From: a virus
IMG/VR virus record: IMGVR_UViG_3300037258_000235
Location: 1-31,073 of that record
DNA: 31,073 nt
Direction: 5' to 3' (one strand)
In this document: piece after piece, positions 1 through 31,073 of the stretch
Layout of the letters: each line of letters opens with the position of its first letter
Position numbering within the stretch: the first letter of the stretch is position 1
Program-made: the position numbers and the translations under genes
The notes under the pieces: generated by a model
The model's input: only the letters and a program-made list of their open reading frames with translations
What the model was told of the DNA's origin: nothing
Databases searched by the model: none

Positions 1-167
1 TTCAGCTCGTCCGGGGTGGCGCCGGTCACGACGTCGCCGCCGGGGGCGCCCTTGCGGTGCGCGTACCACTCGCCGTCATACACGCCGATCTCGTCGTAGG
101 TCTCGCCCCACGCCAGCTCCAGGGCGTCGATCGCCCGTGCCTCGTCGACGTCGAACGGGCCGGTCAC
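1..167 (-). CDS. Small hypothetical protein, paralogue of its neighbour (partial)
   Basis: The minus strand reads from a GTG at 165-167 and leaves the window still open after 55 codons. The GTGA overlaps the stop of the upstream gene by 4 nt, so the two are translationally coupled. The protein shows the pattern LELAWGETYDEIG, then WYAHRKG, then a Val-Thr-Gly segment followed by TPDEL. This matches the small Trp-rich ALRWHWG-type family frequent beside GntR regulators in actinobacterial chromosomes and integrative elements. The adjacent gene has the same motif order. Function is unknown. Confidence 0.7.
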   Translation of the reverse strand, partial: MTGPFDVDEARAIDALELAWGETYDEIGVYDGEWYAHRKGAPGGDVVTGATPDEL

Positions 168-382
168 CGCGGCCTGCCGTAGCTGATCTGCAGCGCGAAG
201 TCCAGGCCGGCGGCGGACGCCCGGGTAAGCACCGCGGCGCCGTCCCTGCGAGCTGCGCGCCAGCGGGCGCCGCAGCCGCCGATGTCCCACGCGCGGCCCC
301 AGTGCCATCGCAGGGCGGCGAGAGCTTCAGAATCGGCTAGCGCGCCGGTCTTGTCGGCCATCTCCGCTGTCCTTCCTGCCAT
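164..382 (-). CDS. Small hypothetical protein of the ALRWHWG type
   Basis: A 72-residue protein containing ALRWHWGRAWDIG, then WRAARRDG, then VLTRASAAGLD. This is the same order as in the gene that follows it on the minus strand. Three in-frame ATGs exist, at 391, 382 and 361. The one at 382 has an AAGGAGG ribosome site 9 nt upstream. The one at 361 has GGAAGGA and would give a 65-residue protein starting MADKTG. The gene is transcribed divergently from the GntR gene across a repeat-rich spacer. Members of this family recur in actinobacterial genomes, but no biochemical role is known to me. Confidence 0.68.
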   Translation of the reverse strand: MAGRTAEMADKTGALADSEALAALRWHWGRAWDIGGCGARWRAARRDGAAVLTRASAAGLDFALQISYGRPR

Positions 383-410
383 CGGGCGCATCCTCCTTGC
401 TCATCTCACA

Positions 411-450
411 GCTACGTAGCGCTACGTACCTCTATGGCCCGCTAGGTACG
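411..450. promoter_or_regulatory. Candidate operator: 10-bp periodic CTACGTA repeats
   Basis: GCTACGTAGC at 411-420 is a perfect 10-bp palindrome. It is followed at once by GCTACGTACC at 421-430 and, one unit later, by GCTAGGTACG at 441-450. The units lie on a 10-bp grid in the spacer between the divergent minus-strand pair and the GntR gene. A position like this fits autoregulation by GntR, but no binding is shown. The CTACGTA core also appears in the operators further right in the window. Confidence 0.5.
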
Positions 451-471
451 GTGCTCCTCTACGGTGTTCCG

Positions 472-711
472 GTGTCCGAGCCGCCTGAGATCGACTACCG
501 GGGAGACCTGCCCCCGCACCAGCAGATCGCCGGCTGGCTGCGTGCCAGGATCGAATCGGGCGACCTGCGCGAAGGTCAGGTGCTGCCGTCCGAGAAAGAA
601 CTGATGGGCACGTTCGGTGTCGCCCGTACCACGGTGCGCCGGGCTATTGCGGTGCTCCGCAGCGACGGCCTTATCAGGACCGTTGCGCAGCGCGGCTCTT
701 ACGTGACATAG
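472..711 (+). CDS. GntR-family winged-helix DNA-binding protein, DNA-binding domain only
   Basis: The 79-residue product is almost only a GntR winged helix-turn-helix: LPPHQQIAGWLRARIESG, then LPSEKELMGTFGVARTTVRRA, then LRSDGLIRTVAQRGSYV. Full GntR regulators add a ligand-binding domain of 100-170 residues, and none is present here. Such short forms are common in actinobacteria. The start is uncertain. The open frame begins at a TTG at 397 and has GTG codons at 451 and 472. None has a clear ribosome site, and 472 best matches the expected domain start. The upstream spacer carries the CTACGTA repeats, and the XRE regulator lies convergent downstream. It may take part in a phage or element switch. 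Confidence 0.78.
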   Translation: MSEPPEIDYRGDLPPHQQIAGWLRARIESGDLREGQVLPSEKELMGTFGVARTTVRRAIAVLRSDGLIRTVAQRGSYVT

Positions 712-872
712 GCCGCCAGACGCAATTGCGCACACGATGATTTCCCCTCCCTGCGCGTCCCATTACCCCTATTCGGTTAACAGAAACCGACCGTAACAGG
801 GATATCAGGCGGCGAGTTCAGGAAATTGAACAACAGGAAAGTTCAGGGAATTAAACAGGACATACGCGTACC
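712..872. other. Relatively AT-rich spacer between convergent regulators
   Basis: This 161-bp spacer is visibly richer in A/T than its surroundings. It holds the palindrome CGCAATTGCG at 721-730, an inverted repeat TCGGTT/AACCGA with a 6-nt loop at 773-790, and a near-direct repeat, GTTCAGGAAATTGAAC at 816-831 and GTTCAGGGAATTAAAC at 841-856. The inverted repeat could be a weak bidirectional terminator. No coding frame is convincing. Confidence 0.5.
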
Positions 873-2093
873 TTAATGGCCTCTCGTCTTAACGACACCC
901 ATCCGCCACGCCAGCCCCCGCAGTTCCGTTACTCCCGCTTTCCTCTGCGCCTCATCCAGCATCACCGCCACCAGATCCCTGGTCATAGGGTGATTGTGCA
1001 CCTGGGCCGGGGAGAGACGCTCCGCATGCCGCAGCTCAGCGACCGCCTTCCCGCTCTTGCCCTCCATCACCAGCGCCCGCGCCTTCTCCATGGACAGCGC
1101 GGCACGCCTGTTATCCGAGGCCAGCGCGCGGGACTCCACCGCATCGGCGAACGTCAGCGCCTGCCCGGCGTTACCCGCCTCGGCTGCCAGCGATGCCCGC
1201 CACACACCGACATTCGCGGCACCGAACACCTCGAACGCCTCCGGCCGGTCGCCGAGCGGCGCCGCGATCCGGGCGGCTTCCTCCGCATGATCCGCCGCCC
1301 CGGAATGGTCCCCCACGACGGCGCACGCGAGCGCAGCCGACAACCGCAGCATCCCGTACACCTCCCGGGCGAACATGTCATCCCCCATCACATCCCCGAC
1401 TCTGTCCGCTACGGCCGGGGTGGCCATCAGCGCCCGCGGCCGGTTCGCTGAATTGCTCGCGTGGGCGCACCCGAACGCCGCCGCCCCCGCATGCACCGGG
1501 TCGCCGAGCAGCACGGCGGCCTGCCGTCCCCGGTCCGCGCTGATCCACGCCAGGTCAGTGCGCCCCCAGTGCTTCAGCATGATCGTCGCCGACGCGGCCG
1601 CAGCGATCAGCAGCCGCAGCGCCTCGTCCCGGTCGCAGCCCTCCGGCCCGGCGGCGTGCACCTGGAGCTCGCCGAGCAGCCCCGGCAGGTCCCGGTGCAT
1701 CACGTCGTAGTCGGCGCGTCTCAGCGCTTGGTCGACCGACTCGACGAGCTGGCCGAGCACGGGGAGCGGCCGGGCGGCGATGTCGGGGGGGTCGTCGATC
1801 GCGGCGTCTAGCAGGACCGTGCGGAACGGGGCGGCGGACCAGGTCCGGACTCCGGGGCGGATCTCCGGTGCGGGCTGGCCAAGGAGCGTGTCCGCGGATA
1901 CCTCGAGTACTTCGGCTATTGCGGCGATGTCCTGCCGTTTGTCCAGCGGGAGCCGGCCGTTTTCGATCATCGACAGCCACGCCTTGGACCGGCCGATTCG
2001 GCCGGCGAGGGTTTCCAGGGTTATCCCCCGGTACTTCCTGGCTTGCCGCACCCTGATCCCGGTGCTGACGCTGGTTTCCGTGTTATCGTTCAT
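873..2093 (-). CDS. XRE-family helix-turn-helix regulator with helical C-terminal domain
   Basis: A 406-residue cytoplasmic regulator. Residues of about 10-70 form a Cro/C1-type helix-turn-helix: IRVRQARKYRGITLETLAGR, then IGRSKAWLSMIENGRLPLD, then AIAEVLEVSADTLLG. The remaining 330 or so residues are Ala/Leu/Arg-rich helices resembling TPR arrays, as in many large actinobacterial XRE regulators. The open frame extends upstream to 2468, but that part is low-complexity Arg/Pro/Gly sequence, so I placed the start at ATG 2093 (MNDNTETS). No good ribosome site precedes it, so it may be leaderless. A TCTACGTT...GCAGAA element lies 58-75 bp upstream. Its location beside phage genes makes it a candidate repressor or host-responsive switch. 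Confidence 0.85.
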   Translation of the reverse strand: MNDNTETSVSTGIRVRQARKYRGITLETLAGRIGRSKAWLSMIENGRLPLDKRQDIAAIAEVLEVSADTLLGQPAPEIRPGVRTWSAAPFRTVLLDAAIDDPPDIAARPLPVLGQLVESVDQALRRADYDVMHRDLPGLLGELQVHAAGPEGCDRDEALRLLIAAAASATIMLKHWGRTDLAWISADRGRQAAVLLGDPVHAGAAAFGCAHASNSANRPRALMATPAVADRVGDVMGDDMFAREVYGMLRLSAALACAVVGDHSGAADHAEEAARIAAPLGDRPEAFEVFGAANVGVWRASLAAEAGNAGQALTFADAVESRALASDNRRAALSMEKARALVMEGKSGKAVAELRHAERLSPAQVHNHPMTRDLVAVMLDEAQRKAGVTELRGLAWRMGVVKTRGH

Positions 2094-2150
2094 GGCATAA
2101 GGCCCCGGTCGGGTTCGTGAAAGCCTGGTAACTTCCACGATACGCCCGGG

Positions 2151-2168
2151 GTCTACGTTTTTGCAGAA
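2151..2168. promoter_or_regulatory. Variant operator upstream of the XRE gene
   Basis: GTCTACGTTTTTGCAGAA has the same half-sites (TCTACGTT and GCAGAA) as the 17-bp palindrome found at the phage promoters, but the centre is 1 bp longer. It lies 58-75 bp upstream of the XRE start codon, where an autoregulatory site would be expected. I found no partner half-site at the 22-bp spacing. Confidence 0.4.
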
Positions 2169-2253
2169 CTCTGTGCGTGGATGACTGCCACGTGCCGTTA
2201 TCTCCTCGACACATGAGGGCTGCTGAAGCACGCAGGTTGCTTGCGGTCTCCGG

Positions 2254-2275
2254 CTGCCCGGACCTGTCCGGGCAG
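2254..2275. terminator. Perfect 10-bp inverted repeat
   Basis: CTGCCCGGAC and GTCCGGGCAG are separated by 2 nt and would fold into a stable hairpin with an effective 4-nt or larger loop. There is no T-run, which is common for actinobacterial terminators. The hairpin lies in the 217-bp stretch between the XRE start and the transglycosylase remnant. A structural or regulatory role is equally possible. Confidence 0.4.
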
Positions 2276-2310
2276 TCCGACCGTCCAGCCTTCCCGGGTT
2301 GTGCGGGTAG

Positions 2311-2682
2311 CGTTCCGGCCGTCTCCCGTCCTGGCCGGCGCGCCGACCGCTGCTGAACCCCCCGCCACCCGGCCGTAGCCGTCGGTGGCGGCGTGGAGCG
2401 TCCCGGACGGGGACGCTGATCCTCGCTGGCCTGGTTGTCGCCGGGGCGGTCGTCGTGCCGCTGGCCATCCCTCACCGCGCGGTGACGGTGCGGCCGGTCG
2501 CGTTCCACCACGGCGACGACGGCGCACCGTACCCGGCCGCGTACAAGGCCGCGAACCCGCCTCGGTACGGGGGGACGTCGGACGCGGATACGCAGATCAG
2601 ATGGGGGCTCGCGTATCTCCGCGATATCTACGGGTCACCGTGTTCGGGGTGGGCGTTCAAACAGGCGCACGGCTGGTACTGA
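2311..2682 (+). pseudogene. Membrane-anchored transglycosylase-tail remnant lacking a start codon
   Basis: Frame 1 is open from the stop at 2308-2310 to TGA 2680-2682. It encodes an Arg-rich stretch, a hydrophobic segment (GTLILAGLVVAGAVVVPLAI), a short linker, and a C terminus with QIRWGLAYLRDIYGSPCSGW and AFKQAHGWY. That ending is characteristic of actinobacterial SLT/aggregation-promoting-factor-like lytic transglycosylases. The catalytic Glu-containing half is absent. No ATG or GTG precedes the membrane segment; the first usable GTG (2455) lies inside it. Either the 5' end was lost or frameshifted, or a CTG start at 2350 or 2353 is used. I favour a decayed gene. Confidence 0.5.
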
Positions 2683-2739
2683 GCCGCTGACCTGCATGGA
2701 TTTACGGGAGATTTCTGTCCAGATTTCTCTCGGAACCCG

Positions 2740-2797
2740 TTGCATAGTTCTGCGTTTGCCCGATAGAGTTTCTACATAACGCAGAAGTTCTACGTAA
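2740..2797 (+). promoter_or_regulatory. Early promoter P1 with paired operators
   Basis: The -35-like TTGCAT (2740-2745) and -10-like TAGAGT (2764-2769) are 18 bp apart. The half-site TTCTGCGTT (2748-2756) lies between them. The palindrome TTCTACATAACGCAGAA (2770-2786) abuts the -10. A further half-site, TTCTACGTAA, is at 2788-2797. A repressor bound here would block RNA polymerase. The first early gene starts 10 bp downstream. The same geometry recurs at 5828, 26282 and 28492. Confidence 0.72.
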
Positions 2798-2806
2798 GGG
2801 GACCGG

Positions 2807-3193
2807 ATGAGCGCGACCTGCACCGACAGCCTCACCCGCGCCGAGGGCGCCTATGCCCACCTCGCTAGCTTCCAGCGCGGCGACCTCGTGGACGTCGAAG
2901 GGCGCCAGGTCCGCTACCCGGCCGTCGTCATGACCCCGCAGCAGCACGACTGGGCCGACATCAACCGCACCTACCTGATCGTGTCCAACCACGGGACCGA
3001 GATCAGGATCACGGTCGGGTCGCTGCTGGCCGGGCACCACGCGATCACCCTCCGGACCCGCAGCCACGCGGACCTGATGGCCAACCTCGACCGCCTCGTT
3101 CCGGCCCGGACCGCTCCGCTTCCCGGCACTCCGGACTCGTGCACCTCGTGTGGCCACATCCCCGACACCTGCGCGGACATGTGCTGCGCCTGA
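2807..3193 (+). CDS. Hypothetical early phage protein with Cys-rich tail
   Basis: A 128-residue protein preceded by an AAGGGGA ribosome site and placed first after the P1 promoter. The middle (RGDLVDVEGRQVRYPAVV, then YLIVSNHGTEIRITVGSLLA) looks like a small beta-rich fold. The C terminus has CTSCGHIPDTCADMCC, with five Cys that could bind a metal. I do not recognise a family. As the leading gene of a repressible early cluster, a role in early host takeover or lysis-lysogeny timing is possible, but this is inference from position only. Confidence 0.75.
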   Translation: MSATCTDSLTRAEGAYAHLASFQRGDLVDVEGRQVRYPAVVMTPQQHDWADINRTYLIVSNHGTEIRITVGSLLAGHHAITLRTRSHADLMANLDRLVPARTAPLPGTPDSCTSCGHIPDTCADMCCA

Positions 3194-3211
3194 ACCCACG
3201 TTCGCAAACCT

Positions 3212-3228
3212 GACCGCTCCCGAGAGGA
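3212..3228 (+). repeat. Leader repeat, copy 1
   Basis: GACCGCTCCCGAGAGGA occurs here and identically at 3517-3533. Each copy lies just upstream of a start codon and includes the ribosome-binding GAGAGGA, so it is a duplicated translation-initiation leader. Confidence 0.7.
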
Positions 3229-3235
3229 CTGCCCG

Positions 3236-3502
3236 ATGACCACCACACCTGACACCTGCTGGGCCGACCCGCTGACCAGTACCGAGCGCCGGGTCCTGCG
3301 GGAGAAGCTGGCTCGCACCTGCAAGCGGTTCTACGACGAGGCCCAGGTGATGGGCGCCCAGTGGCCCGCGCACAAGTTCACCGACCGCGAGGTCGCATTG
3401 GCTCGCGGCCTGACGGTGGCCTCCGCCGAGATGGCCGACCTCTACACCGACGTGACCGAGCGGGCGCAGGTGCCTCCTGAGCGCCGCCGCCCACACGCCT
3501 AA
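3236..3502 (+). CDS. Small hypothetical early protein
   Basis: An 88-residue, mainly helical, soluble protein (LTSTERRVLREKLARTCKR, then YDEAQVMGAQWPAHKFTDRE). The repeated leader provides a GAGAGGA ribosome site 8 nt before the ATG. No family is recognised. It follows the first early gene after a 42-nt gap and is in the same transcript direction. Confidence 0.7.
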   Translation: MTTTPDTCWADPLTSTERRVLREKLARTCKRFYDEAQVMGAQWPAHKFTDREVALARGLTVASAEMADLYTDVTERAQVPPERRRPHA

Positions 3503-3516
3503 ACCGCCCCTTACCC

Positions 3517-3533
3517 GACCGCTCCCGAGAGGA
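3517..3533 (+). repeat. Leader repeat, copy 2
   Basis: Second identical copy of GACCGCTCCCGAGAGGA, placed 7 nt before the GTG start at 3540. See the copy at 3212-3228. Confidence 0.7.
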
Positions 3534-3539
3534 GACCCG

Positions 3540-3920
3540 GTGCCTGACACCGCAACAGTCCAGACCGGCGCCGAGCAGGCCGCGGCCAAACTCGCCAAGC
3601 GCCTCACCAAAGCCGGCTGGGACGTCCGAGTCAACCGCACCGACAGCCACGCACCGAAGTTCAGCACCGGCGAGCCCATGTGGTTCTCGATGCGGCAGGC
3701 CGCAGTCCACGCGGCCGGCCCCCGCTCGATCGGCCACCCGCTCCTGAATGTCTTCTGGACCTCTGACCTGCCCACCGAGGGTTATGACGCTAAACCGCGC
3801 CCCGACCGCTTCGAGGCGCTGGTGTACCTCGGAGATGCCCGGTTCGAGCTGGCCGCCAAGGCCCAGTTCGGCGCCTGGCTTGACGCCCTGCTCGCTGTTG
3901 CTGCCGCCCTGGACGCGTGA
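3540..3920 (+). CDS. Hypothetical early protein
   Basis: A 126-residue protein from a GTG start with GAGAGGAG upstream. The N terminus (AEQAAAKLAKRLTKAGWDVR) is helical and is followed by a likely beta region (FEALVYLGDARFELAAKAQF) and a helical end. No domain is recognised. The stop overlaps the next start (TGATG), so the downstream gene is probably coupled to it. Confidence 0.7.
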   Translation: MPDTATVQTGAEQAAAKLAKRLTKAGWDVRVNRTDSHAPKFSTGEPMWFSMRQAAVHAAGPRSIGHPLLNVFWTSDLPTEGYDAKPRPDRFEALVYLGDARFELAAKAQFGAWLDALLAVAAALDA

Positions 3921-4102
3921 TGGCCAACGCCGACGAGCTGCTAGTCGACGCCCGCGACGCTGCCCGCGAGTGGTGGACGGCGAAGGCGTACAGCCACGCG
4001 GAACGAGAGGCCGCTGTCCGGCTGGCCAACGCCTTCAACAACCTCGATGACCACATGAACGACGGCGGCAACCCGCCGGCCGACTGGACTGGTGCGCGCT
4101 GA
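3920..4102 (+). CDS. Small hypothetical early protein
   Basis: About 60 residues, helical, acidic, with REWWTAKAYSHAEREAAVRL. The start is the ATG at 3920 in a TGATG overlap; an in-frame GTG at 3917 would add one residue. The stop again overlaps the next ATG. Function unknown. Confidence 0.68.
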   Translation: MANADELLVDARDAAREWWTAKAYSHAEREAAVRLANAFNNLDDHMNDGGNPPADWTGAR

Positions 4103-4467
4103 TGGCCGCTGAGCTGAACGAGGACCGCCGCGCCCTGGTCCAGGACGCCGCCGAAGACGCCGGCATGACCGTGGAGGTCGACGACCTCGGCGAGGACTGG
4201 CACCTGGAAGGCCCCGCGACCAGCATCTACCGGTTCTTCGCCCGGGTAGCGGCCCGCAACTCGGTGTTCGCCGAGCTGCTCGCCGACTGCATCGAGGACG
4301 GCACCCCGGTCACGCTCACGCGCCGGACCTGGCTGTTCCCCGCCTGGGGGTGGGGCGAACGCATCGACGACGAGGACGACTGGGCCGACATCGACATCGA
4401 CGAGGAAGACGAGGCGCCCGCACCCGCGAGCGACCCGATTAGTGCAGAGGAGACAACGCAGCCATGA
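4102..4467 (+). CDS. Hypothetical acidic early protein
   Basis: A 121-residue protein. The first 85 residues look like a small alpha/beta fold (MTVEVDDLGEDWHLEGPATS, then IYRFFARVAARNSVFAELLA). The tail is strongly acidic (IDDEDDWADIDIDEEDEAP). Acidic tails of this kind occur in DNA-mimic and chaperone-like phage proteins, but nothing here proves such a role. The gene joins both neighbours by TGATG and ATGA overlaps. Confidence 0.7.
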   Translation: MAAELNEDRRALVQDAAEDAGMTVEVDDLGEDWHLEGPATSIYRFFARVAARNSVFAELLADCIEDGTPVTLTRRTWLFPAWGWGERIDDEDDWADIDIDEEDEAPAPASDPISAEETTQP

Positions 4468-5105
4468 CCCATCCCCATGACCATGACCAGCTCCGCTGGC
4501 AGCTCACCGAGGACCTCGCCGTCTGCCTGGACGTCGCGGAGAACATCGTCATCGAGGCCGGCACCGAGCGGGTAGCCGTACCCCACGCGACCATGCTGAT
4601 CGAGGGTCTCCGGCAGGCGAGATCCGCGCAGTTCGGCCACGAAAGGCCTGACCTGGCCAGCTTCGCCCTGCGCACCGCGCTGCTGAAGTTCGCCCAGGAC
4701 ATCGCCGGCGTGGTCTTGCCCGATGAGATCGGCGAGGATCCAGGCTGCTACGCCGAGTGCGGGACGTGCGGGCAGGATGAGGAGGCAGGCGATACGCTCG
4801 GCCGTTTTGTCCAGGAAGCCCGTGCGCTGCTTGGAATCGGCCCAGTCCCCGAGGCCTTGGACGCGCTGCCCCCGGACGAGGCGCCGGAGTTCTGGTGGAA
4901 CACCCACAACAACGAGCGCGGCATCTGGTGCCGCTTCTCCCACGTCGCCGTCAGCGCGAAGCTCGCCGCGAGCGACGACAAGCTCTGCCCGCACGAGTGC
5001 CCCGACAGCACCATTGAGCCGAGGACGACCAGCCCCGCGGCACTGGCTGCGCACACGGACTCCCCGAACGGCACCGGCCCCTCACACGACACCGCCGCCG
5101 AGTAG
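4464..5105 (+). CDS. Hypothetical early protein with CxxC motif
   Basis: A 213-residue protein, the largest of the early cluster. The N-terminal half is helical (LTEDLAVCLDVAENIVIEAG). The middle has CYAECGTCGQDEE, a possible metal site, and the C-terminal half has ERGIWCRFSHVAVSAKLAAS and CPHECP, a second Cys pair. The last 30 residues are Thr/Ser/Pro/Ala-rich and probably disordered. It overlaps the preceding stop by ATGA. I do not recognise the family. Confidence 0.72.
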   Translation: MTHPHDHDQLRWQLTEDLAVCLDVAENIVIEAGTERVAVPHATMLIEGLRQARSAQFGHERPDLASFALRTALLKFAQDIAGVVLPDEIGEDPGCYAECGTCGQDEEAGDTLGRFVQEARALLGIGPVPEALDALPPDEAPEFWWNTHNNERGIWCRFSHVAVSAKLAASDDKLCPHECPDSTIEPRTTSPAALAAHTDSPNGTGPSHDTAAE

Positions 5106-5109
5106 CGCG

Positions 5110-5451
5110 ATGCACACCACCAAGATCCTCACCCGGAAACTCGAAGACGCCTTGGCCGACCTGGCGAAGGACTGCCTGTACCCGGTCGAGGTCGCCGCCC
5201 GGCTGCTCGCCGCGGGCTGTACCGGGCAGCCGAATGAATGCTCCACGTGCCCTGTGGCCGTCTGGCTGGCCAAGCGCCTCGACCTGCCTTCCGACTTCTC
5301 CGTGGTGGTGGACGAGTCCGAAGCCACGCTCATCCCCGACCGTGACGAGTTCGCGCCCATGCCGGTAGCTGCGCTGCCAGGCGTGATCGGCGAGTTCATC
5401 CGCCAGTTCGACCGCCAGCCGGAGGACTACCCGGACCTGGTAGCACCATGA
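5110..5451 (+). CDS. Hypothetical early protein with Cys-rich helix
   Basis: A 113-residue protein starting at ATG 5110, just after the stop of the upstream gene. The frame is open further upstream, but that part is the antiparallel-like shadow of the neighbour. It has VEVAARLLAAGCTGQPNECS followed by TCPVAVWLAKRLDLP, a pattern seen in small actinophage proteins, with three Cys able to bind metal. No function is known. The stop overlaps the next ATG. Confidence 0.7.
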   Translation: MHTTKILTRKLEDALADLAKDCLYPVEVAARLLAAGCTGQPNECSTCPVAVWLAKRLDLPSDFSVVVDESEATLIPDRDEFAPMPVAALPGVIGEFIRQFDRQPEDYPDLVAP

Positions 5452-5678
5452 CCGTCGCTGAGCATTTCGAGGTGTACCCGACCTCCGGGTCCTGCTCGTT
5501 CGACTCCGGGCCGTTCGGTGAGCTGGGCCACGACGAGGCGATGACCGCGGCCGCGGAAGCCTCCGCCCATAAGGGTCCGGATCACTGCGTGGACCGGATC
5601 ACCACAGTGGACGGCCGACGTCGCCGGAACGCCATCGCAGAGTTCCGCGACGGCCAGCAGATCAAGGGCGCCCCGTGA
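5448..5678 (+). CDS. Small hypothetical early protein
   Basis: A 76-residue protein starting in an ATGA overlap and ending in a TGATG overlap. It has FEVYPTSGSCSFDSGPFGE and an acidic helix. No family is recognised. The tight coupling on both sides supports real expression. Confidence 0.65.
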   Translation: MTVAEHFEVYPTSGSCSFDSGPFGELGHDEAMTAAAEASAHKGPDHCVDRITTVDGRRRRNAIAEFRDGQQIKGAP

Positions 5679-5815
5679 TGCCGGGCCGGTCGCCCGCATT
5701 CAACGCGGGGGAGCGGGTCGGCTACGCGATCGGCCTGCTGATCTGCGCGGCCATGACCGGCCTGCTGGTCGCCGCGGCGTGGCTGACGATCCTGGCCGCG
5801 TTCCGGGTCCTGTAA
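5678..5815 (+). CDS. Single-pass small membrane protein
   Basis: A 45-residue protein with a short polar N terminus (MPGRSPAFNAGERVG) and a hydrophobic run of about 28 residues (YAIGLLICAAMTGLLVAAA, then WLTILAAF). It would sit in the cytoplasmic membrane. The start overlaps the previous stop as TGATG. It closes the first early transcript, 12 bp before promoter P2. Possible roles are superinfection exclusion, membrane sensing or a holin-like activity, but none is supported by a specific motif. Confidence 0.65.
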   Translation: MPGRSPAFNAGERVGYAIGLLICAAMTGLLVAAAWLTILAAFRVL

Positions 5816-5827
5816 CAGTCCTCCCGG

Positions 5828-5874
5828 TTGCGGAGTTCTGCATTACCGGGATACAATTTCTACATTACGCAGAC
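5828..5874 (+). promoter_or_regulatory. Early promoter P2 with paired operators
   Basis: TTGCGG (5828-5833) and TACAAT (5852-5857, one mismatch from TATAAT) are 18 bp apart. The half-site TTCTGCATT is at 5836-5844 and the palindrome TTCTACATTACGCAGAC at 5858-5874. Offsets are identical to P1: half-site at +8, -10 at +24, palindrome at +30 from the -35. Confidence 0.75.
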
Positions 5875-5894
5875 ATCAGAGGAAGGGAGGCCCC

Positions 5895-6182
5895 ATGGCC
5901 GTGATCACTGACCAGATGGTCAGCCACTACGCGCACTACCTGCTCGCACGCGTCGACCAAGACGACGAAGCGCCGTTCACCCCGGCAGGTTGGCCTGTCA
6001 CCGTCCTGCGCGGCTACGACCCGGACGTACTAGCCGCCCGGTTCTGGGTTGACGCGGACGGACAGGTCCTGGAGATCACCGTCCGTCCGCTCGACCCGGC
6101 TAGGCCGCTGCCGTGGCAGACCCCCAAACCGGCCTCCGCGGTCAAGGTCGACGTGGACCCGGAAGCGTGGGCGTACCTGTGA
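5895..6182 (+). CDS. Hypothetical early protein, first gene of the P2 transcript
   Basis: A 95-residue protein 20 bp downstream of P2, with a GGAAGGGAGG ribosome site. It begins ITDQMVSHYAHYLLARVD and continues as a likely beta-rich domain (VLAARFWVDADGQVLEITVR). Family not recognised. The stop overlaps the next GTG. Confidence 0.72.
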   Translation: MAVITDQMVSHYAHYLLARVDQDDEAPFTPAGWPVTVLRGYDPDVLAARFWVDADGQVLEITVRPLDPARPLPWQTPKPASAVKVDVDPEAWAYL

Positions 6183-6430
6183 ACGCCCCGCCGCCGACCA
6201 GCGGACCGCCGGCGGCTATGCCTCCCGCCGCGTCTCGCCTCACCGCCGATGACCGCCGCATCATCGCCAGGGCCCGCGCGCTGGCCGCGCTCCCCGGCAC
6301 CGCCGCTATCGAGGCTTACACCGGGAAGGCCGACGTCGGCGAGGCCTTCGCCGTCGCGCTCGGCCGGGCTCAGGTGCTGCTGGCCTGCCTCGCGGACATC
6401 GCCGAACGCCTAGGCGGCGGCAATGGCTGA
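6179..6430 (+). CDS. Small hypothetical early protein
   Basis: An 83-residue protein from a GTG in a GTGA overlap. A Pro/Ala-rich N terminus of about 20 residues precedes a helical domain (LTADDRRIIARARALAALPG, then VGEAFAVALGRAQVLLACLA). Function unknown. Its last codons overlap the next start by 8 nt. Confidence 0.68.
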   Translation: MNAPPPTSGPPAAMPPAASRLTADDRRIIARARALAALPGTAAIEAYTGKADVGEAFAVALGRAQVLLACLADIAERLGGGNG

Positions 6431-6659
6431 CGCCTCGATCGGGCTGACCACCGTCGCCGAGACCGGCAGCATGCACATCCGCAACTGGTTCGTCCCGGAG
6501 GCTCTCGCTGACAGGTTCGCGGCGCAGATGACCGCCCGGTTCGGCGAGCCCGAAGAGATGATCACCGACCTGGAGACGATGGAAGCCGGAGGCCGCCGCG
6601 CAGCCGCCGAGGGCCGCGCGGTCTTCATGCTCGACCCCGAAGGCGGCCGCAATGGCTGA
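6423..6659 (+). CDS. Small hypothetical early protein
   Basis: A 78-residue protein starting ATGGCTGACG inside the end of the preceding gene. It has NWFVPEALADRFAAQMTARF and an acidic helix. The junction sequence (GGCGGC-AATGGCTGACG) is nearly repeated at its own 3' end, where the next gene begins, so the two starts may share an origin. Function unknown. Confidence 0.68.
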   Translation: MADASIGLTTVAETGSMHIRNWFVPEALADRFAAQMTARFGEPEEMITDLETMEAGGRRAAAEGRAVFMLDPEGGRNG

Positions 6660-6897
6660 CGTCCGCCAGCTGCTCCGCCCGAACGGCTTCACCGCCGAGG
6701 AGACCCGGCACCTGGCCGTCGCGTTCGCCGGGATCGTCGCCGGCCACGGCGGTGACCCCGACGAGCTGACCGCGGTCCTGCACGCGACCGGGCTGCTGTA
6801 CGACCCGGACCAGCTATCCCCGGCGCATCTCGGGGATCCCCGCACCCACCCGTTCGGCCGCCGCGACGAGCCGACTCTGTCGCCTGCTAGGAGCTGA
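6652..6897 (+). CDS. Small hypothetical early protein
   Basis: An 81-residue protein overlapping the previous gene by 8 nt. The fold looks helical (FTAEETRHLAVAFAGIVAG, then ELTAVLHATGLLYDPDQ). The C terminus is polar. No family is recognised. Confidence 0.67.
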   Translation: MADVRQLLRPNGFTAEETRHLAVAFAGIVAGHGGDPDELTAVLHATGLLYDPDQLSPAHLGDPRTHPFGRRDEPTLSPARS

Positions 6898-6899
6898 CC

Positions 6900-7043
6900 G
6901 TGAACTGGAGAACAGCCGCCTACAAGACCCTGGCCGCCTCGAACGACGTCCGGGCGGTGCGCCGCCGCCGTGTCCCGCGCCGCGCCGCTCGCCGGGTGTA
7001 CGGCCGCGCGTCGGGCAGGCTGGCCAGGAAGCTGCTCGGCTGA
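6900..7043 (+). CDS. Very basic 47-residue peptide
   Basis: The GTG at 6900 with TAGGAG upstream opens a 47-residue frame that contains about 15 Arg/Lys, for example RAVRRRRVPRRAARRVYGR. The stop overlaps the next ATG (TGATG). Such Arg-rich peptides bind nucleic acid in other phages, but here that is inference from composition. A random overlap frame is a small possibility. Confidence 0.6.
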   Translation: MNWRTAAYKTLAASNDVRAVRRRRVPRRAARRVYGRASGRLARKLLG

Positions 7044-7285
7044 TGGCCGCGCCCCTCGCCGACATCACGGACCTCCCGTTCGGCCTCCTCACCGCCAAGC
7101 ACCCCACAGGCAAGAAGCGGAACGGCCGCGCCGTCTGGTCCTGCACCTGCAAATGCGGCGGTACGGCCGAGGTGACGGTGTCCGCGCTCCGGAAAGGCGA
7201 CACCCGGTCATGCGGGTGCCTCCGCAAAGAGGTCGGCCGGATCAACCTCGCCGCCGGCCGAGCCGCAAAGAAGGCCGCCCGGTGA
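7043..7285 (+). CDS. Small zinc-ribbon phage protein
   Basis: An 80-residue protein with FGLLTAKHPTGKKRNGRAVW followed by SCTCKCGGTAEV and a second Cys cluster, SCGCL. The pattern WxCxCxCG...GxxxSCGCL is a widespread phage element, often found as the N-terminal part of AP2/HNH DNA-binding proteins. The DNA-binding extension is absent here. It probably binds zinc and perhaps nucleic acid. Confidence 0.75.
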   Translation: MAAPLADITDLPFGLLTAKHPTGKKRNGRAVWSCTCKCGGTAEVTVSALRKGDTRSCGCLRKEVGRINLAAGRAAKKAAR

Positions 7286-7788
7286 GGAAACCCACCCGCC
7301 AGCCGTCCGCCGATCCGCTCGACGCTCGCATCGACCGGATCCGCGCCATCTGGGCACTCATGGCCACCACGGCACCCGAGTCCCGGGAGACGTTCCTGGC
7401 CAAACTCGACGAGATCGGCCGCGCCTGGACCGGCTACTGCTGGCAACCCGAATACGTCACGCCGAACCTGCCGCCGGGCCACCCGATCCCGTGGGCTGAC
7501 CTGGTGCCCTACGAACGCGACCAGGGCGGCTACTGGCTGTACGGCACAGACCCCTTCGGCGCGGATAAGCGGTTCGTCCGCGTCCAGCCACCCGCGCCGC
7601 GCCTGGGCCGGCCTGTCCGCGCGAACGACGTCGAAGTCGCCACGATCCGCCAGGCCCGCTGCCGGATCCCCGGCTGCGGCTGGAAAGGCGACGAACACGA
7701 CGCGTACCTGTACGCGAACGGCGAACGGCAAGCCCACCTCGACTGGCACCGCAACGGCGCACCCGACCCGAGGAGCACCCAGCAGTGA
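7282..7788 (+). CDS. Hypothetical early protein with C2H2-like finger
   Basis: A 168-residue protein from a GTG in a GTGA overlap. A helical N terminus (RIDRIRAIWALMATTAPES) is followed by an aromatic-rich middle. Near the C terminus lies CRIPGCGWKGDEHDAY and then AHLDWHRNG, a C-x4-C...H-x3-H arrangement like a classic zinc finger. A nucleic-acid-binding role is plausible. No close family is recognised. Confidence 0.7.
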   Translation: MRKPTRQPSADPLDARIDRIRAIWALMATTAPESRETFLAKLDEIGRAWTGYCWQPEYVTPNLPPGHPIPWADLVPYERDQGGYWLYGTDPFGADKRFVRVQPPAPRLGRPVRANDVEVATIRQARCRIPGCGWKGDEHDAYLYANGERQAHLDWHRNGAPDPRSTQQ

Positions 7789-8105
7789 CCGTCCACGTCC
7801 GGACCACCCTCGGCACCACTGTCGAGCTTGCCGCCGCGCCTACACCCACACCGGGCCTGTGGGTCGCAGTCGACCCCGACGGCGGATACCTGCTCGTCCA
7901 CGAACCATCCCAGTCCGCCCTGTCCCGCCGCTTCCGCGACTCCGAGGCTGCGCTCGCCGCCGCCATCGACATCGCTGCCATGGCCGACTGGGGAGCCTCG
8001 ATCGAAGACCGGATGCTCCTGTCACGCGCGATCATCGACCAGATCAGCGCCACCGTCGCCCGCTGGGGCGGCGACCGCATAGCCGTCCAGCTCAAGGGAG
8101 CGTGA
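7785..8105 (+). CDS. Hypothetical early protein
   Basis: A 106-residue protein from a GTG in a GTGA overlap. It has a beta-rich N-terminal half (VELAAAPTPTPGLWVAVDPD, then GGYLLVHE) and a helical C-terminal half (AALAAAIDIAAMADWGAS). Function unknown. Confidence 0.68.
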   Translation: MTVHVRTTLGTTVELAAAPTPTPGLWVAVDPDGGYLLVHEPSQSALSRRFRDSEAALAAAIDIAAMADWGASIEDRMLLSRAIIDQISATVARWGGDRIAVQLKGA

Positions 8106-8108
8106 CCC

Positions 8109-8357
8109 ATGGCCACTGTGAGCGCCCTGGCCCCTGGTGACCTGGTGACCTCCGGCCTCCACAGCGCGGTGTTCATCACGCGCACCGTCCACCCGGACCA
8201 CCCGACCCTGATGCTGGTCGCCTGGCGGCTCGGCTCAGGTCTGGGCGCGGACTGGTCGTTCGACGCGCTCCGCCCGGATCAGGAGGTGGGCCAGGTCGCG
8301 CCGTCCGCGATCCGGGAACGCACAGAGCGGCTCCGCACCGCCCTCACAGGAAGCTGA
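8109..8357 (+). CDS. Small hypothetical early protein
   Basis: An 82-residue protein starting 3 nt after the preceding stop. The segment ALAPGDLVTSGLHSAVFITR resembles a small SH3-like barrel start, followed by VAWRLGSGLGADWSFDAL. The C terminus is helical. No family is recognised. Confidence 0.66.
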   Translation: MATVSALAPGDLVTSGLHSAVFITRTVHPDHPTLMLVAWRLGSGLGADWSFDALRPDQEVGQVAPSAIRERTERLRTALTGS

Positions 8358-8363
8358 CCCCCG

Positions 8364-8786
8364 ATGGCCGAACAGCAGACCAACCCGGCCGCCGCCGCCC
8401 TGGCCGAGATCGACGCCTCCGGTGGCCTGGACGACGGAGGCGTCTCCCGCCTCGTGCTCGCCGTCGAGGCCGTTCTGAAGCTGCACCGCCGCTCGATGTT
8501 CCCGGCCAGCATGGGTGAGCACCGCGGCCGCCATTACTGCCCGGCCTGCACAGCTGAGATCGACCACCAGACCGATTACGCGGACTGGCCGTGCTTCGAG
8601 TACCTGGCCATCCTCGCCGCGCTGACCGGAACGACTGTGGTCGCGATCACGGCCCGCGAGCTGGCCGAGCACAAGGCTGGCTGCCCGGAATGCCAGAGAG
8701 GGTTCGACTGGGCCCGATGCGAGCGCGGGTTCGAGCTGGCTGCCCGCTGGCGCCGCGCACTACGCGAAGCAGGCACCCAGCTGTGA
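8364..8786 (+). CDS. Hypothetical early protein with two Cys/His sites
   Basis: A 140-residue protein. A helical N terminus (GVSRLVLAVEAVLKLHRRS) is followed by HYCPACTAEIDH and, after a helix, by CPECQRGFDWARCERGFE. The two CxxC pairs with nearby His suggest zinc binding. The stop overlaps the next GTG. Confidence 0.7.
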   Translation: MAEQQTNPAAAALAEIDASGGLDDGGVSRLVLAVEAVLKLHRRSMFPASMGEHRGRHYCPACTAEIDHQTDYADWPCFEYLAILAALTGTTVVAITARELAEHKAGCPECQRGFDWARCERGFELAARWRRALREAGTQL

Positions 8787-9001
8787 CCCAACCCGCCGAC
8801 GACACCCACGAGTGCCCACGAACCGGCTGCACACGCCGCGTCGGGCCCGGCCAGCTGCTCTGCCCGCAAGACTGGCACGCCGTCCCGAAGCCCTTCCAGC
8901 GCGCCGTCTGGTCCGCCTGGCAGGACGGCCGAGGAGCAGGAAGCCGGGCGCATACCGCCGCGATCCGTGCCGCCATCAACGCCGTGAACACGAGGAGCTG
9001 A
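8783..9001 (+). CDS. Small zinc-finger phage protein (CW-vPkp type)
   Basis: A 72-residue protein from a GTG in a GTGA overlap. CPRTGCTRRVGPGQLLCPQD is followed by WHAVPKPFQRAVWSAWQDG, a pattern common in actinophages, where four Cys/His ligands precede a short helix. Its molecular role is not known to me. The last residues (RAAINAVNTRS) are helical. Confidence 0.75.
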   Translation: MTQPADDTHECPRTGCTRRVGPGQLLCPQDWHAVPKPFQRAVWSAWQDGRGAGSRAHTAAIRAAINAVNTRS

Positions 9002-9007
9002 ACCCCG

Positions 9008-9220
9008 ATGGCAGACGTCACCCGATGCGAGCACCGCAACCGTGACCTCGTGCCCTGCACAGCCAAAGCCATATTCAGCGTCTCCTACGGCACACGCAGA
9101 CACGACACCCAGAAATCCTGCCGACGCCATCTCGCCGCCACCGTCGAAACGCTCGCACAAGGGACCAGCTCCCGCATCATCGCGACCCTCTTGCACGCAC
9201 CCATTTTCTACGTACTCTAG
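9008..9220 (+). CDS. Small hypothetical protein with Cys/His motif
   Basis: A 70-residue protein. CEHRN...C...CRRHLAA outlines a possible metal site, and ASSRIIATLL-like residues end the chain. The final codons lie within the promoter/operator region at 9191-9244, so transcription of the following genes begins inside this gene. Confidence 0.68.
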   Translation: MADVTRCEHRNRDLVPCTAKAIFSVSYGTRRHDTQKSCRRHLAATVETLAQGTSSRIIATLLHAPIFYVL

Positions 9221-9244
9221 AACTCCACTCCACACAACGCAGAA
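9191..9244 (+). promoter_or_regulatory. Putative promoter P3 with double operator
   Basis: TTGCAC (9191-9196) and TACTCT (9213-9218) are 16 bp apart. Two operator-like 17-mers follow the 22-bp spacing of the other sites: TTCTACGTACTCTAGAA at 9206-9222 (15 of 17 match the consensus) and CTCCACACAACGCAGAA at 9228-9244 (14 of 17). The promoter geometry differs from P1, P2, P4 and P5. It precedes the small-terminase-like gene. Confidence 0.55.
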
Positions 9245-9257
9245 CGAGGCGCAGCCC

Positions 9258-9290
9258 ATGAGACCTGATCGAGTTGGGGTGACACCATGA
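9258..9290 (+). other. Possible 10-codon leader peptide
   Basis: ATG 9258 opens MRPDRVGVTP and stops in an ATGA overlap with the start of the gene at 9287. It could couple translation of that gene. The evidence is only position and overlap, and there is no clear ribosome site. Confidence 0.3.
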
Positions 9291-9958
9291 CGGATGAGGC
9301 CAGCGAGCGACCGCGGCCGAGGCGCGTCGGCCGGTACAAGAAGCGGCCGAAGTGCGGCGCCAAGACCGACCATGGCCCGTGCCGGTCGGGTGCTGGTGCT
9401 GGTACGAACCACAAGGGTGTCGGCGCGTGCAAGCACCACGGCGGAGCGACCCCGAACGCGCAAATACATGCGGAGCGGGTCACGGCCGAACGTGAAGCGT
9501 CCGCCGCAGTGGCCCGGTTCGGGCTGGACATGACCGACATCGGTGCTAGCGACGCGCTGATCCGTGAAGTACGCCGTTCCGCGGCGATGGTCGCCTACCT
9601 GGCGTTCCGCGTGGCCCAGCTCGCCGACGAGGACCTGATCTGGGGCCTGACAAAGGAAACCATCCGCCAAGGTGATGACGGCGGTGAGCGCGTCGATACG
9701 GAGAAGCAGGCCCGGCAGAACATCTGGGTAGTGATGCTCCGCGAAGAGCGGTTGCTGCTGGCCAAGGTCGCCGCTGAAGCGGCGCGGGCCGGTGTGGAGG
9801 ATCGGCTTGCCCGGGAGATCGAGCTCCAGGGCGCGCTGATGGTGAGGTTCATCAACGCGGTTTTCAGTGACCCGGAGATGCGGACGCGGCCGGAACAGTT
9901 CGCGGCGATGGGCACCGTGGTCCCCCGGCATTTGCGGGCGATCGGCGGCGAAGCATGA
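9287..9958 (+). CDS. Small terminase subunit-like protein (HGG motif)
   Basis: A 223-residue protein with CGAKTDHGPCR, then GTNHKGVGACKHHGGATPN, a compact Cys/His region typical of actinophage proteins annotated as small terminase subunits. It is followed by long helices (ALIREVRRSAAMVAYLAFRV, then EERLLLAKVAAEAARAGVED). Small terminases recognise packaging sites and recruit the large subunit, which here lies 6.5 kb downstream. That distance is unusual, so a related accessory role is possible. The start ATG is in an ATGA overlap with a short leader frame. Confidence 0.68.
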   Translation: MTDEASERPRPRRVGRYKKRPKCGAKTDHGPCRSGAGAGTNHKGVGACKHHGGATPNAQIHAERVTAEREASAAVARFGLDMTDIGASDALIREVRRSAAMVAYLAFRVAQLADEDLIWGLTKETIRQGDDGGERVDTEKQARQNIWVVMLREERLLLAKVAAEAARAGVEDRLAREIELQGALMVRFINAVFSDPEMRTRPEQFAAMGTVVPRHLRAIGGEA

Positions 9959-10095
9959 GCGTCGTCCTGGCCGTGTTCACGGTCACCGGCGCCGCGTGCT
10001 GGCTGTTCACCGCCTCGTTTCTGGCATGGGTGGCGTGGGACGGCAGGGAGGTGCGCAGGTGTGAGCGGGCACGTGCGACGCGACGCCAGCGGTAA
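9955..10095 (+). CDS. Small membrane protein
   Basis: A 46-residue protein starting in an ATGA overlap. The N-terminal 27 residues (VVLAVFTVTGAACWLFTAS, then FLAWVAW) form one membrane segment, and the C terminus is Arg-rich (REVRRCERARATRRQR), so it should face the cytoplasm. Function unknown. The same combination of hydrophobic helix and basic tail occurs in phage membrane peptides of unknown role. Confidence 0.62.
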   Translation: MSVVLAVFTVTGAACWLFTASFLAWVAWDGREVRRCERARATRRQR

Positions 10096-10104
10096 ACGGA
10101 GGGT
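10092..10104 (+). repeat. GTAAACGGAGGGT repeat, copy 1
   Basis: The 13-mer GTAAACGGAGGGT, which includes the GGAGG ribosome site, occurs here and at 10171-10183. This copy overlaps the stop of the upstream gene and lacks the complementary arm that makes the second copy fold. Confidence 0.6.
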
Positions 10105-10131
10105 CCGGTCAGCGACCGTCATTGTCGGCCG

Positions 10132-10191
10132 GTGAGCGATTGGAACCAAGGCCAGGTCACAAACCTGACCGTAAACGGAGGGTTTACATGA
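10132..10191 (+). other. Possible 19-residue upstream ORF
   Basis: A GTG at 10132 opens MSDWNQGQVTNLTVNGGFT and stops in an ATGA overlap with the gene at 10188. The overlap suggests possible coupling, but no ribosome site was found before the GTG. Confidence 0.25.
10171..10187 (+). promoter_or_regulatory. Hairpin presenting the ribosome site in its loop
   Basis: GTAAAC and GTTTAC pair around the loop GGAGG, directly before ATG 10188. The Shine-Dalgarno is thus held in a 5-nt loop. A second possible hairpin, CAGGT/ACCTG, lies at 10153-10167. Together they make a structured leader. Confidence 0.5.
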
Positions 10192-10520
10192 GCGAGATAC
10201 CACCCGAGGTGGTCGATGAGCACCGGGCCGTTGTCGTGTCCCGGACCACGATCATGGACGGCACTGTCGTGTCGTGGTTCGCGACCCTCGGTGCCGCTGA
10301 GCAGGGCCGCGAAGTCCTGTCCGCGTCCCGGAACGGTGTCATGATCCACGGTGACACCTACCTGCACACGATCCCCGGGTCGTGGCTGGATCAGGCTGAG
10401 GAAGCCCACGCCGCGTTGTGTCTCGGCGAGCCGGTCGCGTACCTGGTCCACTACCGGCGCCTGCCGAAGCTCGGCCTCGTCCCCACGGTGCCCGAACCTG
10501 CTACGGCGGTGACCGGGTGA
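10188..10520 (+). CDS. Hypothetical phage protein
   Basis: A 110-residue protein starting at ATG 10188 after a GGAGGG site held in a hairpin loop. The open frame extends further upstream to a TTG, but that part shows no domain. It has EHRAVVVSRTTIMDGTVVSW, then GDTYLHTIPGSWLDQAEEAH, suggesting a mixed alpha/beta fold. Function unknown. Confidence 0.7.
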   Translation: MSEIPPEVVDEHRAVVVSRTTIMDGTVVSWFATLGAAEQGREVLSASRNGVMIHGDTYLHTIPGSWLDQAEEAHAALCLGEPVAYLVHYRRLPKLGLVPTVPEPATAVTG

Positions 10521-10699
10521 GCCCGCGTGCGGTCAAAGGCTGCCCGTGCGAAGCTTGCGCGGCCGCGCGGACGACCCGGATCAGCCCGCTCGGCACCATC
10601 ACACGCGGCGTCGGGACAACCGGCCATGACCGGCTGATCGGCCAGCTGCAGCGCCGCAACAGCCGCGGGAAGGCTCGCCGCGGTGGCCGCCGTGGCTGA
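10517..10699 (+). CDS. Small basic protein with CPCxxC motif
   Basis: A 60-residue protein from a GTG in a GTGA overlap. GCPCEACAAARTTR is a compact Cys motif seen in short actinophage proteins, and the C terminus is Arg/Lys-rich (QRRNSRGKARRGGRRG). Metal plus nucleic-acid binding is plausible. It overlaps the next gene by 17 nt. Confidence 0.65.
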   Translation: MSPRAVKGCPCEACAAARTTRISPLGTITRGVGTTGHDRLIGQLQRRNSRGKARRGGRRG

Positions 10700-11144
10700 G
10701 GACACGCTGCCCGCAGGGTGCTTCGAGGCCGCGTGGGAAGCGTTCCACGACCACCGCGCCGACGGCAGCCGGCCGACCGCCCGGGAAGGCCTCCTGAGCG
10801 CACTGCTCGAAGCCGCACCACGGATCCGCGCGCAAGAACGGGAACGGTCCATGGCTGACGCGATCGACGTCTACCCGGTCGGCCTCTTTCGCGACCTGCG
10901 CCAGTTCAGGTATCGCGGGCAGCAACGACGTGTCAGGCGCCTGGTGAGCGCGCTGCGCTACCCGTACCGGCAGGCCAGGAAAGGCGACTGGCGGGCGGTA
11001 GAGAACTACTTCAACGGCTACCTCGCCGAGCCATACGAGTTCCCGCCCGGTGTGACTCGGTGCGGGTCGGGATGGACGCGTCGGCGTGCGCTCCTGGACC
11101 TGCGCGCTCAGCTTGCGTCGGCAGACCAGCAACAGGAAGGCTAG
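10683..11144 (+). CDS. Hypothetical phage protein
   Basis: A 153-residue protein from GTG 10683; GTG 10692 is an alternative. A helical N terminus (LPAGCFEAAWEAFHDHRADG, then ALLEAAPRIRAQERERSMAD) is followed by a basic region (RRVRRLVSALRYPYRQARKG) and FNGYLAEPYEFPPGVTRCGS. No family is recognised. The final EG-stop belongs to a repeated junction sequence shared with the next genes. Confidence 0.65.
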   Translation: MAAVAEDTLPAGCFEAAWEAFHDHRADGSRPTAREGLLSALLEAAPRIRAQERERSMADAIDVYPVGLFRDLRQFRYRGQQRRVRRLVSALRYPYRQARKGDWRAVENYFNGYLAEPYEFPPGVTRCGSGWTRRRALLDLRAQLASADQQQEG

Positions 11145-11157
11145 ACGGCATGGACGA
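11135..11157 (+). repeat. Start-junction repeat, copy 1
   Basis: The junction GAAGGCTAGACGGCATGG holds a gene end (GGC TAG) and the next start (ATGGACGAC). Near-identical junctions occur at 11364-11385 and 11517-11533. The spacing from the purine-rich site to the ATG is conserved. Confidence 0.65.
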
Positions 11158-11371
11158 CGAGACGCTAGCCAAGATCGCCTTCGAGGCGTACCGCGACTAC
11201 GTCGACGGCGCGAGGTTGTGGAGCGACGTCACCGGGCGCGAACGCGAGGCATGGGAAGCAGCAGCAGGAGAAGTCGCAGATGCAGTGCGCCGGGAGACAG
11301 GCCACGCGGGACGCCCCGGCGCGCTGGCTGAGGCAGTCGAGGAGTCCAATAAGCGCTGGGACGGAGGCTAG
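11150..11371 (+). CDS. Small hypothetical protein
   Basis: A 73-residue protein starting at ATG 11150 in the first junction repeat. It is helical and acidic (TLAKIAFEAYRDYVDGARLW, then REREAWEAAAGEVADAVR). Function unknown. Its end and the next start form the second copy of the junction repeat. Confidence 0.67.
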   Translation: MDDETLAKIAFEAYRDYVDGARLWSDVTGREREAWEAAAGEVADAVRRETGHAGRPGALAEAVEESNKRWDGG

Positions 11372-11385
11372 ACGGCATGGACGAC
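11364..11385 (+). repeat. Start-junction repeat, copy 2
   Basis: GGAGGCTAGACGGCATGG repeats the first junction and continues with GACGAC. It joins the gene ending at 11371 to the start at 11377. Confidence 0.65.
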
Positions 11386-11538
11386 CACCGGAAACCCTTC
11401 AACGAGGCAGCGGCCGAGTTCCAGGCCGCTCTCGTTGATCTAATCCTGACGGCATTTCCCTGGATGACCAGGCTGCTGCGGTGGACGACCAGGTTGGCCG
11501 TCAGGTTCGGCGCCACGGAGGCTAGACGACATGGCTGA
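11377..11538 (+). CDS. 53-residue hypothetical protein
   Basis: ATG 11377 with GGAGG upstream opens MDDHRKPFNEAAAEFQAALV followed by a hydrophobic, possibly amphipathic stretch (DLILTAFPWMTRLLRW) and a basic end. It overlaps the next gene by 8 nt. It is unrecognised, but the conserved junction repeat on both sides supports translation. Confidence 0.58.
   Translation: MDDHRKPFNEAAAEFQAALVDLILTAFPWMTRLLRWTTRLAVRFGATEARRHG
11517..11533 (+). repeat. Start-junction repeat, copy 3
   Basis: GGAGGCTAGACGACATG, one base different from copy 2, precedes ATG 11531. Here the CTAG is not used as a stop, because the upstream gene reads through it in another frame. Confidence 0.6.
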
Positions 11539-11989
11539 CGAGCCGTATGGGCCGAAGCCGGATCCGGGTGCCCGGATGGTGTCGTGGCCGGTCCTGATCT
11601 GGTTGCGGGCCTGGTGCTGGCTGGCGTGGCCGTGGCAGGTCCGCCAGATGAAGGCCGCAGGGTTCCGGCGGGTCGGGTGGATGACCTGGGAAACCGGGCC
11701 CGAACTGAGGGCCGCGATAACCCAGGACATCCTCACGCTGCCGCCGGAGTATGGCGACGGCCAGCTGTGCGTCCGTGGTCCGCTCGACGGCGACTGGGAG
11801 CACATCGGCACCACCGACCCCGGCTTCGACTGGTCTGCGCCGCGGCTCTGGACTCCCGCCGGCGCCGATGTCCGCTACGCCGACGGCGACCCCGACATCA
11901 AGCTGAGGAGCTGCCAGGGCATCAGCCCAGAGATGGCCGCCGAGCTCGCCGAAGGCGTCCGCCGTCTAGCCGACCCGGAGGAGCGGTAG
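11531..11989 (+). CDS. Hypothetical protein with Trp-rich hydrophobic segment
   Basis: A 152-residue protein. Residues of about 17-38 (VSWPVLIWLRAWCWLAWPWQ) are strongly hydrophobic and Trp-rich and could insert into or lie on the membrane. A soluble domain follows (MKAAGFRRVGWMTWETGPEL), ending with a helix. I do not recognise the family. It starts in the third junction repeat. Confidence 0.68.
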   Translation: MADEPYGPKPDPGARMVSWPVLIWLRAWCWLAWPWQVRQMKAAGFRRVGWMTWETGPELRAAITQDILTLPPEYGDGQLCVRGPLDGDWEHIGTTDPGFDWSAPRLWTPAGADVRYADGDPDIKLRSCQGISPEMAAELAEGVRRLADPEER

Positions 11990-11991
11990 CC

Positions 11992-12306
11992 GTGGCCGAT
12001 CCTCGCGTGACCGAAGACATGGTGACCCGCGCCGCCGAAGTGCTCGCCGAGGTCGGCGTCCAGGACCGGGATCTCGTCCGCCGCGTCCTGGATGCCGCCG
12101 TGCTGGGCATCGGCAGCAGCGTGGTCGTCACCGAGCACGCTTACCGCATGAGCGACGGCGACTGGCAACTCTGGGACCCGCAGCCGCATATCGAGGCGGT
12201 CTACCCGCTGGCCAAGCGGATCGAAGCCGAGCGCCGACACGGTGCCCGCGTGTTCCGCCGCACGGCGATCGTGGTCGACGACTGGGCGGAGGTCACCGAG
12301 CCGTGA
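11992..12306 (+). CDS. Hypothetical protein
   Basis: A 104-residue protein from GTG 11992, 2 nt after the preceding stop, with GGAGGAG upstream. A helical N terminus (TEDMVTRAAEVLAEVGVQDR, then DLVRRVLDAAVLG) is followed by a mixed region. The stop overlaps the next GTG. Function unknown. Confidence 0.67.
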   Translation: MADPRVTEDMVTRAAEVLAEVGVQDRDLVRRVLDAAVLGIGSSVVVTEHAYRMSDGDWQLWDPQPHIEAVYPLAKRIEAERRHGARVFRRTAIVVDDWAEVTEP

Positions 12307-12584
12307 CGGCGCTGATCCACATCGCCGGAGCGCAGGTCCAGGTCGGCGCCCATCTCCGGCAACGATGCTCCTGGTGTGGCGCGGTCCTGTGCGACTACGA
12401 GCGGCCCATGATCGCCGTCGTCCGCGACGACGACGACCCGGCACCCAGGTGGGATCCGCCCATGTGGGAGACGGGCAGGCTGGTCGCGGTCGACGGGAAC
12501 GCCTCCTACGTCGTGGACCACGTAGACGGCGCTGAGCTGCCCGGCGGCGCGTGCGCTCTCCTCGACGACACGATCACCGTCTGA
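12303..12584 (+). CDS. Small Cys-motif phage protein
   Basis: A 93-residue protein from a GTG in a GTGA overlap. RQRCSWCGAVLCDYER contains a CxxC metal-binding knuckle plus a third Cys, a form common in actinophage proteins of unknown role. The rest is probably beta-rich (WETGRLVAVDGNASYVVDH). Confidence 0.7.
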   Translation: MTALIHIAGAQVQVGAHLRQRCSWCGAVLCDYERPMIAVVRDDDDPAPRWDPPMWETGRLVAVDGNASYVVDHVDGAELPGGACALLDDTITV

Positions 12585-12618
12585 CCCCGCTGCCACCACC
12601 GCGCCGACGCTGCGTGGC

Positions 12619-12939
12619 ATGTCATTCTCATTCACCGTGGGCGGCACGAAAGCCCAGACACTCCACTCGCTCAGCGAGCTGGTCCACCAGCACGACTCAC
12701 ACTCCAAGCCGGTCGCAGACCTGGTGACCTCCGTGGTCGAAGCCGGACCCGTCGAGATGACCGGCGCCGACGGCACCGAGTACGACGCGGTCTACGCGGT
12801 CAGCGCCTACGGCCACTCCTCCGCAGGTCACGACCTGCCCAGCCTCGGGATCAGCTTCTCGTCCTCGTGGAAGCTCCGCGAGGACGACGGCGAGCGCGGC
12901 GGGATCGAGTCTGAGGCGGATCCGGCCGACGTCACCTGA
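12619..12939 (+). CDS. Hypothetical protein
   Basis: A 106-residue protein starting at ATG 12619, with only a weak ribosome site. It is likely beta-rich (FSFTVGGTKAQTLHSLSELV, then LVTSVVEAGPVEMTGADGTE) with an acidic C terminus. It is followed by a hairpin that may end the transcript. No family is recognised. Confidence 0.62.
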   Translation: MSFSFTVGGTKAQTLHSLSELVHQHDSHSKPVADLVTSVVEAGPVEMTGADGTEYDAVYAVSAYGHSSAGHDLPSLGISFSSSWKLREDDGERGGIESEADPADVT

Positions 12940-12953
12940 TCCGGTTCGCAGCA

Positions 12954-12995
12954 AGCGGCGCCAGCCTTCCGGACGGCGGGTGGGGCGCCGCTTCT
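12954..12995 (+). terminator. Possible terminator hairpin
   Basis: AGCGGCGCC (12954-12962) pairs with GGCGCCGCT (12984-12992) over a 21-nt loop, followed by TTCTG. The 9-bp GC-rich stem in a gene gap suits a terminator, but the T-run is minimal. Confidence 0.45.
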
Positions 12996-13025
12996 GCTGC
13001 CACCAGCACACTGACCATCGGGGGC

Positions 13026-13430
13026 ATGTACGCGATCACCTGTGACCTGACCGGGAAGACGGCCTACGCCGGGTGCGCGTGCCCCGACGGCCACGACCCA
13101 GCCCAGATCGGCAAGCATCACGACACCTGCCAGCTCTCCGACTTCCACGCAACCGTCGGCTGCGCGGACAAGTGCTGCGGCCAGGACCACGACCACGACC
13201 CGAAGGTATGCACCGCCGAACATCCGGCGGGGAGCTGCCCGAACCCGGCGGACTGCAAGCTGTGGCGCAACGTCCGCTCCCACCACGAAGACCCCGACGC
13301 TGACGGCCTCCCAGCCGACTGCCCTGGCGGCCACCACGGATACGGCGTCGCGGGCTGCGTGGTCTGCCACCCGCTCACCATCACGTTCACCCCGGCCGAG
13401 CCGGTCAGGCTTCAGCGAGCGACGGCATGA
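13026..13430 (+). CDS. Cys/His-rich putative metal-binding protein
   Basis: A 134-residue protein with 13 Cys and 12 His. Clusters are CACPDGH, DKCCGQDHDHDP, SCPNPADC and GCVVCHP. The density suggests several zinc ions or a stacked-ribbon fold. The start ATG follows GGGGG at a good distance. The stop overlaps the next ATG (ATGA), linking it to the structural genes. I do not recognise a named family. It might be a virion or packaging accessory, judging only by position. Confidence 0.7.
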   Translation: MYAITCDLTGKTAYAGCACPDGHDPAQIGKHHDTCQLSDFHATVGCADKCCGQDHDHDPKVCTAEHPAGSCPNPADCKLWRNVRSHHEDPDADGLPADCPGGHHGYGVAGCVVCHPLTITFTPAEPVRLQRATA

Positions 13431-13858
13431 GCGGCGGCAAGGCCAACGGCTTTATCAGCAACGTGCTGAACGCCAGCCTGCCCACCGCAACCGGTGGCAA
13501 GCCGACCGCGTTCACGAACTACGCGACCGCCTCCGCGATGACGATGCGGATCAACTCCACCCTGTCCACCGCATCGGCGGCGGGCACCGAGCTGCCGAAC
13601 GGCTCCGGGTACACCACGAACGGCCCGGCGCTCGGCGCGTCCACCCCGTCCTCTGCAGGGTCGGCGGTGACACTACCCGCGTCGACGACGAGCATCACGA
13701 ACGGCTCCGGCGGCGCGTGGACGATCGAGTCGCTCGACATCCTCGACTCCTCGCAGGCCCGCGGCTGGTGGGGTCCGTGGAACGGCCAGCCGATCTCGAT
13801 CGCCATCGGCAACACATTCTCCGTCGCGCCTAACGCTGTTTCCGCGTCCGACGCCTGA
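13427..13858 (+). CDS. Putative phage fibre or decoration-type structural protein
   Basis: A 143-residue protein with the pattern TNYATASAMTMRINSTLSTA, then GTELPNGSGYTTNG, and later LDILDSSQARGWW, NGQPISIAIGNTFSVAP. The layout (GTE...GGY...VTLPA...W.I..L.I.D....G...W.G..I.I..G.TF.) matches a beta-rich domain of many actinophage tail or head-fibre proteins. No signal peptide. It lies directly before the large repeat fibre protein. Confidence 0.65.
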   Translation: MSGGKANGFISNVLNASLPTATGGKPTAFTNYATASAMTMRINSTLSTASAAGTELPNGSGYTTNGPALGASTPSSAGSAVTLPASTTSITNGSGGAWTIESLDILDSSQARGWWGPWNGQPISIAIGNTFSVAPNAVSASDA

Positions 13859-13861
13859 CGA

Positions 13862-13896
13862 GCCGCCCTCGCGGGCCTGACCGCGCGGGAGGCGGT
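13862..13896 (+). promoter_or_regulatory. Imperfect hairpin containing the next ribosome site
   Basis: GCCGCC (13862-13867) pairs with GGCGGT (13891-13896), and CGCG (13870-13873) with CGCG (13884-13887). The GGGAGG ribosome site of the gene at 13902 falls inside. It may be a terminator or a translation control structure. Confidence 0.4.
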
Positions 13897-13901
13897 GACC
13901 A

Positions 13902-16142
13902 GTGACCACCTACCGCCTCATGGACGGCATATCAGGCCGTCCCGGTACCGGGTCATCGGGGACACAGCCGCCCACCTCACCGACCGGGTACAACGGCCCC
14001 TACCTCGCCGGAACCGTGTTCGAAGTCACGGCCGGCGGCCTGTGGTTCGAGGGCTACTACTTCTGGTGCCCCCCCGGAGGCGATACCGGCCCCCAGAAGT
14101 TCGCGTTGTGGGGCCTGACCGGCGCCAGCGCGGGCGCGGTGATCTCCGGGTCTGTCGTCACCTCGGGCACGCTCACAGCGGGCGCGTTCAACTTCGTCCC
14201 GGTAGCCTCCCCGTTCCAGCTGGCGATAGGCACCGAATACCTGCCCGCGACCGGGTACACCGCCAGTGCGGGATTCCCGCTGACGGCCAACCAGTTCGGG
14301 TCCGGTGATCCGTACAGCGGCGGGATCGTCAACGGCCCGCTGACCGCATACTCCGATGGTGACGGCGGCGGATCGGCCCCCGCGACCGCGTTTACACCAC
14401 AGGGCGTCTTCTCCACTGCCGGGTCGGACCCGTCAGTGGACATGCCGGCCAGCGGGTTCGACTCCGGGAACTTCTGGGTCGACGTCCAGGTCTCCGACAC
14501 CGCACCGTCCGGCTACACCGGCTCTTACAGGATCTGGCCGAACAAGCTTGACGTCGCCGCGACCGGCACCGGCATCGACTCGGCCGACAACTACATCCTC
14601 GGCACCGAATTCAGCCTGTCCGGGTCGTGCGCGCTGAACAACATCTGGTTCTATTCGCCAAGCGGCGCTAGCCAGCTTCCCACCCAATGCGCGATCTGGG
14701 ATGTCTCCACGCAGACGATGGTGTCGGGGACGCTGAAGACATCGCCGAGCTGGTCGGGCGCAGCCGGGTCGGGATGGGTGTCGGCCTCATACAGCGGCGT
14801 CACGCTGCCAGCGGGCGACTACAAGACGAGCGTCTGGAACGGCGCCGGCACCCCGTCCGGGTGGAACGAATACACCCTCGACTACTTCACGACTGGTGCT
14901 GGCGGTTCGGGTATCACCACCGGGCCGATCAGCGTGCCTGACGCCAGCAGTGCCACGTCGCCCGGCCAGTCGACCTACCAGACCAGCTCGACGACGTTCC
15001 TGTACCCCGACCAGTATGTGGCGACCGAAGGCCAGGCGTACTGGGTCGACGTGGAGGTCACCCCGCAAACCGCCGCGGCAGGCGCAGCGACGATAAGCGG
15101 CCAAGGGCAGCTTAGCCAGCCTGACAGCACCGACGCGGCCGGAGAGACAGTTGGCGGCCACGGATCACTCGGCCAGCCGGACAGCGCAGACGCCGCCGGG
15201 AGCACCCTGACCGGTCAGGGTAACGTCGGCCAGCCTGATAGCGCTGACAGCGCTGCGGGCACGATGGCTGGCCAGGGTTCGGTCGGCCAGCCGGACAGCA
15301 CGCTCAGCGTCATCGCCACGCTGGCCGGGCAAGGGAGCCTCGCCGACGCGGCCACCGACAGCGCGCCCGACACGATCCAAGGCGCCGGAACGCTCGCACC
15401 CGCAGCCACGATCGAAGCGCCCGCGACGCTGAGCGGCGCTAGCAGCCTGTCCGACACGGACGGCACAGGATCAGACGGCGGCATAGCCGGAGCGAGCAGC
15501 CTTGGGCAGCCAGCCTCGGCCGACGACGCCACCGGAAGCCTCGCCGGGCAAGGATCGGTCGGACCCCTCGACACCACCGACCAGGCACCAGCGACTCTCA
15601 CCGGCCAAAGCAGCCTGTCCGACACCGCGACGATCGAAGCACCCGACACGATCACCGGCCAAGGCCAGGTCAACGCGTCCACATCGCCGCAAGGTGATTC
15701 CGGGCTGACCGGCAGCAGCACGTTCGGGGCGCCCGACAGCACGCTTGGCGTGGGGGAGACGATCACAGGCGCCGGCCAGCTCGCCACAGCCTCGGACGTC
15801 GAGCCGCCTGCGACCATGGCCGGGCAAGCGCAGCTGGGCACGAGCTCGGCGGACGAACCGCCCGCGACGATGGCTGGCCAAGGGCAGCTGACCGGGACGG
15901 GCGGCGTCCCGTCCGGTCAAGGCGCCACAATGACCGGCGGAGGCCAGTTCGGCCAGCCGGACACCACCGAAGACGCCGGCGAGGTCCTCGGCGGCCACGG
16001 AAGCATCACCGCGGCCGCCACGGTCGTCACACCCGGCGGACTACCGCCGCTCCCCGACGGCATCACGGTCGGCGCGCCGTACAGCCGGTGGTCTGCTGGC
16101 GAACCTTATGGCCGTTACTCTGCAGCAGCACCCCACGGATAG
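13902..16142 (+). CDS. Large repeat fibre or adhesin-like structural protein
   Basis: A 746-residue protein from GTG 13902. It has two tandem DUF4082-like beta domains (about residues 25-200 and 225-390). The second shows FSLSGSCALNNIWFYSPSGA, then LPAGDYKTSVWN. Residues 396-709 are about 17 repeats of 18-20 residues with consensus ATLxGQGSLGQPDSADAA. The C terminus ends in PYSRWSAGEPYGRYSAAAPH. Gly/Ser/Thr-rich repeats of this kind form extended stalks. I infer a virion fibre or head/tail appendage that binds the host surface. It has no signal peptide, which argues against a host adhesin. Confidence 0.7.
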   Translation: MTTYRLMDGISGRPGTGSSGTQPPTSPTGYNGPYLAGTVFEVTAGGLWFEGYYFWCPPGGDTGPQKFALWGLTGASAGAVISGSVVTSGTLTAGAFNFVPVASPFQLAIGTEYLPATGYTASAGFPLTANQFGSGDPYSGGIVNGPLTAYSDGDGGGSAPATAFTPQGVFSTAGSDPSVDMPASGFDSGNFWVDVQVSDTAPSGYTGSYRIWPNKLDVAATGTGIDSADNYILGTEFSLSGSCALNNIWFYSPSGASQLPTQCAIWDVSTQTMVSGTLKTSPSWSGAAGSGWVSASYSGVTLPAGDYKTSVWNGAGTPSGWNEYTLDYFTTGAGGSGITTGPISVPDASSATSPGQSTYQTSSTTFLYPDQYVATEGQAYWVDVEVTPQTAAAGAATISGQGQLSQPDSTDAAGETVGGHGSLGQPDSADAAGSTLTGQGNVGQPDSADSAAGTMAGQGSVGQPDSTLSVIATLAGQGSLADAATDSAPDTIQGAGTLAPAATIEAPATLSGASSLSDTDGTGSDGGIAGASSLGQPASADDATGSLAGQGSVGPLDTTDQAPATLTGQSSLSDTATIEAPDTITGQGQVNASTSPQGDSGLTGSSTFGAPDSTLGVGETITGAGQLATASDVEPPATMAGQAQLGTSSADEPPATMAGQGQLTGTGGVPSGQGATMTGGGQFGQPDTTEDAGEVLGGHGSITAAATVVTPGGLPPLPDGITVGAPYSRWSAGEPYGRYSAAAPHG
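15087..16029 (+). repeat. About 17 in-frame tandem repeats in the fibre gene
   Basis: Degenerate 54-60 bp units encode ATxxGQGxLgqpdsxdaa. Examples are GQGQLSQPDSTDAAG, GHGSLGQPDSADAAG and GQGNVGQPDSADSAA. The first four units are the most alike, which suggests recent expansion at the 5' end of the array. Copy number is likely to vary among related phages. Confidence 0.75.
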
Positions 16143-16152
16143 GAGGCCACCG

Positions 16153-16446
16153 GTGTACCTGGCGAAGACATCCAAGCAAGACATCCTGATCCCGGTGTAC
16201 GGACCCGATGGTTTCAACTTCCTGCCGTACACGCCCAGCGTCGCGATCATCGACGAGCAAGCCGGCGAACCGGGCGATGACGACTGGGTCCCCGTCACCT
16301 GGGATTCCAACGGGGTGGCCAAGTTCCCGGCCGCGAAAAACCAGTTCACCGACTCGTCGCTGTTCGCGTGGGTGACGTTCGCGACCGCCGATGAGGCGCC
16401 GGTGATCCCGTCGGGCCGGATCCGGGTCGGTACTGGCGGGTCATGA
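16153..16446 (+). CDS. Small structural-type protein upstream of terminase
   Basis: A 97-residue protein from GTG 16153, with AGGAGG 6 nt upstream. It starts VYLAKTSKQDILIPVYGPDG and has WDSNGVAKFPAAKN and FAWVTFATADEAPVIPSGRI. This small beta-sandwich-like type is often encoded beside fibre and terminase genes in actinophages. It ends in an ATGA overlap with the large terminase. Exact function is unknown. Confidence 0.65.
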   Translation: MYLAKTSKQDILIPVYGPDGFNFLPYTPSVAIIDEQAGEPGDDDWVPVTWDSNGVAKFPAAKNQFTDSSLFAWVTFATADEAPVIPSGRIRVGTGGS

Positions 16447-17999
16447 CGCTCACCGCCTACGAGTGGGCGGCCCGCCAGTTCGAACCGAGGTCGCGCCGCT
16501 ACCGGTCGCCGCTCGCGCTCGGCCGCCACCTCGACCCGAAAGCGGGCACCTCGGCTGCGCTCAACCTCATCGACCAGGCCCTCACCGACCTCGTAGACGG
16601 CGACGCCCCCGAAAACGCCCTCATGGTGTTCATCCCGCCACAGGAAGGCAAAAGCCAGCTGTGCTCCCGCCGGTTCCCGGAATGGCTCCTGGAGCACAAC
16701 CCTGAGCTGCGCGTCGCGATCGTCTCCTACGAGCTCGACATCGCGCTCCGCTGGGGCCGCGACATCAAACGCGACATCGACCTCGCAGGCCCGGACCTGC
16801 CGATCACGATCCGCGCTGACTCCTCAGCTGCTGGCCGGTGGGAAACCCCGCAAGGCGGCGGCACCTACTGTGTCGGGATCGGCGGCCCGCTGTCCGGCAA
16901 GCCAGTGGATCTGCTGGTGATCGATGACCCGGTGAAAGATCGCGCTGACGCCGAGTCTGAGCGGATGCGGGACCGGGCGTGGGACTGGTGGGAGTCCGTC
17001 GCGGTGGCCAGGCTCGGCCCGGACGCGAAAGTCGTCCTGATCCAAACCAGGTGGCATCAGGACGACCTTGGCGGCCGGATCCTGGCCAGGCCATCCCCGC
17101 TCAAATGGCGGGTGATCAAGATCCCCGCGATCGCCGGCAACAGCGACCCCCTCGACCGCGACCCGGGCGACGAGCTCGTCAGCGTCCGCGGCCGCGCACC
17201 GGGCCACTTCCTGAACCTGCAGGCCACGATGGGCGCCTATACCTTCAGCAGCATCTACCAGCAGTCGCCGGCCGCCGCTGAGGGCAACTTCTTCCGCCGG
17301 TCCACGTTCAGGTACTGGCGCATGATCGAGCCGTGGCCGGATGGCCGGAAACGTCTCGACCTCGAAGGCCGGATCATCACCCTGACGGACTGCTGGCGGT
17401 TCGGCACCGTCGACGTCGCCGCCAGCACAAAGACGACCGCAGACTACACCGTCATCTCAATGTGGGCGGTCGCCCCGGAGGGTGACCTGATCCTCCTGGA
17501 CCGGCGCCGCGCGCAGGTCGCCCAGCACGACCATTTCGCCCTGGCCGAGCCGCTGTTTGAGCAGTGGGGGCAGTGTCAGCTGTTCGTTGAGAAGCATTTC
17601 TTCTCCTCCACGCTAGTCACCGATGCCCAAGCTGCTGGTGTCCCGGTTGCTGAGGTGGTCGCCGACATCGACAAGGTCACCCGTGCTGTCCCCGCGGCCG
17701 GCCGGATCCACGCCGGGAAGGTGTGGTTCCCCGCCGAGACGTCCGGCTGCGAATGCGGGAACTGCCCGCACGGCGTGTGGCTCGACGAGTGGTGCGACGA
17801 GCTGGCCAGCTTCCCGAAGGGCAACAACGATGACCAGGTCGACACCGTCTCGTACGCGGCCAGGATCCTCACCGCCGAATGGACACCCCCGACGTCAACG
17901 CCGCGGCGCGGGGTGGATCCGCATGAGCGGGCGGTCCAGCTGGCGTCCGGGTCGGCGATCGGTTCCGGTGAGGTTGACCTGATGAACGTCCCCTACTGA
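16443..17999 (+). CDS. terL: Terminase large subunit
   Basis: The 518-residue packaging motor. It hydrolyses ATP to pump DNA into the prohead and cuts the concatemer. Walker A is PPQEGKS (residues 65-71), Walker B LLVIDD (157-162), and the coupling motif lies in LIQTRWHQDDL (199-209). The nuclease domain has VDVA with Asp324, Glu383 in VEKHFF, and the acidic NNDDQVDT at 461-468. An unusual insert, CECGNC (436-441), with Cys451 nearby may bind zinc. Length and motifs fit a complete protein. The start overlaps the previous stop (ATGA). Confidence 0.93.
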   Translation: MTLTAYEWAARQFEPRSRRYRSPLALGRHLDPKAGTSAALNLIDQALTDLVDGDAPENALMVFIPPQEGKSQLCSRRFPEWLLEHNPELRVAIVSYELDIALRWGRDIKRDIDLAGPDLPITIRADSSAAGRWETPQGGGTYCVGIGGPLSGKPVDLLVIDDPVKDRADAESERMRDRAWDWWESVAVARLGPDAKVVLIQTRWHQDDLGGRILARPSPLKWRVIKIPAIAGNSDPLDRDPGDELVSVRGRAPGHFLNLQATMGAYTFSSIYQQSPAAAEGNFFRRSTFRYWRMIEPWPDGRKRLDLEGRIITLTDCWRFGTVDVAASTKTTADYTVISMWAVAPEGDLILLDRRRAQVAQHDHFALAEPLFEQWGQCQLFVEKHFFSSTLVTDAQAAGVPVAEVVADIDKVTRAVPAAGRIHAGKVWFPAETSGCECGNCPHGVWLDEWCDELASFPKGNNDDQVDTVSYAARILTAEWTPPTSTPRRGVDPHERAVQLASGSAIGSGEVDLMNVPY

Positions 18000-18049
18000 C
18001 CGCAGTCCGTTACCATCCGGGAGAAACCTGACAACCTGGAGGGACCGCG

Positions 18050-18277
18050 ATGGGGCTCATTCACAGCAGGGCAGCGAAGGAACGGAACCGGGCCGAGGCC
18101 GCGTTGCTCCGCGAGCAGACACGCCAGCTGCGAGGCGAACGGGTAGCAGCCGCTGACGCTGCCGCGGCCGAGTCGGGGGAGATCCGGAGCGCATTGCGGC
18201 AACCGACGCTCGGTGAAGCGCTCGCCACCCGTCGCCGCAACAAGGAACTGCGCCGCCATCAGGGCAACCAGCAGTAA
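18050..18277 (+). CDS. Small basic protein between terminase and portal
   Basis: A 75-residue helical, Arg/Ala/Glu-rich protein starting MGLIHSRAAKERNRAEAALL, with GGAGGG upstream. Proteins of this size and N terminus commonly sit between terL and the portal gene in actinophages. Role unknown. It could be a packaging or assembly accessory. Confidence 0.75.
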   Translation: MGLIHSRAAKERNRAEAALLREQTRQLRGERVAAADAAAAESGEIRSALRQPTLGEALATRRRNKELRRHQGNQQ

Positions 18278-18315
18278 TCAACGTCAACCAATAGCGACCA
18301 ACAGCCACCCACGCT

Positions 18316-18352
18316 GTCCGCTGCCACGCAAGGAGAGAACGTGGCAGCGGAC
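18316..18352 (+). promoter_or_regulatory. Perfect 13-bp hairpin at the portal start region
   Basis: GTCCGCTGCCACG (18316-18328) and CGTGGCAGCGGAC (18340-18352) are exactly complementary, with an 11-nt loop that carries AGGAGAG. A GTG at 18341 lies in the right arm. The structure could hide or present a ribosome site, or terminate the terminase transcript. Confidence 0.65.
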
Positions 18353-18369
18353 AATCGGGAGGCGCCGTC

Positions 18370-20580
18370 GTGGTCAGCAAGTGGGCGAAGGGTGCCCCGA
18401 CTGCTGACATCGGCGTCCCCGACTTCGCCTGGGGCCAATGGGGTCAAGGCCTGCTCAGCGACTGGTGGGAAACCTCGCCGGAACTGATCTGGCCGCAGTC
18501 CGTCGTCACCTTCGGACGCATGAGGCACGACCCTCAGATCAAGGGCGTCCTGGGCGCGTTCCTCTTCCCGCTGTTGCGCGCCAACTGGGCCATCGACCCG
18601 GGCGGCTGCAAGACCGAAGTAGTCCAGACCTGCGCCGACGACATGGGGTTGCCGATCCTCGGCGACGACCCGAAGCCGACCGGTGCCCGGCGCCGCGGCG
18701 TGATCTGGGGCCGTCATATCCGGCAGGCGCTGATCTACCAGATCTACGGCTATTCGCTGTTCGAACGCCGGTACCGGATCGACCCGAACGGCATGTGCCG
18801 TCTCGATAATCTGGGTCAAAGAATGCCCTGGACTGTCGCGATGATGAATTTGAATAAAGACGCGACGATCGACACGATCCAGCAGTCCACCCAGCACACC
18901 CCCATCCCGGCCTCCCGCCTCGTCTGGTACGTGTCCGACCAGGAAGGCGCCAACTGGGCGGGCATCTCCCCACTCAGGTCCTGCTACGCGCCGTGGCTGC
19001 TGAAGCACGAGACCTGGCGTGTCCACGCCACGTCGATCCGCCGGTTCGGCATGGGAATCCCCACCGTCACCGCACCCGCCGGCGCGACCGTCAACCAGGT
19101 GACCCAGGCACAGCAGCTCGCTTCCGCGATGCGCGCCGGCGACTCCGCCGGCGTCGGGCTGCCGCAGGGCTTCAAATACGAGCTCGCCGGCATGGTCGGA
19201 TCCATCCCGGACCCGATGGCATTCATCCAATACCTCGACCAGCAGATCTCCCGGCAGGCGCTGGCCGGCCTGATGGACCTGGCCACCACCCCGCACGGCT
19301 CCCGGGCGCTCGGTGAGACGTTCCTCGATTTCTTCCTCCTCTCCCTGAAGTCACTCGCCGACGAGATCGCCCTGGTCGCCACCTCCGGATGGCCGACGAT
19401 GCCGGGCATCGTCACCGACCTGGTCGACATGAACTGGGGACCGGACGAGCCCGCACCGCAAGTCGTCTGCCCCGACCTCGGCGCGAACTACGAACTCACC
19501 GAAGACGTGATCGCCAAGCTGGTCCAGTACGGCGCGATCGACCCGGACCCGGGCCTGGACAGCTTCCTGCGGAAACGGTGGGGGATCCCGCAACGCGACC
19601 CAAACGCCCCGTCGAAGATCCCGCCGCCCGGACCGCCGGATGCCCCGAAGCCGATCCCGGCCAACGAAGACGACCCCGCTGTCCCGGGTGCGGAGGAGAC
19701 GGGAGATCCGGCGCCGGAGCCTGGCGGGAAGGCGCCGAGCACGGCGATCGCGAGCGGCCCCGGCGGTAACCCTGCAACCGCCGGGGCTCTCGGAACGCTG
19801 CGCCGCAAACTGTCACCGGTCGAAGCCAAGGCAGGGTTCGAGCCTTTGACTGTCCGGCAGGAGCTGACCGACGCGTTGACGGCGCTGATGGCCGCGGTGA
19901 AGACGCAAGCGCTTGATCCGTTGCGTGACCAGATCGCGGGGCAGGTCGCCGCCGCGGTGCACGGCGGCCGGCTCGGTGACGTGGCCAGCCTCACCCCCGA
20001 CACCGGCATCCTCGCCGGCCTGGTCGCTGAGGCGATGGCCGGCCTGGCGCAGACCGCGGCCGATCGGATGCGCGGCGAAGCCGCCACCCAAGGCGTCTCG
20101 ATCCCCTCAGTCCTCGTCGCCGACCCCCGCCTCGAGCAAGTCGCCGCGGCCCGGGCCGGGATGCTCGGCGCGTACCTGACTCAGCAGGCGGCGTCCAGGG
20201 CCCTCCAGGTATCCGCAGCCGACGCACCCGCGCCGGGTGTGGCGGGGAAGATCGAGCACACTTCTGGGTCGCTGCTGGACTTCCTGACGGGCCTTTCGGA
20301 CCGGTCCCTCACCGACCAGCTCGGCGCCGCGCTGTCCGCCGCGGTGAACACCGGCCGGTCAGCGGCGATGGCCGCAGCACCCGACGACGCGGGCCCGGTT
20401 CAGTACGCGAGTTCGGAGATCCTCGACGACAACTGCTGCGGGCCGTGCCGTGACGAGGACGGCACCGTGTTCGCGTCCCTCGACGACGCTGATGCTGCTT
20501 ACCCGGTCGGGGCGTACATCGGCTGCGACGGCGGCGCGCGATGCCGTGGCGTGGTTGTGGCTCTGTGGGGAGGCGAGTGA
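18370..20580 (+). CDS. Portal protein fused to MuF-like head morphogenesis domain
   Basis: A 736-residue protein. The first 430 or so residues match the portal type of Mu gp29/DUF935: VPDFAWGQWGQGLLSDWWET, then FGRMRHDPQIKGVL, IYQIYGYSLFERRYRIDPNG and LGETFLDFFLLSLKSLADEI. A Pro/Gly-rich linker follows. The C terminus has YASSEILDDNCCGPCRDEDG and GCDGGARCRGVVVALW, a MuF signature. The portal ring is the DNA gate, and MuF domains act in head assembly. I used GTG 18370 with GGGAGG 7 nt upstream. Another frame from GTG 18341 gives a portal-like N terminus, so an indel is possible (see findings). Confidence 0.88.
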   Translation: MVSKWAKGAPTADIGVPDFAWGQWGQGLLSDWWETSPELIWPQSVVTFGRMRHDPQIKGVLGAFLFPLLRANWAIDPGGCKTEVVQTCADDMGLPILGDDPKPTGARRRGVIWGRHIRQALIYQIYGYSLFERRYRIDPNGMCRLDNLGQRMPWTVAMMNLNKDATIDTIQQSTQHTPIPASRLVWYVSDQEGANWAGISPLRSCYAPWLLKHETWRVHATSIRRFGMGIPTVTAPAGATVNQVTQAQQLASAMRAGDSAGVGLPQGFKYELAGMVGSIPDPMAFIQYLDQQISRQALAGLMDLATTPHGSRALGETFLDFFLLSLKSLADEIALVATSGWPTMPGIVTDLVDMNWGPDEPAPQVVCPDLGANYELTEDVIAKLVQYGAIDPDPGLDSFLRKRWGIPQRDPNAPSKIPPPGPPDAPKPIPANEDDPAVPGAEETGDPAPEPGGKAPSTAIASGPGGNPATAGALGTLRRKLSPVEAKAGFEPLTVRQELTDALTALMAAVKTQALDPLRDQIAGQVAAAVHGGRLGDVASLTPDTGILAGLVAEAMAGLAQTAADRMRGEAATQGVSIPSVLVADPRLEQVAAARAGMLGAYLTQQAASRALQVSAADAPAPGVAGKIEHTSGSLLDFLTGLSDRSLTDQLGAALSAAVNTGRSAAMAAAPDDAGPVQYASSEILDDNCCGPCRDEDGTVFASLDDADAAYPVGAYIGCDGGARCRGVVVALWGGE

Positions 20581-22397
20581 TGACCGACAACATCAACAGC
20601 GTCCATCTGCCGCAGCTCGTCACGCTGCCGAACGTCGACATCCTGGCCACCGGCACGTGGGCGCTGTCGTCCGGTGAGGCCACATTCACCGCCCAGGACC
20701 TGGCCAACGCTGTACAGGCTGCCCAGTGCCCTGCTGTCGGCTCGCCGGTCCTGAAACTGGGCCACATCGACCCCAGGTTCGACGGTGAACCGGCCGTTGG
20801 CCGCGTGATGAACCTGTCGTTGACCGCGGACGGCAACAAGATCACCGGGGACCTGTCCGGGATGCCCGCCTGGTTGGGCACGATCCTCGCGTCGGCGTAC
20901 CCGAACCGGTCGATCGAGGGTTACTACGACTTCGCGTGCCAGGTCGGCCACGTCCATCCGTTCGCGATCAAAGCCCTCGCGCTGCTCGGCGTCACCCCGC
21001 CAGGTGTCGGGGTGCTGTCGAGCCTGGCCGACGTCGCCGCCTTGTACGGCATCGCAGCATCAGACGGCGGCGCTGGCCGCCCGTGGAAAACAGGAGGAAC
21101 CATGCCGCCAGTGCTGGCCGCGGGCGTCACCACCGAGGACGTCCGCCGCGCCTACTACGACGCCAGCTCGACCCCGATGTCGTGGTGGATCACCGAGCTC
21201 CAGTTGGCGCCTACCGCTCAGCTGATCGTGTGCGACGAGGCCTCGGCGAACATCTACCGGGTGCCGATCACGATCAAGGGCACCGACGTGTCGTTCGGAG
21301 ATCCGGTACAGGTCCAGGTCGAGTACCAGGACCTCCCGGCCGACGGCGCGGTAGCTGCGGCCGCGCGGTGGGGATCACCCGTTGCGGCCCGGGCCGGCCT
21401 CGTGGCCGCGGCGTGGAACGGCGGCCAGCAGGTCAAGAACCTCGGCGACGACCCCACCGCGGCGCAGATCAAGGCCCTGTTCGCGTTGCCGGGTGACAGC
21501 AAGTCGGACTCGAAGCTGCCGCATCACGACGTGTCTGATGACGGGAAGGTCGGCGCGGCCGACACCGACGGCGTAGAAGCCGCGTTGGCCGCGCTCAACG
21601 GCAGCCAGGGCGGTCTCAAGGACGTTTCCGACGAGGACAAGAAGGCCGCATACGACCACCTGGCCGCGCATTACAAGGCGGCAGGGAAGACACCCCCGCC
21701 GCTGATGGCCGCGGCCGCGCTGCACCCGTTCAACGGGGAGCACTCCCACCCGCATTCGGCGATGGGATCCCAGGGCGGCGACGACGACCACGACCACATG
21801 CACAAGCACACCGGAGACGGCGTGCACGACCACCACTCCGCTGCCACAGCCGGTGCGAATGTGACCGGGAACGGAGCGAAGCCTGCCAAGGAGGGCCCAG
21901 GAATGCAGATCGAGGTCACTGAAGAGGACCTGGCCGCGCTGCGGACCCAGCTCGGCAAGCCCGCGGACGCGGAGCTGACCGGCGCGGAGATCCTCGCCGG
22001 GCTGAAGGACCGCGACGCGAAGGTTTCGGCTGCAGCGGCGAAGGTCACCGCCGCGGCGGACGCCGACAAGAGCATGGTCCGCGTCGACGCCACCCAGTGG
22101 GCTCAGATGCAGCAAGACGTCAAGGCGGGCCAGGAAGCCCGTACCGAGCAGCGCAAGCAGCACCGCGACGGCGTGATGAACGCCGCGGTGCGCGCCGGCA
22201 AGTTCCCCCCGGCCCGCAAGGAGCACTGGGAGAAGCTGTGGGCCGCCGACCCGGAGGGCACCGAGGAACTGATCGGCACCCTGGCCGCTGGCATCGTGCC
22301 GATAACAGACATCGGGGATGCGGGCGGCGAGCCCGGGAGCACCGAAGACGCCCTCTACGACGAGCTGTTCGGCCCGGTCGACGGCAAGCGGGGCTAA
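20580..22397 (+). CDS. Capsid maturation protease-scaffold polyprotein
   Basis: A 605-residue protein starting in a TGATG overlap with the portal stop. The N-terminal 170 or so residues resemble Mu gpI-type protease: VLKLGHIDPRFDGEPAVGRV, then RSIEGYYDFACQVGHVHPFA. A second region (about residues 175-270) has EDVRRAYYDASSTPMSWWIT, then QLIVCDEASANIYRVPITIK. A His-rich stretch (HDHMHKHTGDGVHDHHS) follows at about 380-420. The last 164 residues are helical, Ala/Lys/Glu-rich, scaffold-like. Strong internal starts lie at residue 175 (ATG 21102) and residue 442 (ATG 21903). It should cleave scaffold and perhaps capsid N termini during head maturation. No catalytic triad was assigned with certainty. 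Confidence 0.82.
   Translation: MTDNINSVHLPQLVTLPNVDILATGTWALSSGEATFTAQDLANAVQAAQCPAVGSPVLKLGHIDPRFDGEPAVGRVMNLSLTADGNKITGDLSGMPAWLGTILASAYPNRSIEGYYDFACQVGHVHPFAIKALALLGVTPPGVGVLSSLADVAALYGIAASDGGAGRPWKTGGTMPPVLAAGVTTEDVRRAYYDASSTPMSWWITELQLAPTAQLIVCDEASANIYRVPITIKGTDVSFGDPVQVQVEYQDLPADGAVAAAARWGSPVAARAGLVAAAWNGGQQVKNLGDDPTAAQIKALFALPGDSKSDSKLPHHDVSDDGKVGAADTDGVEAALAALNGSQGGLKDVSDEDKKAAYDHLAAHYKAAGKTPPPLMAAAALHPFNGEHSHPHSAMGSQGGDDDHDHMHKHTGDGVHDHHSAATAGANVTGNGAKPAKEGPGMQIEVTEEDLAALRTQLGKPADAELTGAEILAGLKDRDAKVSAAAAKVTAAADADKSMVRVDATQWAQMQQDVKAGQEARTEQRKQHRDGVMNAAVRAGKFPPARKEHWEKLWAADPEGTEELIGTLAAGIVPITDIGDAGGEPGSTEDALYDELFGPVDGKRG
21903..22397 (+). CDS. Nested scaffolding protein (internal start)
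   Basis: In-frame ATG 21903 is preceded by AAGGAGGG (21888-21895), 7 nt away, a near-ideal ribosome site inside the protease gene. It would give a 164-residue helical protein (MQIEVTEEDLAALRTQLGK, then AKVSAAAAKVTAAADADKSM) ending at the protease stop. Protease genes with a separately started scaffold in the 3' half are known from Mu (I/Z) and lambda (C/Nu3). The product would guide capsid assembly and then be degraded. Confidence 0.68.
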   Translation: MQIEVTEEDLAALRTQLGKPADAELTGAEILAGLKDRDAKVSAAAAKVTAAADADKSMVRVDATQWAQMQQDVKAGQEARTEQRKQHRDGVMNAAVRAGKFPPARKEHWEKLWAADPEGTEELIGTLAAGIVPITDIGDAGGEPGSTEDALYDELFGPVDGKRG

Positions 22398-22440
22398 GGC
22401 CCCGGCAAGCGCGCAGGCAACGGAGAAGGGGAAACCGGTC

Positions 22441-22815
22441 ATGTCGGATTACGTGCCAGTCACCGATTGCGGCCCGTACAGCTACACCGCCTCAGCGACC
22501 ATCACGGGCGGCCAGCTGCTGGAACTGACCGGCGACAACGCCGTCCAGCCCGCGGCAGTCACCTCGGCCAAGGTCGTGGGGGTCGCCGCGTTCGACGCGG
22601 TATCCGGCGCGAAGGTCACCACGTACGGCATCGACAAGCTGCATGAGACCCCCGTCGCCTCCGGGCAGTCCCTGACCGCGGGTAACCCGGTCAAGGCCGG
22701 TGCCAGCGGCACCGTGCAGGAATACGTGGTCGGCACCGATCCGATCAACTCGTTCCTGGGCGTCTGCGTCCAGGGTGCGACCGCAGGGAACCTGGCCCGC
22801 TGGAGAGGCTACTAA
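22441..22815 (+). CDS. Head decoration protein (DUF2190-like)
   Basis: A 124-residue beta-rich protein starting at ATG 22441 with GGAGAAGGGG upstream. It has TASATITGGQLLELTGDNAV, then KVVGVAAFDAVSGAKVTTYG and GTDPINSFLGVCVQGA. This matches small decoration proteins that bind capsid surface sites. Its position immediately before the major capsid gene supports this. Confidence 0.8.
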   Translation: MSDYVPVTDCGPYSYTASATITGGQLLELTGDNAVQPAAVTSAKVVGVAAFDAVSGAKVTTYGIDKLHETPVASGQSLTAGNPVKAGASGTVQEYVVGTDPINSFLGVCVQGATAGNLARWRGY

Positions 22816-22857
22816 GCCGCCCCGGCCTGGTAGCACCATCACTGGAGGAATGTAGAG

Positions 22858-23781
22858 ATGCCCACCATTTACCCGGCAGCACCGCCCACACTGTCGGGTG
22901 ACCTGCTCTCCATTTCCAGGTTCCTCCAGTCTCCGACGATGCTTCGTCGGAGACTGCGGACCTACGTGGACCTGCGGTTCATCTCCGACCAGGTCTTGAC
23001 CAACCGGTACAAGTCGACCGGTGGCGCGGTCCTGTTCGAGATGTCCGAGCCGTTCCTGACCGACCGGCCCGTCGAGTCGGTCATGCCCGGCCAGCCGTAC
23101 CCGGAATCGTCGATCGCGACCGGCACCGGCGGCCTGGCGGAGGTGGCCAAGTGGGGCCAGAAGGTTCCGCTGACCGACGAGGAAATCACCCGGAATGTCT
23201 ACGGCGCGCAGGTTGTCGACCGGGTTCTGCAGAAGGTCGTCAACTCGGTGATCGCGCAGGTCGACGGGGTGACGATGAGTGCTGTCGCGTCCGCCGTAAC
23301 CGCGACGCAGGCCGCGGGGGCCCCGTGGGATGGGTCCGGGTCGAACCCGCCGACCATCCTCCGCGATGCGATGAAGGCCAAGGCCAAGATCACCAACCTG
23401 CTCCTCGGGTACAACCCCGACACGCTCCTGATGACCGATGACGTGTGGACGCTGTTCATGTCCGACGAGAAGGTCACCAACGCCCTCCGACGTGAGACGA
23501 CGGACAACCCGATCTACACGGGTGAGATCGACAAGGTGGGCGGCCTGTATATCGTCCACTCGCCGCACGCCCCGGCCAACCCGCTGGTCTGCGACGCTGC
23601 CCAGCTCGGCGGTATGGCCGACGAAACCAGCGAAGGCCCCGGCTATGCCGTGTCCGATTTGGCCGTCCAGATCAAGTCGATCCGGGTCGACGGCAACGAC
23701 AAATGGGACATTCAGGGCCGCCGGCTGACCGTCCCGGTCATTCAGGAGCCGGGCGCGGGCTGCTCCATCATCGACTTCTGA
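22858..23781 (+). CDS. Major capsid protein (HK97-fold type)
   Basis: A 307-residue protein with the layout of actinophage capsid subunits: RTYVDLRFISDQVLTNRYKS, then GGAVLFEMSEPFLTDRPVES, VAKWGQKVPLTDEEITRNVY, LLLGYNPDTLLMTDDVWTLF, and the C terminus DLAVQIKSIRVDGNDKWDIQ. It assembles into the prohead shell around the scaffold. No long delta domain is evident N-terminally, in line with a separate scaffold. The first 100 nt contain a perfect 13-bp hairpin at 22927-22956. GGAGGA precedes the ATG. Confidence 0.9.
   Translation: MPTIYPAAPPTLSGDLLSISRFLQSPTMLRRRLRTYVDLRFISDQVLTNRYKSTGGAVLFEMSEPFLTDRPVESVMPGQPYPESSIATGTGGLAEVAKWGQKVPLTDEEITRNVYGAQVVDRVLQKVVNSVIAQVDGVTMSAVASAVTATQAAGAPWDGSGSNPPTILRDAMKAKAKITNLLLGYNPDTLLMTDDVWTLFMSDEKVTNALRRETTDNPIYTGEIDKVGGLYIVHSPHAPANPLVCDAAQLGGMADETSEGPGYAVSDLAVQIKSIRVDGNDKWDIQGRRLTVPVIQEPGAGCSIIDF
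22927..22956 (+). other. Perfect 13-bp inverted repeat inside the capsid gene
   Basis: CAGTCTCCGACGA (22927-22939) and TCGTCGGAGACTG (22944-22956) flank the 4-nt loop TGCT. The repeat encodes part of QSPTMLRRRLR about 70 nt after the start codon. Such an exact palindrome in a coding sequence is not expected by chance. Confidence 0.8.
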
Positions 23782-23822
23782 CCGGCCGCCCAGACGGACG
23801 AACTGACGAGAGAGAGATCCTG

Positions 23823-24050
23823 ATGGCCGCAGCCCCGGAAGCGCCAGAGCCCGCGTACGTGGTGACCGCCAAGCTGGCGATCTTCAAGACCATGACCCCG
23901 GACGGTCTCCGCATGCGCTACTTCTACCGGGGGTCTCCTGTGCCCGCGGACGCGCCACCCGCGCAGATCGAGCATCACCTGACCATGGGCATGATCGCGA
24001 AGACCGGCGACGCGGGCAAGCCCCCGGCGCGTAAGCCCGCAGGCGGGTAG
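23823..24050 (+). CDS. Small protein between capsid and connector genes
   Basis: A 75-residue protein from ATG 23823 with GAGAGAGA upstream. It has YVVTAKLAIFKTMTPDGLRM, then FYRGSPVPADAPPAQIEHHL, and a Pro/Lys-rich tail. Proteins of this size and place are frequent in actinophage head modules and have no assigned role. Confidence 0.73.
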   Translation: MAAAPEAPEPAYVVTAKLAIFKTMTPDGLRMRYFYRGSPVPADAPPAQIEHHLTMGMIAKTGDAGKPPARKPAGG

Positions 24051-24053
24051 CCC

Positions 24054-24581
24054 ATGCCGGCGGCGGCCTGGGCGCCCACGCTCAGCGACGTCGCCCGGCA
24101 CATACCCACCAGGACCCGGGACACCCAGACCCCCGGGTCCGACGCCATGCTCGGCACGTTCACCCCTGAGACGACCCCGACCGATGAGCAGGCCCAGGAG
24201 TTCATCGACCAGTCGGTGCAGTGGGTCGTGGGGAACTGCGGGCAGCTCCCGCAGAACCTGACGTCCACTGATGACCTGTGGATCAACGCCCGCACCGCAG
24301 CCGAATGGCGCGCCGCAGCCGACATCGAGATCGCGTTCCCGATGAACCGCGACCCAGACGTTCGCCTGTTCCAGGTGATGGACCAGCGCGCCAAAGACGC
24401 CCTGGCCACCGTCCGGGCGGCGATGCAAGGAGAAGGCGTCGGCCAGGTCGACCTCGTCCCCTACTGGGCTATGCCCCCCCAGATCCCCCCCGGCACCCTA
24501 TCCGTCCGGTTCGTCGACGGTGAGGGATGGACCTATCTCCGGGACAACTGGTGGGGCGCAGGCGGCGTGAACTGGCTATGA
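24054..24581 (+). CDS. Head-tail connector-like protein
   Basis: A 175-residue helical protein starting 3 nt after the previous stop. It has TLSDVARHIPTRTRDTQTPG, then QAQEFIDQSVQWVVGNCGQL and ARTAAEWRAAADIEIAFPMN. This is the layout of adaptor proteins (HK97 gp6-like) that bind the portal and form the first connector ring. The assignment rests on pattern and position. Confidence 0.7.
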   Translation: MPAAAWAPTLSDVARHIPTRTRDTQTPGSDAMLGTFTPETTPTDEQAQEFIDQSVQWVVGNCGQLPQNLTSTDDLWINARTAAEWRAAADIEIAFPMNRDPDVRLFQVMDQRAKDALATVRAAMQGEGVGQVDLVPYWAMPPQIPPGTLSVRFVDGEGWTYLRDNWWGAGGVNWL

Positions 24582-24594
24582 GCAGGAGGACACG

Positions 24595-24945
24595 ATGAGC
24601 ACCACCCAGTCCAACCACGCGGCCACGACAGGGCCAGCGGCGGCCGCGGCGCTCGCCGCGCTGACCGGCCTCACCCCGGGCCGGTACGCGATCGACGTGT
24701 ACGCCTACATCTCCGGCACCGCGACCGCGGCCGAGGCCGACAACGTGGAGCTGCTCGTCGACAGTGTTGTGACCGACATCGTGGCCGTCGCGCCGGTCGC
24801 CAACGGGCCCGCGGTGAAGCAGTCGTTCGAGCACGTCACCACTACCGGTGCGATCGCCCTCCAAGCGGTCGGCAACGGAGGCGGCTCAGCGGTGTATCAC
24901 ACGCTCCTCGTCGTCGCCCTGCTACCCCACTACGACGCCGGCTGA
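24595..24945 (+). CDS. Hypothetical structural-region protein
   Basis: A 116-residue Ala/Thr/Val-rich protein with LTPGRYAIDVYAYISGTATA, then VELLVDSVVTDIVAVAPVAN and GAIALQAVGNGGGSAVYHTL. It is beta-rich, like small decoration or fibre domains. The start ATG has AGGAGGA upstream. No family can be named. Confidence 0.66.
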   Translation: MSTTQSNHAATTGPAAAAALAALTGLTPGRYAIDVYAYISGTATAAEADNVELLVDSVVTDIVAVAPVANGPAVKQSFEHVTTTGAIALQAVGNGGGSAVYHTLLVVALLPHYDAG

Positions 24946-24969
24946 CCGGCAGCAAGAGAGGAATCCCCC

Positions 24970-25584
24970 ATGACCTACACCAACCCGTCTCCCGTCGCGG
25001 AGGCATACGACGGCGACGGTGGCCTGCCCGCCGACGTCGAGCACGGCCACGGGATGCCGCCGTTCTTCGCTCCGACCGGCCTCACCGGCATGACCACGGC
25101 CAGCCGATACGTCGGCGCGGTGAACGGGTCGGCGCCAGCGAGCGGCACGTTCCAGCTTGGCGACTGGGGAATCAACACAGCCGGGGCGATCATCATCTGC
25201 ACCGTCGCTGGCACTCCCGGCACCTGGGTTGCGCCGGCCGGCCCAGCAGTGTTTTCCGCGTTGACCGCGGTGGCGCTGACGGACGCGGCGACCATCCTCG
25301 TCAACGCTGCTCTCGGAAACCTGTTCCGCGTCATCCTGGGCGGCAACAGGACCCTCGGAGCGCCGACGAACCCGACCGACGGGCAGACGATCGACTTCGA
25401 GATCACGCAGGACGGCACCGGCTCGCGGACGCTGGCCTACGCCTCGGCGTACGAGTTCTCGACCACCTTGGCGTCACCCACCCTGTCGACCGCGGCGGGG
25501 AAGGTGGACCTGCTGTCGTTCCGGTACAGCAGCGTCGCTACCAAGTGGCGCTGCAAGCTGATCAACCTCGGGTTCACCAGCTGA
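24970..25584 (+). CDS. Fibre-like structural protein
   Basis: A 204-residue protein. The N terminus is polar and Asp/Gly-rich. RYVGAVNGSAPASGTFQLGD and a TPGTW turn follow. The C-terminal part has LTDAATILVNAALGNLFRVI, then LGGNRTLGAPTNPTDGQTID and LSFRYSSVATKWRC. This C-terminal domain is a common beta-structured module of phage tail or head fibres. A virion surface role is likely, and host binding is inference. It starts after AGAGAGGAA. Confidence 0.68.
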   Translation: MTYTNPSPVAEAYDGDGGLPADVEHGHGMPPFFAPTGLTGMTTASRYVGAVNGSAPASGTFQLGDWGINTAGAIIICTVAGTPGTWVAPAGPAVFSALTAVALTDAATILVNAALGNLFRVILGGNRTLGAPTNPTDGQTIDFEITQDGTGSRTLAYASAYEFSTTLASPTLSTAAGKVDLLSFRYSSVATKWRCKLINLGFTS

Positions 25585-25650
25585 CACTGCCATCCCTGCG
25601 GGAAGGCTCGGAGGTCGTCTAGACAACGACCCCCATACGGGAGGGCAGAA

Positions 25651-26199
25651 ATGCTCAGAAAGATCATCACGGCCGCGCTGGTCGCCGCCCTGGGTATCGT
25701 CCTGGCGCTGGCCGGGGTGAAGCCCGCGGCCGCGTCGACTCCGGGTTGCACCGCGGGCGCGTTCGCCGGGTACTGCGGGACGCAGACCGACCAGGAGACG
25801 CCGGCGATGTCGTGGGATGTGTACCGGCAGGCCGTCAAGGTCAACCAGCCGCTCATCGCCTACCCGAACTCCGACTCCGACCCGGCGGTCGACTTCGCGG
25901 CACTCGCACCGGGTACCGGGAACGTGGAGGGCGCGAAGATGTTCATCTACACGCCCCGCGGCGCGATCACGGACCTGTGCATCACCGAACCGTTCCAGGG
26001 CGCTCAGCTGCTGCTGCGGGTCTGCAACGGGTCGGCGTGGCAGGTGTTCACCGCGAAACAGGTCAGCGGCAACCTGTACGAGTGGGTGAATCAGGCCACC
26101 GGCGATGTCGTATCCGCAGACGGGATCCGGTCCCCGCTGACCGGTGTTCCGCCGCCGAGCACTCCGGGGCCGGCCGTCGAGTGGACGCTCGCGGCATGA
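25651..26199 (+). CDS. Secreted protein with signal peptide
   Basis: A 182-residue protein. Residues 1-28 form a Sec signal peptide: basic MLRK, hydrophobic IITAALVAALGIVLALAGV, and a likely cleavage after AAA in KPAAASTPG. The mature part has CTAGAFAGYCGTQTDQETP, then SWDVYRQAVKVNQPLIAYPN and SAWQVFTAKQ, with about four Cys that could pair. The repeated aromatic motifs suggest a lectin-like or beta-trefoil fold, but this is weak. It lies among head and tail genes but would be exported from the cell. Possible roles are surface modification or superinfection exclusion. GGGAGGG precedes the ATG. Confidence 0.72.
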   Translation: MLRKIITAALVAALGIVLALAGVKPAAASTPGCTAGAFAGYCGTQTDQETPAMSWDVYRQAVKVNQPLIAYPNSDSDPAVDFAALAPGTGNVEGAKMFIYTPRGAITDLCITEPFQGAQLLLRVCNGSAWQVFTAKQVSGNLYEWVNQATGDVVSADGIRSPLTGVPPPSTPGPAVEWTLAA

Positions 26200-26219
26200 C
26201 CGCATAGCAAGCGACTGGG

Positions 26220-26253
26220 AGCGCCCGGCAGGCTACGGCCAGCCGGGCGCTTT
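26220..26253 (+). terminator. Rho-independent terminator
   Basis: AGCGCCCGGC (26220-26229) pairs with GCCGGGCGCT (26242-26251) over a 12-nt loop, followed by TT. It directly follows the secreted-protein gene and precedes promoter P4. Confidence 0.8.
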
Positions 26254-26281
26254 CCGCATGCGGGGGGCCTGCGTGTTCTGG

Positions 26282-26328
26282 TTGCGGGTTTCTGCGATAT
26301 GCCGATATGGTTTCTGCGAAACGCAGAC
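26282..26328 (+). promoter_or_regulatory. Moron promoter P4 with paired operators
   Basis: TTGCGG (26282-26287), half-site TTCTGCGAT (26290-26298), TATGGT (26306-26311) and palindrome TTCTGCGAAACGCAGAC (26312-26328). All offsets equal those of P1 and P2. It is located between a terminator and the 68-residue gene. Confidence 0.75.
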
Positions 26329-26349
26329 ATTGAGCAGGAAGGGACCGGG

Positions 26350-26556
26350 ATGATCAGCGGCCAGCCGGACTTCGAGCATCCCGACATCCTCGACCTGGCC
26401 GGCCTGCGTGCCGTCATCGGCCCCGAACCGGATGGCACGGTCGGTGCCGACCTTGACCACCCTGGCAGCTTCGTGACCATGACTGTGGCCGAGGCGCGTC
26501 AGCTCATCGCCGCGCTGACCAAGGCCGCCGACGCCGCCGAGCACATCCGCCCCTGA
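26350..26556 (+). CDS. Small hypothetical moron protein
   Basis: A 68-residue soluble protein starting at ATG 26350 with AGGAAGGGA upstream. The open frame extends 17 codons further, but those lie within the promoter. It has DILDLAGLRAVIGPEPDGTV and a helical end (VAEARQLIAALTKAADAAEH). No family is recognised. It has its own regulated promoter and is bounded on both sides by strong terminators, so it is an independent transcription unit inside the late region. That arrangement is typical of moron genes, which often act on the host during lysogeny. The exact role cannot be read from the sequence. Confidence 0.75.
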   Translation: MISGQPDFEHPDILDLAGLRAVIGPEPDGTVGADLDHPGSFVTMTVAEARQLIAALTKAADAAEHIRP

Positions 26557-26561
26557 ACCCG

Positions 26562-26611
26562 GAAGGCCCCGCGAAGCTGTGAGCCCGAAGCTCTGGCCTC
26601 GCGGGGCCTTC
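26562..26611 (+). terminator. Strong 13-bp terminator hairpin
   Basis: GAAGGCCCCGCGA (26562-26574) and TCGCGGGGCCTTC (26599-26611) are exactly complementary over a 24-nt loop, whose AGCT ends can extend the stem. It follows the moron stop codon by 5 nt. Confidence 0.8.
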
Positions 26612-26677
26612 ACATGCACGCAACATTCTGGCGTGCCAAGGAGGCCAGTCTAGCGCTGCCACCAGCCGGTCCACTCT

Positions 26678-27154
26678 GTGGCCGTGGCCGAGGTGCGGAT
26701 CGAGTGGGACGAGGCGGCAGTGACCGCCTGGGTCCGCAACCCCACCGCAGCCCCCGCCCGCGCCCTGGACCGCGCAGCGTCCAAGGTGCTGCAGAACATG
26801 AAGCGGCTTTGCCCCGTCTCCAAGGTGCAGCCCGTCTACGCCACCAAGGGCAAGACCGTCAAAGGCGGCAGCCGGTACGCCGGTGACTTCCCCCTCCGGC
26901 CGTCCGGGTATCTGCGCAGGTCCTGCCGCAAGCAGCTTGAGGCCGACGGGTCGCAGATCATCGGGCCGACCGCCCCCTACGGCCTGTACGTGAACAACGG
27001 GACGCCGGCGCACCCGATCGACTCGCTCGGCGACTACCCGCTGCGGAACCGGGCCACTGGCCAGGTGTTCGGCCGGCACGTCAACCACCCGGGGACGAAG
27101 GCACAGCCGTTCATCGTCGAGTCCCTCGCCGTCCTGTCGGGGCTGCAGCTATGA
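26678..27154 (+). CDS. Head-tail closure protein (HK97 gp10-like)
   Basis: A 158-residue protein starting at GTG 26678, or alternatively GTG 26684. It has VRNPTAAPARALDRAASKVL near the N terminus. PYGLYVNNGTPAHPI and the ending VNHPGTKAQPFIVESLAVLS are the hallmarks of HK97 gp10-like minor tail or connector proteins. It helps join head and tail. The stop overlaps the next start (ATGA). The ribosome site is weak. Confidence 0.82.
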   Translation: MAVAEVRIEWDEAAVTAWVRNPTAAPARALDRAASKVLQNMKRLCPVSKVQPVYATKGKTVKGGSRYAGDFPLRPSGYLRRSCRKQLEADGSQIIGPTAPYGLYVNNGTPAHPIDSLGDYPLRNRATGQVFGRHVNHPGTKAQPFIVESLAVLSGLQL

Positions 27155-27594
27155 CCGTCGCAGCTGAGACCGCCGTCCGCGCCTGGATCAACGGCCGCCC
27201 CGACCTGGTAGGCCAGCCGGGCAGCCCTGGGCCGCTCGGACACGGCGCCTACCTGATCGGCCAGGTGTTCCCGTCCGGAGGCGCGTTCGCCGTCATCAGC
27301 CGCCAGCAGGGTCCGCCGCAGCAGATGGTCGCCGAGGACACGGGGGAGATCGACTGCGCCCAGGTGATCGCGGAGATCTTCGGGGGTACCCAGGCCGCGG
27401 CCGAGACCGCGGCGGCTGCGTACGCGGATGCTGTCCGGTCCCTCAGCGGTGCCCCGGTCGCGATGGACAAAAAGGTCACCTGCCTGGTCGCCGACAACGT
27501 GACCGGCCCTCTCGACGTTCCTGTGCCCCCTGACCAGGGCGAACTGTACATGTTCCACGTCACCGCCGATTTCTACCTCACCACCCAGGAGTGA
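27151..27594 (+). CDS. Tail terminator-like protein
   Basis: A 147-residue protein in an ATGA overlap. It has TAVRAWINGRPDLVGQPG, then GGAFAVISRQQGPPQQMVAE and AEIFGGTQAAAETAAAAYAD, ending YMFHVTADFYLTTQE. The small alpha/beta layout and place (after the gp10-like gene, before the tail tube) fit the tail terminator that caps the tube. Confidence 0.72.
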   Translation: MTVAAETAVRAWINGRPDLVGQPGSPGPLGHGAYLIGQVFPSGGAFAVISRQQGPPQQMVAEDTGEIDCAQVIAEIFGGTQAAAETAAAAYADAVRSLSGAPVAMDKKVTCLVADNVTGPLDVPVPPDQGELYMFHVTADFYLTTQE

Positions 27595-27598
27595 CCTC

Positions 27599-27931
27599 AT
27601 GGCGCTGCTAGAAACCCAGTTCGTCAACCGGGCTGTGCCGCTGACCACCAAGACGTTCGTCGCTTGCGCGACCGCCGGCGACACGTTCGCGGCCGGCGAC
27701 GAGGTGTACCTCGAAGTCAAGAACGGCTCCGGCAGCTCCGTGACCTGCACCGTAGTGACGCCCGGCAACGTCGACGGCATCGCGCTGGCCGACTACACGT
27801 TCACCGTCGCCGCGACGACCGGTGTCACCGAGGTGGGCCCCTTCCCGTCTGACCTGTTCGGTGAGACCGCCACGATCACCTACTCCGCGGTCACCACCCT
27901 GACGATCGCCGTCAAGTCGATGGGCGAATGA
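27599..27931 (+). CDS. Small phage tail-region protein
   Basis: A 110-residue beta-rich protein. VNRAVPLTTKTFVACATAGD, then VYLEVKNGSGSSVTCTVVTP and GPFPSDLFGETATITYSAVT are typical of a widespread actinophage family located beside the tail tube gene. Its exact role is unknown; it is probably a structural part of the tail. The start sequence TGACCTCATGGCG is repeated at the next gene. Confidence 0.72.
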   Translation: MALLETQFVNRAVPLTTKTFVACATAGDTFAAGDEVYLEVKNGSGSSVTCTVVTPGNVDGIALADYTFTVAATTGVTEVGPFPSDLFGETATITYSAVTTLTIAVKSMGE

Positions 27932-27935
27932 CCTC

Positions 27936-28496
27936 ATGGCGACGCGCGGAAATAAGAAGCAGCTCGCCCTAGGGCCGGGCTACCTCCTGGCGAACATCCT
28001 GGCGGCCACTGAGCCCGTGGACCTGGTGACTCCGTGGGCGCAGGTAGACATCGGATGGGCGCTTCTCGGCTACACCAGCGGCGGTTCGGAGTTCAACCAT
28101 CAGCTCAAGACGAGCCCTGTGATGGTCGAGGAAGAGCTGGACGCCGTCACGAACGCCCCCGACGGGCGCACTTCCTCGGTGACGTTCGACCTAGCGCAGA
28201 TCACCGCCACAAACTGGAAAGTGGCATGCAACGGGGGCACCATCACTAACGGCAACGGGGTCGTCCGCTTCGAACCCCCGGCCCTCGGTGAAGAGGTCCG
28301 GGCCATGATCGGCTGGGAGGCCGAAGACCACACCGAGCGGATGATCTACAGGCAGTGCATCATGAACGGCGCACTGAAGGTCGCCCGGAAGAAGGGTGGC
28401 GCGAACGCCACTATGGCATGCACCTTCGAGCTCGAACTGCCCGACACCGGCCAGGAGCTGTGGGCGTGGATCGGTAACGATCCGCTGCGCCTGTAG
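27936..28496 (+). CDS. Major tail (tube) protein
   Basis: A 186-residue protein with LGPGYLLANILAATEPVDLV, then WALLGYTSGGSEFNHQLKTS, and a beta-rich C terminus ending in a helix. Size, order (directly before the chaperones) and pattern agree with actinophage tail tube subunits, which polymerise into the tube under control of the tape measure. Confidence 0.8.
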   Translation: MATRGNKKQLALGPGYLLANILAATEPVDLVTPWAQVDIGWALLGYTSGGSEFNHQLKTSPVMVEEELDAVTNAPDGRTSSVTFDLAQITATNWKVACNGGTITNGNGVVRFEPPALGEEVRAMIGWEAEDHTERMIYRQCIMNGALKVARKKGGANATMACTFELELPDTGQELWAWIGNDPLRL

Positions 28497-28538
28497 ATAG
28501 TCTGCGTAGGACAGAATAATGTTCTACGTACTGTGGAA
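28492..28538 (+). promoter_or_regulatory. Promoter P5 with paired operators
   Basis: Weak -35 TGTAGA (28492-28497), half-site GTCTGCGTA (28500-28508), -10 AATAAT (28515-28520; strict offset gives ATAATG) and operator TTCTACGTACTGTGGAA (28522-28538). The 22-bp spacing is kept. It stands between the tail tube and chaperone genes. Confidence 0.62.
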
Positions 28539-28549
28539 AGGTGCAGCTT

Positions 28550-29053
28550 ATGTCGGAGATCCGGGAATTCACGTCGGCCGCCCCGGAGGGGTCGGAGAAC
28601 GCGCTCGCCGGGATCAAGGTCCAGCTCGACGGTGTGGTGTTCGAGTGCAAGGGTCGGCTGAACGTCCTGAAGATGTCCAAGCTAGCCGCCAAGGCCATCG
28701 AGGACGAAACGGCCGATGCGGCCGAGGCCGCGAGTATCTACGTGACGCTCGCGCGGGCGTTCGGTCCGGAGTGGGCGCGCCTCGAAGCGCACATCGACGA
28801 GCACGACACCTCCGACGAGGCCATCCTCGGGATCTTGCAGTACGTGAACGAGGCTATTCAGGAGAACGCCGAGCGGATCACGGAGCGCCCTACACGGCCG
28901 TCCTCAAGCTCCTCGACTGGGCTGGGGGGCAAGGACGAGCTGCCTGTGCGCTCCATCTCCCTGTCCAAGCAGACCGTCACGGTCGAGGCCCCGGACAAGC
29001 CGGCCAAGCAGCCGAAACAGCGGACGACCGCGACCAGCCGCCGTACGGGCTGA
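28550..29053 (+). CDS. Tail assembly chaperone, upstream product
   Basis: A 167-residue protein starting at ATG 28550 with GGAAAGG upstream. It has NALAGIKVQLDGVVFECKGR, then LAAKAIEDETADAAEAASIY and EWARLEAHIDEHDTSDEAIL, and a Lys/Thr-rich tail. It matches the gpG-type chaperone that binds the tape measure during tail assembly. The slippery heptamer at 28924-28930 allows a fraction of ribosomes to enter the -1 frame and make a longer product. Confidence 0.85.
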   Translation: MSEIREFTSAAPEGSENALAGIKVQLDGVVFECKGRLNVLKMSKLAAKAIEDETADAAEAASIYVTLARAFGPEWARLEAHIDEHDTSDEAILGILQYVNEAIQENAERITERPTRPSSSSSTGLGGKDELPVRSISLSKQTVTVEAPDKPAKQPKQRTTATSRRTG

Positions 29054-29289
29054 CCTGGCCGCGGTTCCTCAGCTGCGTCGAGCAGATCTACGTCGAGCAG
29101 CTGGCCCGAGACGAGCAACTCCACTTCCTGGCCATGATCGCGATGGGCCTGGGGGCGGAGGACCTGGAGGACTACGAGCCGCCGCCGGTGCGGATCGCTG
29201 ACTGGCTCGACGACACCCCTGCGACTGCGGAGTCGCGGCGTGACCGGATCGCGGAGATCGCGGAACTGACCGGCGGGGAGGTGATCTGA
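28550..29289 (+). CDS. Tail assembly chaperone fusion via -1 frameshift
   Basis: The long product of about 246 residues results from a -1 slip on G GGG GGC (28924-28930), read in the upstream frame as CTG GGG GGC. After the slip the -1 frame is open to TGA 29287-29289. It contains YGLTWPRFLSCVEQIYVEQL, then LHFLAMIAMGLGAEDLEDYE. This corresponds to the gpGT arrangement of lambda. The GT product bridges tape measure and tube subunits. Confidence 0.8.
28924..28930 (+). promoter_or_regulatory. -1 frameshift slippery site GGGGGGC
   Basis: In the chaperone frame the codons are CTG GGG GGC, so the heptamer G GGG GGC fits X XXY YYZ exactly. The -1 frame downstream stays open for 119 codons after the slip. 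Confidence 0.75.
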
Positions 29290-29292
29290 CCC

Positions 29293-31073
29293 ATGGCCCT
29301 CGGCGGCCTCGCCCAGGCGTTCGTACGGCTCCGGATTGACAGCTCTCAGGTGGCCGCTGACACGAGCAAGGGCATCGAGGAAGGCGCGGTCGGCAGCGAC
29401 GCCGAGAAGGCGGGAGAGAAGACGGGGGAGCGGTACTCCTCCGGTTTCAACAGGGCGTTCAAGGCCGCCGCGATCGGGGCGCTGGTGTTCGCTGCGATCG
29501 GCGCGGCGTCGATCAAGATGGGCATCGACTTCCAGGCGTCCATGACCAAGATCCGGACGCAGGCCGGCGGATCGGCGCAGGATGTCAAGACGCTGTCCGC
29601 CGCGGTGCTGAAACTGGCCCCCAGCACGCAGCAGGGGCCGCTGCAGCTGGCCGACGCCCTCTTCCATCTGAAGTCGGTCGGACTGGACAACGTTCAGGCG
29701 ATGAAGGCGCTCAAGACCGCCTCCGACCTGGCGGCGGTCGGCGGGTCGAACCTTGAGGACACGACCAACGCGATCGCGGCGGCGTGGCGGTCCGGGATCA
29801 AGGGCGCCCAGAGCTTCGGGCAGGCCGCCGCCACCACGAACGCGATCATCGGCGCCGGGAACATGCGGATGCAGGACTACGTCACCGCGATGGGCACCGG
29901 TGTCCTCTCCGCGGCTACGACGTTCGGCGTGTCCATGAAGCAGGTCGGCGGCGCGCTGGCCCTGATGACCGACGAAGGCGTACCCGCAGTCGATGCGGCT
30001 ACCCGGCTGAAAATGTCGTTCTCGCTGCTCGGGGCGCCGTCGAAGGCTGCTGAGGCGCAGCTGAAAACGATCGGGCTGACGGGGCTGCAGCTGGCCAACA
30101 CGATGCGCGGCCCCACGGGCCTGGTGGGGACGATCGGGTTGCTGAAGTCGCATCTCGACGCGGCCGGCCTGTCAGCGAGCCAGCAGGCCATCTTGCTGTC
30201 GCATGCGTTCGGCGGCGGCAAGTCGAGCTCGGCGATCCTGACGATGATCAACAACTTCTCCACGTTGAAGCAGAAGCAGGACCAGATCACCGCCGGGATC
30301 AAGAAGTACGGGCCCGCGGTGGCGGCGCAGAAGCAGACCGTCCAGGCGCAGCTCGACATCCTGCGGTCGAGCGTGGAGACCATCGGTGTCCGGATGGGGA
30401 CCGCGCTGCTGGGGCCGGCGGTGAAGTTCGTCCACTTCGTGAGCGGCAGCCTGATCCCCGGGATCCTGCGGATCGGCGGGGTACTCGGCGGGGTGCTGAA
30501 GAACCCGTTCGGCGGGGCGTTCCTCGCCGGGCTGCTCGGCGCCATGATCGCGATCAAGGCCATCGTGGTCGCCATGAAGATCTGGGACGGCGTCCAGGTC
30601 CTCCTCGACGCGGCGATGGACGCCAACCCGATCGGTATCCTCATCGTCGCTGTGGCGGGGCTGGCGGCCGGGATCGCGGTGCTGTGGGAGCGGTCCGCGG
30701 CGTTCCGGAACGTGGTCGAGGGGGCGTTCCGCGCGGTGACCCGCGCAGCTCAGGAGGCGCTGGACTGGGTCAAGGGCCACTGGAAGCTCATCGCCGTCAT
30801 CCTCCTCGCCCCGATCGCCCCCGTACTCCTCGCCGTGGGCGGGTTGTTCCTGCTGCTCCGCAAACCTGTCGAGGCGGTGTTCGGTGACATCAAGAAGATC
30901 GCCGGGACGTTCGGGGCGTGGTGGAAGTCCTACGGCGCTGAAGTGGTGCAGGTATGGCATGACATCTGGGATCCCATAGCCGCCGTGGTCGAGGCGGTGT
31001 GGGGCCTGATCGTCAACGGGGTGCAAACCGGCTGGGCTGTCCTGATGGGCATCCTGCGGCCCGGAATCGACCT
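29293..31073 (+). CDS. Tape measure protein (partial)
   Basis: The frame from ATG 29293 stays open to the window edge (593 codons so far). It begins ALGGLAQAFVRLRIDSSQVA and contains a TP901-type tape measure core: FQASMTKIRTQAGGSAQDVK, then LYxLKSVG-like LADALFHLKSVGLDNVQAMK, DYVTAMGTGVLSAATTFGVS and SMKQVGGALALMTDEGVP. Hydrophobic segments follow (FLAGLLGAMIAIKAIVVAMK, then LIVAVAGLAAGIAVLW and LIAVILLAPIAPVLLAVGGL). Tape measures set tail length and insert in the host membrane on DNA ejection. GGGGAGG lies upstream. Confidence 0.93.
   Translation, partial: MALGGLAQAFVRLRIDSSQVAADTSKGIEEGAVGSDAEKAGEKTGERYSSGFNRAFKAAAIGALVFAAIGAASIKMGIDFQASMTKIRTQAGGSAQDVKTLSAAVLKLAPSTQQGPLQLADALFHLKSVGLDNVQAMKALKTASDLAAVGGSNLEDTTNAIAAAWRSGIKGAQSFGQAAATTNAIIGAGNMRMQDYVTAMGTGVLSAATTFGVSMKQVGGALALMTDEGVPAVDAATRLKMSFSLLGAPSKAAEAQLKTIGLTGLQLANTMRGPTGLVGTIGLLKSHLDAAGLSASQQAILLSHAFGGGKSSSAILTMINNFSTLKQKQDQITAGIKKYGPAVAAQKQTVQAQLDILRSSVETIGVRMGTALLGPAVKFVHFVSGSLIPGILRIGGVLGGVLKNPFGGAFLAGLLGAMIAIKAIVVAMKIWDGVQVLLDAAMDANPIGILIVAVAGLAAGIAVLWERSAAFRNVVEGAFRAVTRAAQEALDWVKGHWKLIAVILLAPIAPVLLAVGGLFLLLRKPVEAVFGDIKKIAGTFGAWWKSYGAEVVQVWHDIWDPIAAVVEAVWGLIVNGVQTGWAVLMGILRPGID

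Follow-up and report, generated by a model that had tools for sequence, protein, structure and literature searches.

A 68-codon open reading frame lies in the late head-tail region of a viral genome, downstream of what appears to be an early-type promoter. This arrangement raises the question of how the gene is controlled and at which stage of the viral cycle it is expressed. The window, meaning the whole stretch of DNA analyzed, is a 31,073-base IMG/VR virus record. Its gene order is actinophage-like, with regulators at the left followed by small early genes and then by terminase, portal, capsid and tail genes on the + strand, and we read its source as a temperate virus of soil actinobacteria. 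The reading that we favor, and consider likely, is that the locus is a moron-like single-gene cassette within the late operon, driven by an early-type promoter that belongs to the phage's own repressor regulon.

The cassette and the operator regulon

The neighbors of the cassette are a 182-aa signal-peptide-like ORF (25651-26199) on its 5' side and a tail-completion/neck gene (26678-27154; phrog_5) on its 3' side. A preliminary description had proposed a complete autonomous unit at this position, and its parts were confirmed at the level of sequence: in positions 26217-26611, a strong hairpin is followed by a promoter that bears two palindromic operators (together 26282-26327), by a conserved 68-codon gene (26350-26556) and by a further strong hairpin.

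26217..26253, + strand: hairpin 1, a candidate terminator or RNA-processing stem without a U-tract (-34.1 kcal/mol, z -4.4)
26282..26311, + strand: promoter, with -35 TTGCGG (26282-26287), an 18-nt spacer and -10 TATGGT (26306-26311), in the same register as at 2749 and 5837
26291..26305, + strand: operator O1, TCTGCGATATGCCGA, within the promoter spacer
26313..26327, + strand: operator O2, TCTGCGAAACGCAGA, with perfect palindromic arms, covering the expected transcription start
26350..26556, + strand: the 68-aa gene, with Shine-Dalgarno sequence AGGAAGGGA and an acidic product (pI 4.45)
26562..26611, + strand: hairpin 2, a candidate terminator without a U-tract (-39.5 kcal/mol, z -4.8)

A start codon further upstream (ATG 26299, giving 85 aa) was rejected: it falls within the promoter, and a 2-nt indel disrupts its reading frame in L002, a 4.5-kb phage fragment that carries the cassette at the same place. 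Identity to L002 is 100% over hairpin 1 (37/37), 98% over the promoter and operators, 89% over the 68-aa gene (range 88-91%) and 92% over hairpin 2, and it falls to 64% in the stretch just 3'. The A26574-T26599 pair of hairpin 2 is replaced by a compensatory C-G pair in L002. Of the 22 substitutions in the ORF, 13 lie in codons whose residue is retained and nine in codons whose residue differs; with dN/dS at about 0.23 (p 7e-4), the gene is under purifying selection. Three further relatives (L004, L005 and L006) contain neither a match to the 68-aa gene nor an operator array scoring at least 20; in these, homologues of the flanking genes 24054 and 26678 follow one another with about 40-560 nt between matches. 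L003 stops short of the cassette position.

Several other features of the window were recorded. The segment immediately 5' of the cassette (24595-26199) is a hypervariable block, in which two ORFs are absent from L002 and the 182-aa ORF lacks its middle in L002 and diverges over its 3' part in L003. A long near-perfect inverted repeat with an SD-like AAGGAG in its loop occupies the terL-portal gap (18306-18365) and possibly controls portal translation. Many short GQGxLxxPDxxDxA-type repeats make up the C-terminal half of a 746-aa ORF (13902-16142).

The operator pair of the cassette consists of TCTRCRNNNYGYAGA twice, 22 bp apart. The window contains five copies of this pair, all of them on the + strand and just 5' of an ORF. 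The arrays, at 2749, 5837, 9207, 26291 and 28501, each score at least 21/24, whereas none of 300 first-order Markov shuffles scored above 20. The four outside the cassette, together with a single variant site, are as follows:

2152..2167, - strand: single operator variant with a 4-nt spacer (12/12), located some 60 bp 5' of the regulator gene described below
2749..2798, + strand: early-operon promoter array, with O1 at 2749, O2 at 2771 and a third half-site at 2793, spaced by 22 bp throughout
5837..5873, + strand: operator array and promoter, 5' of ORF 5895; a syntenic operator is present in the phage record G255 (L043)
9207..9243, + strand: operator array 5' of ORF 9287 (phrog_3678); an operator precedes the homologous gene in G255 (L047)
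28501..28537, + strand: operator array in the late operon, before the ORF (28541/28550) that follows the tail tube gene

In the arrays at 2749, 5837 and 26291, the -35, the 18-nt spacer, the -10 and the two operators have identical relative positions, with -35 hexamers TTGCAT, TTGCGG and TTGCGG and -10 hexamers TAGAGT, TACAAT and TATGGT, respectively; the canonical promoter register is not present at arrays 9207 and 28501. The "regulon geometry" earlier ascribed to the cassette promoter is therefore real, in the form of double 15-bp operators with a 22-bp period that recur at five sites. A promoter-pattern scan of the sequence collection matched only L002, and a scan with the double-palindrome pattern gave no match. 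The placement of O1 in the spacer and of O2 over the start point would fit repression by exclusion. In Streptomyces phage phiC31, palindromic repressor sites (conserved inverted repeats) are likewise found at several intergenic places.

The flanking hairpins

Both edges of the cassette are marked by exceptionally stable folds: hairpin 1 ranks first and hairpin 2 third when every 60-nt fold of either strand of the window is compared. The preliminary description had called them terminators. The strong, stable hairpins were verified at both edges, but the tails 3' of them (UUUCCGC and UUCACAU) contain no U-tract and neither was called by a consensus terminator scan, so termination at these stems is only inferred. 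On the favored reading, hairpin 2 would limit transcription into the tail genes and hairpin 1 would limit read-in. The tail genes, from 26678 onward, lie 3' of the cassette in the same direction, and late transcripts must therefore cross both hairpins. Leakiness, antitermination or a role of the stems as processing sites may account for this passage. For these reasons the earlier statement that the unit is isolated from late transcription was too strong; the cassette is insulated at best, rather than walled off.

The last of these options may be taken further, with the hairpins acting not as terminators at all but as RNase-processing or mRNA-stabilizing stems that part the cassette RNA from a polycistronic late message. 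The great length and stability of the stems, the missing U-tracts and the need for late transcription to traverse them on the way to 26678 and beyond all agree with such a role. Terminators poor in U-tract are known in actinobacteria, however, and stems that bracket an autonomous unit on either side fit the classic moron layout. We regard processing as possible but doubtful.

The candidate regulator and control of the cassette

The window encodes two regulators, a short GntR protein (397-711) and the following:

873..2093, - strand: HTH (XRE/HTH_31) plus TPR-like regulator (Pfam HTH_31; phrog_5823, E 4e-51)

The HTH-TPR protein is the probable repressor of the regulon and binder of its operators, and the perfect-arm site at 2152..2167 is a putative autoregulatory site of its gene. 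A search for viral contigs with this protein found only L010 (66%), part of the 111-kb record G255, a phage record otherwise unlike the window. G255 contains four near-perfect TTCTRCRNNNYGYAGAA palindromes compared with 0 for reversed-pattern controls; one is 5' of the gene homologous to window gene 9287, a second lies in a neighborhood homologous to 5448-5815, and L010 has a weaker 11/12 site at -73 of its homologous regulator gene. The structural relative G003 has neither the regulator nor the operators. Because G255 has both and G003 lacks both, the operators track the HTH-TPR regulator. Chromosomal host homologues of the regulator (36-60% identity) have no operator upstream.

The GntR gene is also common to the window and G255 (62% identity), and co-occurrence alone therefore does not decide against GntR as the binder. 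The operators might be bound by GntR, or by a regulator whose gene is not in the window, and the binder might be an activator; TACGTA is found both in some operators and repeated before gntR. The region upstream of gntR nevertheless has other repeats and no TTCTRCR palindrome, the autoregulatory palindrome precedes the HTH-TPR gene in both phages, and operators placed over spacer and start site fit repression. This assignment is unlikely, and the HTH-TPR protein is preferred, short of proof, because the repeats upstream of gntR differ. One of these, GCTACGTAGCGCTACGTAC at 411-429 before the GntR gene, is probably GntR's own operator.

With the HTH-TPR protein as repressor, we infer the following sequence of binding, repression and timing. 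Dimers would occupy O1, between the -35 and -10 elements, and, two helical turns away, O2 at the transcription start, and would thereby exclude RNA polymerase. The cassette gene would be silent in the prophage state, and upon induction, or infection of a naive cell, would fire along with the early operon.

The operators could instead serve mainly to silence the structural genes. On this account, the arrays at 26291 and 28501 and the hairpins would hold down leaky transcription of the prophage's structural operon, much like stoperators, and the ORF would be a passenger. Two of the five arrays are indeed inside the late operon, and every array is oriented with transcription, as are the stoperators of mycobacteriophage L5 (PMC3029335, PMC6550527). 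L5 and Bxb1 further share with the window several one-orientation repressor sites genome-wide, including late-region sites and one before the repressor gene (PMC6550527, PMC3029335). Their sites, however, are asymmetric, 13 bp long, bound non-cooperatively and present in 20-34 copies (PMC6550527, PMC3029335), whereas those of the window are 15-bp palindromes, paired at a distance of 22 bp and grouped in five arrays, and the probable regulator is an HTH-TPR protein. An L5-type stoperator system, with an asymmetric 13-bp site, a gp71-type repressor and 20-30 copies, was accordingly rejected. A silencing role also leaves aside the full early-type promoter in the cassette array and an ORF that has a good Shine-Dalgarno sequence and is under purifying selection; the sites of the window are palindromic pairs rather than asymmetric 13-mers, and only five as against 20-30. 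We judge it improbable.

The AlphaFold model of the HTH-TPR protein (pLDDT 86) has an N-terminal HTH and an all-helical C-terminal TPR-like domain, and its best PDB fold matches are ComR (E 7.5e-4), Rgg2, PrgX and phi3T Rap, all at low TM-scores. As modeled, the protein thus combines the N-terminal HTH and C-terminal TPR fold of the RRNPP regulators (ComR/Rgg/PrgX/Rap). That an RRNPP-like, peptide-sensing lysogeny regulator governs the regulon, cassette included, is very unlikely; if true, a cell-density or peptide signal would release a late-region cargo gene at induction.

The 68-residue protein and comparison with known morons

The 68-aa protein has one known relative, that in L002. No wider family was found in 50,697 phage records, NCBIfam or PADLOC, nor any relative in 250 genomes from the order of Nonomuraea, a set without a positive control. 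Its model, a beta-meander with a C-terminal helix, is of low confidence (pLDDT 64), and fold searches with it gave no significant match. The only family matches, DUF6907 and phrog_8413, were below threshold. Membership in DUF6907 was rejected at 17.6 bits compared with a curated cut-off of 26, in an alignment covering the C-terminal 39 residues only, and an Actinomadura match (L051, E 0.001) was discarded as chance, as it overlaps a response-regulator gene in another frame.

An anti-defence or early host-directed function is possible. Our preferred guess, offered tentatively, is that this small acidic product acts early on the host, in takeover or counter-defence. G255 carries the regulator and operators and no relative of the 68-aa protein, which speaks against the protein being central to the repressor circuit and makes the earlier proposal that it controls the repressor itself less likely. 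It is very unlikely that the protein counteracts or modulates the HTH-TPR regulator as an anti-repressor and so provides positive feedback at induction: its gene shares the regulon of the early genes and TPR regulators often bind small polypeptides, but G255 has regulator and operators without any relative of the protein.

Morons are defined as ORFs with a flanking promoter and terminator that are present in one genome and missing from a relative (PMC3029335). Between the same neighbors, the cassette is present in the window and L002 and absent from L004-L006. It has a promoter of its own as judged from its sequence (TTGCGG-18-TATGGT), and in the place of a terminator a strong, conserved hairpin that shows a compensatory change and lacks a U-tract. 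Like the HK97/HK022 and lambda lom/bor morons, it is a single ORF with its own promoter and a downstream hairpin, set between conserved virion genes and missing in relatives; it differs from them in a promoter that bears the operators of the phage's own early regulon, for which silence in lysogeny is predicted. Lysogens often express accessory (moron) loci at high levels (PMC7067206), and the cassette operators predict the opposite of such repressor-independent expression. P22 pid is likewise a late-region moron; it encodes a small orphan protein of 86 aa and shows no effect in lysogens (PMC3573128). The pid effect differs in that it was linked to the phage carrier state and was missing from strictly lytic growth too, and the available part of the published account describes no early-type double operator (PMC3573128). 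The cassette joins a moron layout to early repressor-type control.

Because its own early-type promoter appears to be repressor-controlled, the cassette gene is probably on at the awakening of the virus and not during dormancy. Morons are usually seen as serving the dormant prophage; a promoter that nearly copies the repressor-controlled early ones would instead mean cargo of the lytic switch. The operator pair at 22 bp would offer a sequence rule by which induction-timed cargo, together with the repressor regulon, may be found in uncultured actinophages.
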